The notes beneath the pieces are model-generated. The model searched no databases and had not been told where the DNA came from. It saw only the letters and a list, made by a program, of their open reading frames with translations. The translations under genes and the position numbers were made by a program. A stretch of 64,000 nucleotides of DNA from Simiduia agarivorans SA1 = DSM 21679 (GTDB taxonomy: Bacteria; Pseudomonadota; Gammaproteobacteria; Pseudomonadales; Cellvibrionaceae), in the NCBI RefSeq assembly GCF_000305785.2, contig NC_018868.3:2204001-2268000 (forward strand), written 5' to 3'. This document shows, piece by piece, positions 1 through 64,000 of this stretch (position 1 is its first letter; each line of letters begins with the position of its first letter).

Positions 1-198
1 GTGCGCAAGCTGCTGGGCCGCGACGCCGATGCGGAAGAAGCACCCATCGTGCTCGACCGCTATGCCAACACCGCCTCGGCCGGCTCATTGATCGCGTTCA
101 ACCTGCACCACGAAGATCTGGCCGCCGGCGACCTGGGCGTGCTGTGCTCCTTCGGCGCGGGCTACTCCATCGGCAGCCTGCTGTTGCGCAAACGTTGA
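1..198 (+). CDS. 3-oxoacyl-ACP synthase III-like protein, C-terminal end (partial)
   Basis: Only the last 65 codons are in the window; the gene begins upstream of base 1. The visible tail has the ketoacyl-ACP synthase III (FabH-type) C-terminal pattern: YANTASAGS, where the Asn matches the Asn of the Cys-His-Asn catalytic triad, then a [14 protein letters not shown] strand resembling the family's final GGGFTWGS segment. Such enzymes condense an acyl-CoA starter with malonyl-ACP in the cytoplasm. The substrate cannot be judged because the active-site Cys and His lie outside the window. The stop codon overlaps the proposed TTG start of the next gene, so the two are probably co-transcribed and translationally coupled. 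Confidence 0.75.
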
Positions 199-1175
199 GT
201 CAGCCACACCCCTACGCCGCACTCACACCCGACCGGGTGCTGGATGCCATTGAATCCACCGGGCGTTTGACCGACGCCCGGGTGTTTCCCCTCAACAGCT
301 ACGAGAACCGCGTCTACCAGGTGGGCATTGAGGGCGGCCAACCACTGATCGCCAAGTTTTACCGGCCCGACCGCTGGACCCGGGATCAGATACTCGAAGA
401 ACACCGTTTCACCGCCGAGTTGCACGCAGAAGGTTTATCGGTAGTGCCACCCCTGACCGATACCGAGGGCCAAAGCCTGTGGCATTTCGCGGGCTTCGAT
501 TTCGCGCTGTTTGCCCGTCAGGGCGGCTATCCGCCCGAACTGGATAACCTCGATCACCTGCACACCCTCGGCTGCCATTTGGGCCAGCTGCACGCCATTG
601 GCAAACGCGAACCGTTTCAATTCCGGCCGTCACTCGATGCCCGCAGTTTTGGTCACGACAGTGCGGCGTTTTTGCTGGACGGCTTTATCCCGTCGAGTCT
701 GCAGGAAGCCTACCGCACCCTGAGCCGGGATCTGCTGGTCAAAGTGGATGCCGCTTTCGCCCGCTTCACCCCCAAGCTGCTGCGCCTGCACGGCGACTGC
801 CACCCGGGCAATATCCTATGGCGCGACGAGGTGCCCCATCTGGTGGATTTTGACGATGCGCGCATGGGGCCGGCGATACAGGACTTGTGGATGCTGCTGT
901 CCGGTGATCGCCAACAACAGCACCAGCAACTGGCGGAAATCATCGAAGGTTACGAAATGTTTTCCGAATTTGATCCGCGCGAGCTCAGTCTGGTGGAGCC
1001 CTTGCGCACGCTCAGGATGATGCACTACGCCGCCTGGCTTGCCAGGCGCTGGCAGGACCCGGCATTTCCCAAGGCATTCTCCTGGTTCAACACCGAACGC
1101 TATTGGGCCGAACACATTCTGGAACTGCGCGAACAGATGTCGGCCCTGGACGAACCGCCACTGAGGCTGCAATGA
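195..1175 (+). CDS. srkA: Stress response Ser/Thr kinase SrkA (YihE/RdoA family)
   Basis: Cytoplasmic protein kinase with an aminoglycoside-phosphotransferase-like fold; in E. coli SrkA counters stress-induced cell death. The protein follows E. coli SrkA closely: [10 protein letters not shown] near the N-terminus, KFYRPDRWT with the ATP-binding Lys, the catalytic loop [16 protein letters not shown], the metal-binding [12 protein letters not shown] and the tail [10 protein letters not shown] place the start at TTG 195, which overlaps the preceding stop (TTGA) and gives 326 residues, near the family's usual 328. An ATG at 144 would add 17 unrelated residues and overlap the upstream gene by 55 bases. 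The stop overlaps the ATG of the next gene (ATGA). Confidence 0.93.
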
Positions 1176-1756
1176 TCATCGAACCGGCACGGGCATCCGA
1201 TGCGCTGGCCCCGCTGATTTACAGCTCGGGCCCCGCCGCCTTTGACTTTGTTTTTCTGGGTCAGGCGTTGGAATTTTTGCAATCGGTATCCGACGGCAAG
1301 GGACACAGCTTTGGCTTCGACGCCCACACGGTCATGCGCGACGACAAAGGCCAGGCGCAGGCCTGCATCAGTCTCTATACCCGCGATCAACACGACGCGC
1401 GCCAGAACGCCAATGTGGCCGCCATTATCCGCTGGGGCAGCTGGCGCTCGCCAATTATGCTGGTGCGCGGTCTACGGGTGGAAAAACTCATTCCGCCACC
1501 GCCGCCCGACAGCTTGCACGTGGCCCAACTGGGCGTTGCGCCAGCCCTGCGCAGCCAGGGCCTGGGAGCCCAGTTGCTGGCCTATGCGGAATCTCAGGCG
1601 CGCGCCCGGGGAATCGGCCAACTGTCACTGGATGTCGCTGATGAAAACCCGCGCGCGCGGGCACTGTACGAACGTCTGGGCTTCCGCCTCCTCACCTCCC
1701 AGGCCAGCAGCATTCCCGGCCTGTCCGATCATCATCTGCTGGTGCGGCCGGTGTAA
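1172..1756 (+). CDS. GNAT-family N-acetyltransferase
   Basis: Predicted 194-residue acetyltransferase that would move an acetyl group from acetyl-CoA to an unknown amine. The GNAT signature is clear in the second half: the beta4/motif A segment VAQLGVAPALRSQGLGAQLL, with the acetyl-CoA pyrophosphate loop RSQGLG, then LSLDVADENPRARALYERLGF (motif B), typical of RimI-like enzymes. The N-terminal half is less conserved. The ATG at 1172 overlaps the srkA stop (ATGA), which points to translational coupling. An upstream in-frame ATG at 1103 would overlap srkA by more than 70 bases and is unlikely. The substrate cannot be inferred from context. Confidence 0.85.
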   Translation: MIIEPARASDALAPLIYSSGPAAFDFVFLGQALEFLQSVSDGKGHSFGFDAHTVMRDDKGQAQACISLYTRDQHDARQNANVAAIIRWGSWRSPIMLVRGLRVEKLIPPPPPDSLHVAQLGVAPALRSQGLGAQLLAYAESQARARGIGQLSLDVADENPRARALYERLGFRLLTSQASSIPGLSDHHLLVRPV

Positions 1757-1783
1757 CGCCACGCAAGAATCCCGCTCTACGCT

Positions 1784-1811
1784 TTGATTGGCCCGCACGA
1801 ACCGTCATAAT
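1784..1811 (+). promoter_or_regulatory. Sigma-70-type promoter candidate for cysE
   Basis: TTGATT (1784-1789) and CATAAT (1806-1811) are separated by 16 bases and resemble -35 and -10 boxes. The -10 box overlaps the ATG at 1810, so a transcript from here cannot include that ATG; this supports the cysE start at 1840. Inference from consensus only. Confidence 0.45.
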
Positions 1812-1839
1812 GGGCAACTCAGGTAAACAGGGGCACCCC

Positions 1840-2679
1840 ATGGCACTGGTCAGCACACTCACGGACACCACACTTTCCGATTCCGTCTGGATCGAGATCT
1901 GTGCACGCACCCGCGAGGCCGCCGAGCAGGAACCCATGCTGGCGTCGTTCCTGCACGCCACCATTCTCAATCACGACACCTTTGAGTCCGCACTCAGTTT
2001 CCATCTGGCCAGTAAACTCGACAGTCCCATGGCGCAGGCCATGATGGTGCGCGAGGTGATCGATCAGGCCATCGCCGAAGACCCGGGCATTGCGCTCGCC
2101 GCGCGCGAGGACTTGTGCGCAATCAATACCCGCGATTCCGCCTGCTGCTCGCTGGCGACGCCATTCCTGTACTTCAAAGGTTTTCACGCACTGCAAAGCT
2201 ACCGCATTGCCCATTGGCTCTGGAGCAAGGGACGCAAGTCGCTGGCATTGTTCTTGCAGAACCGGATATCACAGGTATTTGGTGTGGACATCCACCCGGC
2301 CGCCCGCATCGGCCGCGGGGTCATGCTGGATCACGCCACCGGCATTGTCATCGGTGAAACCGCCGTGGTGGAAGACAACGTCTCCATCATGCAGGGCGTC
2401 ACCCTGGGCGGTACGGGTAAAGAATCGGGCGACCGGCACCCAAAAGTCAGACGCGGCGTGCTGATCAGCGCCGGCGCCACCGTGCTGGGCAATATCACCA
2501 TTGGCGAAGGCGCGAAAGTAGCCGCCGGCAGCGTGGTATTGAAGGCCGTTGAGCCTCACACCACCGTCGCTGGCGTACCCGCGGTGCTGGTCGGACGCTG
2601 TCTGAGCGACTCACCCGCGTTCGACATGGACCACGAGCTGGCCTGCCAGGCTGAGTGTAAAAGCGCATCAGACAGCTGA
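1840..2679 (+). CDS. cysE: Serine O-acetyltransferase
   Basis: Catalyses acetyl-CoA + L-serine to O-acetylserine, the first step of cysteine synthesis. The N-terminal helical domain carries EPMLASFLHATILNH and the ALSFHLASKL segment typical of CysE. The C-terminal left-handed beta helix has hexapeptide repeats around DHATGIVIGETAVV and GVTLGGTGK, with the catalytic His/Asp region in DIHPAARIG. Length is 279 residues from ATG 1840 (E. coli: 273). An upstream in-frame ATG at 1810 lies inside the proposed -10 box and lacks a ribosome site, whereas AGGGG precedes 1840. The gene stands alone, with a strong hairpin after its stop (2687-2720). No sulfur regulator gene is nearby. Confidence 0.96.
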   Translation: MALVSTLTDTTLSDSVWIEICARTREAAEQEPMLASFLHATILNHDTFESALSFHLASKLDSPMAQAMMVREVIDQAIAEDPGIALAAREDLCAINTRDSACCSLATPFLYFKGFHALQSYRIAHWLWSKGRKSLALFLQNRISQVFGVDIHPAARIGRGVMLDHATGIVIGETAVVEDNVSIMQGVTLGGTGKESGDRHPKVRRGVLISAGATVLGNITIGEGAKVAAGSVVLKAVEPHTTVAGVPAVLVGRCLSDSPAFDMDHELACQAECKSASDS

Positions 2680-2686
2680 CAGCCAC

Positions 2687-2720
2687 CCCCACTTTTGGGT
2701 ACCATCGTACAAAAGTGGGG
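2687..2720 (+). terminator. Strong hairpin after cysE, terminator-like but without a T-run
   Basis: An 11-base arm, CCCCACTTTTG (2687-2697), is perfectly complementary to CAAAAGTGGGG (2710-2720), with a 12-base loop. No long T tract follows, so intrinsic termination is doubtful; it could instead stabilise the cysE 3' end. Confidence 0.5.
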
Positions 2721-2864
2721 ATCTGTTGACTGTTTACGTTTACACGGCGCCTGAACCGGTAAAATGCACCGGCTTTGAGCAGACCAAAAAGTCCGGCATT
2801 TGAATCGGGCAGAATTGATGGCCGCTCCCTATACTTCCTCATGGACGAAGAATAAGCAGACAAC

Positions 2865-4643
2865 ATGAGCTTTGACGAGACCTTACAACGCCTTCTGGCG
2901 CGGCTGCCTTTGCCGCCCCAGAACCTCAACATCCTGAGCTTTTGCCACAGCACCAAAGCCGCTGCGGTCAAGGCGTGGGCGGAATCTTTGCCCGCAACCC
3001 GCATCAGCTTTACAAGCGTTCAGCTCTATTCCGCACTACCTGAACTGGCACGCCTGAAAACCGATGCCGCCACCCGGCTGGATATGCTGGAATCCATGCG
3101 CCCCTACGTGCAGCAATGCATCCAGGGATTGGGTCGCAATTTTCTGAACCAACCGATTATCCTGCCCGATGGGGCTGTAAAAACCGCCATCGTCGCCCAA
3201 GCGCTGCAAAAACACCTGACCAACGGCTATGTGGCGGTGGCCGCCGAGCTGGCCCAAAGCAAAACCAACAGTGCGGCACTGGCTCAACTGGATCTGGCGC
3301 TCAGCCGGGCGATCAACGGTTTTGCCCTGATGCTGATGCGCGGTTACCAACTCTATACCCCTACGCCCGCTGGCCATTGGCTGGAACTGCACAGCCTGTA
3401 CCAGCTGGCCAAATTGCTGGAGCGGGAAAACCAGCTGGTGGCGGACGACCGGCTGGCCCATGTGCCGGCCATGACGCTGACCCAACAATACCTGCGCCCC
3501 CTGCTGCTCGCCTGTGCCCGGCCCAATCAAATGCGCCAGCAGGAAGTGCAGGCTGCCTTTGATGCACTGGAACTTTGGGCGCCCTTTGCCCATATGCGCG
3601 AGGGCACTGACGAGGCCCGCTTGTTTGCCGTCGACCCGAATGACGACCTGCAGCCGGTCTACAAAAGCCGGTTGCACGCCAAGCAACCGGATCAGGTATT
3701 TGAACTGGATATGGAAGAGTTGGTCACCGGGCTCAAGCGCCAGCTGGAGTTAAAGGATGACGACACCGCCATCATCAAACTGCCAGCCAACTTTCCCACT
3801 CAGCTGATAGAGCATCTGTGTTCGGCATGGGCTGTGCTGCGCCAACGCGCGTTCGAGCGCCGGCTGGCCCAGGGTGACCTGCAGGTTACTGTCGGCCTGA
3901 TCAACCTCCATTATCACTGCGCAGGTGAAGTGGAGTTTCCCGCATTCCTCGATCACCTGGCGGAAAAACTCGAATTCAATGCCAAACCCACGAGCGAACA
4001 GCAGGATCCCTGGGCCAACAGCGAGGGTGGAGGCGGCGGCGGTGCATTTGGTGCGCTACCGGTAATGGACTTCACCGAAGACTGGGATGATACCGGAGAG
4101 GAGGCACCTGAAATTGCGCCAGTGCATCTGATCCGCATTGTCGATACCAGCCCGGGCGGTTACTGCCTGCAATGGAACACCGACCAGGACGAAAAGCTGC
4201 GCGCCGGCGACCTGATTGGCGTTAGGGAACCCGGCCGGCTGAAATGGGCCATTGCCGCGGTGCGCTGGATTCGCCAGTCGGCCGGTAACACCCAGCTGGG
4301 CGTGCAGGTGATCGCGCCCCAAGCCCGCGCGACCGCCGTCTCCATGGTGCAAAAGTCCGGTGAAAATACGCCGTTTATGCGAGCCCTGAAAATTCAGGCA
4401 TTGAAGTCGGTGAACCAGCCGTCTACCTTAATTACTGACAGCCTGCCTTTTACTGAGTATTGCAAAGTCAGGGTGCGAGACACCGAAGGTCAGATCCGCC
4501 TGCAGCTCACCAAACGCCTGTTTGCCACCGGCTCATTCAGCCAGTTCACGTATCGCGTTATCGATGCGGGTGCGCAACCCGCCAAAGATAAGGAGCAGGA
4601 GAAATCTGGTGAAGACTTCTCTTCCGTATGGAAAGACGAGTGA
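2865..4643 (+). CDS. Conserved protein with PilZ-like C-terminal domain, partner gene of fimX
   Basis: A 592-residue cytoplasmic protein (no signal peptide or membrane span seen). The first ~330 residues are predicted helical without a motif I recognise. A low-complexity Gly-rich linker (about residues 386-392) follows. The C-terminal part begins IRIVDTSPGGYCLQW, in which D427-x-S-x-x-G matches half of the PilZ c-di-GMP-binding signature. The upstream RxxxR half is missing, so binding may be lost or altered. Position supports a link to c-di-GMP: in P. aeruginosa a similar-sized uncharacterised gene (PA4958) lies directly before fimX. The start ATG at 2865 was chosen because no better upstream start exists; about 150 bases separate it from fimX. 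Function unproven. Confidence 0.6.
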   Translation: MSFDETLQRLLARLPLPPQNLNILSFCHSTKAAAVKAWAESLPATRISFTSVQLYSALPELARLKTDAATRLDMLESMRPYVQQCIQGLGRNFLNQPIILPDGAVKTAIVAQALQKHLTNGYVAVAAELAQSKTNSAALAQLDLALSRAINGFALMLMRGYQLYTPTPAGHWLELHSLYQLAKLLERENQLVADDRLAHVPAMTLTQQYLRPLLLACARPNQMRQQEVQAAFDALELWAPFAHMREGTDEARLFAVDPNDDLQPVYKSRLHAKQPDQVFELDMEELVTGLKRQLELKDDDTAIIKLPANFPTQLIEHLCSAWAVLRQRAFERRLAQGDLQVTVGLINLHYHCAGEVEFPAFLDHLAEKLEFNAKPTSEQQDPWANSEGGGGGGAFGALPVMDFTEDWDDTGEEAPEIAPVHLIRIVDTSPGGYCLQWNTDQDEKLRAGDLIGVREPGRLKWAIAAVRWIRQSAGNTQLGVQVIAPQARATAVSMVQKSGENTPFMRALKIQALKSVNQPSTLITDSLPFTEYCKVRVRDTEGQIRLQLTKRLFATGSFSQFTYRVIDAGAQPAKDKEQEKSGEDFSSVWKDE

Positions 4644-4795
4644 AAGCGCAATCGCAATTGCAGAATTCGGGAACCAGTACTCAGTTCAGGGGTTTTCTAA
4701 CTAAACCGAATGCACTATAGAGCTCGCCCAATATAAGATTATGTAATATGGATTTTCCTCGCTGACCAGCGCTGGAAACGCAGCAAAAAGGCACT

Positions 4796-6895
4796 ATGAA
4801 TCCGAACGACATCTTAAGGTTACTGATCATCAACAACAGCCGCTCGGAAGCAGAGCGGCTGATCAGTATGCTCAATAACGCCGGCCGCAACACCCGTGCT
4901 CAACACGTGGAAAGCGAAGACGCATTGGTCAAACTCCTGCAGGAACAAAGCTGGGAGCTTGCCATCGCCCACGCCGAAGCGGAGAACCTCGCGCCGGCCG
5001 ATGCCATTCGCCAGATCAAACGCCTGAATAAAGATATCCCGGTCATTCTTCAGACCGAGGAAGAAGGCAGTCACCCGGTCGTTGACGGCCTGCGCATGGG
5101 TGCCACCGACGTGGTGCGCATGGATGAGGACCAGCACCTGCTGCTGGTCATCAACCGCGAAATGAGCAACCGCGAAAACCGCCAGGCCCGCCGCAAAGCC
5201 GATCGGAAATTCAAAGAAGCGGAACGCCGTTCGCAACAATTGCTCGACAGCTCGCGCGACGCAATTGCCTATGTACAGGACGGAATGTTCCTGTACGTAA
5301 ACCAGAGTTTTTCGGAACGCTTCGGCTACGAAGACCCGGACGATGTACTGTGTCTGCCCACCATCGACCTGGTGGCGAAAGCGGATCAGGAAGAAACCAA
5401 GGCTTTCCTGAAAGAGTTCACTCTCAAGGGCGAGGAAGCCGAGTCCACCGAGATCAGCTTCACCGGCCTCACATCCGACGGCCAGGAAGTCAAACAGCAA
5501 ATTTCCGTTGCCCACGCCATTTTTGACGAAGAGCCTTGCATCCAACTGGTCATGCGCGCGGCAAAAGTGGAAGCCAACAGTGCAGAGTTCGAAGCCAAAC
5601 TGGATGAGATCAAACAGCGCGATGTACAAACCGGGCTGTACAACCGCCAGTTCTTCATGGAAAAGCTGGAAGCGGCTGTCGACAAAGCCAGCGAGGGCGA
5701 TAAAGGCTTTACGCTGACTTACATCGAAGCCGACGCCTTTTTTGACCGGGTGGAATCGGTGCACGGCGTATCCGTAGCCGACGGCATCGTCAAAGCCCTG
5801 GCCGAAATGTTGTCCAGCCAAATCAAGGACGAGGAATGCCTTGCGCGCTTCTCCGACGACACTTTCGCCGTACTGTCTCCGGGCACCAGCGCAGACAGGC
5901 TGACGACACGCGCGCGCTCGCTGTGTAAGAGCATTGCCGACAAAGTATTCGATATTGACGGCAAGACCGCGCAAATCACGATTACCGCCGGCTTGTCGCT
6001 GATTACCGAAGCCACCAAAGATGCCGAATCCGCCATCGATCAGGCTCTTCAGGCCATCGAAGAACTGCGCAAAAAAGACAAGGAAAAAATCACCGGCAAC
6101 GATGCCCTGCTGTACGAACCCAAAGAAACAGCCGAAGGCCAGAGCATCACCAAAGCGGTACAGAAGGCGGTCGATAACAACCGCTTCAAACTGCTGTTCC
6201 AGCCGGTCATCAGCTTGCGCGGCAACGAAAATGAACTCTACGAAGTGCTCATGCGCATGGTGGACGACAAGGGTGAAGAAGTGCAGCCAAGCGACTTTCT
6301 GGAAGCCGCGGACAATATTGGCGTCACCACCAAGATCGATCGTTGGGTCATTCTCGAGTCCATCAAAATGTTGTCCGAGCACCGCGCCAAGGGCAACAAC
6401 ACCAGCCTGATTGTGAACCTGAGTCGCCATTCACTCACTGACGATTCGCTGCTGCCCTGGCTCGGCGTTGCTTTCAAAGCCGCAAAATTGCCCACCGATG
6501 CCATTATTTTCCAGGTGCGTGAAATCGACGTCACCAATCACCTGAATGCCGCCAAAGCATTCTGCACCGGCATCAGCAAGCTCAAATCCAATCTCTGTAT
6601 TGCCAATTTCGGCTGCGCCATGAATCACTTCACCACCCTGAAGCACGTGCCAGCGGCCTACATCAAGGTCGACGGCAGCTTTACCCAGGATGTGCAAAAC
6701 GGCAATGAAGGTGCCGATGGCCTCACCAACATGATCAAAGAGTTGCACAAACTCGAAAAAATCACCGTGGTGCCGTTTGTGGAAAACGCCAGTGTGCTCA
6801 GCACCCTGTGGCAAAGCGGCGTGCACTACATTCAGGGTCACTACCTGCAAGGCCCCGCTGAAGGCATGAACTATGACTTCAGCATGGACGGCTAA
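4796..6895 (+). CDS. fimX: FimX-like c-di-GMP receptor (REC-PAS-degenerate GGDEF-degenerate EAL)
   Basis: A 699-residue cytoplasmic signalling protein matching P. aeruginosa FimX (about 690 residues) throughout: N-terminal receiver-like domain (about 1-120), PAS domain starting at the LLDSSRDAIAYV segment (about 150-265), a GGDEF domain whose active-site motif is replaced by SDDTF, and an EAL domain whose signature is EVL (YEVLMRM) with FQPVISLRG retained. In FimX the degenerate EAL binds c-di-GMP without hydrolysing it and controls type IV pilus assembly and twitching. I infer the same role; the pilus genes are not in this window. AAAAAGG precedes the ATG. The 3' end overlaps the next gene by 23 bases. 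Confidence 0.9.
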   Translation: MNPNDILRLLIINNSRSEAERLISMLNNAGRNTRAQHVESEDALVKLLQEQSWELAIAHAEAENLAPADAIRQIKRLNKDIPVILQTEEEGSHPVVDGLRMGATDVVRMDEDQHLLLVINREMSNRENRQARRKADRKFKEAERRSQQLLDSSRDAIAYVQDGMFLYVNQSFSERFGYEDPDDVLCLPTIDLVAKADQEETKAFLKEFTLKGEEAESTEISFTGLTSDGQEVKQQISVAHAIFDEEPCIQLVMRAAKVEANSAEFEAKLDEIKQRDVQTGLYNRQFFMEKLEAAVDKASEGDKGFTLTYIEADAFFDRVESVHGVSVADGIVKALAEMLSSQIKDEECLARFSDDTFAVLSPGTSADRLTTRARSLCKSIADKVFDIDGKTAQITITAGLSLITEATKDAESAIDQALQAIEELRKKDKEKITGNDALLYEPKETAEGQSITKAVQKAVDNNRFKLLFQPVISLRGNENELYEVLMRMVDDKGEEVQPSDFLEAADNIGVTTKIDRWVILESIKMLSEHRAKGNNTSLIVNLSRHSLTDDSLLPWLGVAFKAAKLPTDAIIFQVREIDVTNHLNAAKAFCTGISKLKSNLCIANFGCAMNHFTTLKHVPAAYIKVDGSFTQDVQNGNEGADGLTNMIKELHKLEKITVVPFVENASVLSTLWQSGVHYIQGHYLQGPAEGMNYDFSMDG

Positions 6896-7406
6896 AAAAC
6901 GGCTCGCCGTCCTGCTGGTACTGGCAGTCTGGCTGGGCAGCTCGGCCACGGCCTTCTGGTACTACCAATTGCGCTGGACCGAGGCGTTTCCAGGCGCAGA
7001 AACCTACGCCTTGTTTGACGGCACGCCCTTGTCAGATTGGCTCAGCCGCTTTCATCGTCCCGGCCAGGTGACGTTGGTACACCTGGGCCGGCCCGACTGC
7101 TTCTGCAACCGATTCAACGACCCGCACCGGCAGGAAATCCAGGCGCACTACCAACCCCTGGGGGTTCACTTTGCCGCCCCGGCGCTGGCGCCCGACCTGC
7201 CGGTCAGCACACCGGCGGTGGCCCTGCTCGACACCCAGGGGCAGTTGCGCTACATCGGGCCCTACTCCGACAGTCTGCTATGCTCTATTGGCGACGGTTT
7301 GGTGGAGCCTCTGCTCGATCAGCTGCTGGCCGGTGCTGCACCCGACATGCTGCACACCACCGGCGTCGGCTGCTTCTGCCCGCCACCAAATCCCACACAA
7401 GAGTAA
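6873..7406 (+). CDS. Membrane-anchored thioredoxin-like protein (DUF6436-like)
   Basis: A 177-residue protein with an N-terminal membrane anchor (LAVLLVLAVWLGSSATAFWY, about residues 11-30) and a periplasmic domain. The domain has a thioredoxin-like layout: a strand TLVHLGRPDCFCN ending in a CxC instead of CxxC, then STPAVALLDTQGQLRYIGPY with the cis-Pro-type loop (TPA). A second CFC lies near the C-terminus (GVGCFCPPP). It probably handles thiols or metals in the periplasm; the DUF6436 name is from memory and not certain. It starts inside the 3' end of fimX (23-base overlap, other frame), suggesting translational coupling, though a functional link to FimX is not evident. Confidence 0.6.
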   Translation: MTSAWTAKKRLAVLLVLAVWLGSSATAFWYYQLRWTEAFPGAETYALFDGTPLSDWLSRFHRPGQVTLVHLGRPDCFCNRFNDPHRQEIQAHYQPLGVHFAAPALAPDLPVSTPAVALLDTQGQLRYIGPYSDSLLCSIGDGLVEPLLDQLLAGAAPDMLHTTGVGCFCPPPNPTQE

Positions 7407-7439
7407 TCGCCAGGGACAGGCTGTATGCGAGGACTCGCC

Positions 7440-8951
7440 ATGCAGAATACGCCCGTCAAAACCTCCCCGCTCCAGGCCCACTACGAGAAAGCAGATCAAC
7501 TGCTGCTGATCTCCGTGTATGGTTGTGCACTGATGGGCCTGGGCTTGGCCAGTCTGTTTGATCTTTGGGTATTAGCCATTGTGGTAGGGGGCGGCACCGC
7601 GGCAGCCTGCACGTTTTTTGTAAAAGCGATGCCCGGCAGTCCAATGACCCGCGTAGTGATTGCCGCCGCCTTTGTGCTCATGTCAGCCCTGCATATTCAC
7701 CTCGCCAACGGCATGATCGAAGCCCACTTTATTATTTTTGTGCTGCTCGCACTGCTCGCCTATTACCGCGACTGGCTTCCGCTGCTGGTGATGGCCGGCG
7801 GCATCGCCGTCCACCATTTGGGCTTCTACGCTATGCAACAGGCGGGAGGCAGCGTGTTCGTACTGGACTCACCCGACCGGAGCTGGGGCATTATTCTGTT
7901 CCACGCGTTCTACGTGGTGGTGGAAACCGGGGTACTGCTTTGGATGTGTATCGATTTGAAAGCGCAGGCCGAAGTGGCATTCGATCTGAAAAATACCGCG
8001 GCCGAACTGACCCAGAGCGAACACGTCGATCTCACCCGGCGCTGCAGCTCGGACACTCATGAACTGACACGCAACTTCAACGGCTTTATCGATGCAGTGC
8101 ATCAACTGGTGTCCGATGCCAACCACTCCTGCACCACCATTGCGCGCGGCGGGCAACAACTCGATCAGCTGACCCACGATATGCATCATCGGTCCACCGA
8201 ACAACAGCAACAGTCAGAGCAAATTGCCAGCGCAAGCCAAGCGTTGGCAGAAAGCATTCATCAGGTAGCAAGCCGGGCCCAAGATGCCGCCAACGAAACC
8301 CAGCAAGCCGATCAGGATGCCCGCGAAGGCAGCCAATGCAGTCAGGATACCCACAATGCCATCAGCGACCTGGAAGCACAGGTCAATCAGGCGGTGAAAG
8401 CCATTACCGAGCTGGCCAACGAAACCAGTAACATCGGTTCGATGCTGGATGTGATTCGCGGCATTGCTGAGCAAACGAATCTGCTGGCGCTCAACGCCGC
8501 CATTGAGGCCGCCCGCGCCGGCGAGCAGGGGCGGGGATTTGCTGTGGTTGCCGATGAAGTGCGCACACTTGCCTCGCGCACACAACAGTCGACGGAAGAA
8601 ATCCAGGGCATGATCCAACGCCTGCAAAAAGGCAGTAAGGCCACGGTCGATGCCATGGCCGCGAGCCAGCAAGGGGTAGGGATTTGTGTCACCAATATCG
8701 ACCGAACCCGCGCACTGCTGGGCAACATCGCCAATGCCATCGCGACAATTGCCAGCATGAACGACGCCATTGCCGAAGCCACTGCTGAGCAAACCAGCGC
8801 TATCAACGGTGTAAGGGACAATGCCGTCACCATCAAGCATTCGTCCGACGCCAACAGGCAACAACTGAGCGAGCTTCTCAGTACAGCCAGCGAACTTCAA
8901 TCCGCCGGCACCAGCATGCAACAGCAAATCGGACGGTTTAAAATCAGCTGA
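7440..8951 (+). CDS. Methyl-accepting chemotaxis protein with multi-helix membrane sensor
   Basis: A 503-residue chemoreceptor. Residues about 20-190 form five or six hydrophobic helices with short loops ([10 protein letters not shown] among them) and no large periplasmic ligand domain, so sensing is probably in or at the membrane. The C-terminal half is the MCP signalling coiled coil with the nearly invariant hairpin tip [20 protein letters not shown] followed by [15 protein letters not shown], which docks CheA and CheW. No C-terminal CheR-binding pentapeptide is visible. I chose ATG 7440 (AGGA seven bases upstream); an in-frame ATG at 7425 would add five residues. The 3' end overlaps the convergent serB by eight bases. 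No che genes are nearby and the ligand is unknown. Confidence 0.9.
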
Positions 8952-10083
8952 TAATATCTGCGTCTTCCAGACCCAGCAGGTAACACAGGCCGTCCAGCCC
9001 CAGCGTGCTGATGCTGTAATCCGCCGATGCCCGCACCAGTGGTTTGGCGTGAATGGCCACGCCCATGCCGGCCAACCCCAACATGGGTAAATCGTTGGCG
9101 CCGTCGCCCACTGCGATCACATTTGCCATTTCAAGACCACGGTCAGCGGCAATCTGTTGGATCAATTCGGCTTTGCGCTTGCCATCCACAACCGTGCCGG
9201 TAACACGGCCAGTGACAAAGCCATTCTCGATTTCCAATTGATTGGCATGGTATTCGTGAATGCCCAGACGGGCGGCCACTTTTTCAGCAAAGTAATTGAA
9301 CCCACCCGACAAAATTGCGGTATGAAAACCGCGCGCCTTGAGCGTGTTAATCAACACTTCGGCACCGTCCATCAACTCCAACCGGTTGGCAATACCTTCC
9401 AGCACCGATTCAGACAAGCCATTGAGCAACGCCATGCGGCGGGTAAAACTTTCGATAAAATCGATTTCCCCTCGCATGGCCTGCGCGGTAATTTCAGACA
9501 CCCGCTCACCAATGCCGGCCTCGCGCGCCAGTTCATCAATGCACTCGGCTTTGATCAGGGTGGAATCCATATCAAAGCAGATCAATCCGGCAGACATGCC
9601 AAAGCCCGCGCGCGGCTGCAGGTTAATATCCACCTGCAAGTTATCGGCCAACGCCAACAGCGCCTTGCGCGCGGCCGCCAGATCCACCTGACCGGAAAAC
9701 TGCAATTGCCAGCCCTGGCGCCCGGCCGAACAACCCGATGAAAGACTGCGGCCCGAGACAAAACCCAGCCCCAATTCGTCTGCCTTGCGCAACACCGCGG
9801 TCTGATGCGCGGGGTTCAACGCCGGTGCCATCAACGTCATCACATAGTCGGCAGGCGACGGCGCTTGTGTCACGGCAACCTGCAGGTCCGGCAGCAATTC
9901 GGCCAGTGATTCCCGCAGCGCATCGGCCTCCACCGGCGACTCACACTCCGCCAGCAGGCTGAACCCCGGGTGCAGTAACCGGGTTTCCATCCCGCCCCAG
10001 GTCACAGGCAGCTGCGCCAGCGTAGCCAATACGGAATCCAGTGGCTGCGAGTTTCGGTTTCCGGTGAGAGCAATCAGTGGCAT
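8944..10083 (-). CDS. serB: Phosphoserine phosphatase
   Basis: Hydrolyses phosphoserine to L-serine, the last step of serine synthesis. It is a HAD-superfamily enzyme: motif I is [18 protein letters not shown] with the nucleophile Asp, motif II is the [12 protein letters not shown] segment and motif III is [16 protein letters not shown]. The N-terminal ~170 residues form the ACT-like regulatory region found in gammaproteobacterial SerB. Length is 379 residues, usual for the group. It is divergent from the ytjB-like gene, as in E. coli and Pseudomonas. Its last eight bases overlap the convergent chemoreceptor gene, so there is no room for a separate terminator. Confidence 0.96.
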
Positions 10084-10253
10084 GTTTTTATCTCGGTAGT
10101 TTGATGTTCGCTAGCGCAAGGGGGGCGGATTATAGCGATTTATTGCCGCCAATCGTACTTGACCGCCTCACGGCGGGCCCGCTGCCCAAGCACCACCCGA
10201 TTAGGCTACACTAGGCGGCCGTAATTGCCCCAGCCGGGGCCTAAGGCGTTTTG

Positions 10254-11369
10254 ATGACCGACTCTAATCATAACAATATGCCGGCCAGCCCTTTTTGGCA
10301 GTCTTTACTCAGACATCCCCACCCGTTTGGTGGCACCCTGGTTTTGAGCCTGCTGCTGACCCTGGCCATCGGCCTGCAACTGCACTGGTTTCTGGACAAC
10401 GCCACCCAGGCAGCCGCCCAGCGCTATGGCCAGACCCTGGCCAATCTGGCTGCAGAACAAGCGGCCGGCGCCCTGCTCAATCAGGATCAGGTCAGCCTGA
10501 ATGCCCAAATGGCCGATATCGGCCGCAATCTCGACGTGGCCGGCGCCACCCTGCACGATGTGGAAGATCGCCTGCTGGCCCAGGTGGGCACTTTGGCCCA
10601 ACACAACCCGCACCTGCAGATCGCCCAGTATTCCGCGCCGGTGGTACTGCAGGACAGTGTCGCAGGCTATGTCACCGTGGCGGTGAATCTGGCCCGCGCA
10701 CTGGATAACCGGATGCGCCTGTACGGGCGTTTGCTGCTCACCACCGCATTGCTGGTGGCACTGTTCTGGTTGTGGGCGCGGCGCTATCAAGCGGAACCGA
10801 CACCAACCAAACCCGCCAGCGCCACCAAAAAGGTGCGCAGGCTCAAGCCCCGGGTGAAGCTGACGCTCGATTTACTCAATCTGGAACAACTGCACACCGA
10901 GCTGAATGGCGAAGCCTTCAAACAACTGCTGAGTCGCTTTGAACAGCAACTGCAAGGCGTGACTGCGCTGTACGGGGGCGAAAGCCAGGGCCTGCAAAAC
11001 AATCAGTTGACCCTGTTGTTTTCAGACGAAAACCGCACCGAGGCCAGCTTCCGCGCCATTTGCAGCGCCGAACTGTTACACAGCCTGAGTGAAAGCAGCG
11101 AACTGGCACTCAAACTGGGTGCCCGAATTCTGCCATTTGAAGCCAGTGCCAACCTCAAAGCCCAGTATTCCCGTCAGCTCAAACCGGGCGGTACACGCGC
11201 CACACTGATCTCGGTGAAGTTACTGGATGAAGCGCTTACCGAACGCTGCCAGTTCGCCGCCCGCGCCGACCAGCGCAGTGCCCGGGTTGAGCAACTGTTG
11301 CCACCCTATCAGCAGCTGCTCATCAATCAATGCAATCAGTTATGCCAGGCACCCGCATCCGACGCCTGA
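10254..11369 (+). CDS. YtjB/AhpA (SMP_2) family membrane protein with cyclase-like C-terminal region
   Basis: A 371-residue inner-membrane protein with two hydrophobic helices, about residues 27-47 and 160-177, bracketing a periplasmic segment; this is the layout of the YtjB/Smp family, whose gene is divergent from serB in many gammaproteobacteria. The cytoplasmic part (VKLTLDLLNLEQL onward) resembles the beta-alpha pattern of class III nucleotidyl cyclases but lacks the metal-binding Asp pair, so it is probably non-catalytic. ATG 10254 is preceded by AAGG at good spacing; the in-frame TTG just before it is less likely. The 3' end overlaps the following gene. No function has been assigned to the family with certainty. 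Confidence 0.65.
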   Translation: MTDSNHNNMPASPFWQSLLRHPHPFGGTLVLSLLLTLAIGLQLHWFLDNATQAAAQRYGQTLANLAAEQAAGALLNQDQVSLNAQMADIGRNLDVAGATLHDVEDRLLAQVGTLAQHNPHLQIAQYSAPVVLQDSVAGYVTVAVNLARALDNRMRLYGRLLLTTALLVALFWLWARRYQAEPTPTKPASATKKVRRLKPRVKLTLDLLNLEQLHTELNGEAFKQLLSRFEQQLQGVTALYGGESQGLQNNQLTLLFSDENRTEASFRAICSAELLHSLSESSELALKLGARILPFEASANLKAQYSRQLKPGGTRATLISVKLLDEALTERCQFAARADQRSARVEQLLPPYQQLLINQCNQLCQAPASDA

Positions 11370-12166
11370 TTGCCTGGCTGCTCCTCTGTTGGGTCGCCGC
11401 CACCGGCGCGACGCCGCCGGCGGAGTTAACACTGGTGACACTCAATCTCGCCCACGGCCGGGGTACCGCCTTCAGCCAACTGCTGATTGGCAAAGACCGG
11501 TTTGGTGAAAACCTGAAAACCGTGGCCGATACGCTGGCGCCGCTTAAGCCGGATCTGGTGGCCCTGCAGGAAGCCGACGCCGCCTCCCGCTGGAGTGGCA
11601 ATTTCGATCACGTGGGCTATCTCGCCAATCGATTGGGCATGGACGAGCGGGCCCATTCACTGCATATCGACAATTGGGCCGTCAGTTACGGCACCGCCTT
11701 GCTATCGCGCCTGCCCCTGGCAGAACAGATCGACCACGTGTTTGCCGGCAGTTTTCCCACCCCCAACAAAGGCTTTACCCTCGCCCGCATTCACTGGCAA
11801 CCCGATCCGGCACAGCCTGCGCAAGCGATCGATGTGGTCAGTCTACACCTGGATTTTTCCCGGCAGTCGGTGCGTCTGGCGCAAATGGCAGAGCTGATAG
11901 CGGTAGTGGCAGAGCGGGACGCAGCACTGATCGTGATGGGTGATTTCAACGATGCCCGGCTGGCGGCCGAACTCTTGCCCGCCGCCATGGCCAAGCAGGA
12001 CCGGGTGCTCCACAGCCACCCTCAAGCGGGTGAAATGCCCACCTACAAAAGTAACGTGCTGGATTGGATTCTGATTTCTGAGGAGCTGGCCTTCAGCGGC
12101 TACCAGGTGTTGGAAGCCCCGCTGTCGGACCACCGCGCGGTGGTGGCCCGGGTGCGGCTGCACTAA
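11342..12166 (+). CDS. Secreted endonuclease/exonuclease/phosphatase (EEP) family protein
   Basis: A 274-residue protein with an N-terminal signal peptide (LIAWLLLCWVAATGATPP). The EEP-fold metal-phosphoesterase motifs appear in order: TLNLAHGRG (Asn), ALQEAD (Glu metal ligand), VVSLHLDFS, MGDFND (catalytic Asp/Asn), LDWILIS and SDHRAVVARV (catalytic His). It would therefore cleave phosphodiester or phosphomonoester bonds outside the cytoplasm; nucleic acid, phospholipid and inositol phosphate substrates all occur in this superfamily and cannot be told apart here. An in-frame ATG at 11330 is an alternative start. It overlaps the ytjB-like gene by 28 bases and converges on yggN with one base between stops. 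Confidence 0.85.
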   Translation: MPGTRIRRLIAWLLLCWVAATGATPPAELTLVTLNLAHGRGTAFSQLLIGKDRFGENLKTVADTLAPLKPDLVALQEADAASRWSGNFDHVGYLANRLGMDERAHSLHIDNWAVSYGTALLSRLPLAEQIDHVFAGSFPTPNKGFTLARIHWQPDPAQPAQAIDVVSLHLDFSRQSVRLAQMAELIAVVAERDAALIVMGDFNDARLAAELLPAAMAKQDRVLHSHPQAGEMPTYKSNVLDWILISEELAFSGYQVLEAPLSDHRAVVARVRLH

Positions 12167-12167
12167 A

Positions 12168-12956
12168 TCAATTGGCGGAAATGCGTGCGCTGACTTTCTC
12201 TGCCTTCTCTTCCTGGTAGCGCACCAGCCGATAGTGAGCCAGCTCGGGAATGGTTTCCCGCATGCGGGTTTCGAGCGCGGCGGTGCGGCGTGCACGTTCG
12301 CACATGATATCGCCCCGCGCCTCCACGTTTTCCGCCGCCTCTTTCATCTCGACTTCCATGCGCTCGCCGAATTTTTCCATGCGGTCGGCAAAGCCCGGCT
12401 CAAACAGGGCGCGCCACACCAGCGACATACCCGTGCCAACAGACTCGCTGGCGGCCTCTTCCACCGCTTGGTCAAATTCTTCACCGAAGGCCTCGGAAAA
12501 CAGGTCTTCCTCGCCATGAGATAAATGATAGCGACCATCCTTTTGCTGGATACGCTCGTCCAGCTTCTGGCTCGCCACATTCAGTGCATATTCGGTTTTC
12601 ACCGCCACATCGCTGTCGTGACCGAACAGCTCGGAAAAGGTTTCACCCAGTGCCCGCGCCACCAGTTTCATGGCATCCCGCACCAAGGCCAGCAGCTCGG
12701 GCACCAACGCCTGCACTTCACCCACATATTCGGCTGACAATGCCTGCTGATCGCGGTTGAGTTTGACGGGTTTACCTGCACGCGTGACCGAACCATCGGT
12801 ACTGAAACGCAGGTCAGCCACCTCTAAAACAGACTTGTCGACGGTGAGACTCTGCTCGAAATGCAGATCACACTGCGGCTCTTCCACGCGGGTATCGGCC
12901 AGACTCAATGCACTTACCCACAGCAGGCCCAATCCTATCCATCGTCCCAAAGTCAT
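12168..12956 (-). CDS. yggN: YggN family (DUF2884) periplasmic protein
   Basis: A 262-residue exported protein with a signal peptide (IGLGLLWVSALSLADT). The pattern matches E. coli YggN: an early Cys in PQCDLHFEQSLTV, the strand FSTDGSVTRAGKPVKLN, then a long charged helical region (about 75-240) rich in Glu and Met, and a second Cys in DIMCERARR before the C-terminal helices. The family is widespread in gammaproteobacteria and has no firmly known function. The promoter must lie in the 180-base gap shared with the divergent liuR. Confidence 0.8.
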   Translation of the reverse strand: MTLGRWIGLGLLWVSALSLADTRVEEPQCDLHFEQSLTVDKSVLEVADLRFSTDGSVTRAGKPVKLNRDQQALSAEYVGEVQALVPELLALVRDAMKLVARALGETFSELFGHDSDVAVKTEYALNVASQKLDERIQQKDGRYHLSHGEEDLFSEAFGEEFDQAVEEAASESVGTGMSLVWRALFEPGFADRMEKFGERMEVEMKEAAENVEARGDIMCERARRTAALETRMRETIPELAHYRLVRYQEEKAEKVSARISAN

Positions 12957-13079
12957 GATCCTTCCCCAATTGGCTTAAAGCGCCAGTATTCCACAGCACC
13001 TTTGATCCCCCAATGCGCCTGCGACTAAGCGAGCCACTGCCCGGTTATATAAAAACCGCTGCTAATACCCTTCCTTACC

Positions 13080-13095
13080 TTTACGTTAACGTAAA
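13080..13095. promoter_or_regulatory. Perfect 16-bp palindrome, operator candidate for LiuR
   Basis: TTTACGTTAACGTAAA is perfectly self-complementary. It lies between a possible -35 (TTACCT, 13075-13080) and -10 (TAGATA, 13099-13104) with an 18-base spacer, the usual place for a MerR-family site. The nearest regulator gene is liuR, starting at 13137, so autoregulation of the liu operon is the natural reading (inference). Confidence 0.6.
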
Positions 13096-13136
13096 CCTTA
13101 GATAGAGTAATGGGCTCGATCTGCCCGGATAGCCCC

Positions 13137-13505
13137 ATGGCCAACACCTACACGATTTCCGATCTGGCGCGGGAGTTTGACGTCACCACCCGCACCATTC
13201 GCTTTTACGAGGATAAAGGCCTGATCGTGCCCGAGCGTCGGGGCCAGACCCGGCTCTACAGCGCCGCCGACCGCACTAAGCTCAAGCTGATTCTGCGTGG
13301 CAAACGGTTGGGGCTGTCACTGGATGAAAGCCGGCAAATCATCGATATGTACAACCCCGGCACCAATAACGCCGATCAGCTCAACCGGCTGATCGGCAAG
13401 ATTCAGGAGCGCAAAGCCCTGTTGGAAGCGCAAAAGCGCGACCTGGATCAGATGCTTCAGGAACTGGACGACGCCGAGCAACGCTGCCGCGACGCCCTTC
13501 AATAA
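13137..13505 (+). CDS. liuR: MerR-family regulator of leucine/isovalerate degradation
   Basis: A 122-residue DNA-binding protein. It opens with the MerR winged-helix signature [20 protein letters not shown] followed by [21 protein letters not shown], and ends in a dimerisation coiled coil (about 80-120) with no effector domain, as in LiuR. It heads the liuABCDE genes in the same direction, 25 bases before liuA, and probably represses or tunes them in response to branched-chain acyl-CoA intermediates. I start at ATG 13137 (MANTYT), the usual N-terminus; ATG 13110 would add nine unrelated residues. A perfect palindrome (13080-13095) sits just upstream. Confidence 0.9.
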
Positions 13506-13530
13506 AAAACGACCACACGAGAGGCCACCC

Positions 13531-14700
13531 ATGAGCTTTCCATACCCCACGTTGAATTTCGGTTTAGGCGAAGACATCGACATGCTGCGCGAGTCGGTGC
13601 ACAAATTTGCCCAGGCCGAACTGGCACCACGCGCCGCCCAGATCGATCTGGACAACGAATTCCCCATGGATATGTGGAAAAAATTCGGCGACATGGGCCT
13701 GTTGGGCATGACCGTGGCAGAAGAATACGGCGGCACCAACATGGGCTACCTGGCACACGTGGTGGCCATGGAGGAAATTTCCCGCGCCAGCGCCTCGGTG
13801 GGTCTTTCCTACGGCGCCCACTCCAATTTGTGCGTGAACCAGATTCACAAGAATGGCACTGAAGCGCAAAAGCAGAAGTACCTGCCCAAGCTGTGTTCCG
13901 GCGAGCACATCGGCGCGCTGGCCATGAGCGAGCCCAACGCCGGTTCCGACGTGGTCTCCATGAAGTTGCGGGCCGAGAAAAAAGGCGACCACTATGTGCT
14001 GAACGGCAACAAAATGTGGATCACCAACGGCCCCGATGCCAACACTTATGTAATCTATGCCAAAACCGATATCAGCGCCGGCTCCAAAGGCATCACCGCG
14101 TTTATCGTGGAGCGCGATTTCAAGGGCTTCTCCCGTCATCAGAAACTCGACAAGCTGGGCATGCGCGGCTCCAACACTTGTGAGCTGGTGTTCGAAGACT
14201 GTGAAGTACCGGCCGAAAACGTGCTCGGCGGCGAAGGCCGCGGCGTGGCGGTATTGATGAGCGGACTCGATTACGAGCGCACGGTTCTCTCCGGTGGCCC
14301 CACCGGTATCATGAGCGCCTGCATGGACGTAGTGGTGCCCTACATTCACGACCGCAAGCAGTTCAACCAGTCCATCGGCCAGTTCCAATTGGTGCAGGGC
14401 AAGGTGGCCGACATGTACGCCGGCATGAACGCGTCCAAGTCGTATTTGTACAACGTGGCCAAGGCCTGCGATCGCGGCGAAGAATCGCGCAAAGACGCGG
14501 CCGCCGTAATTCTGTACACCGCCGAAATGGCCACCAAAATGGCGCTGGATGCGATCCAGTTGTTAGGCGGCAACGGCTACATCAACGAGTTCCCCACCGG
14601 GCGTTTATTGCGCGATGCCAAGCTGTATGAAATCGGCGCCGGCACCAGCGAAATCCGCCGCATGCTGATTGGTCGCGAGCTGTTTAACGAAACCAAATAA
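13531..14700 (+). CDS. liuA: Isovaleryl-CoA dehydrogenase
   Basis: FAD flavoenzyme oxidising isovaleryl-CoA to 3-methylcrotonyl-CoA in leucine breakdown, passing electrons to ETF. It has the acyl-CoA dehydrogenase signatures [17 protein letters not shown] and [16 protein letters not shown], and the FAD-contacting [11 protein letters not shown] near the C-terminus. The Glu in [12 protein letters not shown] is at the place used as catalytic base by isovaleryl-CoA dehydrogenases, which separates it from short-chain acyl-CoA dehydrogenases that carry the base further downstream. Length of 389 residues is standard. First enzyme gene of the liu operon; a strong hairpin (14710-14736) separates it from liuB. 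Confidence 0.95.
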
Positions 14701-14709
14701 AAAATCACC

Positions 14710-14736
14710 GCAGGTGCGTTGCGCAAACGCACCTGC
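14710..14736 (+). terminator. Intercistronic hairpin between liuA and liuB
   Basis: GCAGGTGCGTT (14710-14720) pairs perfectly with AACGCACCTGC (14726-14736) around a five-base loop. No T-run follows, so it is more likely an mRNA-stability or partial-attenuation element within the operon than a full terminator. Confidence 0.5.
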
Positions 14737-14758
14737 CAATTATGTAATGGTGCCCCAC

Positions 14759-16366
14759 ATGCCCATCATCAAATCCGATATCAATCCACGTGCCGAGGAT
14801 TTTCAGGTCAATGCGGCACACCTGCAGGCGCAGGTGGATGACCTGCATCAACTGCTGAAGACCGTCGCCCTTGGCGGCGGTGAAAAAGCCCAGAAGCGCC
14901 ACACCGATCGCGGCAAATTGCTCGCGCGCGACCGCATCAATGGCCTGCTGGACCCAGGCAGTCCGTTTCTGGAATTGTCACCCCTGGCCGCGCACGGCGT
15001 GTATGACGAAGAGGTGCCGGCAGCGGGCGTGGTGGCCGGTATTGGCCGGGTCAACGGTCAGGAATGCATGATCGTGGCCAACGATGCCACCGTGAAAGGC
15101 GGGTCCTACTATCCACTGACAGTGAAAAAACACCTGCGCGCACAAACCATCGCCGACCAGAATCACCTGCCTTGTATTTATTTAGTGGATTCCGGCGGCG
15201 CCAACCTGCCGCGCCAGGACGATGTATTTCCCGACCGCGAACATTTCGGCCGCATCTTTTTCAATCAGGCCAATATGTCGGCCAAGGGCATTGCCCAGAT
15301 TGCAGCGGTCATGGGCTCCTGCACCGCCGGTGGCGCTTATGTGCCGGCCATGGCGGACGAGTCCATTATTGTGAAAGAGCAGGGCACAATTTTTCTCGGT
15401 GGCCCGCCCCTGGTAAAAGCCGCCACGGGTGAAGTCGTCAGCGCTGAAGATCTCGGCGGCGCCGATGTGCATTGCCGCACCAGCGGCGTAGCCGATCACT
15501 ATGCCCAGAACGATCACCATGCACTGCAACTGGTACGCAATGCGGTGGCGCGTCTGAATCGCACCAAACCCGCGCAACTGGATACCAAACCCAGCGTTGA
15601 ACCCTTATACGATGCCAAAGAAATCTACGGCATTATTCCCAAAGATACGCGCAAGCCGTTTGATGTGCGCGAAATCATTGCGCGCATTGTGGATGGCAGT
15701 GAGTTCGACGAATTCAAAGCCCTGTTCGGTACTACGCTGGTGTGCGGTTTTGCCCGTTTGTATGGCAACCCGGTGGGCATCGTCGCTAACAACGGCATAT
15801 TGTTTTCCGAGTCTGCACAAAAAGGCGCGCACTTTGTGGAACTGTGCGCGCAACGCAAGATCCCGCTGGTGTTTTTACAGAACATCACCGGTTTCATGGT
15901 GGGCAAACAATACGAACAGGGCGGCATTGCCAAGCACGGCGCCAAGATGGTGACTGCAGTGGCCTGCGCCCAGGTACCCAAACTCACCGTTCTGATCGGC
16001 GGCTCCTTTGGCGCCGGCAACTACGGCATGTGTGGCCGCGCTTACGACCCGCGCTTTCTGTTCATGTGGCCCAATGCCCGTATCTCGGTCATGGGTGGCG
16101 AGCAGGCTGCGGGCGTATTGGCGCAAATCAAAAAAGACCAGATGGAAAAAACCGGCGACAGCTGGAGCGCCGAAGAAGAGGCTGCGTTCAAACAACCTAT
16201 CATCGACACTTACGAACAACAGGGTCACCCCTATTACGCCAGTGCGCGCCTGTGGGATGACGGCGTCATTGATCCCGCCGATACCCGCCGGGTACTGGGG
16301 CTGGCGCTGTCCGCCAGTCTGAACAAACCCATTGAAGACACACGCTTTGGCGTGTTCCGCATGTGA
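14759..16366 (+). CDS. liuB: 3-Methylcrotonyl-CoA carboxylase, beta (carboxyltransferase) subunit
   Basis: Carboxyltransferase subunit that moves CO2 from biotin to 3-methylcrotonyl-CoA, making 3-methylglutaconyl-CoA. The acyl-CoA carboxylase beta fold is evident: [16 protein letters not shown], the oxyanion region [14 protein letters not shown] in the N-terminal half, and [20 protein letters not shown] with [15 protein letters not shown] in the C-terminal half. The last motif and the length (535 residues) fit methylcrotonyl-CoA rather than propionyl-CoA carboxylases, and context agrees. I use ATG 14759 (MPIIKS); ATG 14747 in the same frame is possible. Neither has a good ribosome site. Confidence 0.95.
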
Positions 16367-16373
16367 GGCCAGT

Positions 16374-17159
16374 ATGAGTATTGTTACCACTCTGGATGCA
16401 CGCGGCGTGCTGCGCGTGACCCTGAACAACCCGGACAAACACAACGCCTTTGACGATGGTGTAATTGCCGAATTGCAAGCCGCCTTTGAACAGGCGGGCG
16501 CCAACCCGGCCGTGCGCGCACTGATTCTGGCCGCTGAAGGTAAGTCCTTTTCCGCCGGCGCCGATCTCAGCTGGATGCAGCGCATGGCCAACTACTCACT
16601 GGCCGACAACCGCGCCGATGCCGACAAGCTGGCGCGCATGCTGCACACACTCAACAGCCTGCCCTTCCCCACCATCGCGCGCGTGCAAGGCGCCGCCTTT
16701 GGCGGTGCCGTGGGGCTGGTAAGTTGTTGCGATCTGGCCGTAGCCAGTCCGCGCGCCAGCTTTTGTTTAAGTGAAGTAAAAATCGGCCTGATTCCGGCCA
16801 CCATCAGCCCCTATGTGGTGGCGGCCATGGGCGAACGTGCGGCTCGGCGGTATTGCCTGACGGCCGAACGGTTTTTTGCCGACACCGCAAAGCAGTTGGG
16901 TTTGGTGAGCGAAGTGGTAGACGAAACCGAGCTGGACAGCACCATCGACAATTTGTTGAAGCAATTACTGGCCAACAGCCCGGCTGCCCTGTCTGCCGCC
17001 AAACAATTGGTGTTCGACGTGAGCAACCGACCCATCACCCAGGCATTGATTGACGACACCAGCCAACGCATTGCGGAAATCCGCGTATCCGACGAAGGCC
17101 AGGAAGGGTTAAAAGCGTTTCTGGAAAAACGTGCACCCCGCTGGCAACAGGAGTCCTGA
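16374..17159 (+). CDS. liuC: Methylglutaconyl-CoA hydratase (enoyl-CoA hydratase family)
   Basis: Hydrates 3-methylglutaconyl-CoA to 3-hydroxy-3-methylglutaryl-CoA. Crotonase-fold motifs include LNNPDKHNAFDD, the first oxyanion loop SFSAGADLSWMQRM and the second AAFGGAVGLVSCCDLA, then FCLSEVKIGLIPATISPY, which carries a catalytic Glu. The SAGADLSWM variant and the place in the operon between the two carboxylase genes match LiuC. GAGG stands just before ATG 16374; an in-frame upstream ATG at 16332 would overlap liuB. The protein is 261 residues. Only one base separates its stop from liuD. Confidence 0.94.
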   Translation: MSIVTTLDARGVLRVTLNNPDKHNAFDDGVIAELQAAFEQAGANPAVRALILAAEGKSFSAGADLSWMQRMANYSLADNRADADKLARMLHTLNSLPFPTIARVQGAAFGGAVGLVSCCDLAVASPRASFCLSEVKIGLIPATISPYVVAAMGERAARRYCLTAERFFADTAKQLGLVSEVVDETELDSTIDNLLKQLLANSPAALSAAKQLVFDVSNRPITQALIDDTSQRIAEIRVSDEGQEGLKAFLEKRAPRWQQES

Positions 17160-17160
17160 C

Positions 17161-19164
17161 ATGTTTCATAAAATTCTGATTGCCAACCGCGGTGAAATCG
17201 CCTGTCGCGTCATGCGCACCGCCCGTAAACTGGGTATACGTACCGTGGCGGTTTATTCGGATGCCGATCGCCACAGCCTGCACGTGGCTATGGCCGACGA
17301 AGCCATCCATATCGGTGCTGCGCCCTCGCGTGAAAGTTATCTGTGCGGCGATAAAATTCTGGCGGCGGCCAAGAAGACTGGCGCCCAGGCGATTCATCCC
17401 GGCTACGGTTTTCTTTCAGAAAATGCCGCCTTTGCGCGCGCCTGTGCAGACGCCGGCGTGGTATTCATTGGGCCGCCGGTTGGCGCCATTGAAGCCATGG
17501 GCTCCAAGTCCGCCGCCAAAACCATCATGGAAAAAGCCGGCGTCCCCTTGGTACCCGGTTACCACGGCGAGGACCAGTCACCCGCGCTGATCAAACAGCA
17601 CGCCGATGCCATGGGCTACCCGGTGCTGCTAAAAGCCGCCGCCGGTGGTGGTGGCAAGGGCATGCGTCAGGTGTGGAGCGCAGAAGAGTTTACCGGCGCG
17701 CTGGACGCCGCCAAGCGCGAAGCCATGAATGCCTTTGGCGACGATACCATGCTGGTGGAAAAATACCTGACCCAACCACGCCATGTGGAAATTCAGGTGT
17801 TCTGCGACAACCACGGCAACGGCGTTTACCTGTTTGAGCGCGATTGCTCGGTGCAGCGCCGGCATCAGAAAGTGATTGAAGAAGCACCGGCACCCGGTAT
17901 GGACCCGGCCGTGCGCGAGGCCATGGGCGATGCTGCCCTGAAAGCTGCCCACGCGATTCACTACAGCGGCGCCGGCACCGTGGAATTCCTGCTCGATGCC
18001 GATGGCAGTTTCTATTTCATGGAAATGAATACGCGCCTGCAAGTGGAACACCCGGTGACCGAAATGATCACCCATCAGGACCTGGTGGAATGGCAACTGC
18101 GCGTGGCTGCCGACGAATCGCTGCCACTCACGCAGGATCAACTGCGCATTGACGGCCACAGTTTTGAAGCGCGCATTTACGCGGAAGACCCGGACAATGA
18201 TTTCCTGCCGGTAACCGGTATGCTCAACTACCTGCAAACGCCGGAACAAAGTCAGTACGTTCGGGTGGAAACCGGCGTCCGCCAGGGCGATGAGGTGAGC
18301 GTGTATTACGATCCGATGATTGCCAAGCTGGTGGTCTGGGGCCGCGATCGGGACAGCGCCCTGCGCCGCTTGCAGCTGGCATTGACGGAATACCGCATTG
18401 GCGGCATGACCACCAACCTGGCGTTTTTGTACAACCTGATCAGCACCGAGCCCTTCCGCGCCGCGCAGCTGGATACCGGGTTTATTGAAAAACACCAGAG
18501 TCTGATCTTCCAGAAATCCGATGCGCAACTGGAACACTACCTGCCGTTTGCTGCGCTTTATCTGGTGCTGCGCCAGGCGCGCGAAGCACGGGCCCTTGCG
18601 GCCCACGACACCAATTCGCCCTGGAGCCTGGCCGACAGCTGGCGCCTGGACGGCAGTCGCCAGCACAGTTTTGAGATTGATGTGCACGGCGAAGTGTGTC
18701 GACTGGTCATCAACCAACAGGGCGAAGGCCCGGCCACACGCTATCAGATCTGTTACGGCAACACCTGTTGGGTGTTACAAGGCACGCTCGACGGCAATCA
18801 CTTAACCGCTGTGGTAGACGGCCACCGCCAGCGCCTGACCGCCACCGAAGATGGCTTACAGGTAACCCTGTTTGTGGAAAACCATGCGCTCAATTTTACC
18901 CGCTTGTTACCGGATACCGGCGAACAGGACAGCAATGCCCATGCAGGTGGCCTCACCGCGCCCATGAATGGCACCGTGGTGACGCTGTTGGCCGAGGCCG
19001 GCAGTCACGTCAAAGCCGGTACACCATTGCTGGTAATGGAGGCCATGAAAATGGAGCACACCATTAAAGCCCCGACTAACGGCACAGTGAATAATTTTTA
19101 CTATGTGGCCGGCGAGTTGGTGGATGGCGGTGCCTTGCTGGTAGACTTCAGCGCAGACGAATAG
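17161..19164 (+). CDS. liuD: 3-Methylcrotonyl-CoA carboxylase, alpha (biotin carboxylase/BCCP) subunit
   Basis: ATP-dependent biotin carboxylase joined to its own biotin carrier domain. Domains in order: biotin carboxylase N-terminal domain ([14 protein letters not shown]), ATP-grasp with [15 protein letters not shown]-terminal carboxylase domain ([17 protein letters not shown] segment, here [15 protein letters not shown]), a ~100-residue linker (BT-like) domain, and the carrier domain ending with [11 protein letters not shown], whose Lys is biotinylated. Its 667 residues are normal for the family. AGGAG precedes ATG 17161, which follows the liuC stop by one base. The holoenzyme is formed with LiuB in the cytoplasm. 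Confidence 0.96.
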
Positions 19165-19175
19165 TGGACGACAGC

Positions 19176-20084
19176 ATGTTACCCAAGTACGTAAAAATTG
19201 TTGAGGTGGGCCCGCGCGACGGTCTGCAAAACGAAAAGCAACCGATTGAGACAACGGATAAAATTGCGCTGGTCAATGCGCTGGCCGATGCCGGCTTGCA
19301 AGTGATCGAATCCGGCAGCTTTGTAAACCCCAAGTGGGTCCCGCAAATGGCCGGCAGCGAAGCAGTATTTGCTGGCATCCAGCGCAAAGCCGGTGTCAGT
19401 TATGCGGCTTTAACACCCAACATGAAAGGCTTCGAGCGCGCGCTGGAAGCGGGCGCAACGGAGGTGGCTATTTTTGCCGCTGCCAGCGAGGCCTTCAGCC
19501 AGAAGAATATCAATTGCTCCATTGCCGAAAGCATTGAGCGCTTTGCGCCCATTATGGAAGCCGCCCGCGCGAGCAATGTACCGGTTCGGGGTTATGTGTC
19601 CTGCATCGCTGGCTGCCCCTACGAAGGCGCTATCGCGCCGGCCAAAGTCGCTGACGTCAGTCAGCAATTGTTTGACGCCGGCTGCTATGAAATTTCGCTT
19701 GGCGACACCATCGGCACCGGCACCCCCGCTCAAATAGAGCAGGTAATCGATGCGGTGACCCGCAGCCTGCCCGTTAATAAACTCGCCCTGCACGCGCACG
19801 ACACTTATGGGCAAGCATTGGCCAACATCTATCGCGCGCTGCAATTGGGCGTGAGCGTATTCGACAGCTCAGTGGCAGGGCTGGGTGGATGCCCCTACGC
19901 CAAAGGCGCGTCGGGCAATGTGGCAACAGAAGATCTGATTTATCTGCTGGATGGGCTGGGCATTGAACACGGCGTCGATTTACAAGCCGTCGTGGATGCC
20001 GGCCAGCGCATGTGCGACTTGCTCGGTCGCTCCAACAACAGCAAAGTAGCGAGAGCGCTGTTGGCCAAATGTAGGGTGGATTAG
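19176..20084 (+). CDS. liuE: Hydroxymethylglutaryl-CoA lyase
   Basis: Splits HMG-CoA into acetoacetate and acetyl-CoA, ending the leucine route. The DRE-TIM-type signature [13 protein letters not shown] holds the metal-binding Asp; [12 protein letters not shown] provides the metal His pair; [20 protein letters not shown] is the HMG-CoA lyase active-site Cys motif. I start at ATG 19176; GTG 19164, overlapping the liuD stop, is an alternative. The last codons (CRVD then TAG) lie inside a REP-like repeat at 20071-20101, so the native C-terminus seems to have been replaced or trimmed by that element. No acetoacetate-activating gene follows in the operon. Confidence 0.95.
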
Positions 20085-20219
20085 CGATAGCGTAATCCAC
20101 CATTCCAGAAAGTCAGGAGCAGAATGCGTAGCCGGAATTAGAAGGTGGAATGCGCTTCGCTTATTCCACCCTACGGAAAAATAAGACCGTAGGGTGGATT
20201 AGCGGCAGCGTAATCCACC
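20071..20219. repeat. Three REP-like hairpin elements after liuE (20071-20101, 20144-20175, 20189-20219)
   Basis: Each is a ~31-base imperfect palindrome starting GTAGGGTGGA on one strand and ending ATCCACC or ATTCCACC. Orientation is plus, minus, plus. The first and third have ATTAGCG..CGTAAT cores, the middle has AATAAGCGAAGCGCATT when read on the minus strand. The first overlaps the liuE stop codon. One degenerate 13-base unit (20131-20143) precedes the middle element. Same family as copies at 21.3, 29.3, 49.8-51.2 and 55.5 kb. Confidence 0.85.
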
Positions 20220-20230
20220 TTTACAACGAA

Positions 20231-20641
20231 TCAGTCCTTGAACTTTTTGCTCGGGATATACTGAGACTGGGTTGAGGTCGCTACATAGGTGCAGTTACCC
20301 TCTTCATCCCAACGGAAGCCCACATAAGAAAAACTGGCTACGGATTTCATCTGGTCGATAAGGTCTGGCTTATCGTAAGCAAAACAAATCACCGATTCGC
20401 CTTCAACAACCTGAGCCTGACAAAAACCGAAGGTAAAACCGGGACTGGTATCGGTTGCACCGAAGGTACGGGTACCACAGCCTATTTGCTCCGCTTTATT
20501 GTCAGAAAACCGTGCCGTTTTCATATTTCCCATGGCGGTTCTCGCCTCCATGTCAATCTCCACAGGCACATCAATAGCGGCGCCGGCAAAGGAGAAAGCT
20601 GCAGCGGTGGACAGCACCAAGCCAAATACAAACTTAACCAT
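20231..20641 (-). CDS. Small exported protein, unknown function
   Basis: A 136-residue protein with a clear signal peptide (FVFGLVLSTAAAFSFAGA). The mature part is mostly strand-like, with four Cys (IGCGTRTFG, FGFCQAQVV, VICFAYDK, EGNCTYVA) that could form two disulfides in the periplasm. AAGGA precedes the ATG. I recognise no family. It lies 26 bases downstream of another short minus-strand gene of similar style, so the two may be co-transcribed, between REP-like clusters that mark both ends of the pair. Confidence 0.6.
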   Translation of the reverse strand: MVKFVFGLVLSTAAAFSFAGAAIDVPVEIDMEARTAMGNMKTARFSDNKAEQIGCGTRTFGATDTSPGFTFGFCQAQVVEGESVICFAYDKPDLIDQMKSVASFSYVGFRWDEEGNCTYVATSTQSQYIPSKKFKD

Positions 20642-20667
20642 ATTATTTTCCTTTTTGTTTCATTGAT

Positions 20668-21141
20668 TTAATTGGCCAATTCCAACTGGCCTGAGTTTAC
20701 CGCCCGGGCAATATCGGAAAACATCTGCTTGCGTTGCTCGGGATGTAACTGGGCGGCCTCTATCTGCAGTGCTTCAAACTGCGCCTGCGATACGGGGCCT
20801 GAATAAATAAGCGCGTTGAGCTTGTCCTGCGCCCGACGCTGCAGGGCAATTTGCTGTTCTGTGGGGGCTTGTACCGTGGCCACTTGAGGCTTTATGACAT
20901 TCTGTTGGCGCTGCAAGCTATCGATCAGCTGACGCAAGTCCGATTGGAGTTGTGCCAGCGCCATTGAATCACTTTCTGCGGGCGCCACAGCCTGCGGTAA
21001 CTGGCACGCTAGTTCCGATTTAGCAGGTGCACCCACCTGCGCTGCCAACTGTGCGTGCTGCCGGCTGACCTGGTCCAGTTTGAAATATACGAAAACCAAG
21101 AGACAGGATTGCGCAATAACTGCAAATAAAGTCCATTTCAT
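20668..21141 (-). CDS. Membrane-anchored coiled-coil protein, unknown function
   Basis: A 157-residue protein with an uncleaved-looking N-terminal membrane helix (LFAVIAQSCLLVFVYFKL) and a Gln/Ala-rich helical domain (about 25-150) with heptad-like spacing, for example LQSDLRQLIDSLQRQQNVI. It is predicted to be inner-membrane anchored with its helical domain in the periplasm. No domain family is recognised. The ribosome site is weak (GGAG eleven bases before the ATG). It could form a unit with the following small exported protein. Confidence 0.55.
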   Translation of the reverse strand: MKWTLFAVIAQSCLLVFVYFKLDQVSRQHAQLAAQVGAPAKSELACQLPQAVAPAESDSMALAQLQSDLRQLIDSLQRQQNVIKPQVATVQAPTEQQIALQRRAQDKLNALIYSGPVSQAQFEALQIEAAQLHPEQRKQMFSDIARAVNSGQLELAN

Positions 21142-21262
21142 TTAGTAAAAAGCTCCAATCCAAAGAAAGAGAAAAGCAAGGCGTCTGGACAAGCCTCAAC
21201 CAGAATTACTACCCGGCGACAAAAACGTCAAGAAGATTGAAGGGAGGTGATGTAGACACAAT

Positions 21263-21339
21263 GGTGGGATGCGCTTCGCTTATCCCACCCTACGGGTAAA
21301 GGCAAACCGTTGGGTGGATTAGCGACCGCGTAATCCACC
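21263..21339. repeat. Inverted pair of REP-like elements (21263-21295 minus, 21309-21339 plus)
   Basis: The first copy has a GGTGGGAT/ATCCCACC stem, so both sides have changed G for A together relative to GGTGGAAT/ATTCCACC copies; the second is GTTGGGTGGATTA..TAATCCACC. The two are 13 bases apart and face opposite ways, a BIME-like arrangement. Confidence 0.8.
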
Positions 21340-21403
21340 ACTATTAACCGCAAGCCTCAATACGATCTGTTGTGCTTAAACACGGACGCTTGCCGGCCGC
21401 AAT

Positions 21404-21481
21404 GGTGGGATGCGCTTTGCTTATCCCACCCTACAGGTGCAGGCAAAAACGTAGAGTGGAATAGCGACAGCGTAATCCACC
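21404..21481. repeat. Inverted pair of REP-like elements (21404-21435 minus, 21451-21481 plus)
   Basis: The first again has the GGTGGGAT/ATCCCACC stem; the second reads GTAGAGTGGAATAGCG..CGTAATCCACC, with some stem mismatches. The second ends 16 bases from the stop of the 100-residue secreted protein gene, where it could act as a 3'-end structure. Confidence 0.8.
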
Positions 21482-21496
21482 GCGATTCATCCGGTT

Positions 21497-21799
21497 TCAG
21501 AATCTTTTTTCGATCTGCAATACCGGCGTGACGTCTATCAACTGACGAACCCGGTCATTTTTTTCGACGCGCATGCCATGCGGCAATCTGGCATCTGCCC
21601 GATACGAATTCAACAACCCGATATTCAGCTGCCATCGTTTTCGGGTGGTGACTTGTATCGACAATACCGCTTCGCACGGCTGAGCCAAAGCTACACGACC
21701 CATTTCATCATTTAACAACGGCTCTGATTCACAATGCGCTGCGCAGGGTAATGCGGCGCAAAAAATCAGTATCAATATCAATCGGTTCAATAGGCACAT
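21497..21799 (-). CDS. Small secreted protein at the end of the redox operon
   Basis: A 100-residue protein with a signal peptide (LNRLILILIFCAALPCAA). The mature part contains SEPLLNDEMGRVALAQPCEAVLSIQV and a basic RKRWQLNIGLLNSY segment; no family is recognised. The start at 21799 is well supported: GGAGGT lies six bases upstream on the minus strand, whereas the upstream in-frame TTG at 21823 has none. It follows the 72-residue protein by 46 bases and is probably the last gene of the YceI/DUF1592/DUF1552 operon. Confidence 0.6.
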   Translation of the reverse strand: MCLLNRLILILIFCAALPCAAHCESEPLLNDEMGRVALAQPCEAVLSIQVTTRKRWQLNIGLLNSYRADARLPHGMRVEKNDRVRQLIDVTPVLQIEKRF

Positions 21800-21845
21800 A
21801 GGTTGACCTCCATGTGCACACAATAAGGTGCCGTCGAATAACGGC

Positions 21846-22064
21846 CTATTCGCTGAAAGGGCTAGCCCCCATCGGCATTTGGCCTAATACCCGCTCCAGC
21901 TGTTGCATCCGCAAGGGCGCTACCGGTGCTGCGCTCTGCAGCGTCAACAATGCAACACCCACGCGCACCACATGCTCGCGCTGTTGATGGGCCGCACGGT
22001 CACCGGCCGTTAGTTCTAACGCACCGGCGAACAGTAACAAAGACATCGCCAAAAATCGGATCAT
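21846..22064 (-). CDS. Small secreted protein, unknown function
   Basis: A 72-residue product with a signal peptide or N-terminal anchor (FLAMSLLLFAGALELTAG) and a short basic/hydrophobic remainder (HVVRVGVALLTLQSAAPVAP). Its ATG overlaps the stop of the 49-residue gene upstream (ATGA at 22061-22064), an arrangement typical of translational coupling. No family is recognised. Position suggests an accessory part of the redox operon. Confidence 0.5.
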   Translation of the reverse strand: MIRFLAMSLLLFAGALELTAGDRAAHQQREHVVRVGVALLTLQSAAPVAPLRMQQLERVLGQMPMGASPFSE

Positions 22065-22210
22065 TGCACCAAAAACCGCTTTTCAAATTCCAGCACGGCC
22101 ATCACCGCCAGCTGTTTCTGCCAATCCATATCGGCTCGGGTCAGGCCACGGGCATCCGCCACCGTCACGCCAAGCAAGCCAATACAGGCAATCGCAATCA
22201 TCTTTTTCAT
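22061..22210 (-). CDS. 49-residue secreted microprotein
   Basis: Read from the minus strand: ATG at 22210, TGA at 22063-22061. The peptide starts MKKMIAIACIGLLGVTVADA, a textbook signal peptide with an Ala-Asp-Ala cleavage site, leaving a ~29-residue mature peptide that is amphipathic (LTRADMDWQKQLAVMAVLEF, then EKRFLVQ). It begins eight bases after the DUF1552 stop and its own stop overlaps the next ATG, so it is embedded in the operon. Small size makes the call tentative, but signal peptide and coupling both support a real gene. Confidence 0.55.
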   Translation of the reverse strand: MKKMIAIACIGLLGVTVADARGLTRADMDWQKQLAVMAVLEFEKRFLVQ

Positions 22211-22218
22211 CACCGACC

Positions 22219-23547
22219 TCAGCTGATGCTCAGCAGATTTGGAATCGTGTCTTTATTACCGGCGTAAGGTACCTCCACACCAGCGGCGCGACCGATAGTG
22301 GCCCACACCCGCTGCATGTCCACGGCCTTGCCCATGGCCCAATGGCTGCGCTCACCGAAATCGTACAAGTCATAAAAACGACCGCCGTTGTGCTTGAGCA
22401 AACCCGAGGCGCCGCCGATCAGTGTCACGGGTACATCCTGCATATGCTCGGGTGCGCCGTCGGCCATTTCAGAGGTAAATACCACCAGCGTGTGCTGCAG
22501 CAAACGATCGCCACTCACATCCGGATCGGGCAACGCATTCAATTGATCCAGCAGGTATTTCACCTGCTGCACATACCAGGCACGCGAGTCGCGCCATTCA
22601 GTCACACTGCCGTAGCGGTGCGCGCAATCGTGCGGGTTACGACTGGCAGACACGGATTTGATCGCCACCGGATCGGCACTGCGGCCGATCTGTAACGTAG
22701 CCACCCGGCTGGTGCCGCAACTCAAACCGTGCGCCACAATATTGGCGTGGGCACGGGTCACTTCATCGCGGTAATCGGCCGAGGTGGCAATCAGACCGGA
22801 TGCCGGTGATGCACTGGCTGGCGTGCAGGCAGCTTCCACCGGCACCGCGTTGTTCAGGTCAACCACCAATTGTTCCACTGCATCGAGGTGGGTATCGAGT
22901 TTGGCTTTTTCCGATTGCGACACCTGACTGCGCAATTGCTGCAACCGGCTGTTGGCCATATCAAAAAGATGCGCGCGCGAATTCGCCTGTGGCGCGCTGC
23001 TACCGGATGCCGACACATTGCCAAATACCTGGTCAAACAGCACATAGGGATCAACTTCCGGCACTATCATGTTGTTGTTGTCGTAAGAAATATTCCAGTT
23101 GGCACCCACGGTTGCATGGGGGCCGGAATAAATGCGCTTGAGTGTGGGGTTGGTACCGCGCAACTGATTGCCAAGTAACAGATCAATAGATGTTTTGCTG
23201 GCAGCCGAATCGCGCATGACGGTGGTCCAGGCATTGTGCCCACCGGTGCCCGAGCCCACGATCAACCCCTTTAGAAAAACCGACTGATTTTTATAGGCCG
23301 ATAAATGCCGTGACATTTCGTTCAGCTGGAAATTACCCGTATCTTTCGAGCCACCGGCATCAGGAAACCACAACCCGTTGTTGTAGCCGCCGTAAGCATC
23401 GACGCCAAAGCCATCGGGTATCACCGCAAACACCACTTTCAATTTGGGCGTACCCGAAGCCTGTGCCAGGCGGGCAAAACCACCCACAGAGAGCGGCGCG
23501 GCGCCGGCGGTGGCGATCAGGTTGCGTAAAAAACGACGGCGATTCAT
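22219..23547 (-). CDS. DUF1552 protein with Tat-type signal
   Basis: A 442-residue exported protein. The N-terminus MNRRRFLRNLIATAGAAPLS carries a twin-arginine motif, so it may be exported folded. The body matches the DUF1552 family: an early region rich in Gly and Asn (AYGGYNNGLWFPDAGG), VFLKGLIVGSGTGGHN, conserved THxxG-like spacing and VFTSEMADGAPEHM near the C-terminus. DUF1552 proteins are repeatedly encoded beside DUF1592/1588/1585 cytochrome-like proteins, as here, but their reaction is unknown; the fold is thought to resemble the alkaline phosphatase/sulfatase group, which I cannot confirm. It follows the 1135-residue gene by 99 bases. Confidence 0.85.
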   Translation of the reverse strand: MNRRRFLRNLIATAGAAPLSVGGFARLAQASGTPKLKVVFAVIPDGFGVDAYGGYNNGLWFPDAGGSKDTGNFQLNEMSRHLSAYKNQSVFLKGLIVGSGTGGHNAWTTVMRDSAASKTSIDLLLGNQLRGTNPTLKRIYSGPHATVGANWNISYDNNNMIVPEVDPYVLFDQVFGNVSASGSSAPQANSRAHLFDMANSRLQQLRSQVSQSEKAKLDTHLDAVEQLVVDLNNAVPVEAACTPASASPASGLIATSADYRDEVTRAHANIVAHGLSCGTSRVATLQIGRSADPVAIKSVSASRNPHDCAHRYGSVTEWRDSRAWYVQQVKYLLDQLNALPDPDVSGDRLLQHTLVVFTSEMADGAPEHMQDVPVTLIGGASGLLKHNGGRFYDLYDFGERSHWAMGKAVDMQRVWATIGRAAGVEVPYAGNKDTIPNLLSIS

Positions 23548-23646
23548 GGCGGCAGTTACCTGTCTGGAAATTCAATTCATCTGAGTGCATAGGGTAAAGA
23601 CCTGGGTGGCGAAAACCATTCGCCACCCGGTCTAATTGGCCTAGGT

Positions 23647-26600
23647 CTAACGGTCTAACCGGAGTAAGAACGCATCGCGTGACAAGCTCTGCAGCATCAG
23701 CGCTTTCACATCGCCGCTCTGGGTAAAAGCATCCACCACCGGCTGGCTCTGGCTTTGCGCGTCCAGCGACCGACCACTGGCAAAGCGCAGGAACGACTGG
23801 GCGAAGCAGGCCTTGGCTTCATCGGATTGGCCGAGGAAGCTGGCCAGTTCACGCGCGTCGTTGAAGTAGGTCAGCTCGGTCTGCGCATCGTTACTGCGCA
23901 GGATGCCGCTGGCGTTGATGGCCAATTCCACACCGGCCACGTTGTATGCCGCTTCAGTGGTGCGATAGCGACCGGCCTGATCGAAGTTTTCCAGCGAAGA
24001 GCCCGGATCATTCATCAGCTGATGACACTGCCAGCATTGGCCCTCACTGGCATCCGGGCCGGTGATCACATTCCAGCGCTCACGGGTTGTCAGGGCATGC
24101 TCGGGTATCTCGATGGTGGCCGGATCAATGCCCACCGGTACGCCCATGTCATGGCACAGCAGGTTCTCGCGGATCATCTTGCCGCGCTTCACCAGCGAAG
24201 TGGCCGCGAAATCCGAATTCAGGATCTGGGTAATACCCTGGTGCAGAATGCCGCCGCGCTGGTCATTGGTGTCCACCTTGGTAAAGCTGCTGCCAGCGGG
24301 TGCGGACAAGCCGTAGTGGGCCGCCAAAGTGCCATTGAGGTAGGTGTAGCCTGGGTTAAACAGGGCATTGAACTGGGCGCCTTCAGTCCACCACTGGTTT
24401 ACTGCCAGACGCTGTTCTTCCACCATGGCTGCAATCACATCCAGTGTCAGACCCGGCTTTTCCGACGTGCTGCCCTCGGTGTGGGTGTAATGGCGGATGA
24501 ATTCCACAAAGTAGCTATTGAAGCGGGCATCAGCCATCAGGCGCTCGGCCTGCGCTTCAATCTGCGCGGCGGTGCCCAGGCGGTTGTTGCGCGCCTCAGT
24601 CAGCAGCGTGGCATCCGGTGTGGTACCCCACATCTGGAACGACAGAGCCGCGGCCACCTCATAGTGATTCAGACGGTAGGCTTGCGCATCGGCATCCCAC
24701 TCGCCGCGCAGGCTCAGGTACAGGAAGTCGGGCGCCAGCATCATGGCGGTGAGCCAATCGCGGCTGCCATAGCTCTGGTTAAAACTCTGGGCGCTGCTCA
24801 GTTCGCTGCTGGTGAGCGGGCGACGCCACAGGCGCTCGGCCGCGCCGGCAATCTGCGCGTTTGAACAGCTGGCCACGGCACAGCCCAGACGGGTCAGATC
24901 TGCACTGGCTGCCGCCGGCTCCAGTAATTGCAGCAGACGGTTGGCCGCTTCGTAATTCACCACGCCCTTGTCGGCCTGGGTGGGGTATTTGAAATCGCTG
25001 TCGTGGAACGCCTTCGGCAGTTTGTCTTCGTCCAGGCTCACACCGGTGAGATCGGCCACAGCGTTGGCAAACTCGCGCGGTGTCAGTAAGCGCACGCCAC
25101 GCACACCACGGCCACCGTCAACCACCTCGACCTGATCGCGGTAGAGATCTGCGCGGATATAAGCGGCAATGTCGTCGGCACAGCTGCCGACACACAGGGC
25201 GGCATTGCCGAGCGGCATGGCGGCACTGATGTAGGCCGCAAGGGCTTCCTGTGAACGCTGATTGCTGATGATTTCGCGGCCGGTGTTGCCATCGGCACCG
25301 TGACAGTTAGTGCAACCCAGGTCGCGGTAAAGGTCGGCGCCAGTCAGCGCGTCAGGGACATGTGGCTGTACAGGATCAACCGGATCAATCGGGTCTACCG
25401 GATCAACCGGATCAACCGGATCAACCGGGTCTACCGGGTCTACCGGGTCAACCGGGTCAACCGGAACGCTCGGATCAACGGGCTCTGACGGGTCTACCGG
25501 CAATGATGGGTCAGGCTCCGACGTCCCGGCATAGAGGTTATCCACGATATAGGTGGCAATGGCGCTGGCGCAGTCACCCACACATTCTGATGCTTTACCA
25601 AAAGGCATATTGGCGGCGATGTAGTCAGCCAACGCACTCTGGCTCATGGGGCTGGCAACAATCGACACCAGCTCAGTGCCGTCGGCGCCGTGGCAGGCCA
25701 GGCATTCCTTTTCCACGTACAAGCGGGCACCGGTATCGGTTTCAGGTTCGGTGGGCTCGGGTGACGCACCATCATCGCCCGCCAAGTGGTAGCTGGCTGC
25801 GGCATAGGTGGCCGAAACGCGACCATTGTTCACCGCCGAGACGCGGAAATTGTAGTCTCCGGTGGCATCAAGGCTCAGGCTAAAGCGCTGCTGATTGGCT
25901 TCCAGCAGGGCCAGACTCTGCCAGCGACCATCGGGCGATTGCATTTGGACCAGATAGCCGGTTTCCTGCTGGGCCATATCGGCCCATTGCAACTCCAGTT
26001 GCCGGTCACCGGAGGCCTCGGCAATGAGCGCCTGCGGGTCGGCCGGCTGGCTCGGCCAACCCGGTTGCTGACTCGACTGCATGCGCCAGCGGGTATCGAT
26101 GTAAACCGGCACCGTGTTGCCGATGTCACTCAGGCCTGCGACGGCGCGCAGCGCTTCTATGCCGCCATCCAGTGCAAAGTCAGCGCCGTTCAACAGCAAA
26201 GGTTGTTGGGAGAAGACGCGCAGCTGCGACTCGGACTGACGCCACAGCATCAGCCTGGCGTCGATGGTTTTTTGCACGCCGTTCAGGCTCACCCGGATCT
26301 GGGTGGTCAGCGGGCTCACAGTACCTACCGCCAGCGCGTTAATCTGGGTGCTATCGAGCGTCGCATCAATGTAAACGCTGGGCAGCCAATCACTGGCAAA
26401 CAACAGCGCGCGCATGCGCTCGTCGCGCAGGGCAATACCCGAGTCGATGCTCGCCAATCCAACGCGCAGCCGCAGCTGGCCCTGCCCGGTCAGGTCGCCT
26501 TCTATCACGGTGAACCGATGAACTTCCTGCACCCGCTCTTTCTTAGTGGAAACAAACTGTAAATTGGATTGAGCGCTGTCCATTACCCAGGTCGCATGCA

Positions 26601-27054
26601 CGTCCGGGTCAGTGGTGGTTGCCGGTGCTTCCGGCTCCGCGGGCTGGGCGGGTTGATCCGGCTCCGAAGGCTGTTCCGGTTCTGCTGGCTGATCGGGCTC
26701 CGACGGCTGTTCCGGGTTCGTGGGCTGATCGGGATCAACCGGCTGCTCTGGTTCTGACGGCTGGACCGGCACTGTGGGCTGACCGGCACCGCTGTCGGCG
26801 CAACTGACCAGACGCCACGCCTGCTCCCACGCCAGGCCGGAACCGGGCGCGTAGTAGAAGCTGGACGATGACGAGCACCAACCGGCAACCTCGCAGCGGT
26901 AGTATTTACCTGCGTGGGAAACCAGCTCACCATACACGTATTGATTGCCCGTCACGTAGGCATTGGCAGAACCGCAATCGTCCATAGCAGACACTTGCGC
27001 GGTCGCCAGCAGGCCGCTGGTGATCAGGGCGATGTGGGGTAACCAGCGCTTCAT
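23647..27054 (-). CDS. Multidomain redox protein: CBM5/12-like, YceI, FN3-like, two cytochrome c, DUF1592/1588/1585
   Basis: A 1135-residue exported protein. Order: signal peptide (1-23); a Cys- and Trp-rich carbohydrate-binding-like module (about 27-85: [27 protein letters not shown]); Pro-Glu/Asp linker (88-150); YceI/X158-like lipid-quinone-binding domain (155-325); FN3-like domain (335-425); cytochrome c with CLACH (451-455); PVD-repeat linker (511-565); second cytochrome c with CTNCH (581-585); then the DUF1592/1588/1585 set (about 650-1135) with a third haem motif CWQCH (1007-1011). The two cytochrome domains are internal duplicates. The layout recalls Cbp2D/Cbp2E of Cellvibrio and Saccharophagus, redox proteins linked to cellulose oxidation. 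I infer periplasmic or surface electron transfer; the polymer is unknown. Confidence 0.85.
25376..25490 (-). repeat. 9-bp tandem repeats encoding a (PVD)n linker
   Basis: Within the 1135-residue gene, units such as GGATCAACC and GGGTCTACC recur about a dozen times on the plus strand, coding on the minus strand for [10 protein letters not shown] between the two cytochrome domains (about residues 519-563). Unit length is a multiple of three, so copy-number change would alter linker length without frameshift. Confidence 0.8.
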
Positions 27055-27761
27055 GACTGCACCTCCGCGCGACGAAATACCAGATAAAACGAAACCGGCA
27101 CACTGGTGCCCAGCGAGGTGAGCTTGGCCAGTGACTTGAGCTCGGCAAACCCGGCTTCAAAGCCGAACGACAGACCGTCGACCACCAGCGGCGCCAGACT
27201 GCGCACCATCAACCGATCAGCGGTCAGGCGGGACACCATGACGCTGGCCTGAATGTTTTGGGTAATGCCGTGCAGGTCCAGGGTAAAGGCCAGCGTCATG
27301 GTGCGTTCGGCACCCACTGCCAGGCCGTCCACCAACTGGGCATCAACCTGCGCTTCAACGCGGGCCTGCGGGTAGACCGCGGTTTCAAACAGCAGGTCGC
27401 GCAGGCGCTGGTCGCGTACGCTGTTGGCGCTATCCACGCTGTTCAGATCAATCACCAGCTCAGCCAGGCCCCGGCTGCTGATGCTGCCTGCAAAGCCGCT
27501 GAAATGCGCCACTTCGCTCACGTGCAACTTTTTGGTGGTCACAAAATGCAAGGCTGAAGAGGCACCGTCCAATTGCCATGCCGTACTTTCAGCCGGCGTC
27601 TCCACCTGGCCATTGTCGGGCACGGGCAGTGGATTATTGGTACCCGGTGCGGGCTCCGAAGGGGCAGCAGTCTCCTGGCCACAAGCGGTTATGAGCAACA
27701 GCATGGTCAGTGCTGACAGGTATTTCAGGCATTTCACGGCGTGGTTTCTCTGGTTTACCAT
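27051..27761 (-). CDS. YceI-family lipoprotein
   Basis: A lipoprotein of about 236 residues: signal segment LKYLSALTMLLLITACG with lipobox ITAC, a Pro-rich spacer, then a YceI domain (lipid- or quinone-binding beta barrel). The domain is a recognisable paralogue of the YceI part of the next gene: LHFVTTKKLHVSEVAHFSG here versus [19 protein letters not shown] there, and VRDQRLRDLLF versus [11 protein letters not shown]. Start is ambiguous: ATG 27761 is used; GTG 27740 would give a more typical short lipoprotein leader (MKCLKYLSAL). Its TGA overlaps the ATG of the 1135-residue gene, implying coupled translation. First gene of the operon. Confidence 0.85.
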   Translation of the reverse strand: MVNQRNHAVKCLKYLSALTMLLLITACGQETAAPSEPAPGTNNPLPVPDNGQVETPAESTAWQLDGASSALHFVTTKKLHVSEVAHFSGFAGSISSRGLAELVIDLNSVDSANSVRDQRLRDLLFETAVYPQARVEAQVDAQLVDGLAVGAERTMTLAFTLDLHGITQNIQASVMVSRLTADRLMVRSLAPLVVDGLSFGFEAGFAELKSLAKLTSLGTSVPVSFYLVFRRAEVQS

Positions 27762-27777
27762 TGATGCCGGCATGCTA

Positions 27778-27796
27778 CTTTTCGCTAGTCGAAAAG
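27778..27796. promoter_or_regulatory. Inverted repeat upstream of the YceI operon
   Basis: CTTTTCG (27778-27784) and CGAAAAG (27790-27796) are perfect inverted 7-mers five bases apart, just before the first gene of the redox operon. It could be an operator or leader hairpin; no regulator gene is adjacent. Confidence 0.35.
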
Positions 27797-27868
27797 AATA
27801 TTCGCATCATGACCTAAGCCAAAAGAGCTAAAGGGCCGTTTCCACGACTGCGGCCAGATGGCATTTGA

Positions 27869-27877
27869 TGCTAGAAT
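27869..27877 (+). promoter_or_regulatory. Extended -10 promoter candidate for ugd
   Basis: TGCTAGAAT has the extended TGn plus TAGAAT form about 70 bases before the ugd start. The -35 region (TGCGGC) is poor, as is usual for extended -10 promoters. Confidence 0.35.
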
Positions 27878-27946
27878 CCGCGCCGTTTAAGGTCTCAGCT
27901 ATCGGCTTGGCCATACTTGGACGACACTCTACGAAGGAGCGTAAAA

Positions 27947-29278
27947 ATGCGAATATCAGTGGTTGGCACTGGCTATGTGGGCTTGGTTTCCGGTGCCTGT
28001 TTTGCCGACATGGGAATGAATGTGACCTGTGTGGACATTGATCAGGCCAAAGTCCAACGCCTGCGTGAAGGGCATATCCCCATCTTTGAGCCCGGCCTCG
28101 AGCCTTTGGTCAAGCGCTGTGTCGCACAAGGGCAATTGCATTTCACCACCTCTCTGCCCGACGCCATGGCCAACAGCAACGTGTATTTTATCGCGGTTGG
28201 CACACCCACTGGCGAAGACGGTTCGGCCGATTTGCAATACGTACTTGCTGTTGCCAAGGAGATCGGTGAACACCTCAAGGACTACGCAGTGATCGTTGAT
28301 AAGTCCACGGTTCCTGTAGGCACCGCCGACAAGGTGCGCGCAACCATACAGGCCGAGCTGGACAAGCGTGGAGTTAGCATCGACTTTGACGTGGTGAGCA
28401 ACCCGGAGTTTTTGAAAGAGGGCGCCGCCGTCGACGACTTCATGAAACCCGACCGCATAGTGATTGGCACAGAAAGCGAGCGGGCCCGTGCGATCATGGC
28501 TGAGGTGTACCAGGAGTTTTCCCGCAACCACAATAAAATCATGTTTATGGGCGTACGCGATGCGGAAATGACCAAGTACGCCGCCAATGCCATGCTGGCC
28601 ACCAAAATTTCATTCATGAATGAGATCGCCAATCTGTGCGACGCAATGGACGTTGATGTGGAGCAGGTGCGCCACGGCATTGGCTCCGATTCGCGTATCG
28701 GCTACTCGTTTATCTATCCCGGCTGCGGTTACGGCGGCTCCTGCTTCCCGAAAGATGTGAAAGCACTGGTGCGCATGGCGCACGAAGCGGATGTAAAACC
28801 CTACGTACTGGACGCAGTAGAAGCGCGCAATGCCGACCAGAAAAAAGTGGTTGCCGCAAAAACCCAACGCCTGCTGGGCAACGTAAAAGGCAAACGCATT
28901 GCGGTGTGGGGGCTGGCCTTTAAGCCAGGTACCGACGACATGCGCGAAGCGCCTTCAATCCCTTTCATTACCCGTATGCTGGAGGCCGGCGCCACTGTGT
29001 GTGTGCACGACCCAGAGGCCATGACCACCTCCAAACGCGAATTTGCGCCTAAGTGGATCGAAAACGGCCAGCTGATTTACTGCAATAATCAATTTGACGC
29101 GGTAAAAGACGCTGACGCATTGGTGCTGCTGACCGAATGGAAACAATATCGTCAGCCGGACTTCGCCCGTTTGCTGGCAAGCCTGAAAGCACCGGTGGTG
29201 ATAGATGGCCGCAATGTGTACAACCCGCGCAGGATGAAGGCATTGGGCTTTACCTATGAGGGCATTGGTCGGCGCTAG
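27947..29278 (+). CDS. ugd: UDP-glucose 6-dehydrogenase
   Basis: Oxidises UDP-glucose twice with NAD+ to UDP-glucuronate, a precursor for exopolysaccharide or lipid A modification. The Rossmann motif VVGTGYVGLVSG opens the protein; the catalytic Cys is in FIYPGCGYGGSCFPKDVKAL; WGLAFKPGTDDMREAPS marks the C-terminal UDP-binding domain. Length 443 residues is standard. GAAGGAGCG precedes ATG 27947; the upstream in-frame TTG at 27917 has no ribosome site. The gene is monocistronic: the yceI operon diverges upstream and a bidirectional terminator follows. A REP-like element (29320-29350) lies in its 3' flank. Confidence 0.96.
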   Translation: MRISVVGTGYVGLVSGACFADMGMNVTCVDIDQAKVQRLREGHIPIFEPGLEPLVKRCVAQGQLHFTTSLPDAMANSNVYFIAVGTPTGEDGSADLQYVLAVAKEIGEHLKDYAVIVDKSTVPVGTADKVRATIQAELDKRGVSIDFDVVSNPEFLKEGAAVDDFMKPDRIVIGTESERARAIMAEVYQEFSRNHNKIMFMGVRDAEMTKYAANAMLATKISFMNEIANLCDAMDVDVEQVRHGIGSDSRIGYSFIYPGCGYGGSCFPKDVKALVRMAHEADVKPYVLDAVEARNADQKKVVAAKTQRLLGNVKGKRIAVWGLAFKPGTDDMREAPSIPFITRMLEAGATVCVHDPEAMTTSKREFAPKWIENGQLIYCNNQFDAVKDADALVLLTEWKQYRQPDFARLLASLKAPVVIDGRNVYNPRRMKALGFTYEGIGRR

Positions 29279-29319
29279 ATGCGAAATTGCCGACCGGGCG
29301 TTTAGTGGAATACCTGGAC

Positions 29320-29350
29320 GGTGGAATGCGCTGCGCTTATTCCACCCTAC
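29320..29350 (-). repeat. Single REP-like element downstream of ugd
   Basis: GGTGGAATGCGC..GCTTATTCCACCCTAC, the minus-oriented subtype with GCTGCGC loop variant. It is one of two unpaired copies of the family in the window. It is preceded by no 13-base unit. Confidence 0.8.
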
Positions 29351-29394
29351 CCGAATCCACCAACACCGTTCCACCAACAACGCTCCACCAATAA

Positions 29395-29440
29395 CCACCC
29401 ATAAAAAAACCGGCCTGAAGGCCGGTTTTTTTATGGGTGG
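29395..29440. terminator. Bidirectional terminator between ugd and the sapC-like gene
   Basis: A perfect 21-base inverted repeat (29395-29415 / 29420-29440) around the loop TGAA. Its inner stem is CCGGCC/GGCCGG, flanked by seven A on the left and seven T on the right, so it can terminate transcription from both convergent genes. Confidence 0.9.
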
Positions 29441-29446
29441 TTGCGT

Positions 29447-30184
29447 TTATTCGGCCTTGGCCGGCGCCGGCAACTTACCCACCAACTCGCGGAATTTACG
29501 CAGCGAATTCAGGTGTACGTACAGCAGCTCCATGCCATCATTCTTCACCAGCTCTTCCATCTGCTCAGCTTTCAGGCCTTTGAGTTTCTCGCGATTTACC
29601 GCCAGGAAGCCACCCAAGCGGATTTTGTCACCGCCGTTCTGAGGCGTGAATTGGGCCTCCATGGGTTCCAGCAACTCCCACTCCACCAGGCGCTTGCAGA
29701 AAGCCTGAGTGCGGGCGAAATTCATTTGATATTCCTTGAGGAATTCAAGCACTTTACCCAGGTACTCGGTCTGCTTGCCTTCGTCGTCAAACAGGCGCTC
29801 ACCTTTACCTTCTTCGTTGCATCCGGCGTAGGTTTCATCGATGCACAGCATGAAGTTTTTACCGTCATCATTGCTGGAAAAAACGAATGGATAGCGACGG
29901 AAGAATGCGGGCAGGTAGGAGGCAGTGAACTTGCCTTCATCGTCGATGAACAGGTTTTCTTCCGGGCGCACACCCATTACAGCCAGCGGGATTACGCTGT
30001 CACCGTTTTTGGTGAACACAACGGGAAAAGCTTCTGACGCAGCGAAGAATTCCACAGCCGTCAAAGGCACCGAATTAACGCTTTTGGCAAACGACAGGCT
30101 ATCGGACGGTTCGATGCCCCACTTGGCATGACGCTCGACGGAGATGGGGGTGGCATTGCCATAAATTAACAGTTGCTTAGACAC
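29447..30184 (-). CDS. SapC-family protein
   Basis: A 245-residue protein with no signal peptide or membrane helix. It matches the SapC family (PF07277): FAKSVNSVPLTAVEFFAASEAFPVVF at the N-terminal side, LPAFFRRYPFVF, and a C-terminal helical tail ending LYVHLNSLRKFRELV. The name comes from a Campylobacter surface-array locus, but the biochemical role is unknown and surface location is doubtful. It begins 12 bases after the stop of the 180-residue gene, so the two form a tight pair, and the Smr and thioesterase genes lie further upstream on the same strand. Confidence 0.75.
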   Translation of the reverse strand: MSKQLLIYGNATPISVERHAKWGIEPSDSLSFAKSVNSVPLTAVEFFAASEAFPVVFTKNGDSVIPLAVMGVRPEENLFIDDEGKFTASYLPAFFRRYPFVFSSNDDGKNFMLCIDETYAGCNEEGKGERLFDDEGKQTEYLGKVLEFLKEYQMNFARTQAFCKRLVEWELLEPMEAQFTPQNGGDKIRLGGFLAVNREKLKGLKAEQMEELVKNDGMELLYVHLNSLRKFRELVGKLPAPAKAE

Positions 30185-30195
30185 AATTTACTCGC

Positions 30196-30738
30196 TTATT
30201 CGTCAGTGGATTTTTTTGCTTCTTTGGCTTTGCGCAAAGACTCGTATTGATCGGGGTTTATATAAGTCAAACACAAATTCATTTCTCGGTTGGCTTTTGG
30301 CATGATAACCAATACCAGCACGTTGTATTCTCCGGCTTTCTCAATCACACCGGGCTTATGAATCATGATATTGCCTGAGTCACTGGTGAGATAATTCAGG
30401 TCGCCCCGTTCATTCAGGGTTTTGCCAATGTTCTGCAGCATGGCTTGCAAACCGGCTTTGAAAACCGGAAAACCAAATTGGCCACAAAATTCTTTCTTGT
30501 CTAGCGATATCGTCAGTGCCAGTTCCAGTTTGCCGCCTACCGTCATGGTGCCAGCGTTCAACTTTTCTGATTCTTTCAGATCCTTGAACAACTTCTTCCC
30601 ATGCTCGTCACCTTTGGCGATAAATCCACCGTGGAGAATATTGCAGGCCAGATTGACCACTTCAGGAATATTCAGTGAAAGTTGATCTTGTTGCGCTTGC
30701 GGAGCATCCGCTGCGGGCTTGATAGTTTCTTCAGTCAT
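30196..30738 (-). CDS. Unknown cytoplasmic protein paired with the SapC-family gene
   Basis: A 180-residue acidic/basic mixed protein, no signal peptide or membrane span. It starts with a charged, low-complexity leader (residues 1-20) and then a globular part including VVNLACNILHGGFIAKGDEHG, an FCGQFGFPVFKAGLQAML segment and a strand-like NVLVLVIMPKANREMNLCLTY. I recognise no family. Twelve bases separate it from the sapC-like gene downstream, so co-expression and perhaps joint function are likely. Confidence 0.55.
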   Translation of the reverse strand: MTEETIKPAADAPQAQQDQLSLNIPEVVNLACNILHGGFIAKGDEHGKKLFKDLKESEKLNAGTMTVGGKLELALTISLDKKEFCGQFGFPVFKAGLQAMLQNIGKTLNERGDLNYLTSDSGNIMIHKPGVIEKAGEYNVLVLVIMPKANREMNLCLTYINPDQYESLRKAKEAKKSTDE

Positions 30739-30793
30739 TATTCTTTTCTCTGGTTACAGCGTTTTAATCCATCTTCCCTGATTGGTGTTGAGG

Positions 30794-31381
30794 CTACCGA
30801 CGCTTGTGATGGCGCTCGGCATTCTCGAGTTTTTTCTTATCGCTCTTGCGAATCAGAACATAGGTTGCGCCGGCGCCACCATGCTGCTTTTGCGCAGAGT
30901 GGAAGGCCTGCACCTCTGCCAACTGCGGCAGCCAGTGGGCAATGCAGCTTTTTAACATAGCCGGCTGGGGTTTTCGACCCTCGCCCTTACCATGGGTAAT
31001 CAGCGCCGACCGGATATCGTGCGCACAGCAGTCTGTGACAAAGCTATGTACTGCATCACGCGCCTGCTCAACCGTGTGATTATGCAGGTCGAGCCGCGCC
31101 TCTATGCTGTACTTGCCCAAACGCAGGTTGCGGTAAACCCCGTTCTGAATACCCGGGCGCTTGAACGCCAGCAAGGCGTGCGGATCGACCGGCTCAATAA
31201 ACTCGCCCGATAGCCGGTTGTATTCTTCCAGCTCCGCGGCCACCGCCTGCTCGCGCTTGCGTCGCAGGGCTTCCTCAGAGATGGGTGCGGTTTTCGACAA
31301 TTCAACCCGGGCCTGCACCTTAATGGGCCGGATTTCCGCCAACTCCTGCCCCATCAGGCCCAAAAACGATTCATCAGACAT
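30794..31381 (-). CDS. Smr-domain protein (SmrA-like)
   Basis: A 195-residue protein with an N-terminal helical region (1-90) and a C-terminal Smr domain: LDLHNHTVEQARDAVHSFV (the LDLHG-type motif with N in place of G), ALITHGKGEG with the conserved HGxG, and GGAGATYVLIR. Smr domains bind branched DNA or act as nickases/RNases; E. coli SmrA and SmrB are cytoplasmic, and SmrB cleaves mRNA at collided ribosomes. Length and full-length alignment suggest SmrA/SmrB type rather than a MutS2 tail. ATG 31381 overlaps the thioesterase 3' end by eight bases. Confidence 0.85.
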   Translation of the reverse strand: MSDESFLGLMGQELAEIRPIKVQARVELSKTAPISEEALRRKREQAVAAELEEYNRLSGEFIEPVDPHALLAFKRPGIQNGVYRNLRLGKYSIEARLDLHNHTVEQARDAVHSFVTDCCAHDIRSALITHGKGEGRKPQPAMLKSCIAHWLPQLAEVQAFHSAQKQHGGAGATYVLIRKSDKKKLENAERHHKRR

Positions 31382-31823
31382 GGGCAACCTCCACAATCGC
31401 TGGTTCATATACGGCCCGGAACTCCGCCGGCATGCGCGCCGGACGGCCGGATTGCATATCGATACAGGCCAGCTGCCAAAGGCCGCGCATGAGCGTGGTA
31501 TCGCCCCGCAGCAGTTGAAACCGGCGGGTCATACTGAGGCGGCCATCGGAGTGGGTGAGCCAGGTACACAAGGTGAGCGAATCGCCCAACAGGGCTGGCC
31601 GGATGTAGTCATACTCGGCCCGGGCAATAGCCATGGCGCGGTTCAACCGACCGTAATCTTCCAGAGACAAGCCCAGAGCCTGAGAGTGTGCCCAGGCCAC
31701 CGCCTCACACCATTGCACGTAGACGGCATTATTGGCGTGGTTAAGCCCGTCGATATGGGCCTCACCCACCACAAGGGTCTGGGTAAACGGAGTTGGATAA
31801 TCGAAAGGCGAAACCGCACTCAT
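31374..31823 (-). CDS. Acyl-CoA thioesterase, hotdog fold (4-hydroxybenzoyl-CoA thioesterase family)
   Basis: A 149-residue cytoplasmic hotdog protein likely to hydrolyse acyl-CoA. The family motif HIDGLNHANNAVYVQWCEAVAW contains the Asn/His-rich turn and the catalytic Glu/Asp zone of the YbgC/FcbC group. The chain length of the substrate is unknown. ATG 31823 (MSAVSPF) was chosen: AGGCGG precedes it and the residues encoded upstream, back to 31934, look like untranslated leader. The 3' end overlaps the Smr gene. Confidence 0.8.
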   Translation of the reverse strand: MSAVSPFDYPTPFTQTLVVGEAHIDGLNHANNAVYVQWCEAVAWAHSQALGLSLEDYGRLNRAMAIARAEYDYIRPALLGDSLTLCTWLTHSDGRLSMTRRFQLLRGDTTLMRGLWQLACIDMQSGRPARMPAEFRAVYEPAIVEVAHV

Positions 31824-31969
31824 CTCAATACCGCCTGAACCGGTGCCTGAAAAACGAGGGGAGAGATTAGCGCGTTCACACCGCTTGGGCAAACCCAAGA
31901 AAGGGGTCACCAGAAGCCTTAACACCTCAGGCATTCGGAGCCAGAGAGGTTACTGCAGAGTTCTTCCAA

Positions 31970-31989
31970 CAAGGGCCCGGAGGCCCTTG
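31970..31989 (-). terminator. Hairpin after the PEP-CTERM gene
   Basis: CAAGGGCC (31970-31977) and GGCCCTTG (31982-31989) pair perfectly around a four-base loop, 19 bases after the stop of the PEP-CTERM gene on the minus strand. The T tract is weak. Confidence 0.5.
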
Positions 31990-32007
31990 TAGCTAGCACA
32001 TCCTGTC

Positions 32008-32601
32008 TTACATCAATTTGCGTTTCCAGCCCAACGCCACCAGGCCAAGCCCCAGTAACAGCAACGGAGAAGGCTCCGGCACGCTGGATTCGTTCAGCAC
32101 GATATTATCGATTGCAAAATGCTGACCCTGGTCATCAAAGCGCACGCTGTCGATACCCATCCAGTCAAACGTGAAGAAACGCGCTTCGGTGCGACTGACC
32201 TCAAAGTTGGTACTGTACAGCATCACACCGTCAAGCCAACCAGACAGGGAAATGTTCAACACATTGTCCCAGGCAGACGTCATCCAGAAAGAAGTCAGAT
32301 CAAAGGTATCCGTTCCTTGAGCCTCGACTAGTACAGGATTATACCCATACCCATTAAAGCCAACCATGTCGCCATCTAAAGCATTTGCCAACGTTTCGTA
32401 ACCAGATCCCGCGAGATAACCCGCTGTTCCATTCACAGTCCACATATCGCCGGCGCCATTATTCCAATCCAGCCCCTGATATCCGTCTGCGATCTGGTTT
32501 TCGCCCTGTGGCCGGTCTTCAAAATCAATAACCAGGGCAGAAGCATTCAGACTTACAGCCAAAAGTGCAGCACCCGCTATCCATTTCACCATTTTCATCA
32601 T
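32008..32601 (-). CDS. PEP-CTERM sorting-domain protein
   Basis: A 197-residue exported protein. N-terminal signal peptide (WIAGAALLAVSLNASA), a beta-rich middle region beginning VIDFEDRPQGENQIADGYQG with similarity in style to extracellular FDGG/lectin-like folds, and a C-terminal sorting signal: SVPEPSPLLLLGLGLVALGW followed by KRK. That signal is processed by exosortase, placing the protein at the surface or in the extracellular matrix; genomes with it usually have exopolysaccharide loci. No exosortase gene is in this window. It is monocistronic. Confidence 0.9.
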   Translation of the reverse strand: MMKMVKWIAGAALLAVSLNASALVIDFEDRPQGENQIADGYQGLDWNNGAGDMWTVNGTAGYLAGSGYETLANALDGDMVGFNGYGYNPVLVEAQGTDTFDLTSFWMTSAWDNVLNISLSGWLDGVMLYSTNFEVSRTEARFFTFDWMGIDSVRFDDQGQHFAIDNIVLNESSVPEPSPLLLLGLGLVALGWKRKLM

Positions 32602-32917
32602 TCTTCTCCACTTCCTTCGATTGTTGTTTCATTACCTCGTTCCAAGGCAATGCCTTCCTCGGGCAAGCCAATGCAAGGCACGCGCCAAAAAAAAATTTCT
32701 TTAAAATCAATCAGTTAAAAAAATAAAGGATGGACGGTGTAAAGATAACTGACAGGAAAACTGTACAAATATAAAAAAAGGCTGCCCTACGGCAGCCCCT
32801 AAGGGTGGATAGACTAACTAGGAAATTAGCTACCCGAGGGTGCGAAACTGGTTACGTGCGCAGGCAGGGGTTGGATTTCCCGATGTATGGGGTCAGAGCC
32901 CCGAAAAGCCGCCAGGC
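32602..32917. other. Intergenic stretch between the PEP-CTERM gene and acs
   Basis: About 315 bases without a gene. The left part should hold the PEP-CTERM gene promoter (minus strand, AT-rich around 32690-32770); the right part carries the acs terminator (32773-32797). Nothing else is visible. Confidence 0.6.
32773..32797 (-). terminator. Intrinsic terminator of acs
   Basis: On the minus strand GGCTGCC, loop GTAG, GGCAGCC is followed by seven T (A run at 32773-32779 on the plus strand), about 120 bases after the acs stop. Confidence 0.8.
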
Positions 32918-34852
32918 TTACTTATTCGCCCGGTTGCTGATCAGCTCATCCACCACCGCGGGCTCGGCCAGGGTGGAGGTGTCGCCCAGGCTGTCGATCT
33001 CGTTGGCGGCGATCTTGCGCAGGATACGGCGCATGATTTTGCCGGAACGGGTCTTGGGCAGGCCGGGCGCCCACTGGATCACGTCGGGCTTGGCGATGGG
33101 GCCGATTTCCTTGTTACACAGGGCAACCAATTCCTTTTTCAGCTCGTCCGAGGGTTCGGTGCCGGCCATCAGGGTCACGTAACAATAGATGCCCTGGCCC
33201 TTGATGTCGTGCGGATACCCCACCACGGCCGCTTCGGCCACCTTATCGTGCAGCACCAGCGCACTTTCGATTTCGGCAGTGCCCATGCGGTGGCCGGACA
33301 CGTTCAGCACGTCGTCCACCCGGCCGGTAATCCAGTAGTAGCCATCCTCGTCGCGACGGGCGCCGTCGCCGGTGAAGTAGTAGCCCTTGTAGGTGCTGAA
33401 ATAGGTGTCGATCATTCGCTGGTGATCACCGTACACGGTGCGGATCTGACTGGGCCAGCTGGCTTTGATGGCGAGTGAGCCCTCACCTGCACCGGTAATT
33501 TCTTTACCCTCGGCATCCAGTAACACCGGTTGCACGCCAAAGAACGGCAGGGTGGCAGAGCCCGGTTTGGTGGCGGTAGCGCCCGGCAGCGGGGTGAGCA
33601 TGTGGCCACCGGTTTCGGTTTGCCACCAGGTGTCCACTATGGGGCAACGGCCCTCGCCCACCACGTGGTAATACCATTCCCAGGCCTCCGGGTTGATGGG
33701 CTCACCCACGGTGCCCAATACCCGCAGGGTTTTACGTGAGGATTTGGTGACGAAATCATTGCCGGCCCCCATCAGAGCGCGAATGGCGGTGGGGGCAGTA
33801 TAGAACTGGTTGACCTTGTGCTTGTCCACCACGTCCCAGCAACGCGACGCCGACGGATAAGTGGGCACGCCCTCAAACATCAAGGTGGTGGCGCCGTTGC
33901 ACAGGGGGCCGTAAACAATGTAGCTGTGGCCGGTCACCCAACCCACGTCCGCCGTGCACCAGTAGATATCACCCTCTTTGTAGTCGAAGGTGTATTTGAA
34001 ACTCATGGCCGTGTGCAGCAGGTAGCCCGCGGTGGTGTGCAGCACACCTTTGGGCTTACCGGTGGAACCGGAGGTGTACAGAATGAACAGCGGGTCTTCC
34101 GCGTCCATCATTTCCGGTTCTGCATTGCTCGCAGCCGCGGCAACAGCATCGCCGTACCAGATATCGCGGCCTTCGGTCCAATTCACCTTGCCGCCGGTGC
34201 GCTTTACCACCAGGCAGGTGTGAGTGTTGGGGCAGGAGGCCAGCGCTTTATCGGCATTGGCTTTCAGCGGCACCGCCTTGCCACCGCGCAGGCCTTCGTC
34301 GGCGGTGATCAGCACCCGGCAATCGGAATCCAGAATGCGGTCTTTCAACGCATCGGGCGAGAAGCCGCCAAACACCACCGAGTGAATGGCACCCACGCGC
34401 GCGCACGCCAACATGGCGTAGGCCGCTTCCGGAATCATGGGCATGTAAATGCACACCCGGTCGCCTTTTTTCACGCCGCGCTCGCGCATCACATTGGCTA
34501 ACCGGCACACCTGCTCGTGCAGTTCGGCATAAGTGATGTGCTTGTCTACTGAAGGGTCATCGCCTTCCCAGATAATCGCCGTCTGGTTGGCACGCTTGGG
34601 CAGGTGGCGGTCAATACAGTTCACCGTCACATTCAGTTTGCCGCCAGTAAACCAGCTGGCCTCGCCCTTGGTCATGTCGTAATCGCAGACCTGGGTAAAG
34701 GGTGTCGAAAAGGTTAAAAATTGCTCCGCCTGCTCGCGATAAAACGCCTCGGGCTCGTTAACGGAGCGAGCGTACATGGCGTCGTACTGGGCCTTGTTGA
34801 TGTGGGCATTGGCCGCACTCGCGGGTACCGGATAGGTTTTTACGTCTGACAT
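32918..34852 (-). CDS. acs: Acetyl-CoA synthetase
   Basis: Converts acetate, ATP and CoA to acetyl-CoA through acetyl-AMP. It has the adenylate-forming motifs [32 protein letters not shown] and [18 protein letters not shown], and near the C-terminus [14 protein letters not shown], whose Lys is the acetylation-controlled residue in this family. The 644-residue length is typical. The second of two nearby ATGs (34852) is used because AGGTGG lies seven bases upstream; ATG 34858 would sit too close. It is divergent from the kinase gene across a 340-base gap. It could also supply acetyl-CoA from acetoacetate-derived acetate. Confidence 0.96.
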
Positions 34853-35190
34853 AAACATTCCACCTTGCGATTTTTTTAATTTTTTAGCAATACTTTGTTT
34901 TGGTTATTTGCTATGCACCCTTGTGGGCCGCGCCGAGCGTGACCCGTAAGTTCTGGCCACTATACCAAGTGCGCCCGGCAAACCCTATTAGCCAATAGTC
35001 TAAAAGCCATCAGACCCATTGCCGTCGCGTTGTAATCAGGCTGCCATTTGTCCGCAAACTGCGCCGGATCTCGCCAAAGCACTGCCAAATAATTGCATCC
35101 CGCCGCCAGCCCGAGTAAGTTAGCACTTGCCCATATAAGGACCTGAGGGCATCACTGCAGGGAACAGCAGAAAAATAAAAAAGGGTTCCC
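34853..35190. other. Divergent intergenic region between acs and the kinase gene
   Basis: About 340 bases that must hold promoters for both genes. AT-rich stretches occur near 34870-34910. I see no clear palindrome or CRP-like site that I would defend. Confidence 0.5.
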
Positions 35191-37728
35191 ATGACCGAGG
35201 CCGAAATTCCTCAAACCGAAAACTACACCGTTGAAGCCATCCTGGGTAAGGGCGGCATGGGTGTGGTTTACCTCGCGTTTGACAAGCGCCTCAACCGCAA
35301 AGTGGCCATTAAATGCATCCGCCACAACCGCGCCAATGAAAACTGGGTGGAGGCGGTTACCGAAGAAGCCCGCCTGCTGGCGCAGATCAATCACCGCAAC
35401 ATAGTGCACATTTACGACCTGATCGACTGGCAGGGCTCACCCGCGCTGGTAATGGAATATTTGCAGGGCCGCACCCTGTTGGATATTTTTCGTTCAGACG
35501 AACTCATGAGTGGCGAGCTGGACCTCGCCACCCGGCTGGACTGGCTGCGGCAAATTGCCGAAGGCCTGGCCTGCGCCCACGCCAAGGGCATCATTCACCG
35601 CGACCTGAAAGCCGAAAACATCATGATCACCGACGAAGGCACGGTTAAGATCATGGACTTCGGCATTGCCCGGCACCAGGCTCAGCCCCTGCACGCCAAT
35701 ATTCACGACAGCCAGGTGCTGCCCGGCGAATTCATCGGCAGCCCCGCCGCCCTCTCGCCCGAACAGGCCATGGGCGACCGGCTCACCACCGCCAGCGACA
35801 TTTTCAGCTTCGGCATCCTGGCCTATTGCCTGCTGTGCGGTCATCACCCCTTCGGCGACCCGAAAAACGCCGACCTGGTTCTGCAAGGCATCATCTACCG
35901 GCCGCCTATGCCGGTGCAGTTTCTGGAGTGCTTGGGCATCCCGGATGAAGATGCGCAGACATTGGGTGCGGAGATTATTGCTTGCTTGAATAAGGCGCCG
36001 GGGATGCGGCCGGCGGCGAGTGCTTTGGCATTTACGCAAACGATTCCAAATAAAGAAGACTACACGGCGATGCCAGTGCCGCCCCAGAATTCTCGCGGTT
36101 TGGCACTCACGATCAGCGCCATACTGGTTACCGCCACCGCCGGCCTGATCTGGCTGGCCGGGCAACAACCGGAACCTCGTCGCAATGTTTACGTGGCCTT
36201 GCCTACATTTACGGGAACCGATATGGCCGAATATATTACCGAGGCCACACCGGAGTTTTTGCGCAATGGCATTATTGATGCGCTGCTTATAGACGACCGT
36301 CATGCTGTTATCCAATACGACAATGCCAGCAAACTTGAAGAGCCCAGCCAACTTGGACTCGCCTCTGGCGCCAATGAGGTGCTTAAACTGACATTTGAGT
36401 GCAAGAAGTATTGGTGTGATGGAAGAATGGCACGCTACTCGGGGCCGGAATGGCACAAAACTAGTGGCGATGCATTTTCCATAGACCTGCGAAATGGCTC
36501 TGACTCTTTTTCGGCAGTGCAATGGCATACCGTTAAATCGGGCCTGATCCTAAACGACAGACACATTGATAACGCCCGCGATCCGTCTCGAGAGTATTTC
36601 AGTCTTTTGACGGAATTTAGGAAAACCCGCTATCTGTCAGGCGAGTCAATAAAAATTCTCATTGACGAGATATTGACCTACCCTTCATTCACGCCAAATT
36701 ATCACTTGTTAGTGAAAGTCGCGACACGAAACTTCCAGATCAACAACAATAGTGGCGACCTCAAAATTGCACTTGAGTTAATTGAGTCCAACAAAGCTGA
36801 ACTGCCGACTTCGACCTATTTGAAGTTGATTGGACAATGCCAAAGCGCACTAAAATTCTATCGAGAAGCAGAGGCGTCAGCCGAAAAACTACTTCAATTC
36901 GGATCGGTATTTGATGCGAGATTAATTGAAGCAGATTTAGCAATAGAACAAGGCAACTATCAGCACGCGCTGGATACGTACACGTCTCTTATAGATTATG
37001 CTCCTTCCGAAAATGGCTTTTACGGTATTGCCTACAGCGCCTACATACTCGGAGACATTGCGCTGACAAAAAGAGCGCTTAATAGCGCCCTTACTCTCAA
37101 CCCAAATAGCATACCAGCCAACAGCTTATTAGGATCGCTTCAATTGTCCGATGGCGAATACACATCGGCAATCGAAAATTTCAACAAGATAGTTGAAATC
37201 ATCCCCGACGAACCCACCCTGAACAATCTAGCCACGGCTTACCTACTTTCTGGAAATCGAGCAGAAGCAAAAAAGCAATTTGAAAAAGCCGCACAACTGG
37301 CGCCCAACAACCCTACAATTTTATATAATTTGGGAGAGCTAGAACTATTAGCAGGAAACCAGAATAACGCGCAGATTTTTTTTGAAAAAGCAATAAAAGG
37401 ACTCAGATCACTCGAACAAAGCAGTGATGCAAGCATTGCAATAAGAGCGCTCAGCTTGCTCGGAAGAACAGAAGAAGCTAAAAATGTGCTAACAACCACC
37501 GAAAAAAACTTTTCAGGTATTCCAGACTACCTCTTCAGCGAAGCCATCTACTACACGACAATCGGGCAGCCTGATCTCGCTCAGGAAAAAATTGAAATGC
37601 TAATTGCGCTCGGCTACACAAAAGATTGGTTTCGCTTTCCTTGGTATGGCGCTGATTGCAACAAAGCAATCAACGCACAAAACGATCACCTGTGCTCCGC
37701 ACCAATCAATTTGGAGGGCGATGAATAA
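35191..37728 (+). CDS. Membrane Ser/Thr protein kinase (Hanks type) with TPR repeats
   Basis: An 845-residue kinase. Catalytic domain about 12-285: P-loop GKGGMGVVYLAFD, ATP-binding Lys41 (VAIK), HRDLKAEN with Asp138 (Ala replaces the usual Pro), DFG at 156-158, and SPAALSPEQ as P+1 region. One membrane helix (about 303-325, ending GLIWLAG). The extracytoplasmic part starts with a TolB/FlgO-like region (VYVALPTF) and continues with a TPR array (about 500-800, for example SLLGSLQLSDGEYTSAIENF). From roughly 36550 the DNA becomes much more AT-rich than its surroundings while the frame stays open, suggesting a domain of different origin. The last 23 bases overlap the convergent gene. Substrate unknown. 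Confidence 0.88.
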   Translation: MTEAEIPQTENYTVEAILGKGGMGVVYLAFDKRLNRKVAIKCIRHNRANENWVEAVTEEARLLAQINHRNIVHIYDLIDWQGSPALVMEYLQGRTLLDIFRSDELMSGELDLATRLDWLRQIAEGLACAHAKGIIHRDLKAENIMITDEGTVKIMDFGIARHQAQPLHANIHDSQVLPGEFIGSPAALSPEQAMGDRLTTASDIFSFGILAYCLLCGHHPFGDPKNADLVLQGIIYRPPMPVQFLECLGIPDEDAQTLGAEIIACLNKAPGMRPAASALAFTQTIPNKEDYTAMPVPPQNSRGLALTISAILVTATAGLIWLAGQQPEPRRNVYVALPTFTGTDMAEYITEATPEFLRNGIIDALLIDDRHAVIQYDNASKLEEPSQLGLASGANEVLKLTFECKKYWCDGRMARYSGPEWHKTSGDAFSIDLRNGSDSFSAVQWHTVKSGLILNDRHIDNARDPSREYFSLLTEFRKTRYLSGESIKILIDEILTYPSFTPNYHLLVKVATRNFQINNNSGDLKIALELIESNKAELPTSTYLKLIGQCQSALKFYREAEASAEKLLQFGSVFDARLIEADLAIEQGNYQHALDTYTSLIDYAPSENGFYGIAYSAYILGDIALTKRALNSALTLNPNSIPANSLLGSLQLSDGEYTSAIENFNKIVEIIPDEPTLNNLATAYLLSGNRAEAKKQFEKAAQLAPNNPTILYNLGELELLAGNQNNAQIFFEKAIKGLRSLEQSSDASIAIRALSLLGRTEEAKNVLTTTEKNFSGIPDYLFSEAIYYTTIGQPDLAQEKIEMLIALGYTKDWFRFPWYGADCNKAINAQNDHLCSAPINLEGDE

Positions 37729-38176
37729 TCAAGATAGGATCAAAGCTCTTATACTCCTCCTGCTTACTCCCCTTCGCCTTGGCCGCAATCGTAAACTTAT
37801 AATTAATCGACGCATCACCCACCGCATCTTTGGCAATCACCATGCGCAGGGTTTTACCGCCGTTTTTCAGGCTGGTTTTTACATCGTTCTTACCACCACC
37901 CGTATCCGATTCTACTTCAATACCAGCACCGGTAAAGGTGAGGCAGGTAGCCGCCTGGCCGGTTTTCACCAGGGTAATATCCAGAATCGCGCGCTCTTTG
38001 CGGTTGGATGCATCAGAGCCGCCCGGAAAAATAACCTGAACCAAACCATCGTCGATGACGGTGGAGTTGGTTGCCAGCGGCCAGCAGACTGTCGGTGGCA
38101 GTTCATCGGCATTCACGGTTAAGGTCATCTGGGTGGTAATCGGTTTACCCTTGGGTACTTTTATGGTTTTGCCCAT
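37706..38176 (-). CDS. Unknown protein convergent with the Ser/Thr kinase
   Basis: A 156-residue protein without signal peptide or membrane helix; strand-rich and Lys-rich, for example TTQMTLTVNADELPP, ERAILDITLVKTGQAATCL, and VKTSLKNGGKTLRMVI. It looks like a small beta-sandwich. I recognise no family. It converges on and overlaps the kinase gene by 23 bases, so the two are not co-transcribed; its G+C content matches the general surroundings, unlike the kinase 3' half. Confidence 0.5.
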   Translation of the reverse strand: MGKTIKVPKGKPITTQMTLTVNADELPPTVCWPLATNSTVIDDGLVQVIFPGGSDASNRKERAILDITLVKTGQAATCLTFTGAGIEVESDTGGGKNDVKTSLKNGGKTLRMVIAKDAVGDASINYKFTIAAKAKGSKQEEYKSFDPILIIHRPPN

Positions 38177-38382
38177 TGTTCATTCCTTTAATGGTGTTAG
38201 CTTTTACTCTCCAAACAAACAGCGCACTGGCAGGCTATTGATAAACCCCTTACATACTCAGGTTTACAGGCTGCCAGCCCTGTTTGCACAGCCGTCACAG
38301 TTTGCCACAAGCCAGGCGCGCGACACAGCACTTAAGGCGTCATATTGATTGGCGAAGGCAACGCCATTGATTCTCGCCCCAC

Positions 38383-38898
38383 TTATGGGACGCTCGCAAA
38401 CTGGTACAAAGCCACCGCACAGGCACTGCCCACATTCAGCGAGGAATTGCTGCCGCCCATGGGTATGTGCACCACCGCGTGGGATTCCGCCAATAGCGCC
38501 GGCGCCACGCCGCGATCTTCTGCGCCCAGAATCAAACATACGGGACCGTCAGGCAGGGTGAAGCGGTTGAGCGGGCGCGAGTGTTCGGTAATTTCCAGGC
38601 TGATAATGCAGGTGCCGGCTGCGCGTAACTCGCGCACTAATGCCAGCGCATCGTCGCGATGCTCCCAGGCCACATATTTTTCCGCCGCCCGGCTCAACCG
38701 GCGCAACTTGGAGTTGGGCGGGCAGATGGTGTCGCCGCACAAATATAACTTGCCCGCGCCAAAGGCATCGGCACTGCGGAACACGGCGCCCACATTGGCC
38801 GGAGCGGTGAAGTTATCCACCAGAATACTGAGCCGGGCAAGGCCCGTACCCGCAGGGGCGAAGTCTTCGTGTTCGAGTTGGCGGCCGGGGGTGGGCAT
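38383..38898 (-). CDS. TrmH/SpoU-family RNA 2'-O-methyltransferase
   Basis: A 171-residue SPOUT methyltransferase using S-adenosylmethionine. All three SpoU motifs are present: motif 1 NFTAPANVGAVFRSADAFG, motif 2 CLILGAEDRGV, motif 3 IPMGGSNSSLNVGSACAVAL, which form the knotted cofactor site. It lacks the N-terminal RNA-binding domain of RlmB, and its size is near TrmL, but the sequence is not close enough for me to name the tRNA or rRNA target. It is divergent from the amt gene. Confidence 0.85.
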   Translation of the reverse strand: MPTPGRQLEHEDFAPAGTGLARLSILVDNFTAPANVGAVFRSADAFGAGKLYLCGDTICPPNSKLRRLSRAAEKYVAWEHRDDALALVRELRAAGTCIISLEITEHSRPLNRFTLPDGPVCLILGAEDRGVAPALLAESHAVVHIPMGGSNSSLNVGSACAVALYQFASVP

Positions 38899-38933
38899 GG
38901 GTATTTAGTCTCTGGTTGCTAGCAACTAGTCAA

Positions 38934-38948
38934 GCACCATTATGGTGC
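38934..38948. promoter_or_regulatory. NtrC-type binding site upstream of amt (site 1)
   Basis: GCACCATTATGGTGC, a perfect inverted repeat matching the NtrC pattern GCACC-N5-GGTGC. It ends four bases before the sigma-54-like promoter. Confidence 0.6.
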
Positions 38949-38951
38949 GGA

Positions 38952-38967
38952 TGGCATCAAAATTGCT
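38952..38967 (+). promoter_or_regulatory. Sigma-54-type promoter candidate for amt
   Basis: TGGCATCAAAATTGCT: GG and GC dinucleotides are exactly ten bases apart, and flanking bases fit TGGCAC-N5-TTGCW. Predicted start near 38978 leaves a leader of about 135 bases before the amt ATG. Confidence 0.6.
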
Positions 38968-39056
38968 GTAATCGTGGCGCTAATCCGCATTCTCGCAGAT
39001 TTTCATAAAAATCAATAAGTTAAAAAGAGCAATGGCGTAAAACACCCCTCTTTTGC

Positions 39057-39071
39057 GCACCATCGTGGTGC
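39057..39071. promoter_or_regulatory. NtrC-type binding site in the amt leader (site 2)
   Basis: GCACCATCGTGGTGC, second perfect inverted repeat of the same pattern, centred 123 bases from site 1 and downstream of the proposed promoter. Confidence 0.55.
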
Positions 39072-39113
39072 CGACCTGTGTTTTCGCCCCATAAAGATGC
39101 AAAAGGAAACCCT

Positions 39114-40325
39114 ATGGAACCCTTGAACAGCGCGGTGGAGACGCTCGTCGCCAGCGCCAACACTTATTTTATTTTGCTTGGCGCAATCATGGTATTTGCC
39201 ATGCATGCCGGTTTTGCCTTCCTTGAAGTGGGCACCGTACGCCAGAAAAATCAGGTGAATGCCCTGGTGAAAATTCTCACCGACTTCGGTATTTCGGCCC
39301 TGGTGTATTTTTTTGTGGGCTATTGGGTGGCCTACGGCACCACCTTTTTCGCCCCCGCCAGCGAGCTGGCCATGAGCAACGGTTATGAGCTGGTGAAGTT
39401 TTTCTTCCTGCTCACCTTTGCCGCCGCCATTCCCGCGATTATTTCCGGCGGCGTGGCCGAGCGCGCGAAATTTTACCCCATGTTAATTGCCGCTGCGGTG
39501 ATTGTGGGCCTGGTGTACCCGTTTTTTGAAGGCCTGATCTGGAACGGCAACTTCGGTTTTCAGGATTGGCTGCAAGCCACCTTTGGCGCCAGCTTCCATG
39601 ACTTTGCCGGTTCTGTGGTAGTACACGGTGTGGGTGGCTGGGTGGCCTTTGCCGCCATCCTTATTCTGGGTACCCGCAATGGCCGCATCCGCAACGGCCA
39701 GCTGGTGGCCTTTGCGCCGTCCAATATTCCGTTCCTTGCCTTGGGCGCGTGGATTCTGTGCATCGGCTGGTTTGGTTTCAATGTGATGAGTGCGCAAACG
39801 CTCGACGGCATCAGCGGTCTGGTGGCGGTAAACAGCCTGATGGCCATGGTGGGCGGCACGCTGGTGGCCATGGTGGCCGGTAAAAAAGACCCGGGCTTTA
39901 TTCACAATGGTCCACTCGCGGGTCTGGTGGCCGTGTGTGCCGGTTCGGATTTAATGCATCCCATCGGCGCGCTGATTGCCGGCGGCGTGGCCGGCGGCCT
40001 GTTCGTGTTTTTGTTTACGTTCATGCAAAACCGCTGGCACAAGGTGGACGATGTATTGGGCGTGTGGCCCCTGCACGGCGTGTGTGGCGCCTGGGGCGGC
40101 ATTGCGGCAGGTATTTTTGGTTCAGAAGCACTCGGCGGTCTGGGCGGCGTGAGCCTGATGTCACAAGTGATTGGCACGCTTGCCGGCATTGGTGTGGCGC
40201 TGATTGGCGGCTATGCCGTGTATTTTGTGGTGAATGCGGTGAGCGGTATCCGGCTTTCTGAAGAAGACGAGTTTAATGGTGCGGACCTGTCTATTCACAA
40301 GATCGGGTCTGTGTCGAACGATTAA
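39114..40325 (+). CDS. amtB: Ammonium transporter (Amt/MEP family)
   Basis: A 403-residue inner-membrane protein with about eleven helices that conducts ammonium into the cell. Family hallmarks: MHAGFAFLEVGTVRQKN, SGGVAERAKF, HDFAGSVVVHGVGGWV with the periplasmic Asp and pore His, and DDVLGVWPLHGVCGAWGG with the second pore His. AAAGGA precedes ATG 39114; an in-frame start at 39078 would extend into the leader. Two NtrC-like palindromes and a sigma-54-like promoter upstream point to nitrogen control. Unusually there is no glnK beside it; the transporter stands alone. Confidence 0.93.
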   Translation: MEPLNSAVETLVASANTYFILLGAIMVFAMHAGFAFLEVGTVRQKNQVNALVKILTDFGISALVYFFVGYWVAYGTTFFAPASELAMSNGYELVKFFFLLTFAAAIPAIISGGVAERAKFYPMLIAAAVIVGLVYPFFEGLIWNGNFGFQDWLQATFGASFHDFAGSVVVHGVGGWVAFAAILILGTRNGRIRNGQLVAFAPSNIPFLALGAWILCIGWFGFNVMSAQTLDGISGLVAVNSLMAMVGGTLVAMVAGKKDPGFIHNGPLAGLVAVCAGSDLMHPIGALIAGGVAGGLFVFLFTFMQNRWHKVDDVLGVWPLHGVCGAWGGIAAGIFGSEALGGLGGVSLMSQVIGTLAGIGVALIGGYAVYFVVNAVSGIRLSEEDEFNGADLSIHKIGSVSND

Positions 40326-40343
40326 TTAAGACAGAAGCAAATC

Positions 40344-40414
40344 TGTAGGAGCCGAATCCCTTCGGCGAAACTAAGGGTGCAAGGCCCTTTCGCTGAAGGG
40401 ATTCAGCTCCTACA
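40344..40414. repeat. Long inverted repeat (TGTAGGAGC family) between amt and phoH-like gene
   Basis: Arms 40344-40370 and 40388-40414 are 27 bases long and match at 25 positions; each begins TGTAGGAGC and contains its own small hairpin (CCGAATCCCTTCGG in the left arm). It sits exactly between convergent genes, where it may act as a terminator, and resembles the REP-type repeats of Pseudomonas. Related single copies: 41627-41653 and 56370-56395. Confidence 0.75.
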
Positions 40415-40422
40415 CATTATCA

Positions 40423-41217
40423 TTACTCGTCGTCTGGCTCGTACAGGTCGATAATTTCCCGCACTAATCCGGAACGGACAATATCGGCGCGTTCGAACTC
40501 GTGAATGTACACATTGTTCACGCCGCCAAGCCGCTCCACCGCGTCGGCCAACCCGCTTTTGCCGCGAATATCACTCTGGCGGATATCGCCATTGATCACG
40601 ACTTTGCACTCTTCCCCGATGCGGGTGAGGAACATTTTCATCTGTTCGATGGTAGTGTTTTGTGCTTCATCCAGAATCACAAAAGTGCGGTGATCAAAGG
40701 TTTTACCGCGCATGTAGGCCAATGGTGCGGCAACAATCCGGCCGTGGCGTAAGCAGTAATCCACCGTGCCGCTGCCCAGACGCTCATTCAGAATGTCGCG
40801 GAAGGCATCAATATAGACGGCGAATTTTTCATCCAGTGCGCCGGGTAAAAAACCGAGCGACTCACCCGCCTCAACTGCCGGGCGCGTGATGATAATGCGC
40901 TCCACCTCACCACTTTCCAGCGCACGCGCGGCGAGCGCACCGGCACAATAGCTCTTGCCGGTACCCGCCGGGCCGATGCCAAACGTGAGGGCGTTGTTGT
41001 TGATGGCGTTGATATACGTTTGTTGGGCGGGGGTGCGCGCTTTCAGAGGCTGATTGCTGCGCTGGGTACTGTAGGCCGTATCGGTCGGATTGTAGCGGGC
41101 GTTTAATTCCACCACATTGCTTTGATTACGGCGGGCCTTGCGGGCGGCTTTCTTTAATTTTTTGTCTGCGTATTGGTCGTCATAGTGCTTGTGTCGCGCT
41201 TGCGATCGTTTCGCCAT
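40423..41217 (-). CDS. PhoH-family ATPase
   Basis: A 264-residue cytoplasmic P-loop NTPase. Basic N-terminal tail (1-45, Lys/Arg-rich, possibly RNA binding), then the PhoH core: Walker A FGIGPAGTGKSYCA, RPAVEAGESLGFLPG, Walker B FVILDEAQNTT and the sensor segment VINGDIRQSD. PhoH proteins are predicted RNA-linked helicases or NTPases. The short form without an extra KH or PIN domain fits E. coli PhoH more than YbeZ; ybeY and related genes are absent nearby. ATG 41217 has GGAG eight bases upstream; an earlier in-frame start (41370) is unsupported. Confidence 0.88.
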   Translation of the reverse strand: MAKRSQARHKHYDDQYADKKLKKAARKARRNQSNVVELNARYNPTDTAYSTQRSNQPLKARTPAQQTYINAINNNALTFGIGPAGTGKSYCAGALAARALESGEVERIIITRPAVEAGESLGFLPGALDEKFAVYIDAFRDILNERLGSGTVDYCLRHGRIVAAPLAYMRGKTFDHRTFVILDEAQNTTIEQMKMFLTRIGEECKVVINGDIRQSDIRGKSGLADAVERLGGVNNVYIHEFERADIVRSGLVREIIDLYEPDDE

Positions 41218-41626
41218 GAGTATAACTCCATTGATACTGGTGACTGATAACGCGTTCGGACTTGCGGGCTCCTGTTTCGGGTGAATGAAAGTTGAAAACT
41301 CGTTACATCGCTTAGCTTTTAAATATCTGAAGATTGTGCAACCGTTTAATGTGCAATGTCCTTTGCACACTCAAAAACTTTTTTACTTAAAGCACTCAAA
41401 CTTAAAGTAATTTCTTAAGAGTGATTAAACGGGGCGGAGATGACAATTGCGTGAAGGCTTTCACACAGCAGGCGCATGGCCGGGAGGGGCAAAACGCCTG
41501 GGATGGGGAAGCCTTGCCTCACAGCCTGCGTCACAATGCGTAGGCCGGTGAGCAAAAGTCAATCACCTTTGCGTCTTACAGTAGACAACAGAATGCAATG
41601 ATTTTTGGGGTTTGTAAAGTGGAAAT

Positions 41627-41653
41627 TTTCGCGGCTGGGAAGCCGCTCCCACA
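41627..41653. repeat. REP-like hairpin of the TGTRGGAGC family
   Basis: On the minus strand it begins TTGTGGGAGCGGCTTCCCAG and closes with CCGCGAA: GCGGCT and AGCCGC pair around GGGA. Same layout as 40344-40414 and 56370-56395. Confidence 0.6.
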
Positions 41654-41708
41654 ATCAGTTGTCAAGGAAATCCAAATTTGTAATTGCGGTTGGCTGCGCC
41701 GCGCCCCT

Positions 41709-41744
41709 AAAAAAAAGACCCCGGGCGGGCGTCGCGCGCGGGGT
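41709..41744 (-). terminator. Intrinsic terminator of the TonB receptor gene
   Basis: On the minus strand ACCCCG...CGGGGT forms a GC-rich stem followed by C then eight T (A run at 41709-41716). It lies about 55 bases after the stop. Confidence 0.7.
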
Positions 41745-41763
41745 AAATGTCTGAGGAAAGATT

Positions 41764-41783
41764 GCCGGCGATAAATCGCCGGC
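41764..41783 (-). terminator. Second hairpin after the TonB receptor gene
   Basis: GCCGGCGA (41764-41771), loop TAAA, TCGCCGGC (41776-41783), a perfect 8-base stem 17 bases after the stop codon; no T-run. Confidence 0.5.
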
Positions 41784-41799
41784 ACTGACACACCAGGGG

Positions 41800-44775
41800 T
41801 TAAAACTCGTAACGCGCTTCCAATGTGACAAACCGCGCGGTTAAACGCTCGTCCGCCAAACCATAATTTGGATTGCGCACGCGACCGTTTTGCGTTTCGA
41901 TAGAACGCTGCTCCACAATTGCGGTGGCGGTATCGGCATTAAACAGGTTATAGACTGTTCCTTTCACGTTAACGCGGCCCATGGACAGATCCACATTGTA
42001 GGCCAGCGACAGGTCTACTCGCGTGGTCCAATCCAGTCGTCCCGCCGAGCCGCGCGGTGCCGGGTTGCCGTTTTCATCGTAAAAGGATGCTTCGTCATAC
42101 CACTGGGATGCACAGGCCTCCCAGGGGCTGCCAGCGCTGCAACTGTCTACGCCATCCGGGTGCACGGAAAAGTAATTTTTTGGTGCACCCGACGCCACGG
42201 TTGCCACAAAACCGGCCACCCAGTTTTCAGTCAGGTCATAGTAGCCGTTGAGTTTGAAGACGTGGCGGCGATCATTGGGCAAATCACCTTTGCCGTGGTC
42301 CATGAGATCGGCGTAGTCGTAGCTGGTGGTCCAACCCGGGTCAGCCTGCCCGTTGTCGGTGCGCACCAGGCCTTCGGTATTGCCGTGGCTTTTTGACAAT
42401 ACATAACTGACGTCCAGATACAGTTTGTCGGTGAGATTGCCGCGGAAAGTGGTTTCCAGTGCGGTGTAGGTGCGCGACGGTTTTGGCAGCGCCAGATCCG
42501 CTTCACTCAGGTGAATATTATCCACTACGCCATCGCCGTCAAAATCGTAGCTGATGGAGATTGCTTCACCCGGGTTGTTCAGTACATAGTAAGAACCCTG
42601 ACCCACGTTGTCGGTGATGCCGTTGTCGGCAAAATACTTTTCCAGCACCGGGCCGATATCGGTGTCTTCCACCGAACGTTTCAGATCGCGATAAACACCG
42701 CGCACGCCCACCACCATGCCATCCAGCACCACGCGTTCAAACCCGAGCGTGAATTCATCGGCATACATGCCTTTCAGGCTGCCGCTGGCAATGAGTGCCG
42801 GTTCAACAATACCGGCCTGACGCACGTAGGTGTCGCGCACTTTGGCACCGCGTTCGGGCGAACCGTCTGCGCTCAACAAGGGGCGACCATCGGCATCCAC
42901 ACCGGCGAGCGCGTAGTAATCCATGGTTTCGCGCGAATAGGAGCCTTGGGTGATATTCATGTTGGCAGAGACCGGCTGATAGTAGCGGCCAAACGACGCG
43001 AAGGCTTTGGTGTCACCGTCGCCAAATACATCCCACACGGCCTGCAGGCGCGGCGACAGACCCGCGGTATCCACGTAGGCCTCACCACCGGTGACGGTGT
43101 TTTCAAATTGCTCGTAGCGCGCACCCAGATTCAACACCAGGTCCGAACTGACCTGCCAGGAATCCTGTACATAAAAAGCCCGCGCGGTAACGGTGGAATC
43201 GGTACCGCGATCGCGAATGCGCTGGCGGATATACTCTTCGCCTTGCGGGAGTCCAGACACATCGTTTGCCGACGCCACGCGCACTTCCCACCAGCCATTG
43301 GCACCGGGTGCACCGTTCTGCGTGGACAAGTAGTCCACGTTCAGCTCGGTCTGATCCATGCCCACCTGCAAGGCGTGATCGTCAAAGTCGTAACGCAAAT
43401 CCACTTTGTATTGGTTGCGGGTGTAGTCTTCTTCCACAATGGAGGAATCGGTGTGATTGCTGTAAGCGATGCAATTGCCGGTACGGCAATCCCACACGCC
43501 CGGCAAGGCATTTTGTGCCGTGTTGTAGACTTTTTCGCGGGTCTGCCCCAGTACTACATCCACCGCAAAACGATCGGTTAACTGACCGTTGTAGTGGAAG
43601 CCATACACCTGGCCGCCATCGCGCTCTTTGGTGGTGGACACAAAGTCACCCACGCGATCAGAAGCCGGGTCGTAGGCAAAACCGTCGCGCTCACCATTGC
43701 GCTCGTAGTTGATACCGGTGACATCGATGCGGTGGTTGTCGGTGATCTGATAGTCCACCGTTACAAACCAGCGGTCTTCCTTGCGCTCGCGCTCGGTATA
43801 GCTGGAGCCGTAGGCCCAGGTGTCTTTGGTATTGCGCGGATTGTACAAGGCATAGAAAAACGCCTTGTCCTCAATCAACGGGCCAGACGCCCAGATATTG
43901 GCCTCCTGGAAAGTGAGTGAGTCCTGCTCGGTATTGATGTGGTAATCACCGGCATCGTCAAACACTGAGTCGTGGTTTTGCTTGAACGCGTTCGGGTCCA
44001 GCCGGTAGCTCGCACCCACGTTGAATTCGTTTGAACCCGATTTTGACACCGCGTTCACCACACCGCCGAGTGCACCACCAAACTCGGGATTGATGCCACC
44101 GGTTTTGATTTCGGTTTGCTGAATGGCTTCCCATGGCAGGCGGATCGAACCAATGCCGGTTTTGATGGTGCTTACATTCAGACCGTTGAGGTAGTAAAGA
44201 TTCTCTGCTGAGGAGGAACCACCAAAACTGGACGCACCAAATTTACTGCTGGATGACACACCCGGCGCCAGCACCGCCATGGCCTCAAAGCCGTTGCCCA
44301 CTGGCATGGCGTCCAGTTGTTCCTGCGTAATCACCAGGCCCGCCGTGGAAGTGCCGGTGTCCACCATGCGCTGCAGGGCACCGAACACCTCGATGGTCTC
44401 CATGGTTTCGTGGTCGGCCAGCAACTGGCCATCGTAGACACTCGCCTGCCCTACCCGGATCAGCACGTTGGACACGCTCACTTCACCAAAGCCGGATTTA
44501 TCCAGCATCAGGTCGTACTCGCCCACCGGCAGATTGCGCAGCAGGTAGTCGCCACTTTCATTGGTGGTGACCTGGCGGGTAATGCCCTTGTCTTTGTGTT
44601 TAACGGTGATCTCGGCGTTGGCAAGGCCCACGCCACTGGAGTTAGTGACACGCCCCTTGAGCGAACCACCACTGGTTTCCGCTCCCAGGGCAGGCGTGGT
44701 ACTCAGCGCGGCAATGGCGACGGCCAAAGCCGATTGACGCCATCCCCAAGCCCGATTGTGCTGCTTGGCAGACAT
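41800..44775 (-). CDS. TonB-dependent outer-membrane receptor with CarboxypepD_reg-like N-terminal domain
   Basis: A 991-residue receptor. Signal peptide (ALAVAIAALSTTPALGA), then a carboxypeptidase-regulatory-like beta domain (KGRVTNSSGVGLANAEITVK, TNESGDYLLRNLPVGEYDL), a plug domain (VITQEQLDAMPVG; IKTGGINPEFGGALGGVVN) and a 22-strand barrel ending in Phe (LEARYEF), the sorting residue for BAM. This Oar-like form is frequent in polymer-degrading bacteria and imports siderophores or oligosaccharides with TonB energy. GAGG lies before ATG 44775; the longer frame to 44844 has no support. No neighbouring ligand-processing gene tells the substrate. Confidence 0.9.
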   Translation of the reverse strand: MSAKQHNRAWGWRQSALAVAIAALSTTPALGAETSGGSLKGRVTNSSGVGLANAEITVKHKDKGITRQVTTNESGDYLLRNLPVGEYDLMLDKSGFGEVSVSNVLIRVGQASVYDGQLLADHETMETIEVFGALQRMVDTGTSTAGLVITQEQLDAMPVGNGFEAMAVLAPGVSSSSKFGASSFGGSSSAENLYYLNGLNVSTIKTGIGSIRLPWEAIQQTEIKTGGINPEFGGALGGVVNAVSKSGSNEFNVGASYRLDPNAFKQNHDSVFDDAGDYHINTEQDSLTFQEANIWASGPLIEDKAFFYALYNPRNTKDTWAYGSSYTERERKEDRWFVTVDYQITDNHRIDVTGINYERNGERDGFAYDPASDRVGDFVSTTKERDGGQVYGFHYNGQLTDRFAVDVVLGQTREKVYNTAQNALPGVWDCRTGNCIAYSNHTDSSIVEEDYTRNQYKVDLRYDFDDHALQVGMDQTELNVDYLSTQNGAPGANGWWEVRVASANDVSGLPQGEEYIRQRIRDRGTDSTVTARAFYVQDSWQVSSDLVLNLGARYEQFENTVTGGEAYVDTAGLSPRLQAVWDVFGDGDTKAFASFGRYYQPVSANMNITQGSYSRETMDYYALAGVDADGRPLLSADGSPERGAKVRDTYVRQAGIVEPALIASGSLKGMYADEFTLGFERVVLDGMVVGVRGVYRDLKRSVEDTDIGPVLEKYFADNGITDNVGQGSYYVLNNPGEAISISYDFDGDGVVDNIHLSEADLALPKPSRTYTALETTFRGNLTDKLYLDVSYVLSKSHGNTEGLVRTDNGQADPGWTTSYDYADLMDHGKGDLPNDRRHVFKLNGYYDLTENWVAGFVATVASGAPKNYFSVHPDGVDSCSAGSPWEACASQWYDEASFYDENGNPAPRGSAGRLDWTTRVDLSLAYNVDLSMGRVNVKGTVYNLFNADTATAIVEQRSIETQNGRVRNPNYGLADERLTARFVTLEARYEF

Positions 44776-45101
44776 ATTCTTATCCTCGATTGTTGTTATG
44801 CAAAGGTGGGCCGGCTGCCTTGCCGGGGCGAATCCCGCCCGCAAGCGAACACCCTTTCAGAGACCAACCGGACCCGTCGCAGCCTTAGCGACCGACGAAC
44901 TGTATACAATATATCTTATAATGTACACACAAAATGAGGCGGAAGTACCCACTGCAGATCGGCCTGAGGACTTTTGCTAATGAAATCAGTGAGATAGCAC
45001 GTTAGCGGGCAGATCAGGCCCGGCTGAATAAAAGGGTGTGGATTTTTACCGGAGGGGCAGGCTATTGTAGTGACAATCAGGGAAAGGCCGTGGAAGCAGT
45101 A
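44776..45101. other. Divergent control region between TonB receptor and hybrid kinase genes
   Basis: About 325 bases. A very AT-rich patch at 44898-44936 (GTATACAATATATC, TATAATGTACAC) could serve promoters on both strands; TATAAT at 44911-44916 fits a plus-strand -10. The leader toward the kinase gene (44940-45101) is long and contains no defended signal. Confidence 0.45.
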
Positions 45102-46655
45102 ATGAGTCAGGATCTCACTGAACTCTACAACCAACTCAAAGCCAGTGAAGAGCGCTACCGGGAGCTGGTAGAAAACGCCAACTCCATTATCTTGCGTTGG
45201 AACCAGGAAGGTATCATCACGTTTTTCAATGAATATGCGCAGAAGTTCTTTGGCTTCAGCGCAGAGGAAATCATTGGCCAACACGTGGTGGGCACCATTG
45301 TGCCCGAAGACGAGAGCACCGGTCGCGATTTGCGGCCACTGATGGAAGACATCTGTCGCCATCCCGAAAACTACGCGCTCAACGTCAATGAAAACATCAA
45401 GAAAAACGGCGAGCGATGCTGGATCAGCTGGACCAACAAAGTCCTGCTGGACGATCGCGGCAAGCCCGTGGGTGCGCTCAGTATCGGCAGCGATATTACC
45501 AAGCAACGGCAACTGGAAATTGAACTGCAACAAGCCCAGAAAATGCAGGCCATTGGCCAGCTCGCCGGCGGCATTTCACACGATTTCAACAACCTCATCC
45601 ACGCCATTATCGGCTATGCCGAAATCATTGATGAAATCAGCCAGCAGACCGAAGTCACCGAACAGGCGCGGCTGATTGTAAACACCGCTACCTCTGCCGC
45701 AAATCTGACCCATCAGCTTATGACCTTTGCCCGCAAGGGCAACGTGCAACTCAAGCACTGCAACCTGCTTGGCCTGGTGGAAGATACGGTCACGATTCTG
45801 CGTCATACCTTTCCGCGCAACATCCGCCTGATACACCAGACCCGCACCGAACACGCCTGGTTTCAGGGTGATGCCACGCAGATTAAAAACGCGTTACTGA
45901 ACCTGGCATTGAACGCCCGCGACGCCATGCCCGATGGTGGCGTTTTCAGAATGGACGTGGACGAAATCACCACTGAGGCTGAGTCCAGCATTGGTGAATT
46001 CCGCATGCCGGCCGGACGTTATTTGCGCCTGCGCATTGAGGATACTGGCCAGGGTATGACCGAAGAGGTTACCCAACATATTTTCGAGCCGTTTTTTACC
46101 ACCAAAGAGATGACCCGCGGCGCTGGCCTCGGCATGGGGTTGGCCACCACCTATGGCACCATGCACCTGCACAAAGGCGCCATCTCCTGCATCAGCGCGC
46201 CCGGCAAAGGCACCTTATTTGAGCTGTTGTTGCCCGCCTGCTCCGCACCCGATTCCATCAAACCCGTTCCACCAGAGCACAAATGCGCACCGGTATCCAT
46301 GCTGGTGGTGGATGACGAGGACATGGTGCTGATGTATTCCCGCCAGCTGTTCAGCCTGCATGGCCATCAGGTGGCAACCAGCAATCACCCGCTCAAGGCG
46401 CTGGAATATTTCCGAGAACACTGGCGCTCACTCGACCTGGTGATTCTGGATATGCTCATGCCCGACATGGACGGTCACGCCCTGTTTCTGGAAATGAAAA
46501 AGATTCACCCGGAGGTGAAGGCGATTATTGCCTCCGGCTACAGTAACAATCAGCGTGTCAGCGCCGCGCTCGATTCCGGCATCCGCGGCTATGTGCAAAA
46601 GCCGTTTACCTATGAGGTGCTCGAGGCGGAGCTGGCCAAACTCCAGAATGGTTGA
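45102..46655 (+). CDS. Hybrid sensor histidine kinase (PAS-HisKA-HATPase-REC)
   Basis: A 517-residue cytoplasmic signalling protein; no membrane helix. PAS domain (about 10-135: RYRELVENANSIILRW, FFNEYAQKFFGFSAEEIIG), dimerisation/phosphoacceptor helix with GGISHDFNNLIHAIIGYAE (His160), ATP-binding domain with NLALNARDAM (N box), EDTGQGM (G1) and GLGMGLATTYGT (G2), then a receiver domain with VVDDED and phosphoacceptor Asp450 in LVILDMLMPDMDGH, ending in KPFTYEVLEAEL. The HDFNN type usually autophosphorylates and passes phosphate to its own receiver. ATG 45102 (MSQDLTELYNQL) was chosen over GTG 45036. No separate response regulator is next to it. Confidence 0.9.
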   Translation: MSQDLTELYNQLKASEERYRELVENANSIILRWNQEGIITFFNEYAQKFFGFSAEEIIGQHVVGTIVPEDESTGRDLRPLMEDICRHPENYALNVNENIKKNGERCWISWTNKVLLDDRGKPVGALSIGSDITKQRQLEIELQQAQKMQAIGQLAGGISHDFNNLIHAIIGYAEIIDEISQQTEVTEQARLIVNTATSAANLTHQLMTFARKGNVQLKHCNLLGLVEDTVTILRHTFPRNIRLIHQTRTEHAWFQGDATQIKNALLNLALNARDAMPDGGVFRMDVDEITTEAESSIGEFRMPAGRYLRLRIEDTGQGMTEEVTQHIFEPFFTTKEMTRGAGLGMGLATTYGTMHLHKGAISCISAPGKGTLFELLLPACSAPDSIKPVPPEHKCAPVSMLVVDDEDMVLMYSRQLFSLHGHQVATSNHPLKALEYFREHWRSLDLVILDMLMPDMDGHALFLEMKKIHPEVKAIIASGYSNNQRVSAALDSGIRGYVQKPFTYEVLEAELAKLQNG

Positions 46656-46718
46656 GGCAGATCATTTTATAGCCAGACCAACCCGGCTAGAGTCTAATGA
46701 TTCAAAGAGGACTGGCTT

Positions 46719-47285
46719 ATGAAACTGCGCCTGATTGCCACGGCATTGCTCATTGTTGGTTGCGCTCAAACGGTACCGGTATTTGTGGAGAAGCAGCCGG
46801 ATACCGGCACTGCGCCACCAGACGCCATGAGCAATGATCCACTTGCCCAGCATGGCCAATATCTGGTGACACTGCTGGGTTGCGGAAGCTGCCATACCGA
46901 CGGCGCCCTCACCGGCCAGGCCAACAGCAAGTTATTGCTGGCCGGTTCCCGTACCGGCATCGCCATTTCCAATCCGTTAAAAGTCGAACACCCCGGCATG
47001 GTGTTCCCCCCCAACCTCACACCCGACAAAACCACCGGGCTCGGCCACTGGAGCGAAACCGACATTGTGCTGATGCTGAAAGCCGGTGAAGACCGGCATG
47101 GCATCCGGCAATCGCCGGTGATGCCCTGGAGTGCCTACGCCCAGATGTCCGATGACGATGCCCGCGCCATCGCCCGTTATCTGAAACGTCTGGCACCGGT
47201 GTCGCACAAGGTCCCCACCAATGTGCGACCCGGCCAGGCAAGCGATTTGCCGCACGTGTATTTCGGCGTTTACCAAAAGCCATAA
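46719..47285 (+). CDS. c-type cytochrome lipoprotein
   Basis: A 188-residue exported protein. The leader RLIATALLIVGCAQ has a lipobox (IVGC), so it is probably attached to a membrane. One haem motif, GCGSCHTDG, follows at about residue 54-58, with a Met-containing loop PVMPWSAYAQMSDDDARAIARYL near the C-terminus typical of the cytochrome c domains of alcohol dehydrogenase and related electron-transfer subunits. It would hand electrons to terminal oxidases or other periplasmic partners. GAGGAC precedes the ATG. The next gene starts 34 bases after its stop. Confidence 0.85.
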   Translation: MKLRLIATALLIVGCAQTVPVFVEKQPDTGTAPPDAMSNDPLAQHGQYLVTLLGCGSCHTDGALTGQANSKLLLAGSRTGIAISNPLKVEHPGMVFPPNLTPDKTTGLGHWSETDIVLMLKAGEDRHGIRQSPVMPWSAYAQMSDDDARAIARYLKRLAPVSHKVPTNVRPGQASDLPHVYFGVYQKP

Positions 47286-47319
47286 GGTGTATAGTGGCAG
47301 CCTGAAAAAGGATGCCACT

Positions 47320-48138
47320 ATGTTTTACCTGTTTGCTGCGCTGTCTCTGGGCGCAACCTTCGCTGCACTCAAATGGAATAAACCCTGGGCGGCCCTGCCA
47401 ATAGTGTTGGTCGCCTGCGGTCTGCTGCTACCCATCCAATGGCTGGATCTCACCAGCTACCTGCTGCCCTTCGCATTCGCCCTTGGTTACCGGCAACTCA
47501 ACGGCCGCTGGGCCGGTGTGTGTGCGCTGGCGGCGATTGTAAGTGCCCTGGTAATTGCCTTTGGCCTATTGCCCAAGGTAGACGCCATAGGCCCGATAGC
47601 AACGCAGAAGCTCTCGGCTATCAGTGCCGAGTGGTCAATTAAAGCTGGACTGAATAAAACCCTGATTGGATTGGCGCTGCTGCCCATGGTGGACTGGCAC
47701 CGCATTGACCTTTCGCGCTGGCAAAAACAACTGCCGTTATTACTACTTGGGCCGTTGTTCATTGCCGTGATTGCCTGGGCGCTGGGTCTGGCCTGGGATT
47801 TCAAACTGAGCCTGTTTACCGGCCTGTTTATGATTGCCAACCTGTGCTTTGTGGTCATCAACGAGGAAATTTTTTTCCGCGGCGTGGTACAGCGGCAATT
47901 GCATCGCGTGCTGGGAGAATCCGGCAAGGGTGCCTGGCTGGCGGTAATAGTGGCGGGTGGAATTTTTGGCTTACTGCATTTTGGCGGCGGCAGCTTCTAT
48001 GTAATCCTGGCCACGCTGGCAGGCATTGTGTATGGCGCGGCCTTCTGGTTAACCCGCAGCATCTGGGCCGGCGTATGGACGCATATTGCGGTGAACAGCC
48101 TGCACTTTATTTTTCTGCAATATCCGGTGCCAGCCTGA
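47320..48138 (+). CDS. CPBP-family (CAAX protease/bacteriocin-processing) membrane protein
   Basis: A 272-residue protein with about seven to eight membrane helices. The Abi/CPBP motifs are complete: motif 1 NEEIFFRGVVQRQL (EExxxR), motif 2 FGLLHFGGGSFY (FxxxH) and motif 3 THIAVNSLHFIF (HxxxN). In eukaryotic Rce1 these residues form a glutamate-type intramembrane protease; bacterial members are often linked to peptide processing or self-immunity, but the target is unknown here. AAGG lies before ATG 47320; the in-frame start at 47221 would overlap the cytochrome gene. Confidence 0.85.
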   Translation: MFYLFAALSLGATFAALKWNKPWAALPIVLVACGLLLPIQWLDLTSYLLPFAFALGYRQLNGRWAGVCALAAIVSALVIAFGLLPKVDAIGPIATQKLSAISAEWSIKAGLNKTLIGLALLPMVDWHRIDLSRWQKQLPLLLLGPLFIAVIAWALGLAWDFKLSLFTGLFMIANLCFVVINEEIFFRGVVQRQLHRVLGESGKGAWLAVIVAGGIFGLLHFGGGSFYVILATLAGIVYGAAFWLTRSIWAGVWTHIAVNSLHFIFLQYPVPA

Positions 48139-48156
48139 GCCGGCACCGGAGATCTG

Positions 48157-48537
48157 TCAGGCAACCTGTACGGGAATGGTGTTGGTGGAACGCTCAACGG
48201 TGTTGTCGTCGTTCAGATACACCAGCTTGGGCTTATGCAGTTTGGCTTCCGCTTCGGTGAACTGCCCATAGGCCGCGATGATCACGCGATCGCCTTTCTG
48301 TACCCGGCGGGCGGCCGCACCGTTCATGGAAATGGTGCCACTGCCGCGCTCGGCCAGAATTACATAAGTGGTAAAACGCTCGCCGTTGGACACGTTGTAA
48401 ATATCGATTTGCTCAAACTCGCGCAAACCCGCCAGCTCAACCAGGTTCTGATCAATGGCGCAGGAGCCGTCGTACCAAAGCTCGGCCTGCGTCACCGCGG
48501 CCATGTGGAGTTTGCCTTTCAGCAGAGTAGAAATCAT
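48157..48537 (-). CDS. panD: Aspartate 1-decarboxylase precursor
   Basis: Makes beta-alanine from aspartate for pantothenate and CoA. It is made as a 126-residue proenzyme that cleaves itself between Gly24 and Ser25 in the motif [14 protein letters not shown], leaving a pyruvoyl group on the Ser. Other conserved parts: [12 protein letters not shown] at the start and [26 protein letters not shown] precedes ATG 48537; the start is standard for the family. It follows panC by seven bases. Confidence 0.97.
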
Positions 48538-48544
48538 AGCGACC

Positions 48545-49396
48545 TCAGGGTAATTCAATCGAGATATTGTCAATCAGACGCGCACCCGCGGTGAACATGG
48601 CACCCAGAATGGTAATGCGCTTGTCATCGTGCGCCGCCGGCGCCAGCGTTTTGCTGTTGCAGATGGAAAAGTAATCCGGCCGGAAGCCTGCTGCCGTAAT
48701 CGCCGCCTTGGCCTCGGATTCCAGCGCATCAAAATCCCGCGCACCCTGGCGGATTTTCTCTGCCGTTGTGGTAAGACACTGATACAACTGGGTTACCCGT
48801 GAGCGCTCGTCCGGTTTCAGATAAGAATTGCGCGAACTCATGGCCAGGCCATCGTCTTCCCGGTGGATCGGCGCGGCGGTAATCTGGATCGGCATGCACA
48901 AATCTTCCGTCATGCGGCGGATCACGGCCAGCTGCTGATAATCCTTGATGCCAAACACCGCTTCGTCGGGCTGCACAATATTGAACAGCTTGCTCACCAC
49001 CGTGGTCACGCCCTCAAAGTGGCCGGGCCGCGATGCGCCACAGAGCACGTCGGTCATGGTGGGGCAGATCACCCGGGTCTGGGTGTCCAGGCCGTTGGGG
49101 TACATTTCCGCATCGTCCGGGTGGAACAGGTAATTGCAACCGGCCGCTTTGAGCTTGTCGCAATCTTCGCGGAAGGTGCGCGGGTATTTGTCCCAGTCTT
49201 CGTTCAGGCCGAACTGCAGCCCGTTAACAAAAATGGAGCACACGACGATGTCGTTGGTGGTTTGCGCCTGCTTGATCAACGCAATATGACCCGCGTGCAA
49301 ATTGCCCATGGTGGGCACAAAGCCAATGCGCTTGCCGGCACGACGCTCGGCCGCCAGGGAATCCCGCAAGGACTGAATATGGTGGAATATCTGCAT
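48545..49396 (-). CDS. panC: Pantothenate synthetase
   Basis: ATP-dependent condensation of pantoate and beta-alanine to pantothenate. The 283-residue protein has the HIGH-type nucleotide motif [17 protein letters not shown] and the second signature [14 protein letters not shown], plus [15 protein letters not shown]. panC and panD form a tight operon; panB is not in the window on the downstream side and upstream is the repeat-rich island. Confidence 0.97.
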
Positions 49397-49573
49397 GGCA
49401 ACCTCTGCCGGAGCCCAAAAATCGCGCAGATTTTACGCGAACGATTGTTTGAATACCACGAGCAAAATCGGAGGGATTGTTCGGTTTAATGGAATGCCGG
49501 CTTCGGGAAAAGTCATTGGCGAAGTTGCTGGCTAGCGGGCATGCTTTGGCTTCCATTAACCCAGGAGATCAGC

Positions 49574-49663
49574 ATGAAAACATCACAAGTATCCGGCTCA
49601 CAGTCAGAGTGTAATTACGACAACAACTACTATGGCGATCAGGTGTGTATTGTTCGTGCGTAA
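49574..49663 (+). CDS. 29-residue small ORF with strong ribosome site
   Basis: ATG 49574 to TAA 49663; AGGAG lies seven bases before the ATG. The peptide starts MKTSQVSGSQSECNYDNN and continues YYGDQVCIVRA: polar, Asn/Ser/Tyr-rich, two Cys (13 and 25), no signal peptide. It could be a peptide precursor or a stray ORF; no modification enzyme is adjacent. Its existence rests only on the ribosome site and lack of other use for the DNA. Confidence 0.35.
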   Translation: MKTSQVSGSQSECNYDNNYYGDQVCIVRA

Positions 49664-49692
49664 TTAGTGGTTTGGTGGCGGGGGTGGTTGAA

Positions 49693-49783
49693 GATGGGAT
49701 TTGAAGATGGAATGCGAAGTTGGAATTTGAAGGTGGAATTTGAAGGTGGAATTTGAAGGTGGAATTTGAAGGTGGAATTTGAA
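49693..49783 (+). repeat. Seven tandem 13-bp units leading into a REP-like element
   Basis: Unit GGTGGAATTTGAA: the last four copies (49732-49783) are perfect, the first three (49693-49731) carry one to three changes. The next bases continue straight into the REP-like element, whose own first eight bases (GGTGGAAT) equal the start of the unit. Confidence 0.9.
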
Positions 49784-49816
49784 GGTGGAATGCGCTTCGC
49801 TTATTCCACCCTACGG
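49784..49816 (-). repeat. REP-like element left of the RAYT gene, outer copy
   Basis: GGTGGAATGCGC TTCGC TTATTCCACCCTACGG layout, minus orientation. It forms an inverted pair with the copy at 49929-49960 across the 8-bp tandem array. Confidence 0.85.
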
Positions 49817-49824
49817 GTTTTCGG

Positions 49825-49920
49825 ATAATCGGATAATCGGGTAATCAGGTAATCAGGTAATCGGGTAATCGGGTAATCGGGTAATCGGGTAATCGGGTAA
49901 TCGGGTAATCGGGTAATCGG
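49825..49920 (+). repeat. Twelve tandem 8-bp units beside the RAYT gene
   Basis: Unit GTAATCGG repeated twelve times without gaps: two ATAATCGG, two GTAATCAG, then eight perfect copies. The array lies between two REP-like elements of opposite orientation. Confidence 0.92.
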
Positions 49921-49928
49921 GGTATACC

Positions 49929-49960
49929 GTAGGGTGGATTAAGCGCCAGCGCAATCCACC
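49929..49960 (+). repeat. REP-like element left of the RAYT gene, inner copy
   Basis: GTAGGGTGGATTAAGCGCC..GCGCAATCCACC, plus orientation, ending 12 bases from the RAYT stop codon. Confidence 0.85.
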
Positions 49961-49971
49961 ACTTCGATCCG

Positions 49972-50472
49972 TCACCCGCCCCAATCCTCCGGGTATCGCC
50001 CCCTTTCCACCCACGCATGGAAACTCGAATGGGGCCAATCACGTACATGCTCCACAAGACCATGCTTCACCGGATTCATATGCACATAATCCACATGGGC
50101 AGCAAAATCTTGCTCGTCGCGAATGCAATGTTCCCAATAGCGGTGTTGCCAAATACCCCGCTCGCCGCGTTTTACTGCTCTGGACGACAGGGGTTCAAGT
50201 TTTGGTAAAGCCCTGCTGAAATTCGCTTTGATTAAGCGCCAGCGGGAAGAAAAATCGGAGACGCCTTCCGGCAGGCTGGCAACCCAATGCAAATGGTCGG
50301 GCAGCAACACCCAGGCATGGAGAGCAAAGGGATGGCGTGAGCGCACATCCGCAACCACTTCTCGTAGCAGGTCTGCATGATGAATAAGATTAATCGCCCG
50401 GGTTGTTCGGTTAGCGTTTACGGTAAAGAAATAGGTTCCGCCTGGTTGCCAATAGCGGCGGTAATTGGACAT
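49972..50472 (-). CDS. REP-associated tyrosine transposase (RAYT, Y1_Tnp/TnpA_REP)
   Basis: A 166-residue single-domain Y1 transposase. The HUH metal site is HLHW (His60, His62 in LLPDHLHWVASLPEG); the presumed nucleophile is Tyr129 in HVDYVHMNPVKHGLV; WQHRYWEH (108-115) is the conserved RAYT segment. RAYTs nick single-stranded DNA at REP hairpins and usually act on dispersed copies without moving their own gene as an insertion sequence. It is flanked on both sides by inverted pairs of one hairpin family found in fifteen copies in this window, its likely substrate. AAGGAG lies seven bases before ATG 50472. The reading frame is intact. Confidence 0.92.
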   Translation of the reverse strand: MSNYRRYWQPGGTYFFTVNANRTTRAINLIHHADLLREVVADVRSRHPFALHAWVLLPDHLHWVASLPEGVSDFSSRWRLIKANFSRALPKLEPLSSRAVKRGERGIWQHRYWEHCIRDEQDFAAHVDYVHMNPVKHGLVEHVRDWPHSSFHAWVERGRYPEDWGG

Positions 50473-50539
50473 ATCAACGCTCCTTGTTGATAGGGATTCA
50501 TCCTTGAATTTTTTTGTGGTTTTGTTGGTTTATTTTGCT

Positions 50540-50565
50540 GGTGAAATTTGAAAGTGGAACTTGAA
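50540..50565 (+). repeat. Two degenerate 13-bp units right of the RAYT gene
   Basis: GGTGAAATTTGAA and AGTGGAACTTGAA, one and two changes from the 49693-49783 unit, placed directly before the REP-like element at 50566 on the same side as in the larger array. Confidence 0.75.
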
Positions 50566-50651
50566 GGTGGAATGCGCTTCGCTTATTCCACCCTACGGTA
50601 AGGTTTCATTGGATTATATTGTAGGGTGGATTAAGCGTAGCGCAATCCAGC
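50566..50651. repeat. Inverted pair of REP-like elements right of the RAYT gene (50566-50598, 50621-50651)
   Basis: First copy is the GGTGGAATGCGC/TTATTCCACC subtype in minus orientation; second is GTAGGGTGGATTAAGCG..GCAATCCAGC in plus orientation. The second forms the last ten or so codons and the stop region of the DUF1304 gene. Confidence 0.85.
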
Positions 50652-50988
50652 ACGCCACCAAAGCCGCTACCGCCGGCGCCGCCTGAATCCACAGAATACG
50701 AGAAGACACGGTCATTGCTCCAAAGACTCCGGCCACTATTACACACACTAACGAAAATGTGACCAACACATCATTGCCAAGCAACGACCCCACCAACAAT
50801 CCCGCCGCCAGAAAGCCGTTATACAAACCCTGATTCATCGCCAGCACCTTGGTGGCGGCTGCCTGCTCCTCCGACATCCGGAACACCTTGCGCCCCAGCG
50901 GCTTATCCCACCAAACCATTTCCAGCAGCAGAAAACCGATATGCAAAAGGGCAACAATCAGAACGAGAATAACGGCGAGAAGGTTCAT
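50614..50988 (-). CDS. DUF1304 family membrane protein
   Basis: A 124-residue inner-membrane protein with about four helices. LLAVILVLIVALLHIGFLLLEMVWW and VFRMSEEQAAATKVLAMNQGLYN are characteristic of the DUF1304 family, which has no known function. ATG 50988 has AAGGA upstream; the frame before it, back to 51069, includes part of another repeat and is rejected. The C-terminal residues WIALRLIHPTI are encoded by a REP-like element (50621-50651), so the native end of the protein has been replaced by repeat DNA. Confidence 0.8.
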   Translation of the reverse strand: MNLLAVILVLIVALLHIGFLLLEMVWWDKPLGRKVFRMSEEQAAATKVLAMNQGLYNGFLAAGLLVGSLLGNDVLVTFSLVCVIVAGVFGAMTVSSRILWIQAAPAVAALVACWIALRLIHPTI

Positions 50989-51168
50989 TGATTCTTCCTT
51001 GATGATCAGCACAACATGCCGTAAATCGGCAAAATCGTAGGGTGGATTAAGCGTAGCGCAATCCACCAATTATTGGCCAAGGTTCTATTTGTGAATTTTT
51101 TGTCCTTGCGTGAAGGTGGAATTTGAAGGTGGAATGCGCTTCGCTTATTCCACCCTACAAAGCACATC
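50989..51168. repeat. REP-like pair between the DUF1304 gene and dnaB (51037-51067 plus, 51128-51158 minus)
   Basis: First copy: GTAGGGTGGATTAAGCG..GCAATCCACC. Second: GGTGGAATGCGCTTCGC..ATTCCACCCTAC, preceded by one perfect 13-bp unit (51115-51127). Here the order of the two subtypes is reversed relative to most pairs. Nothing else is visible in this stretch. Confidence 0.8.
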
Positions 51169-51294
51169 CGTAGCGCGTTCTGCGAGGACGCTGTGGCAAG
51201 GCAAAAGTGACGCGAGCGCGCGGAGTTTACAGCGTGTAAATGAGCACGCGAGCGGCGCTTTTAACGCGGCCACAGCAACGCAGCTAGCGCTACG
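51169..51294 (-). repeat. 126-nt nested hairpin at the 3' end of dnaB
   Basis: Paired arms from outside in: CGTAGCGC/GCGCTACG (51169-51176 / 51287-51294), CTGCG/CGCAG (51180-51184 / 51279-51283), GCTGTGGC/GCCACAGC (51190-51197 / 51269-51276), AAAAG/CTTTT (51203-51207 / 51258-51262), and an apical TTTACA-GCG-TGTAAA (51226-51240). The outer arm includes the dnaB stop codon (51290-51292). It could shape the dnaB mRNA end or be a mobile repeat. Confidence 0.7.
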
Positions 51295-52753
51295 GGCCGT
51301 AATCGGGTTGGGCCATGTAGTCTGGTGCCAGATTCTCGAAGCGCGTGTACTTGCCCACAAACGCGGCCTTGCTGGTGCCGATTTCACCGTTACGCTGTTT
51401 GCCGATAATCAGTTCGGCCACGCCTTTGTCGGGGCTGTCTTCGTTGTAATATTCGTCGCGGTAGATGAACAGGATTACATCGGCGTCCTGCTCGATGGCA
51501 CCGGATTCCCGCAGGTCGGAGTTCATGGGGCGTTTGTTGGGGCGCTGCTCCACACCGCGGTTGAGCTGCGACAGCGCAATCACCGGGCAATTGAATTCTT
51601 TGGCAATGCCTTTGAGCGAGCGGGAAATTTCGGAAATTTCCTGGGTGCGGCCTTCGGTGTAGTTGGCGATCTGCATCAGCTGCAGGTAATCCACCATCAC
51701 CATGCCCGGCTGCGCCAGCGCTTCCAGTTCTTCACTCGGGGTATCCGGGTTTTCCTGCTGAAGCTTGCCAAAGTGTTGGCGCACCACGCGCTTGATGCGC
51801 GCGCGCACTTCCTGCGGCGAAAGCGCGGGCGTGTCGTCGATGTAGAGCGGTTTATCTTTGAGCTTGGCCACCGCGCTGGAGAGCTTGGGCCAGTCCTCTT
51901 CGGTGAGTTTGCCGTTACGCAATTTGCCCGCGTCGATACGGCCGAGGCTGGACAGCATACGCATGATCAACGACACCGAGGGCATTTCCATACTGAACAC
52001 CAGCGCCGGCTTGCTGGTGCTGGCCAACGCCGCTTCCACAAAGTTCAGCGCCAGTGCGGTTTTACCCATGGACGGACGCGCGGCGAGAATGATCAGTTCA
52101 CCCGGCTGCCAGCCGGCGGTGCGCTCATTCAGGTCCTGCAAGCCGGTGGAAATCCCGGTAAGGTCTGAATCGGTGCGGAACAATTCATCAATGCGCGACA
52201 CTGCCTGATGCAACAGGGATTCAGCACCGATAAAACCGCCTTCTTTGGGCCGGTCTTCGGCAATGGCCGCGACCCGGCGCTCGGCCAGCTGTAACAGGTC
52301 ATCGGAATCCAGGCCGGCCGGATTCATGGAGGTCTGGCTGATTTCGTTAGCGGCGGATATCAGCGCGCGCAGCGTGGCGCGCTCGCGGATGATGCGGGCA
52401 TAGGCCGCTACGTTGGCGGCCGAGGGCGTATTGGCCGCCAGATCCAGCAGATAACCGTGGCCGCCCACCCGCTCCAGTTCACCGTTGCGATCCAGCTCGT
52501 CCACCAGCGTTACCGCATCAATGGGCTGCTCGGCGGCGATCAATCGCTGCATCATGGTGAAAATCTGGCGGTGATCGTCGCGGAAGAAATCGTCCGGGCT
52601 CACCAGCTCGGCCACCGCATCAAAGCGGTTGGCATCGCGCATCAGGCCACCCAACACCGCTTGCTCGGCTTCCATTGAGTGCGGCAGGGTCAGCGAGGGA
52701 CTGGCCTTGTCTTCGTCGTCAAATGAGCGGGCGCGGGGTTTGGGATCTGCCAT
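51290..52753 (-). CDS. dnaB: Replicative DNA helicase
   Basis: Hexameric helicase that unwinds DNA at the fork. N-terminal DnaB domain (about 20-130: PHSMEAEQAVLGGLM), then the RecA-like core with Walker A ILAARPSMGKTALALNF, Walker B VMVDYLQLM, SQLNRGVEQRPNKRPMNSDL (arginine-finger region) and ADVILFIYRDEYYN. The 487-residue length is near the usual. Gene order rpsF-rpsR-x-rplI-dnaB is that of Pseudomonas. The stop lies in a large hairpin. No intein is present. Confidence 0.97.
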   Translation of the reverse strand: MADPKPRARSFDDEDKASPSLTLPHSMEAEQAVLGGLMRDANRFDAVAELVSPDDFFRDDHRQIFTMMQRLIAAEQPIDAVTLVDELDRNGELERVGGHGYLLDLAANTPSAANVAAYARIIRERATLRALISAANEISQTSMNPAGLDSDDLLQLAERRVAAIAEDRPKEGGFIGAESLLHQAVSRIDELFRTDSDLTGISTGLQDLNERTAGWQPGELIILAARPSMGKTALALNFVEAALASTSKPALVFSMEMPSVSLIMRMLSSLGRIDAGKLRNGKLTEEDWPKLSSAVAKLKDKPLYIDDTPALSPQEVRARIKRVVRQHFGKLQQENPDTPSEELEALAQPGMVMVDYLQLMQIANYTEGRTQEISEISRSLKGIAKEFNCPVIALSQLNRGVEQRPNKRPMNSDLRESGAIEQDADVILFIYRDEYYNEDSPDKGVAELIIGKQRNGEIGTSKAAFVGKYTRFENLAPDYMAQPDYGP

Positions 52754-52798
52754 AAATGCTTAGTTGTCTGTTATTGAATGGAAGCCTGAAAAACAAAA

Positions 52799-52849
52799 CG
52801 GGCACTCGCCATACCCACCGGCGAGCCGGTAAATACAACAGAGTGCCCG
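52799..52849 (-). terminator. Terminator-like hairpin between rplI and dnaB
   Basis: Outer arms GGGCACTC (about 52800-52807) and GAGTGCCC (52841-52848) enclose an inner ACCGGC-GA-GCCGGT hairpin (52817-52830). On the minus strand the structure is followed by a T-rich tract (GTTTTGTTTTTC), so it may end part of the ribosomal-protein transcripts before dnaB. Confidence 0.65.
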
Positions 52850-52892
52850 ATTGTACCCCGAGTGGGGTCAGAAGCCAGAGGCTGTTACCGAA

Positions 52893-53339
52893 TTATTCGG
52901 CAACGATCGCCAGCTTCAGTACGGCGGTAACGTCGGCGTGAACCTGAACGTCAACTTCGTACTCACCCACAACGCGCAGGGCGCCTTCGGGCAGACGTAC
53001 TTCAGCCTTGTCGATTTCAACGCCGGCAGCGGTGGCTGCATCAGCGATGTCGCGAGTGCCGATAGAACCGAACAGCTTACCTTCGTCGCCCACATTGGCA
53101 GCGATGGTGATAGACAGTTCGTTGATCTTGGCAGCGCGGGCTTCCGCTTCACCCAGCTTCTCAGCTGCAGCCGCTTCCAGCTCGGCGCGACGCGCTTCGA
53201 AGTCAGCGATGTTAGCAGCAGTAGCCATTACCGCTTTGCCTTGCGGCAGCAGGTAGTTGCGGCCGAAACCGGCTTTAACGGCAACCTTGTCACCGATCTT
53301 GCCCAGCTTGCCTACTTTTTCGAGCAGAATAACTTCCAT
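52893..53339 (-). CDS. rplI: 50S ribosomal protein L9
   Basis: A 148-residue ribosomal protein with the usual L9 form: N-terminal domain [44 protein letters not shown] segment (start [11 protein letters not shown], then [13 protein letters not shown]), long connecting helix and C-terminal rRNA-binding domain ([28 protein letters not shown]). It binds 23S rRNA domain V near the L1 stalk. Last gene of the rpsF-rpsR-membrane protein-rplI set. Confidence 0.97.
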
Positions 53340-53372
53340 CTCGGTTTCCTCTAAATTTGCAATGTTATTGCA

Positions 53373-54254
53373 TCAGTCGTCTGAAGGCGCTTTCGCCTGC
53401 AGCCGACCACGTATGTTCAACCACGTATCGGCCAGTCCTACAGCTGCCAGCAATGCAGTGAGCGGTGCCCATACGAACAGCGCTATGTACATTACTACCA
53501 ACCATCCTGGCCCCGAGCCGCGCGCCTGCACCAGCGCATGGATCAAAGCGACACCTGCAACCAACAAGGGCAGCGAAAACAAGCTGGCCCACGGCTGATA
53601 GCCCATTGGCTGCACCATGCAATAAATGGCGGCCAACGCACTGATCATCGCCTGGACGGGCGTTAAGCGGAGCGAATGAAACTCCTGCTGAAACCCACCC
53701 GGGTTGTACAACCGGGCCTGACACCAGCGGGCCAACAACAGACTGCCAACACCACTTAAGGCGATAACAAAGGCAATCAGGCCCAGCACAAAGGTGCCGT
53801 CCGGGCTGGCCACCACCGCACCCTCGGGCGCATTGGCTGCCAGCTGTTGCATAAAGTCACCCAGCGCATCGGTCATGGCCTGCACCGGATCGGGTAAAAA
53901 CACCCCCAATACCAATGCCGCCGCGGCCGACAGTGCCACCAAACCGGTGAGTGTGCGGGCCCACGATACCGTGAGGCGCAACACTTGGGCGGCCAACATG
54001 ACCACCACCAGGCTCAGCAGGGTGACAAAGACCATCGCTGGCCCTATGTCGCTCATACCCTGGGTGTTCAACACCAGGGCAAACAGTGCGGGCAACATGG
54101 CCCCCACCATCACCAAGGCACCTTCAAAGGCGCCCTTGCGCAGGCTTACCAGTGCCACCACGGCCGGACTGACCAGGGGGAACCAACTGCCGATCATCGC
54201 TGCGGTTACCGCCTGAAGGCGGCCACGCATTATGAATTCCAGCAGGGCCTGCAC
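53373..54254 (-). CDS. Integral membrane protein between rpsR and rplI (DUF2232-like)
   Basis: A 293-residue inner-membrane protein with about eight hydrophobic segments (for example LVMVGAMLPALFALVL, FVTLLSLVVVMLAAQVL, LFSLPLLVAGVALIHALV). A similar uncharacterised membrane gene (PA4933 in P. aeruginosa) occupies this exact place. I keep the GTG start at 54254 because the LLEFIMRGR stretch it includes looks conserved in that family; ATG 54230 is the alternative. Function unknown; a link to ribosomes is suggested only by constant gene order. Confidence 0.75.
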   Translation of the reverse strand: MQALLEFIMRGRLQAVTAAMIGSWFPLVSPAVVALVSLRKGAFEGALVMVGAMLPALFALVLNTQGMSDIGPAMVFVTLLSLVVVMLAAQVLRLTVSWARTLTGLVALSAAAALVLGVFLPDPVQAMTDALGDFMQQLAANAPEGAVVASPDGTFVLGLIAFVIALSGVGSLLLARWCQARLYNPGGFQQEFHSLRLTPVQAMISALAAIYCMVQPMGYQPWASLFSLPLLVAGVALIHALVQARGSGPGWLVVMYIALFVWAPLTALLAAVGLADTWLNIRGRLQAKAPSDD

Positions 54255-54269
54255 GCGTAACTCGTAAAC

Positions 54270-54497
54270 TTATTCGTGGCTATCAGTGTAAGGCAGCAGA
54301 GCCAGAACGCGCGCGCGCTTGATCGCGGTTGCCAACTGACGCTGGTACTTAGCCTTGGTACCAGTGATACGGCTAGGTACAATCTTGCCGGTCTCTGAAA
54401 CGTACGCTTTCAGAGTATCCAGGTCTTTGTAATCGATCTGCTTAACGCCTTCGGCGCTGAAACGGCAGAACTTACGACGACGGAAAAAACGTGCCAT
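54270..54497 (-). CDS. rpsR: 30S ribosomal protein S18
   Basis: A 75-residue ribosomal protein; [22 protein letters not shown] and the [28 protein letters not shown] helix are the S18 signature. It pairs with S6 on the 30S platform. It lies 13 bases after rpsF. Confidence 0.97.
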
Positions 54498-54510
54498 GGT
54501 GTGCTACTCC

Positions 54511-54945
54511 TTATTCGTCTTCGGAATCGTCAGCGTCGTCTTCGTCGCTGTCGTCATCTTGAGCGGCTTCGCGGGCTTCAGCTTCGCGACGAGCTTCGGC
54601 GCGGGCTTTACGCTCACGACCTTCTTTCTCGGCCTTCATGATGGGTGATTCTTCAGTGATAGCTTCGTCCTGACGGATCACCAGGTTACGCAGAACAGCG
54701 TCGTTGTAACGGAAGTTGGTGTTCAGTTCTTCCAAAGCCGCTTCAGAACACTCTACGTTCATCAGAATGTAGTGTGCTTTGTGGATTTTGTTGATGGAGT
54801 AAGCCAGCTGGCGACGACCCCAGTCTTCCAAGCGGTGTACCTTGCCGCCATCCTGATTGATGGCTGCAGTGTAGCGCTCGACCATACCGGGCACCTGCTC
54901 GCTCTGGTCCGGGTGAACCAGAAAAACGATTTCGTAATGACGCAT
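54511..54945 (-). CDS. rpsF: 30S ribosomal protein S6
   Basis: A 144-residue protein with the S6 fold ([47 protein letters not shown]) and a long C-terminal extension ending in an acidic run ([15 protein letters not shown]), comparable to the Glu tail of E. coli S6 that RimK extends. AAGGAG precedes ATG 54945. A well-formed promoter lies at 55056-55084. Confidence 0.97.
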
Positions 54946-55055
54946 TGATAGCTCCTTACGGGTTAAGCTTCCCGCGCAATTGCGGTGAAGCAAGGAGGGT
55001 CAGATCTGTAAACCGAGGCCTACCCCCGTCCGACCAGTTAAATTTGGGGTCGCGC

Positions 55056-55084
55056 ATTGTAGGGGAAGGGGGGAATTGGTGCAA
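55056..55084 (-). promoter_or_regulatory. Sigma-70 promoter of the rpsF operon
   Basis: Minus strand: TTGCAC (55084-55079), 17-base spacer, TACAAT (55061-55056). Predicted start near 55049 gives a ~100-base leader before rpsF, room for S6/S18-mediated autoregulation as known for this operon in other bacteria. Confidence 0.65.
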
Positions 55085-55212
55085 GTTTGATCAATCGGCC
55101 CAAGTAACTAGTCTCCAGGCGCTAATTCCTAGAGGGCGCCAAACTGCAAACAGGGTGCAGCTGACTTATTGGGCGCACCACCCCTATCGCGGACGGCTGG
55201 CACGCTGGTTGA

Positions 55213-55315
55213 GCGCCGGCCATTCCCTCGCCCTTTGCAAGGGCATGGAAGCCCGGGAGCGAGTCGGGGCAGGACGCCACGTTCGAGCGGTAAAGGGCGG
55301 GGGATGGTGGGCGCC
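55213..55315. repeat. Structured element, copy A
   Basis: Outer stem: GCGCC (55213-55217) with GGCGC (55310-55314), continuing CCATTCCCTCGCCCTTT (55220-55236) with AAAGGGCGGGGGATGG (55292-55307), one bulge and one G-T pair. Inside, GGGC-ATGGAA-GCCC forms a second hairpin, followed by the core GGGAGCGAGTCGGGGCAGGA and CCACGTTCGAGCGG shared with copy B. Confidence 0.75.
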
Positions 55316-55373
55316 GTGCAGGGGCTCTGATTCAGGGCTTAACCGCGGAAGCATGGCACGATCCCCGGACGCC

Positions 55374-55467
55374 GGCCGCCTACTGCCCTTTGCAAGGGCC
55401 AGGGAAGGCCCGGGAGCGAGTCGGGGCAGGATTGCCACGTTCGAGCGGCAAAGGGCAGTAGGTGGCC
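55374..55467. repeat. Structured element, copy B
   Basis: Outer stem of 20 pairs: GGCCGCCTACTGCCCTTTGC (55374-55393) with GCAAAGGGCAGTAGG (55448-55462) and TGGCC to 55467, one G-T pair. Internal hairpin GGGCC-AGGGAA-GGCCC, one pair longer than in copy A. Core identical to copy A apart from AC versus ATT next to the GCCACG. The outer stem sequence is largely different from copy A yet still complementary. Confidence 0.75.
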
Positions 55468-55531
55468 TGCGCTTGGCACGGGCTTGGTTGTCCAAGACGT
55501 AGGCGCGGGGCGCTTTGGGCGAGGGAGCGAA

Positions 55532-55563
55532 GGTGGAATGCGCTTTGCTTATTCCACCCTACG
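55532..55563 (-). repeat. Single REP-like element downstream of rlmB
   Basis: GGTGGAATGCGCTTTGC..ATTCCACCCTACG, minus orientation, eleven bases from the rlmB stop. No 13-bp units in front. Confidence 0.8.
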
Positions 55564-55573
55564 TTAATCCTGT

Positions 55574-56323
55574 CTACGGTTTTACCGCGCGGCGTTGGCG
55601 GACGGCTTCGAACAGGCAGACGCCGGTGGCGACGGAGACGTTGAGGCTGGACACTTCGCCGGCCATTGGGATGCTGATAAGTCCATCGCAGCATTCGCGG
55701 GTAAGCCGGCGCAGGCCGTCACCTTCGGCGCCCATCACGATGCCGAGCGGGCCTTTCAGGTCGGCCTGATACAGATCCACCGCTGCTTCACCGGCCGCGC
55801 CCTGCAACCAGACGCCGGCCTCCTGCAACTTCTTCAGGCAGCGCGCCAGATTGGTCACGGGCACCAAAGGCAGCACTTCGGCCGCGCCGCAGGCCACCTT
55901 GCGGGCCACAGTGGTCAGGCTGGCGGAATTGTCCTTGGGCACAATCACCGCATGCACACCGGCCGCCTCGGCGCTGCGCATGCAGGCGCCGAGATTATGG
56001 GGGTCGGTAACGCCGTCGAGAATCAGCAGAAAAGGCGGCACAGACAGGCTTTCCAGCATACGGAACAAGAAGGCCTCGTCGTGCAGCTCACCCCGGTCGC
56101 ACTCCGCCACCACGCCCTGATGGTTCTCGCCATCTACCAACTGATCCAGCTTGGTGCGGCTCCAGCGCTCCATGGCGATACCCTCACGCTCGGCAAAGGC
56201 CACGATTTTCGCCAGCTTCTGGTCCTCACGACCGGTGAGCAGCATGAGCTTGCGAATGCGCTGGGGCGCGCTTTTCACCACTGCCTGCACCGCATGCAGG
56301 CCAAATACTAATTCTGATTTCAT
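55574..56323 (-). CDS. rlmB: 23S rRNA (guanosine-2251-2'-O)-methyltransferase
   Basis: SPOUT methyltransferase that modifies G2251 of 23S rRNA during 50S assembly. The N-terminal substrate-binding domain starts LVFGLHAVQAVVKSAPQRI; the catalytic domain has DPHNLGACMRSAEAAGVHAV, LGIVMGAEGDGLRRLT and ISIPMAGEVSSLNVSVATGV. The 249-residue length is normal. It follows rnr on the same strand with a ~98-base gap, as in E. coli and Pseudomonas. Confidence 0.96.
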   Translation of the reverse strand: MKSELVFGLHAVQAVVKSAPQRIRKLMLLTGREDQKLAKIVAFAEREGIAMERWSRTKLDQLVDGENHQGVVAECDRGELHDEAFLFRMLESLSVPPFLLILDGVTDPHNLGACMRSAEAAGVHAVIVPKDNSASLTTVARKVACGAAEVLPLVPVTNLARCLKKLQEAGVWLQGAAGEAAVDLYQADLKGPLGIVMGAEGDGLRRLTRECCDGLISIPMAGEVSSLNVSVATGVCLFEAVRQRRAVKP

Positions 56324-56369
56324 TGCTTACATTTCATTGGGTCTTTACCGGTGTGATCATCACTGCCCA

Positions 56370-56395
56370 TTCGCCGATGGAAATCGGCTCCTACA
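56370..56395 (-). repeat. REP-like hairpin of the TGTAGGAGC family between rnr and rlmB
   Basis: On the minus strand TGTAGGAGCCGATTTCCATC followed by GGCGAA; GCCGAT and ATCGGC pair around TTCC. Compare 40344-40414 and 41627-41653: the TGTRGGAGC head and CGAA end are kept while the stem varies. Confidence 0.6.
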
Positions 56396-56421
56396 AGCGC
56401 GCGCCGGCCACACCGCCAGAC

Positions 56422-58926
56422 TCATTTACGTTTTCTGGGTGCTTTTTTAGCACTCGTTGCGCCCTTGCGGGAAGCGGTGGCCTTGCCATCGCCGCGCGGA
56501 CCACCCTTACTGGCCGCGCGCTTGCCCTTGGCCGGTTTCGGATCGCGATCGGCCTCGGCCTTGGCGCGCGCCTGCTTTTTCACCGTCTGGCGAATGCCCT
56601 TGGCGGCCTTTTTGGTGACTGACAGACGCCGGCTGGACAACACCTCCACCAACTCGAAATCCACCTTGCGCTCATCCAAATCCACCCGCGCCACCTGCAC
56701 CTTGAGCTCGTCGCCCAACTGGAACACGGTACGCGAGCGCTCACCCACCAACCGGTGATGAGGCGCATCATAATGGTAGTAATCGTGCGGCAGGCTGGTC
56801 ACATGTACCAGGCCGTCGGTGTACAGCTCTTTCAGCTCCACAAACAGACCAAAGCCGGTCACGCCCGAGACCACACCCTCAAATTCATCACCCACATGGT
56901 CCTGCAGGTATTCGCATTTGAGCCAGGTCATCACATCGCGGGTGGCCTCATCGGCCCGACGTTCGGTTTGCGAGCAGCCTTCACCCAGCACCAGCAGATC
57001 GTTGAAATCGTAGGGGTAAATATCGCGTTTAGCGATTTCACCGGCACCCTTCACCCGCTCCACCAGCTTGGTGTCGCGCTTGGAGCGGATCACCGAACGG
57101 ATGGCCCGGTGCATCAGCAGATCGGGGTAGCGCCGGATGGGCGAGGTAAAGTGGCCGTATTCTTTGTAGCCCAAACCGAAATGGCCTTCGTTATCGGGCT
57201 GATACACCGCCTGCGACAGACTCCTCAGCATCACCATCTGGATAATATGGGCATCGGGCCGGCCGGCAATCTGAGTGAGTACCGACTGGTAATCCTTGGG
57301 CGTGGGTGTACCGATACCGGGCAGATCCAGCCCCAGCTCGCCCAGGAACTCGCGCAGGTTATCCAGCTTCTGGTCGGCCGGGCCCTTGTGTACCCGGTAC
57401 AGACCGGGCACTTCGTGTTTCTCCAGGAAACGAGCGGCGCATACGTTGGCCGCCAGCATGCACTCTTCAATCAGCTTGTGGGCGTCGTTGCGCACCACCG
57501 GCACTATCTTGTCGATCTTGCGCTCGCGGTTGAACACGATGCGCGTTTCCACCGTCTCGAAGTCGATGGCGCCGCGCTCGTCGCGGGCTTCGCGCAGGGT
57601 CAGGTAGAGCTTGTGCAGCTCCAGAATCTGCGGCATCAGCTTGCCCGGCACACCCGATACACTGGGCGCGCGCCCGAGCAAACCATCGAGCATCTTGCGC
57701 CCGAGGCTGCGGGTATCTTTGCCGCCCGTGGCCGCTTCAATGGCGGCACCCACCTGGGTGTAGGTCAGGCGCGCATGGGAATGCATCACGCCTTCATAAA
57801 ACTTGTAACCGCTGATCTTGCCGGTGGAGGAGATGGTCATCTCGCACACCATGCACAGGCGGTCCACCTTGGGGTTCAGGCTGCACAGGCCGTTGGATAG
57901 CGCCTCTGGCAGCATGGGCACCACGTGATCGGGGAAGTACACCGAGTTGCCGCGCACCACCGCTTCTTTATCCAGCGCCGAGCCCACCTTCACATAGTGG
58001 GAGACATCGGCAATGGCCACGAACAAGCGCCAACCACCGGAGCGCTTGGGCTCACAATACACGGCATCATCGAAGTCGCGGGCATCTTCACCGTCGATGG
58101 TGACGAAGGGCATTTTGCGCACGTCGACCCGGTGCAGTTTATCCGGCTCGGCCACTTCGGCGGGCAATTGCTCTGCCTCTTTGCGCACCGCGCCCGGCCA
58201 CATGTGCGGGATACCGTGGGCGCGGATGGCCACGTCGATTTCCATGCCCGGCGCCATGTGGTTGCCCAGCACTTCAATAACCCGGCCCTGCACCATCTGG
58301 CGTGAGCCCGGCTGCTGGGTAATTTCCACCACCACAATCTGGCCGTCAGCCGCGCCTTTCTGATCTTCCGCGGGCACCAGAATCTCGTGCAGGATGCGCG
58401 GGTTCTCCGGCCGCACAAAGGCCACCGACTGGTCACGCACCAGACGCCCCACCACCTGATGGGTGTTGTGCGCCAACACTTCGACGATCACGCCCTCGGT
58501 GCGGCCGCGACTGTCGGTGCCGGAGATGCGCACCAGCACTTCATCGCCGTCAAATACCTTGCGCATCTGGCGGTTGTATAAATAGATGTCTTCCCCGCCC
58601 TCGGCCGGAATCAGAAAGCCGTAGCCATCCTTATGGCCCTGCACGCGCCCGCGCACCAGATCCACCTTGTTCACCACGGCATAGCCGCCCCGGCGGTTGC
58701 TGATCAGCTGGCCATCGCGCGACATGGCAATCAGCCGACGGCGCAGGGCCTCGCGGTTTTCATCGGACGTAAGCGATAGGCTGAAGGCGATCTGGTCGAA
58801 ATCCAGCGGCCCCGGGGCCTGATTGAGCAGTTCGGTAATGAATTCGCGACTGGGGATGGGGTTTTCGTACTTGTCTGCCTCACGGCGGGCATGGGGGTCT
58901 TGCTTAAACGATCGTTTCTTGATCAA
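56422..58926 (-). CDS. rnr: Ribonuclease R
   Basis: An 834-residue 3'-to-5' exoribonuclease that degrades structured RNA and takes part in trans-translation and rRNA quality control. Order: N-terminal helix-turn-helix (IPSREFITELLNQAPGPLDF), two cold-shock domains (QGHKDGYGFLIPAEGGEDI), the RNB catalytic domain with the Asp cluster VTIDGEDARDFDDAVYCEP, an S1 domain (FEGVVSGVTGFGLFVEL) and a Lys/Arg-rich C-terminal tail (residues about 755-834). Immediately upstream and divergent lies tRNA-Leu, the arrangement of P. aeruginosa. Confidence 0.96.
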   Translation of the reverse strand: MIKKRSFKQDPHARREADKYENPIPSREFITELLNQAPGPLDFDQIAFSLSLTSDENREALRRRLIAMSRDGQLISNRRGGYAVVNKVDLVRGRVQGHKDGYGFLIPAEGGEDIYLYNRQMRKVFDGDEVLVRISGTDSRGRTEGVIVEVLAHNTHQVVGRLVRDQSVAFVRPENPRILHEILVPAEDQKGAADGQIVVVEITQQPGSRQMVQGRVIEVLGNHMAPGMEIDVAIRAHGIPHMWPGAVRKEAEQLPAEVAEPDKLHRVDVRKMPFVTIDGEDARDFDDAVYCEPKRSGGWRLFVAIADVSHYVKVGSALDKEAVVRGNSVYFPDHVVPMLPEALSNGLCSLNPKVDRLCMVCEMTISSTGKISGYKFYEGVMHSHARLTYTQVGAAIEAATGGKDTRSLGRKMLDGLLGRAPSVSGVPGKLMPQILELHKLYLTLREARDERGAIDFETVETRIVFNRERKIDKIVPVVRNDAHKLIEECMLAANVCAARFLEKHEVPGLYRVHKGPADQKLDNLREFLGELGLDLPGIGTPTPKDYQSVLTQIAGRPDAHIIQMVMLRSLSQAVYQPDNEGHFGLGYKEYGHFTSPIRRYPDLLMHRAIRSVIRSKRDTKLVERVKGAGEIAKRDIYPYDFNDLLVLGEGCSQTERRADEATRDVMTWLKCEYLQDHVGDEFEGVVSGVTGFGLFVELKELYTDGLVHVTSLPHDYYHYDAPHHRLVGERSRTVFQLGDELKVQVARVDLDERKVDFELVEVLSSRRLSVTKKAAKGIRQTVKKQARAKAEADRDPKPAKGKRAASKGGPRGDGKATASRKGATSAKKAPRKRK

Positions 58927-59061
58927 TAGTTGTTCCTTTAAATCAAATGGGGTGTGCGTCCTTTAATATAGGCATCACCGTCAATGGGCGCACTATACCC
59001 TAAGAGTAGGCGCTGGCCAGCAAGTTCCGGCAAAAACCTCAGATTTTTTCGCGCGGGACAA

Positions 59062-59090
59062 TTGACAAGCATATACCAGATCACTATAGT
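59062..59090 (+). promoter_or_regulatory. Sigma-70 promoter of tRNA-Leu
   Basis: TTGACA (59062-59067), exactly 17 bases, TATAGT (59085-59090). Near-consensus, expected for a stable RNA gene; transcription would start about 20 bases before the tRNA. A GC-rich discriminator (GCGCGCC) follows the -10, typical of stringently controlled promoters. Confidence 0.8.
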
Positions 59091-59115
59091 GCGCGCCTCA
59101 GCTAAACGCTGACCT

Positions 59116-59202
59116 GCCCAGATGGTGAAATTGGTAGACACGCTAGCTTCAGGTGTTAGTGGCCTTACGGCCGTGGAGGTTCAAGTCCTCTTCTGGGCAC
59201 CA
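59116..59202 (+). tRNA. leu tRNA: tRNA-Leu (anticodon CAG)
   Basis: 87 bases with an encoded CCA end. The acceptor arm GCCCAGA pairs with TCTGGGC. Anticodon stem CTAGC/GTTAG holds the loop TTCAGGT, so the anticodon is CAG, reading CUG. A long variable arm (TGGCCTTACGGCCG) marks a class II tRNA, and GGTTCAAGTCC gives the T arm. It is preceded by a near-consensus promoter and followed by a terminator embedded in a tandem repeat. Confidence 0.96.
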
Positions 59203-59210
59203 TATTAAAG

Positions 59211-59246
59211 AAAGGCCCTGATCGAAAGATCAGGGCCTTTTTCTTT
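59211..59246 (+). terminator. Terminator of tRNA-Leu, repeat 1
   Basis: AAAGGCCCTGATC (59211-59223), loop GAAA, GATCAGGGCCTTT (59228-59240) followed by TTCTTT. A perfect 13-base stem nine bases after the tRNA CCA. Confidence 0.88.
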
Positions 59247-59358
59247 ATGTGCCCACGGACTGCCGGCCCGCCAGCAAAGCTGGCGTGCGTTCGCCGGCAC
59301 GTGAAGCTAATCGCTTCACCAGCGTTTGGCTCACCCTCTTCTGGGCACCATATTGAAG

Positions 59359-59394
59359 AAAGGCCCTGATCGGAAGATCAGGGCCTTTTTCTTT
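59359..59394 (+). terminator. Second copy of the tRNA-Leu terminator, repeat 2
   Basis: Same stem as 59211-59246 with loop GGAA in place of GAAA, located 148 bases further on. Confidence 0.85.
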
Positions 59395-59643
59395 GTGTGC
59401 CCACGGACTGCCGGCCCGCCAGCAAAGCTGGTGTGCGTTCGCCGGCACGTGAAGCTAATCGCTTCACAAACGTTTGGCTCACCCTCTTCTGGGCACCATA
59501 CATAAGGCACCCTCTCTTTAAGCAGTTTTTATACCCGGCTGCATTCCAGCACGGATAAATGGGGCTATGCTCAGGCACCTGCAACCGCCGTAAACTTTAT
59601 CTACACTGGATCATTGCCCAATCGCCGAATGCCGGAGTCACTG

Positions 59644-61038
59644 ATGAATACCGGGACGTTCAAGCAAGTGGAGCAGGTAGGGCTACTGAAGCTCCTGGAG
59701 CACGCCAATATTGGCGTGGTCATCCACACCGCAGACACGGCTGTCATCTATGCCAACCCCACAGCGCTCAGACTGTTAAAGCTTACTTACGCCCAGATGA
59801 TTGGCAAGGACGCGCTCGACCCGCAGTGGAAATTTATCGACCCCGATGGCGTGCCATTGCCGTTGGATCAGTACCCGGTTAACCGGGTGAAGCACACAGG
59901 AAAAGCCATCCATGACCAGGTGCTCGAGGTGGTGGATTCGCAACACAGGGACATCAGCTGGTTTTCGGTGAATGCTTACCCGGAAGGCAAACTCGACAGC
60001 AACAACGGCTTTATTATCGTCAGCTTTACCGATATTACCGATCGCAAATCCCAGTTTTCCTTCGCCGATATTTTGCACAACACCCAGGATGTGGTGCTGG
60101 TCACCGAAGCCGACAACATCAAAGCCCCGTTCGGCCCGCGCATCGTCTATGTGAACAAAGCCTTCGAATCGCTCACCGGTTATACCGCCGATGAAGTGAT
60201 AGGGGAAACGCCGCGTATATTGCAAGGCAAGGATACCGATGCTGGTGCGCGCAAACGCATTTTTGAAGCGCTGGAAGCCCGGCAACCGTGCCGGCAAAAA
60301 ATTCTCAACTACTCCAAAACCGGCACCCCTTACTGGCTCGACCTGAGCATTTTCCCACTCAAAAACCGTTACGGCGAAGTGACCCATTTCGCCGCCATTG
60401 AGCGCGATATCACACAGGCCACTCACTACAGCGACATGCTGGAACAGCGCAATGCAGACCTGAAACTGATGCGCTCGGAGCTGGAACAATTAATTGATAC
60501 GCAAACCCAGGAACTCAAACAGAAAAATTCAGAGCTGCACCGCCTCGCCTATGAGGACTACCTGACCGGATTACCTAATCGCAAGGCGTTTTTCCAACTC
60601 GCCGAATCGCAACTGGCGCGCATGCAGCGGCAGAACTGCACACTGTGCGTGGCGATTCTGGATATCGATCATTTTAAGGCCATCAATGACCAGCACGGCC
60701 ACGATGCCGGAGACCGGGCGCTCATACTGGCGGCCAAGATCTTGCGCGATTCGCTGCGCACCGAAGATGCCTTCGGACGCCTGGGCGGCGAGGAGTTCGC
60801 GATTGCTTCACTGGCCAACAACCAACAAGAAGCAGTTCATGTACTCGAGCGATTAAGGGCAAACATCGAAAGCCTCACACACTCGTTGGCATCGGGTGGT
60901 TTTACCTGCAGTATCGGCTATTGCACGGTCACAACAACGCAGCTCGACTCCATATCCAATCTGCTACAGCGTGCTGACAGCGCGCTGTATGAAGCCAAAC
61001 ATGCAGGTCGAAACCGCCTGGTGGGGCACACGGCGTAG
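59644..61038 (+). CDS. Diguanylate cyclase with two PAS domains (PAS-PAS-GGDEF)
   Basis: A 464-residue cytoplasmic protein making c-di-GMP from two GTP. First PAS about 10-135 (ANIGVVIHTADTAVIYANPTAL), second PAS about 140-270 with LOV-like sequence (ESLTGYTADEVIGETPRILQ, then NYSKTGTPYWLDLSIFPLKN) but lacking the flavin-reactive Cys (TPRILQ instead of NCRFLQ). A coiled-coil linker (QTQELKQKNSELHRLAYEDY) leads to the GGDEF domain: active site GGEEF (381-385) intact, and an RTED inhibitory site five residues before it. ATG 59644 has GGAG seven bases upstream. It adds to fimX and the PilZ-like gene as a third c-di-GMP gene in the window. Confidence 0.9.
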   Translation: MNTGTFKQVEQVGLLKLLEHANIGVVIHTADTAVIYANPTALRLLKLTYAQMIGKDALDPQWKFIDPDGVPLPLDQYPVNRVKHTGKAIHDQVLEVVDSQHRDISWFSVNAYPEGKLDSNNGFIIVSFTDITDRKSQFSFADILHNTQDVVLVTEADNIKAPFGPRIVYVNKAFESLTGYTADEVIGETPRILQGKDTDAGARKRIFEALEARQPCRQKILNYSKTGTPYWLDLSIFPLKNRYGEVTHFAAIERDITQATHYSDMLEQRNADLKLMRSELEQLIDTQTQELKQKNSELHRLAYEDYLTGLPNRKAFFQLAESQLARMQRQNCTLCVAILDIDHFKAINDQHGHDAGDRALILAAKILRDSLRTEDAFGRLGGEEFAIASLANNQQEAVHVLERLRANIESLTHSLASGGFTCSIGYCTVTTTQLDSISNLLQRADSALYEAKHAGRNRLVGHTA

Positions 61039-61093
61039 CCGCGTCCCCCTCGGCCGTACTGACACGCGCCCGCGGTGCGTTTAGCATTGCAGC

Positions 61094-61768
61094 ATGAATC
61101 TGCTCATCGCCCCCAATCCCGGTCTGTTTGTCAGCACCGGCCTCGTCGCCCTGATGCTATTGGCTATCGCACTCTGGTCTGCCCCGTGGCGCCAGTTGGG
61201 GTCGGTCTCTGTGCGCCAGCACGCCTTCTTTTTCAGTTGTCTCGGCCTGGGGGTGTTCTGGACCTTGCAGGTAGAAGTCAGGGAATTGCTGGCGTTTCAC
61301 CCGCTGCTGATCACCGTTACCGTCATGCTGTTCGGCCTGCGCCTGGCACTGGTGGCCGGCGCCGCCGGCGTTCTGGTCCAACACCTGTTTATGCAGATGT
61401 CTGGCGCGAACGGACTTTGGCAAGCGATGCCACTGGAATATGTGTTACAGGTTGCGGTCCCTGCCGGCTGGACCTGGCTGATGATCGGGCTGGTGAATCG
61501 CCTCAGTTTCAAGAACCCTTTTACTTACTTTCTTGGTGTTGGTTTCTTTGGCGCTGGGCTTGGCGTTCAGGTCATGACACTCACCGCCCTGTTGCTTTTC
61601 TGGCTCATAGGCAACGACCTGCTGTTCGATGTGTTGATGGATCATTACCTGATTACCGTGCTACTGATGTTTCCTGAAGGCTTCATCAATGGCACCTTAG
61701 CCACGCTGTTAACGGTATTGCACCCAGATCTGTTGCGCACCTATCGGGATGACTGGTTTACCCGCTAG
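61094..61768 (+). CDS. CbiM-like integral membrane protein (ECF transporter permease-like)
   Basis: A 224-residue membrane protein with six or seven helices. The end MFPEGFINGTLATLLTVLHPD and the overall hydrophobic pattern resemble CbiM/energy-coupling-factor type permeases, which take up cobalt or nickel. However, the N-terminal metal-binding His motif of true CbiM proteins (MHIxxG) is not seen, and no CbiN, CbiQ or CbiO gene follows, so transport of metal is uncertain. It starts 55 bases after the cyclase gene and may be co-transcribed with it. Confidence 0.55.
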   Translation: MNLLIAPNPGLFVSTGLVALMLLAIALWSAPWRQLGSVSVRQHAFFFSCLGLGVFWTLQVEVRELLAFHPLLITVTVMLFGLRLALVAGAAGVLVQHLFMQMSGANGLWQAMPLEYVLQVAVPAGWTWLMIGLVNRLSFKNPFTYFLGVGFFGAGLGVQVMTLTALLLFWLIGNDLLFDVLMDHYLITVLLMFPEGFINGTLATLLTVLHPDLLRTYRDDWFTR

Positions 61769-61785
61769 CTCGCTTCTGAGCGAAT

Positions 61786-61815
61786 AAAAAAGGCCTGCAA
61801 TTGCAGGCCTTTTTG
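61786..61815. terminator. Bidirectional terminator between the CbiM-like and TonB receptor genes
   Basis: A perfect palindrome: five A, GGCCTGCAA, then TTGCAGGCC, five T. It can end transcription of both convergent genes. Confidence 0.88.
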
Positions 61816-61830
61816 GTATCAACGGCTCAC

Positions 61831-64000
61831 TCAGAAATCCAGATTCACACCCATCTGGAAACCGCGTCCGTATTGCTCCACGTTGAACAGCATGGTGCCG
61901 CCTGAATCGGCATTGCCTTCGTAGTAGTAGCGATCCACATTGTCGGTCAGGTTGATGGCGTCGAAGTAGACCCGCACACCATCTGTCACTTTCCACGTGG
62001 CTTTGAAGTCCCAGGTCAGTGCTGCCGCCTGGTAGACATCGGCCCAGTCCTGACAGTTCTGTGCGTATCCAAGTACGGCATCCGCCTGCTTATCCGCCAC
62101 GGTACAGGCGCCGATACGCTTCAGTATGTCGCCGGTGTAATTACCGATCAGTCGCACCGACACGGCATCGTCTTCCCAACCCAGGGTCAGGTTCGCTGCG
62201 GTATTGGCGGTTTCAGGCAGGCGGATGTTATCCGCGCGCACCGACTCACCCACATCGCCGTCGCTGTTTTGCAACGTCAGGTTGGCCTGCAGGAACAGGT
62301 TATCCAACCAACGCCCCACCGAATGATCCTCCCAGCGACCATCGAGGTACTGGGTATAACTCAGCTCGGCACCGTAGACTTTGGCCGACTCGCCGTTGAG
62401 GTAAGTACGAGCATTGGTGAAGGTGGTATCTTCGGGGATGCGGAACATGGTGACCTGATCCACCGGCAAGGTGAACGGCAGATCATTGGCGATATTCACA
62501 TCCACGCCGTTGGCATCCACCACAAAGTCCTTGATGTCTTTGTAAAACAACGCAGCCTGTAAAAAGGCGTCGTCACCGTACCAGGACAGAGAAAGATCCA
62601 GGTTGGTGGCTTTCATGGGCGCGAGTTTCGGATTACCGATGCGCACGGAATTATCCGGTGAAATCACAAAATGTTCTGCCTGATAATCCAGATCCCCGGC
62701 GGCCGACCCGATATCGTCGGGGCGATCGGAACAGGTAGGCGTACCGGTATAGGCCGGATCAGTATTACAGAACTGAACCCGATCGGTGATTTCAAAGTAA
62801 GCGCGGCTTTTGCCAAAATCCGGCCGACTGAAACTGGTCCAGAGCGCGGCGCGCGCCAACAATTGCTCACTCAATTCATGCCGGTAATGTAGCGCTGGCA
62901 GAAAGTTGCTGTACTCATTGCCGGTATCTTCCAGGGGCAAAGCAATATCCAACGATTCCAGACCTTGAGAATCTTCGTTGCGATCGTTACGCATGGCCAT
63001 GTAGCCGGTGGAATTGAATTTGGTGCGCTCGTAACGCGCGCCCGCAATCAGGGTTGCGCCATCGGCCACCTGGAATTCCGCCATCAGGTAAGCGGCAGAG
63101 GTGTCTTCGCTCAGCTCGTAGTCGAGCTTGGTGGAATCCACCTCACGCTCTTCCGGGTCGTAGTTATCGCCGATGGCGCGGGTTGCGGCAATCAGTCGCT
63201 CAGCTTCCGAGCGGGTAATAAAGGAATGATCGAAAGCGGTATTGTCCGGCCGTTCCACATTAAACTCGCCCAGACGCGCACCGGCCAATGCCACACATTC
63301 CAGATCACCGCCACAACCGGCAACCGCACGGTCGCCCGGCACAATACTGGCCCGGTTTTTATCGTTGCTGCGGTCGCGTTGCTGCAGTTTTACACCGGTC
63401 TTTACGTAATTGATGAAACCACCGTCCGTCCAGTCCCGGCGCAAGTCCATGGAAAACTGATTGATCGCGTCTTCCCGCACACTGTCTTCGAGAAACAGGT
63501 TGTCGTAACCGAGGTTGGGCTGGTCCACCTCGCCGTACTGGTATCCATTGGGGTTAGATACCGCGCCGGAGGTGATTTCGCCAGTGGCAATCAGCTCATC
63601 CAGCTGAGGCCCGGATATGATCTGGCCATTCAGATACTCCTCGCCGAAGCTGCCCACCGAACTCAGATCGCGCAAGCGGAACTGCACGCGGCGGCCATCG
63701 GGTTTTTCGTCTTTACTGCGCGACACCACCAGGTTGTAGTCCAGTTGCCAGACATCGGCAAAGCGGTTTTCACCGCCAAGGTTCAGGGTGTTGGTAGACA
63801 CCTTGGATTCCTGGATAAAGTACTGTTGCTGCAGGTCCACACTGTTGACGCCAAAGGTATTGCTGTTGGGGTCCAGGTACACCTTGTCGGTGCCGGTGTC
63901 GTAGTTAAACCGGTAATATTCCCGCAGGGCAATATCGTCGTCGGCGTAGCTGCTGTGATTGAGTTTTACGTAGTAGCGGCTGTTCACATCGGGCGCGTAC
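61831..64000 (-). CDS. TonB-dependent outer-membrane receptor, C-terminal part (partial)
   Basis: The last ~723 codons of a receptor whose 5' end lies beyond base 64000; the frame is open to the window edge. It is the barrel part: repeated aromatic strand patterns (SRYYVKLNHSSYADD, YERTKFNSTGYMAM, LDLSLSWYGDDAFLQAALFY, LYFDAINLTDNVDRYYYEG) and a terminal Phe (GFQMGVNLDF), as in outer-membrane barrels. Style is that of the large TonB receptors common in Cellvibrionales and xanthomonads, many of which import oligosaccharides or metal complexes. Extracellular loops have paired Cys (CNTDPAYTGTPTC; CGGDLEC; CTVADKQADAVLGYAQNC). The ligand cannot be inferred without the plug and the genes beyond the edge. 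Confidence 0.9.
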   Translation of the reverse strand, partial: YAPDVNSRYYVKLNHSSYADDDIALREYYRFNYDTGTDKVYLDPNSNTFGVNSVDLQQQYFIQESKVSTNTLNLGGENRFADVWQLDYNLVVSRSKDEKPDGRRVQFRLRDLSSVGSFGEEYLNGQIISGPQLDELIATGEITSGAVSNPNGYQYGEVDQPNLGYDNLFLEDSVREDAINQFSMDLRRDWTDGGFINYVKTGVKLQQRDRSNDKNRASIVPGDRAVAGCGGDLECVALAGARLGEFNVERPDNTAFDHSFITRSEAERLIAATRAIGDNYDPEEREVDSTKLDYELSEDTSAAYLMAEFQVADGATLIAGARYERTKFNSTGYMAMRNDRNEDSQGLESLDIALPLEDTGNEYSNFLPALHYRHELSEQLLARAALWTSFSRPDFGKSRAYFEITDRVQFCNTDPAYTGTPTCSDRPDDIGSAAGDLDYQAEHFVISPDNSVRIGNPKLAPMKATNLDLSLSWYGDDAFLQAALFYKDIKDFVVDANGVDVNIANDLPFTLPVDQVTMFRIPEDTTFTNARTYLNGESAKVYGAELSYTQYLDGRWEDHSVGRWLDNLFLQANLTLQNSDGDVGESVRADNIRLPETANTAANLTLGWEDDAVSVRLIGNYTGDILKRIGACTVADKQADAVLGYAQNCQDWADVYQAAALTWDFKATWKVTDGVRVYFDAINLTDNVDRYYYEGNADSGGTMLFNVEQYGRGFQMGVNLDF

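Follow-up and report, generated by a model that had tools for sequence, protein, structure and literature searches.

Six genes, three conserved components

What is the task of an operon of Simiduia agarivorans SA1 that joins a carbohydrate-binding module (CBM), YceI domains, cytochromes c and a DUF1552 protein, and at which polymer is it aimed? The window, i.e. the whole stretch of 64,000 nucleotides that was analysed (all positions below refer to it and all features lie on its minus strand), contains at 21497..27773 six co-directional genes with ATGA overlaps between genes 1 and 2 (...TCATGAAG...) and genes 4 and 5 (at CAATGATC), 99 bases between genes 2 and 3, and 8 bases from the end of gene 3 to the gene 4 ATG. 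Order, direction, overlaps and 8-base gap had been described in a sequence-only reading and were all re-found, and the operon is real. Promoter-like and terminator-like sites are in no excess over shuffles (promoter-like, 1 vs a mean of 4.3; terminator-like, 7 vs 8.0). Comparison with relatives indicates that the conserved genes are three, encoding E (gene 1), D (gene 2) and the DUF1552 protein (gene 3), and the operon looks like an apparent chitin-aimed version of the Cbp2D/Cbp2E haem/quinone system.

The other three ORFs look strain-specific. Gene 4 (22061..22210), a 49-aa putative secreted peptide, has no match at E 1 and gene 6 (21497..21823), up to 108 aa and secreted-like, a best E of 0.27, both in comparisons with the relative loci retrieved; gene 5 (21846..22064), a 72-aa ORF, is matched in only one of 144 family genomes, its own. 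The DUF1552 gene and its neighbouring gene are 207 bases apart in the same-genus genome G128, versus 2135 in the window. Genes 4, 5 and 6 are probably outside the redox system, and the proposal that such small secreted proteins are new parts of the chain is not supported, as they were not seen in the relatives compared.

A Cbp2D-like protein with a chitin-type module

Gene 2 (D; 23647..27054) encodes 1135 residues running from a signal-peptide-like start through CBM73, X158, an FN3-like region and two X183-like cytochromes c to X132. The module at residues 29-85 (26800..26970) matches 6z41 (E 5.5e-11) and CbpD (4.2e-7), residues 27-85 give 0.11 against Pfam CBM_5_12, and CBM_2 has no Pfam match in gene 1 or gene 2; the suspected CBM at residues 27-85 is real, and its matches are to the chitin-binding-type CBM73, not to CBM2. 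6Z41 is CjCBM73, the module of CjLPMO10A, reported to bind crystalline chitin (PMC8449059). The D module can be aligned with those of the D proteins of four genomes (G128, G129, G002 and G123) and with GH18 proteins of the window genome itself and of Cellvibrio, and the polysaccharide targeting claimed earlier gains support from the CBM73 match, which points to chitin.

A Pro-rich linker leads from CBM73 to the X158/YceI domain (residues 153-320; 26095..26598), which matches 3q34, 2x32 and 2x34 with E values of about 2e-26 to 8e-26. The FN3-like region (residues 340-411) reaches 17.6 bits against Pfam fn3, below the cut-off of 25, and is followed by a first X183-like cytochrome c (residues 438-503; 25546..25743; Pfam Cytochrome_CBB3; 8q1v, 2.3e-4), a Pro/Asp/Val linker and a second (residues 566-635; 25150..25359), matching 7b21, the X183 of Cbp2D (2.1e-6), and 8q1w (1e-5). 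Pfam places YceI, cytochrome c, DUF1592 (3.6e-29) and DUF1588 (5.8e-24) above cut-off and DUF1585, DUF1595, DUF1587 and fn3 below. These matches bear out the combination of CBM, YceI and cytochrome with three CxxCH motifs (residues 451, 581 and 1007) that had been read from the letters, and all three same-genus D proteins have three such motifs each.

Gene 1 (E; 27051..27773) encodes 240 residues, with an X158/YceI domain at 66-233 (Pfam YceI, 4.4e-15) that matches 2x34/2x32, the X158 of a cellulose-binding protein, at 2.5e-39. YceI is its only Pfam match and no CBM was matched, likewise in the G128 and G129 counterparts. Its N-terminus, a lipobox-like LITAC followed by a linker, looks like that of a lipoprotein; lipoproteins were judged by eye because a regular expression for lipoboxes yields false ones.

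Kinship with the Cbp2D/Cbp2E pair, brought up in the sequence-only reading, stands up: in addition to the 7b21 match, the Cellvibrio japonicus locus (L063; PMC12542752 gives its Cbp2D/Cbp2E as B3PLJ5/B3PLJ6) shows the same E-D-DUF1552 triad. As in the window, E and D are adjacent there with X158 in both, D has an X183 cytochrome and X132 (DUF1587/1595/1592/1588), and a DUF1552 gene follows directly downstream; D of the window has X158, X183 and X132 with its CxxCH (DUF1587 below cut-off), and an X158-bearing E gene adjoins it. The window D differs from Cbp2D by having CBM73 in place of CBM2 and two X183-like cytochromes instead of one, the window E differs from Cbp2E in being lipoprotein-like and without a CBM, and X132 and DUF1552 of the window fall in a clade distant from that of Cbp2D.

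Other systems share less. TERTU_3803/TERTU_2913 of Teredinibacter turnerae have X183 and X132 in common with D, but carry X122, with no X158 in the description consulted, and TERTU_3803 additionally has a PQQ-dehydrogenase-like pair (PMC10916295). In the planctomycete-specific PSCyt3/PSD cytochrome families, a DUF1592/1588 protein adjoins DUF1552 (L016) but has no YceI or CBM match, and the literature passages retrieved on these families make no tie to Cbp2D/E. Fungal cellobiose dehydrogenase and AA12 PQQ dehydrogenase are likewise described as secreted, LPMO-feeding haem proteins, some with a CBM, whereas the window proteins have no match to a flavin or PQQ domain. These fungal enzymes are not known to have a counterpart of the quinone-binding or DUF1552 parts.

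X132 and DUF1552 are inherited together

In D, X132 covers residues from about 646 to 1135 (23650..25119; DUF1587/1595/1592/1588/1585), has PF07631 and PF07627 above and PF07624, PF07637 and PF07626 below cut-off, and holds the third haem motif, CWQCH, at residue 1007. The literature names the corresponding region of Cbp2D X132 plus DUF1587 (PMC8981238) and, on Pfam matches, 'X132' of Cbp2D is the DUF1592/1588 region; this part is therefore not the new extension it had been taken for, Pfam finding the same in C. japonicus Cbp2D.

All 47 of the 47 X132 genes counted (25/25 X132 ORFs of a first set, 20/20 full-length ones of a second, Isosphaera and Sphingobium), among them cbp2D of C. japonicus, are followed immediately by a DUF1552 gene in the same orientation. 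The loci had been selected for their likeness to gene 2 and contain paralogues and closely related units, and the counts therefore do not represent independent events. A weak 30-residue X132 match in L094 (ORF 2-2320) was excluded, and the Isosphaera pair and the DUF1552 of G005 and G129 were verified by Pfam. All 69 X132-bearing genomes among the matches listed also hold DUF1552, against a base rate of 75/144, and the X132 and DUF1552 trees are congruent (r 0.93 over 22 pairs; 0/2000 permutations as high, maximum 0.33). X132 and DUF1552 are co-inherited; we found no paper connecting DUF1552 with Cbp2D/Cbp2E.

The two X158 domains, in D and E, are coupled in occurrence. E is upstream of 20/21 X158-bearing D genes (including the first L056 unit, and with the E genes of L051 and L053 scored present although cut by the stretch end) versus 0/22 X158-less ones; the incomplete D ORFs of L055 and L056 were excluded from this count and included in that of DUF1552. 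Gain or loss of X158 requires at least three changes on the X132 tree. A rule that X158-less D proteins are lipoproteins (in the first set, 6/7 without X158 vs 0/15 with) was dropped, since several in the second set have ordinary-looking signal peptides.

Gene 3 (22219..23547) encodes the DUF1552 (HXXSHH) protein itself, 442 residues with a twin-arginine start (MNRRRFLRN) and a PF07586 match of 9.6e-36 (124.4 bits; cut-off 30). Arg3, Arg4, Gly46, His104, His306 and His310 are kept in 45/45 sequences, as is the HxxxH motif formed by the last two, and position 360 (Glu in the window) is Asp/Glu in 44/45, a set that resembles a metal site of three His and one acid. In hhalign comparisons, DUF1552 scored 96.0% against DUF1501, confined to window residues 309-425, and 35.6% against one sulfatase (controls 0.2-0.4%; DUF1501 against that same sulfatase, 11.5%), and in a PDB profile search the top four matches were sulfatases (best E 0.003). 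His104 and His306 fall outside this DUF1501/sulfatase-like stretch, and position 45 and His368, where other ligands of the alkaline phosphatase/sulfatase superfamily might be expected, are not conserved among the 45 sequences. AlphaFold2 models of DUF1552 (2 rows, pLDDT 31.6) and of X183-X132 (3 rows, pLDDT 38.4) were discarded. The viral contigs scanned hold no relative of window-type X132 or of window-type or Cbp2D-type DUF1552, and the plasmids scanned none of the window DUF1552; Cbp2D-type DUF1552 has Sphingobium/Novosphingobium plasmid matches.

These results bear on what the pair might do. The X132-DUF1552 core could act as a dehydrogenase or oxidase, with the polymer, its ends or some other substrate as electron source, harvesting electrons inwards and passing them through X158 to the quinone pool. 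The pair occurs with no matched CBM or X158 on a Sphingobium plasmid, beside a glyoxalase-family gene, and in Isosphaera, which would suit an oxidoreductase of varied substrates; however, Pfam matched no dehydrogenase domain in either gene, no solved structure is related to X132 (nothing at E 5 in a PDB profile search of gene 2's X132) and electron direction is not readable from sequence. We consider such harvesting rather doubtful. Far less credible is a system that chiefly fixes cells or enzymes to chitin through CBM73, X158 and linkers, the haems being incidental. The long linkers, the CBM, the lipoprotein-like partner and L107, an X132 protein without CxxCH yet DUF1552-paired, would fit it, but the X132 haem motif (C372, C375 and H376) is invariant in 18/18 aligned rows, L107 not among them, the same-genus D proteins all keep their three CxxCH, and DUF1552 has a twin-arginine start and invariant His.

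A proposed chitin target, with or without LPMOs

Redox work in the envelope or outside the cell, the role proposed in the sequence-only reading, is kept as the likeliest one, but for whom would the electrons be meant? One answer, which is also among the models in the Cbp2D/E literature, is that D and E carry quinol electrons to AA10 LPMOs on the same polymer, DUF1552 being accessory. Isolated X183 of Cbp2D is reported to reduce and activate two bacterial LPMOs (PMC8981238), and lpmo10B, cbp2D and cbp2E are among six genes described as required for cellulose breakdown (PMC12542752). Of the two AA10s encoded by the window genome, one resembles GbpA and carries CBM_5_12 modules, and the other has CBM2 and is located next to GH5 and GH9. 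Across 144 family genomes, DUF1552 and LPMO10 co-occur (62 with both, 13 with DUF1552 only, 28 with LPMO10 only and 41 with neither; odds ratio 7, p 2e-7, not kinship-corrected). The expected AA10 co-occurrence thus holds overall and breaks down in 13/75 DUF1552 genomes.

Against this, the full triad is present without AA10 (PF03067) in the single-contig genomes G129 and G005 and in the draft G033. LPMO donation is unlikely to be the sole job of the triad because two single-contig genomes have all of it and no AA10, and electron delivery to LPMOs, as first suggested, is not a sufficient explanation. Within the genus, operon occurrence in four genomes (G000, G128, G129 and G127) tracks GH18 matches (5, 5, 3 and 0), not AA10 LPMOs (2, 2, 0 and 0), G127 having a single gene-2 match (3.2e-30); outside this set, G002 has a CBM73-like module on its X132 protein, yet neither a GH18 nor a CBM_5_12 match. 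Moreover, T. turnerae X183 domains are reported not to donate electrons to its AA10 (PMC10916295), deletion of cbp2D or cbp2E is reported to impair growth more than deletion of lpmo10B (PMC12542752), and the LPMO model leaves the constant presence of DUF1552 unaccounted for. On balance, LPMO donation is a rather unlikely account of the operon.

A possible mechanism

The reading that we favour, tentatively and somewhat short of calling it probable, is that of a three-component chitin-targeted envelope redox system with an X132-DUF1552 core and an X158 quinone front end. D, an exported protein in this scheme, would carry three c-haems and attach to chitin through CBM73, with the gene 1 product as its membrane-anchored partner. 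The X158 domains of D and E, of a polyprenoid/quinone-binding type, may form a quinone-linked front end, a heterodimer having been proposed for Cbp2D/E. One functional core, probably a complex, would consist of the haem-bearing X132 domain in D together with the putatively Tat-exported DUF1552 protein, which might supply a metal site of three His and one acid. Electrons would pass between X158 quinone, X183 haems and, at the surface of the polymer, the X132-DUF1552 core, which may perform or control a step in chitin oxidation; the system could also serve an AA10 LPMO but would not require one.

A bolder version, to which we give a low probability, is that X132 and DUF1552 constitute a new two-protein oxidative enzyme acting on crystalline polysaccharides without a copper LPMO, with DUF1552 as the catalytic or electron-gating partner so far missing from Cbp2D/Cbp2E. 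A c-haem protein would then work with a Tat-exported metalloprotein having a three-His/one-acid site in a partly sulfatase-like frame, on chitin here and on cellulose in Cellvibrio. A 2025 study of C. japonicus proposes that Cbp2D/Cbp2E cleave cellulose directly, by an unspecified mechanism (PMC12542752).

Adjacency to every X132 counted, co-inheritance with X132 and a conserved metal-site-like set of residues make DUF1552 a concrete candidate for the piece that Cbp2D/Cbp2E are missing, and its presence beside each X132 gives a direct lead on how Cbp2D/Cbp2E work. Because one member of the genus lacks AA10, the apparent chitin version would offer a natural test bed in which this can be studied without LPMO effects.

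Domain architecture and kinship with Cbp2D/Cbp2E

Six minus-strand ORFs lie at 27773-21497, and inspection of their coordinates and junctions bore out the overlaps described in the sequence-only reading. The first (27051-27773), E, encodes a 240-aa protein with a LITAC resembling a lipobox and with an X158/YceI domain; the solved structures closest to this domain are 2x34 (E 2.5e-39) and 2x32 (2.7e-39), the X158 of a cellulose-binding protein. The second (23647-27054), D, encodes 1135 aa in the order small CBM, X158 (matching 3q34/2x32/2x34, E about 2e-26 to 8e-26), FN3-like stretch (Pfam score below the cut-off), two X183-like cytochromes (matching 8q1v, and 7b21, the X183 of Cbp2D, together with 8q1w) and DUF1587-1595-1592-1588-1585; in this last stretch DUF1592 and DUF1588 exceed the Pfam cut-off. 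The three CxxCH motifs already ascribed to D are at residues 451, 581 and 1007. Its N-terminal module, previously only a possible CBM, is of chitin type: residues 29-85 match 6z41 (5.5e-11), which is the CBM73 of CjLPMO10A (PMC8449059), as well as the CBM of CbpD (4.2e-7). They can also be aligned with modules carried by GH18 proteins, both in the same genome and in Cellvibrio japonicus. Because CjCBM73 binds crystalline chitin (PMC8449059), D would be a putative chitin binder.

The C. japonicus counterparts, Cbp2D and Cbp2E, could be located in genome G015, since residues 470-560 of its D protein (locus L063) are the same as 7b21 except for the last two letters, and its D (1122 aa) and E (350 aa from the ATG) agree in length with those printed (PMC12542752); by these sequence criteria G015 is C. 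japonicus. In Cbp2D, Pfam detects CBM_2, YceI, cytochrome c and DUF1587/1595/1592/1588; in Cbp2E it detects CBM_2 and YceI. Branch et al. (PMC8981238) named the C-terminal Cbp2D domains X183 and X132, with DUF1587 marked. The DUF1592 part, once presented as an extension of a Cbp2D/E-like chain, is therefore no addition, and corresponds to X132 in the literature. E differs: in the window genus (window, G128 and G129) it is lipoprotein-like and has no CBM, whereas all six other E proteins scanned (two from Cellvibrio besides Cbp2E) carry a CBM2 and show no clear lipobox by eye. The window operon is a variant of the Cbp2E-Cbp2D system, of chitin type and with a lipoprotein-like E.

DUF1552, a constant neighbour of X132 in the loci compared

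In every locus counted, DUF1552, encoded by the third gene (22219-23547), is the third member of the system; in C. japonicus too, a 402-aa DUF1552 gene (Pfam 3e-30) directly follows cbp2D. It lies directly downstream of 25/25 X132 ORFs in a first set (the window and 24 others; phmmer overlooked one DUF1552, which Pfam then confirmed), of 20/20 full-length X132 ORFs in a second set, and of the X132 genes of both Isosphaera and Sphingobium. All 69 genomes with X132 among the matches listed have DUF1552, against a base rate of 75/144; for six DUF1552 genomes no X132 is among those matches. Trees of 22 X132/DUF1552 pairs correlate with r 0.93 (the highest value in 2000 permutations was 0.33); since the permutations leave shared ancestry in, this shows co-inheritance and is no sign of contact. 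Three clades can be told apart: one of the window type, one of the Cbp2D type, and a third of a three-haem type from Cellvibrio.

A literature search (main texts of open-access papers) found no paper treating DUF1592 and DUF1552 together. DUF1552 does occur in PMC5615132 and PMC2754498; it is absent from the main texts of PMC12542752, PMC8981238 and PMC10916295, and no DUF term appears anywhere in the review PMC10154616. We thus found no link between DUF1552 and Cbp2D/E in print, within that scope.

The DUF1552 protein has a twin-arginine start, and Arg3, Arg4, Gly46, His104, His306 and His310 are invariant in 45 sequences (two from outside Gammaproteobacteria). Position 360 is Asp/Glu in 44/45, position 45 varies, with Asp in 12, Asn in 19 and Gly in 12, and His368 is kept in only six. 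In profile comparisons DUF1552 scored 96.0% with DUF1501, a member of the alkaline-phosphatase superfamily, across window residues 309-425, and 35.6% with one sulfatase sequence, with which DUF1501 scored only 11.5%; the GH18 and X132 controls gave 0.2-0.4%. The top four matches of a PDB profile search were sulfatases (E 0.003 for the best, 0.09-0.18 for the others), and the structure model had a pLDDT of 31.6. We read DUF1552 as a Tat-exported protein whose C-terminal third resembles sulfatases and which may bind a metal.

The CxxCH of X132 is invariant in 18/18 aligned rows. A 553-aa, Pfam-confirmed X132 protein in genome G056 (L107, 4337-7287) has none and is still followed by DUF1552, so that haem may have been lost there and the pair may not always depend on it. 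Elsewhere, eight very large X132 proteins (L088-L092, L099, L100 and L102; 1880-2255 aa) directly precede DUF1552, with four CxxCH in six of them, three in one and two in one. Other neighbours were seen in G129 (L047, 2154-6846), where the gene 26 bases beyond DUF1552, on its strand, encodes 787 aa and combines pyridine-nucleotide oxidoreductase, cNMP-binding and Fer4 domains; it is followed by a 280-aa ORF and by a protein of 474 aa in which CxxCH occurs ten times. Further neighbours were seen in G123 and G137 (L050, 12145-13641; L062, 12094-13609), where two Lcl_C-domain proteins follow the E-D-DUF1552 triad.

The remaining three ORFs appear less widespread. Gene 5 (21846-22064) has a match in one of 144 family genomes, its own, and genes 4 (22061-22210) and 6 (21497-21823) have no convincing relative among the sequences of a set of relatives' loci. 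DUF1552 is 207 bases from the neighbouring gene in G128 versus 2135 in the window. A dispersed repeat, GTAGGGTGG.ATAAGCG.AGCGCAT.CCACC, has 37 genomic copies at up to two mismatches (reversed control, 0), at 20144-20174, 21263-21293, 21404-21434 and 29320-29350 in the window and elsewhere; copies occupy intergenic stretches downstream of the operon.

Two apparently exchangeable ends

E is found upstream of 20 of the 21 D genes with X158 (the exception, L061, is close to a contig end) versus none of the 22 without. X158 changes at least three times on the X132 tree, and in Cellvibrio the X158 of D proteins with differing X132 types forms one clade. The system therefore looks like two exchangeable pairs, a front end (E and the CBM-X158 of D) and a back end (X132 and DUF1552), fused via D. 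A single branch separates the X158 domains of D from those of E in 97% of the bootstrap trees, though it is weak in the best tree (27/87).

In the genus of C. japonicus, at least two E-D-DUF1552 units lie close together (L051, L053/L054, L055 and L056), with similar front ends joined to X132 from different clades; these clusters are perhaps a site of active exchange. On a Sphingobium plasmid (AP027337.1; L066, 5001-10682), an IclR-type regulator, a DUF1592-DUF1552 pair and a glyoxalase-family gene follow one another, and a scan of genes there gave no CBM or YceI match. DUF1552 genes similar to this one are on 12 Sphingobium plasmids and one from Novosphingobium.

Association with LPMOs and chitin

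The suggested co-occurrence with AA10 genes (counted as PF03067 matches only) held in part. In 144 genomes, DUF1552 and LPMO10 tend to occur together (both in 62, DUF1552 alone in 13, LPMO10 alone in 28, neither in 41; p 2e-7, odds ratio 7, uncorrected for kinship), but triads occur without AA10 in G129 and, as CBM2-type triads alongside GH9, in G005 (one contig) and the draft G033. The window genome has two AA10s: one resembles GbpA and bears CBM_5_12 modules, the other bears a CBM2 and is encoded next to GH5 and GH9. Its genus has the operon in the window genome, G128 and G129 and apparently not in G127, which has no DUF1552 and one gene-2 match (3.2e-30). In that order, matches number 5, 5, 3 and 0 for GH18 (two in G128 share one frame), 7, 6, 3 and 0 for CBM_5_12, and 2, 2, 0 and 0 for both AA10 and GH9; across the four, the operon tracks GH18 and AA10 tracks GH9. 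Against a chitin link counts G002, whose D has a CBM73-like module yet whose genome has no GH18 or CBM_5_12 match.

In C. japonicus, lpmo10B, cbp2D and cbp2E are among six required genes, deletion of cbp2D or cbp2E impairs growth more than that of lpmo10B, and a Cbp2D/Cbp2E heterodimer cutting cellulose directly has been proposed (PMC12542752). Both proteins were detected in a chitin secretome (PMC8981238), and one C. japonicus comparison on fungal necromass places the two genes in its strongly raised CAZyme group (PMC11497827). The anatomy of the system and its conservation are plain from the loci compared. D would be a quinone-linked, polymer-tethered haem protein partnered by DUF1552 as a possible metalloprotein, and we infer that the system as a whole is catalytic.
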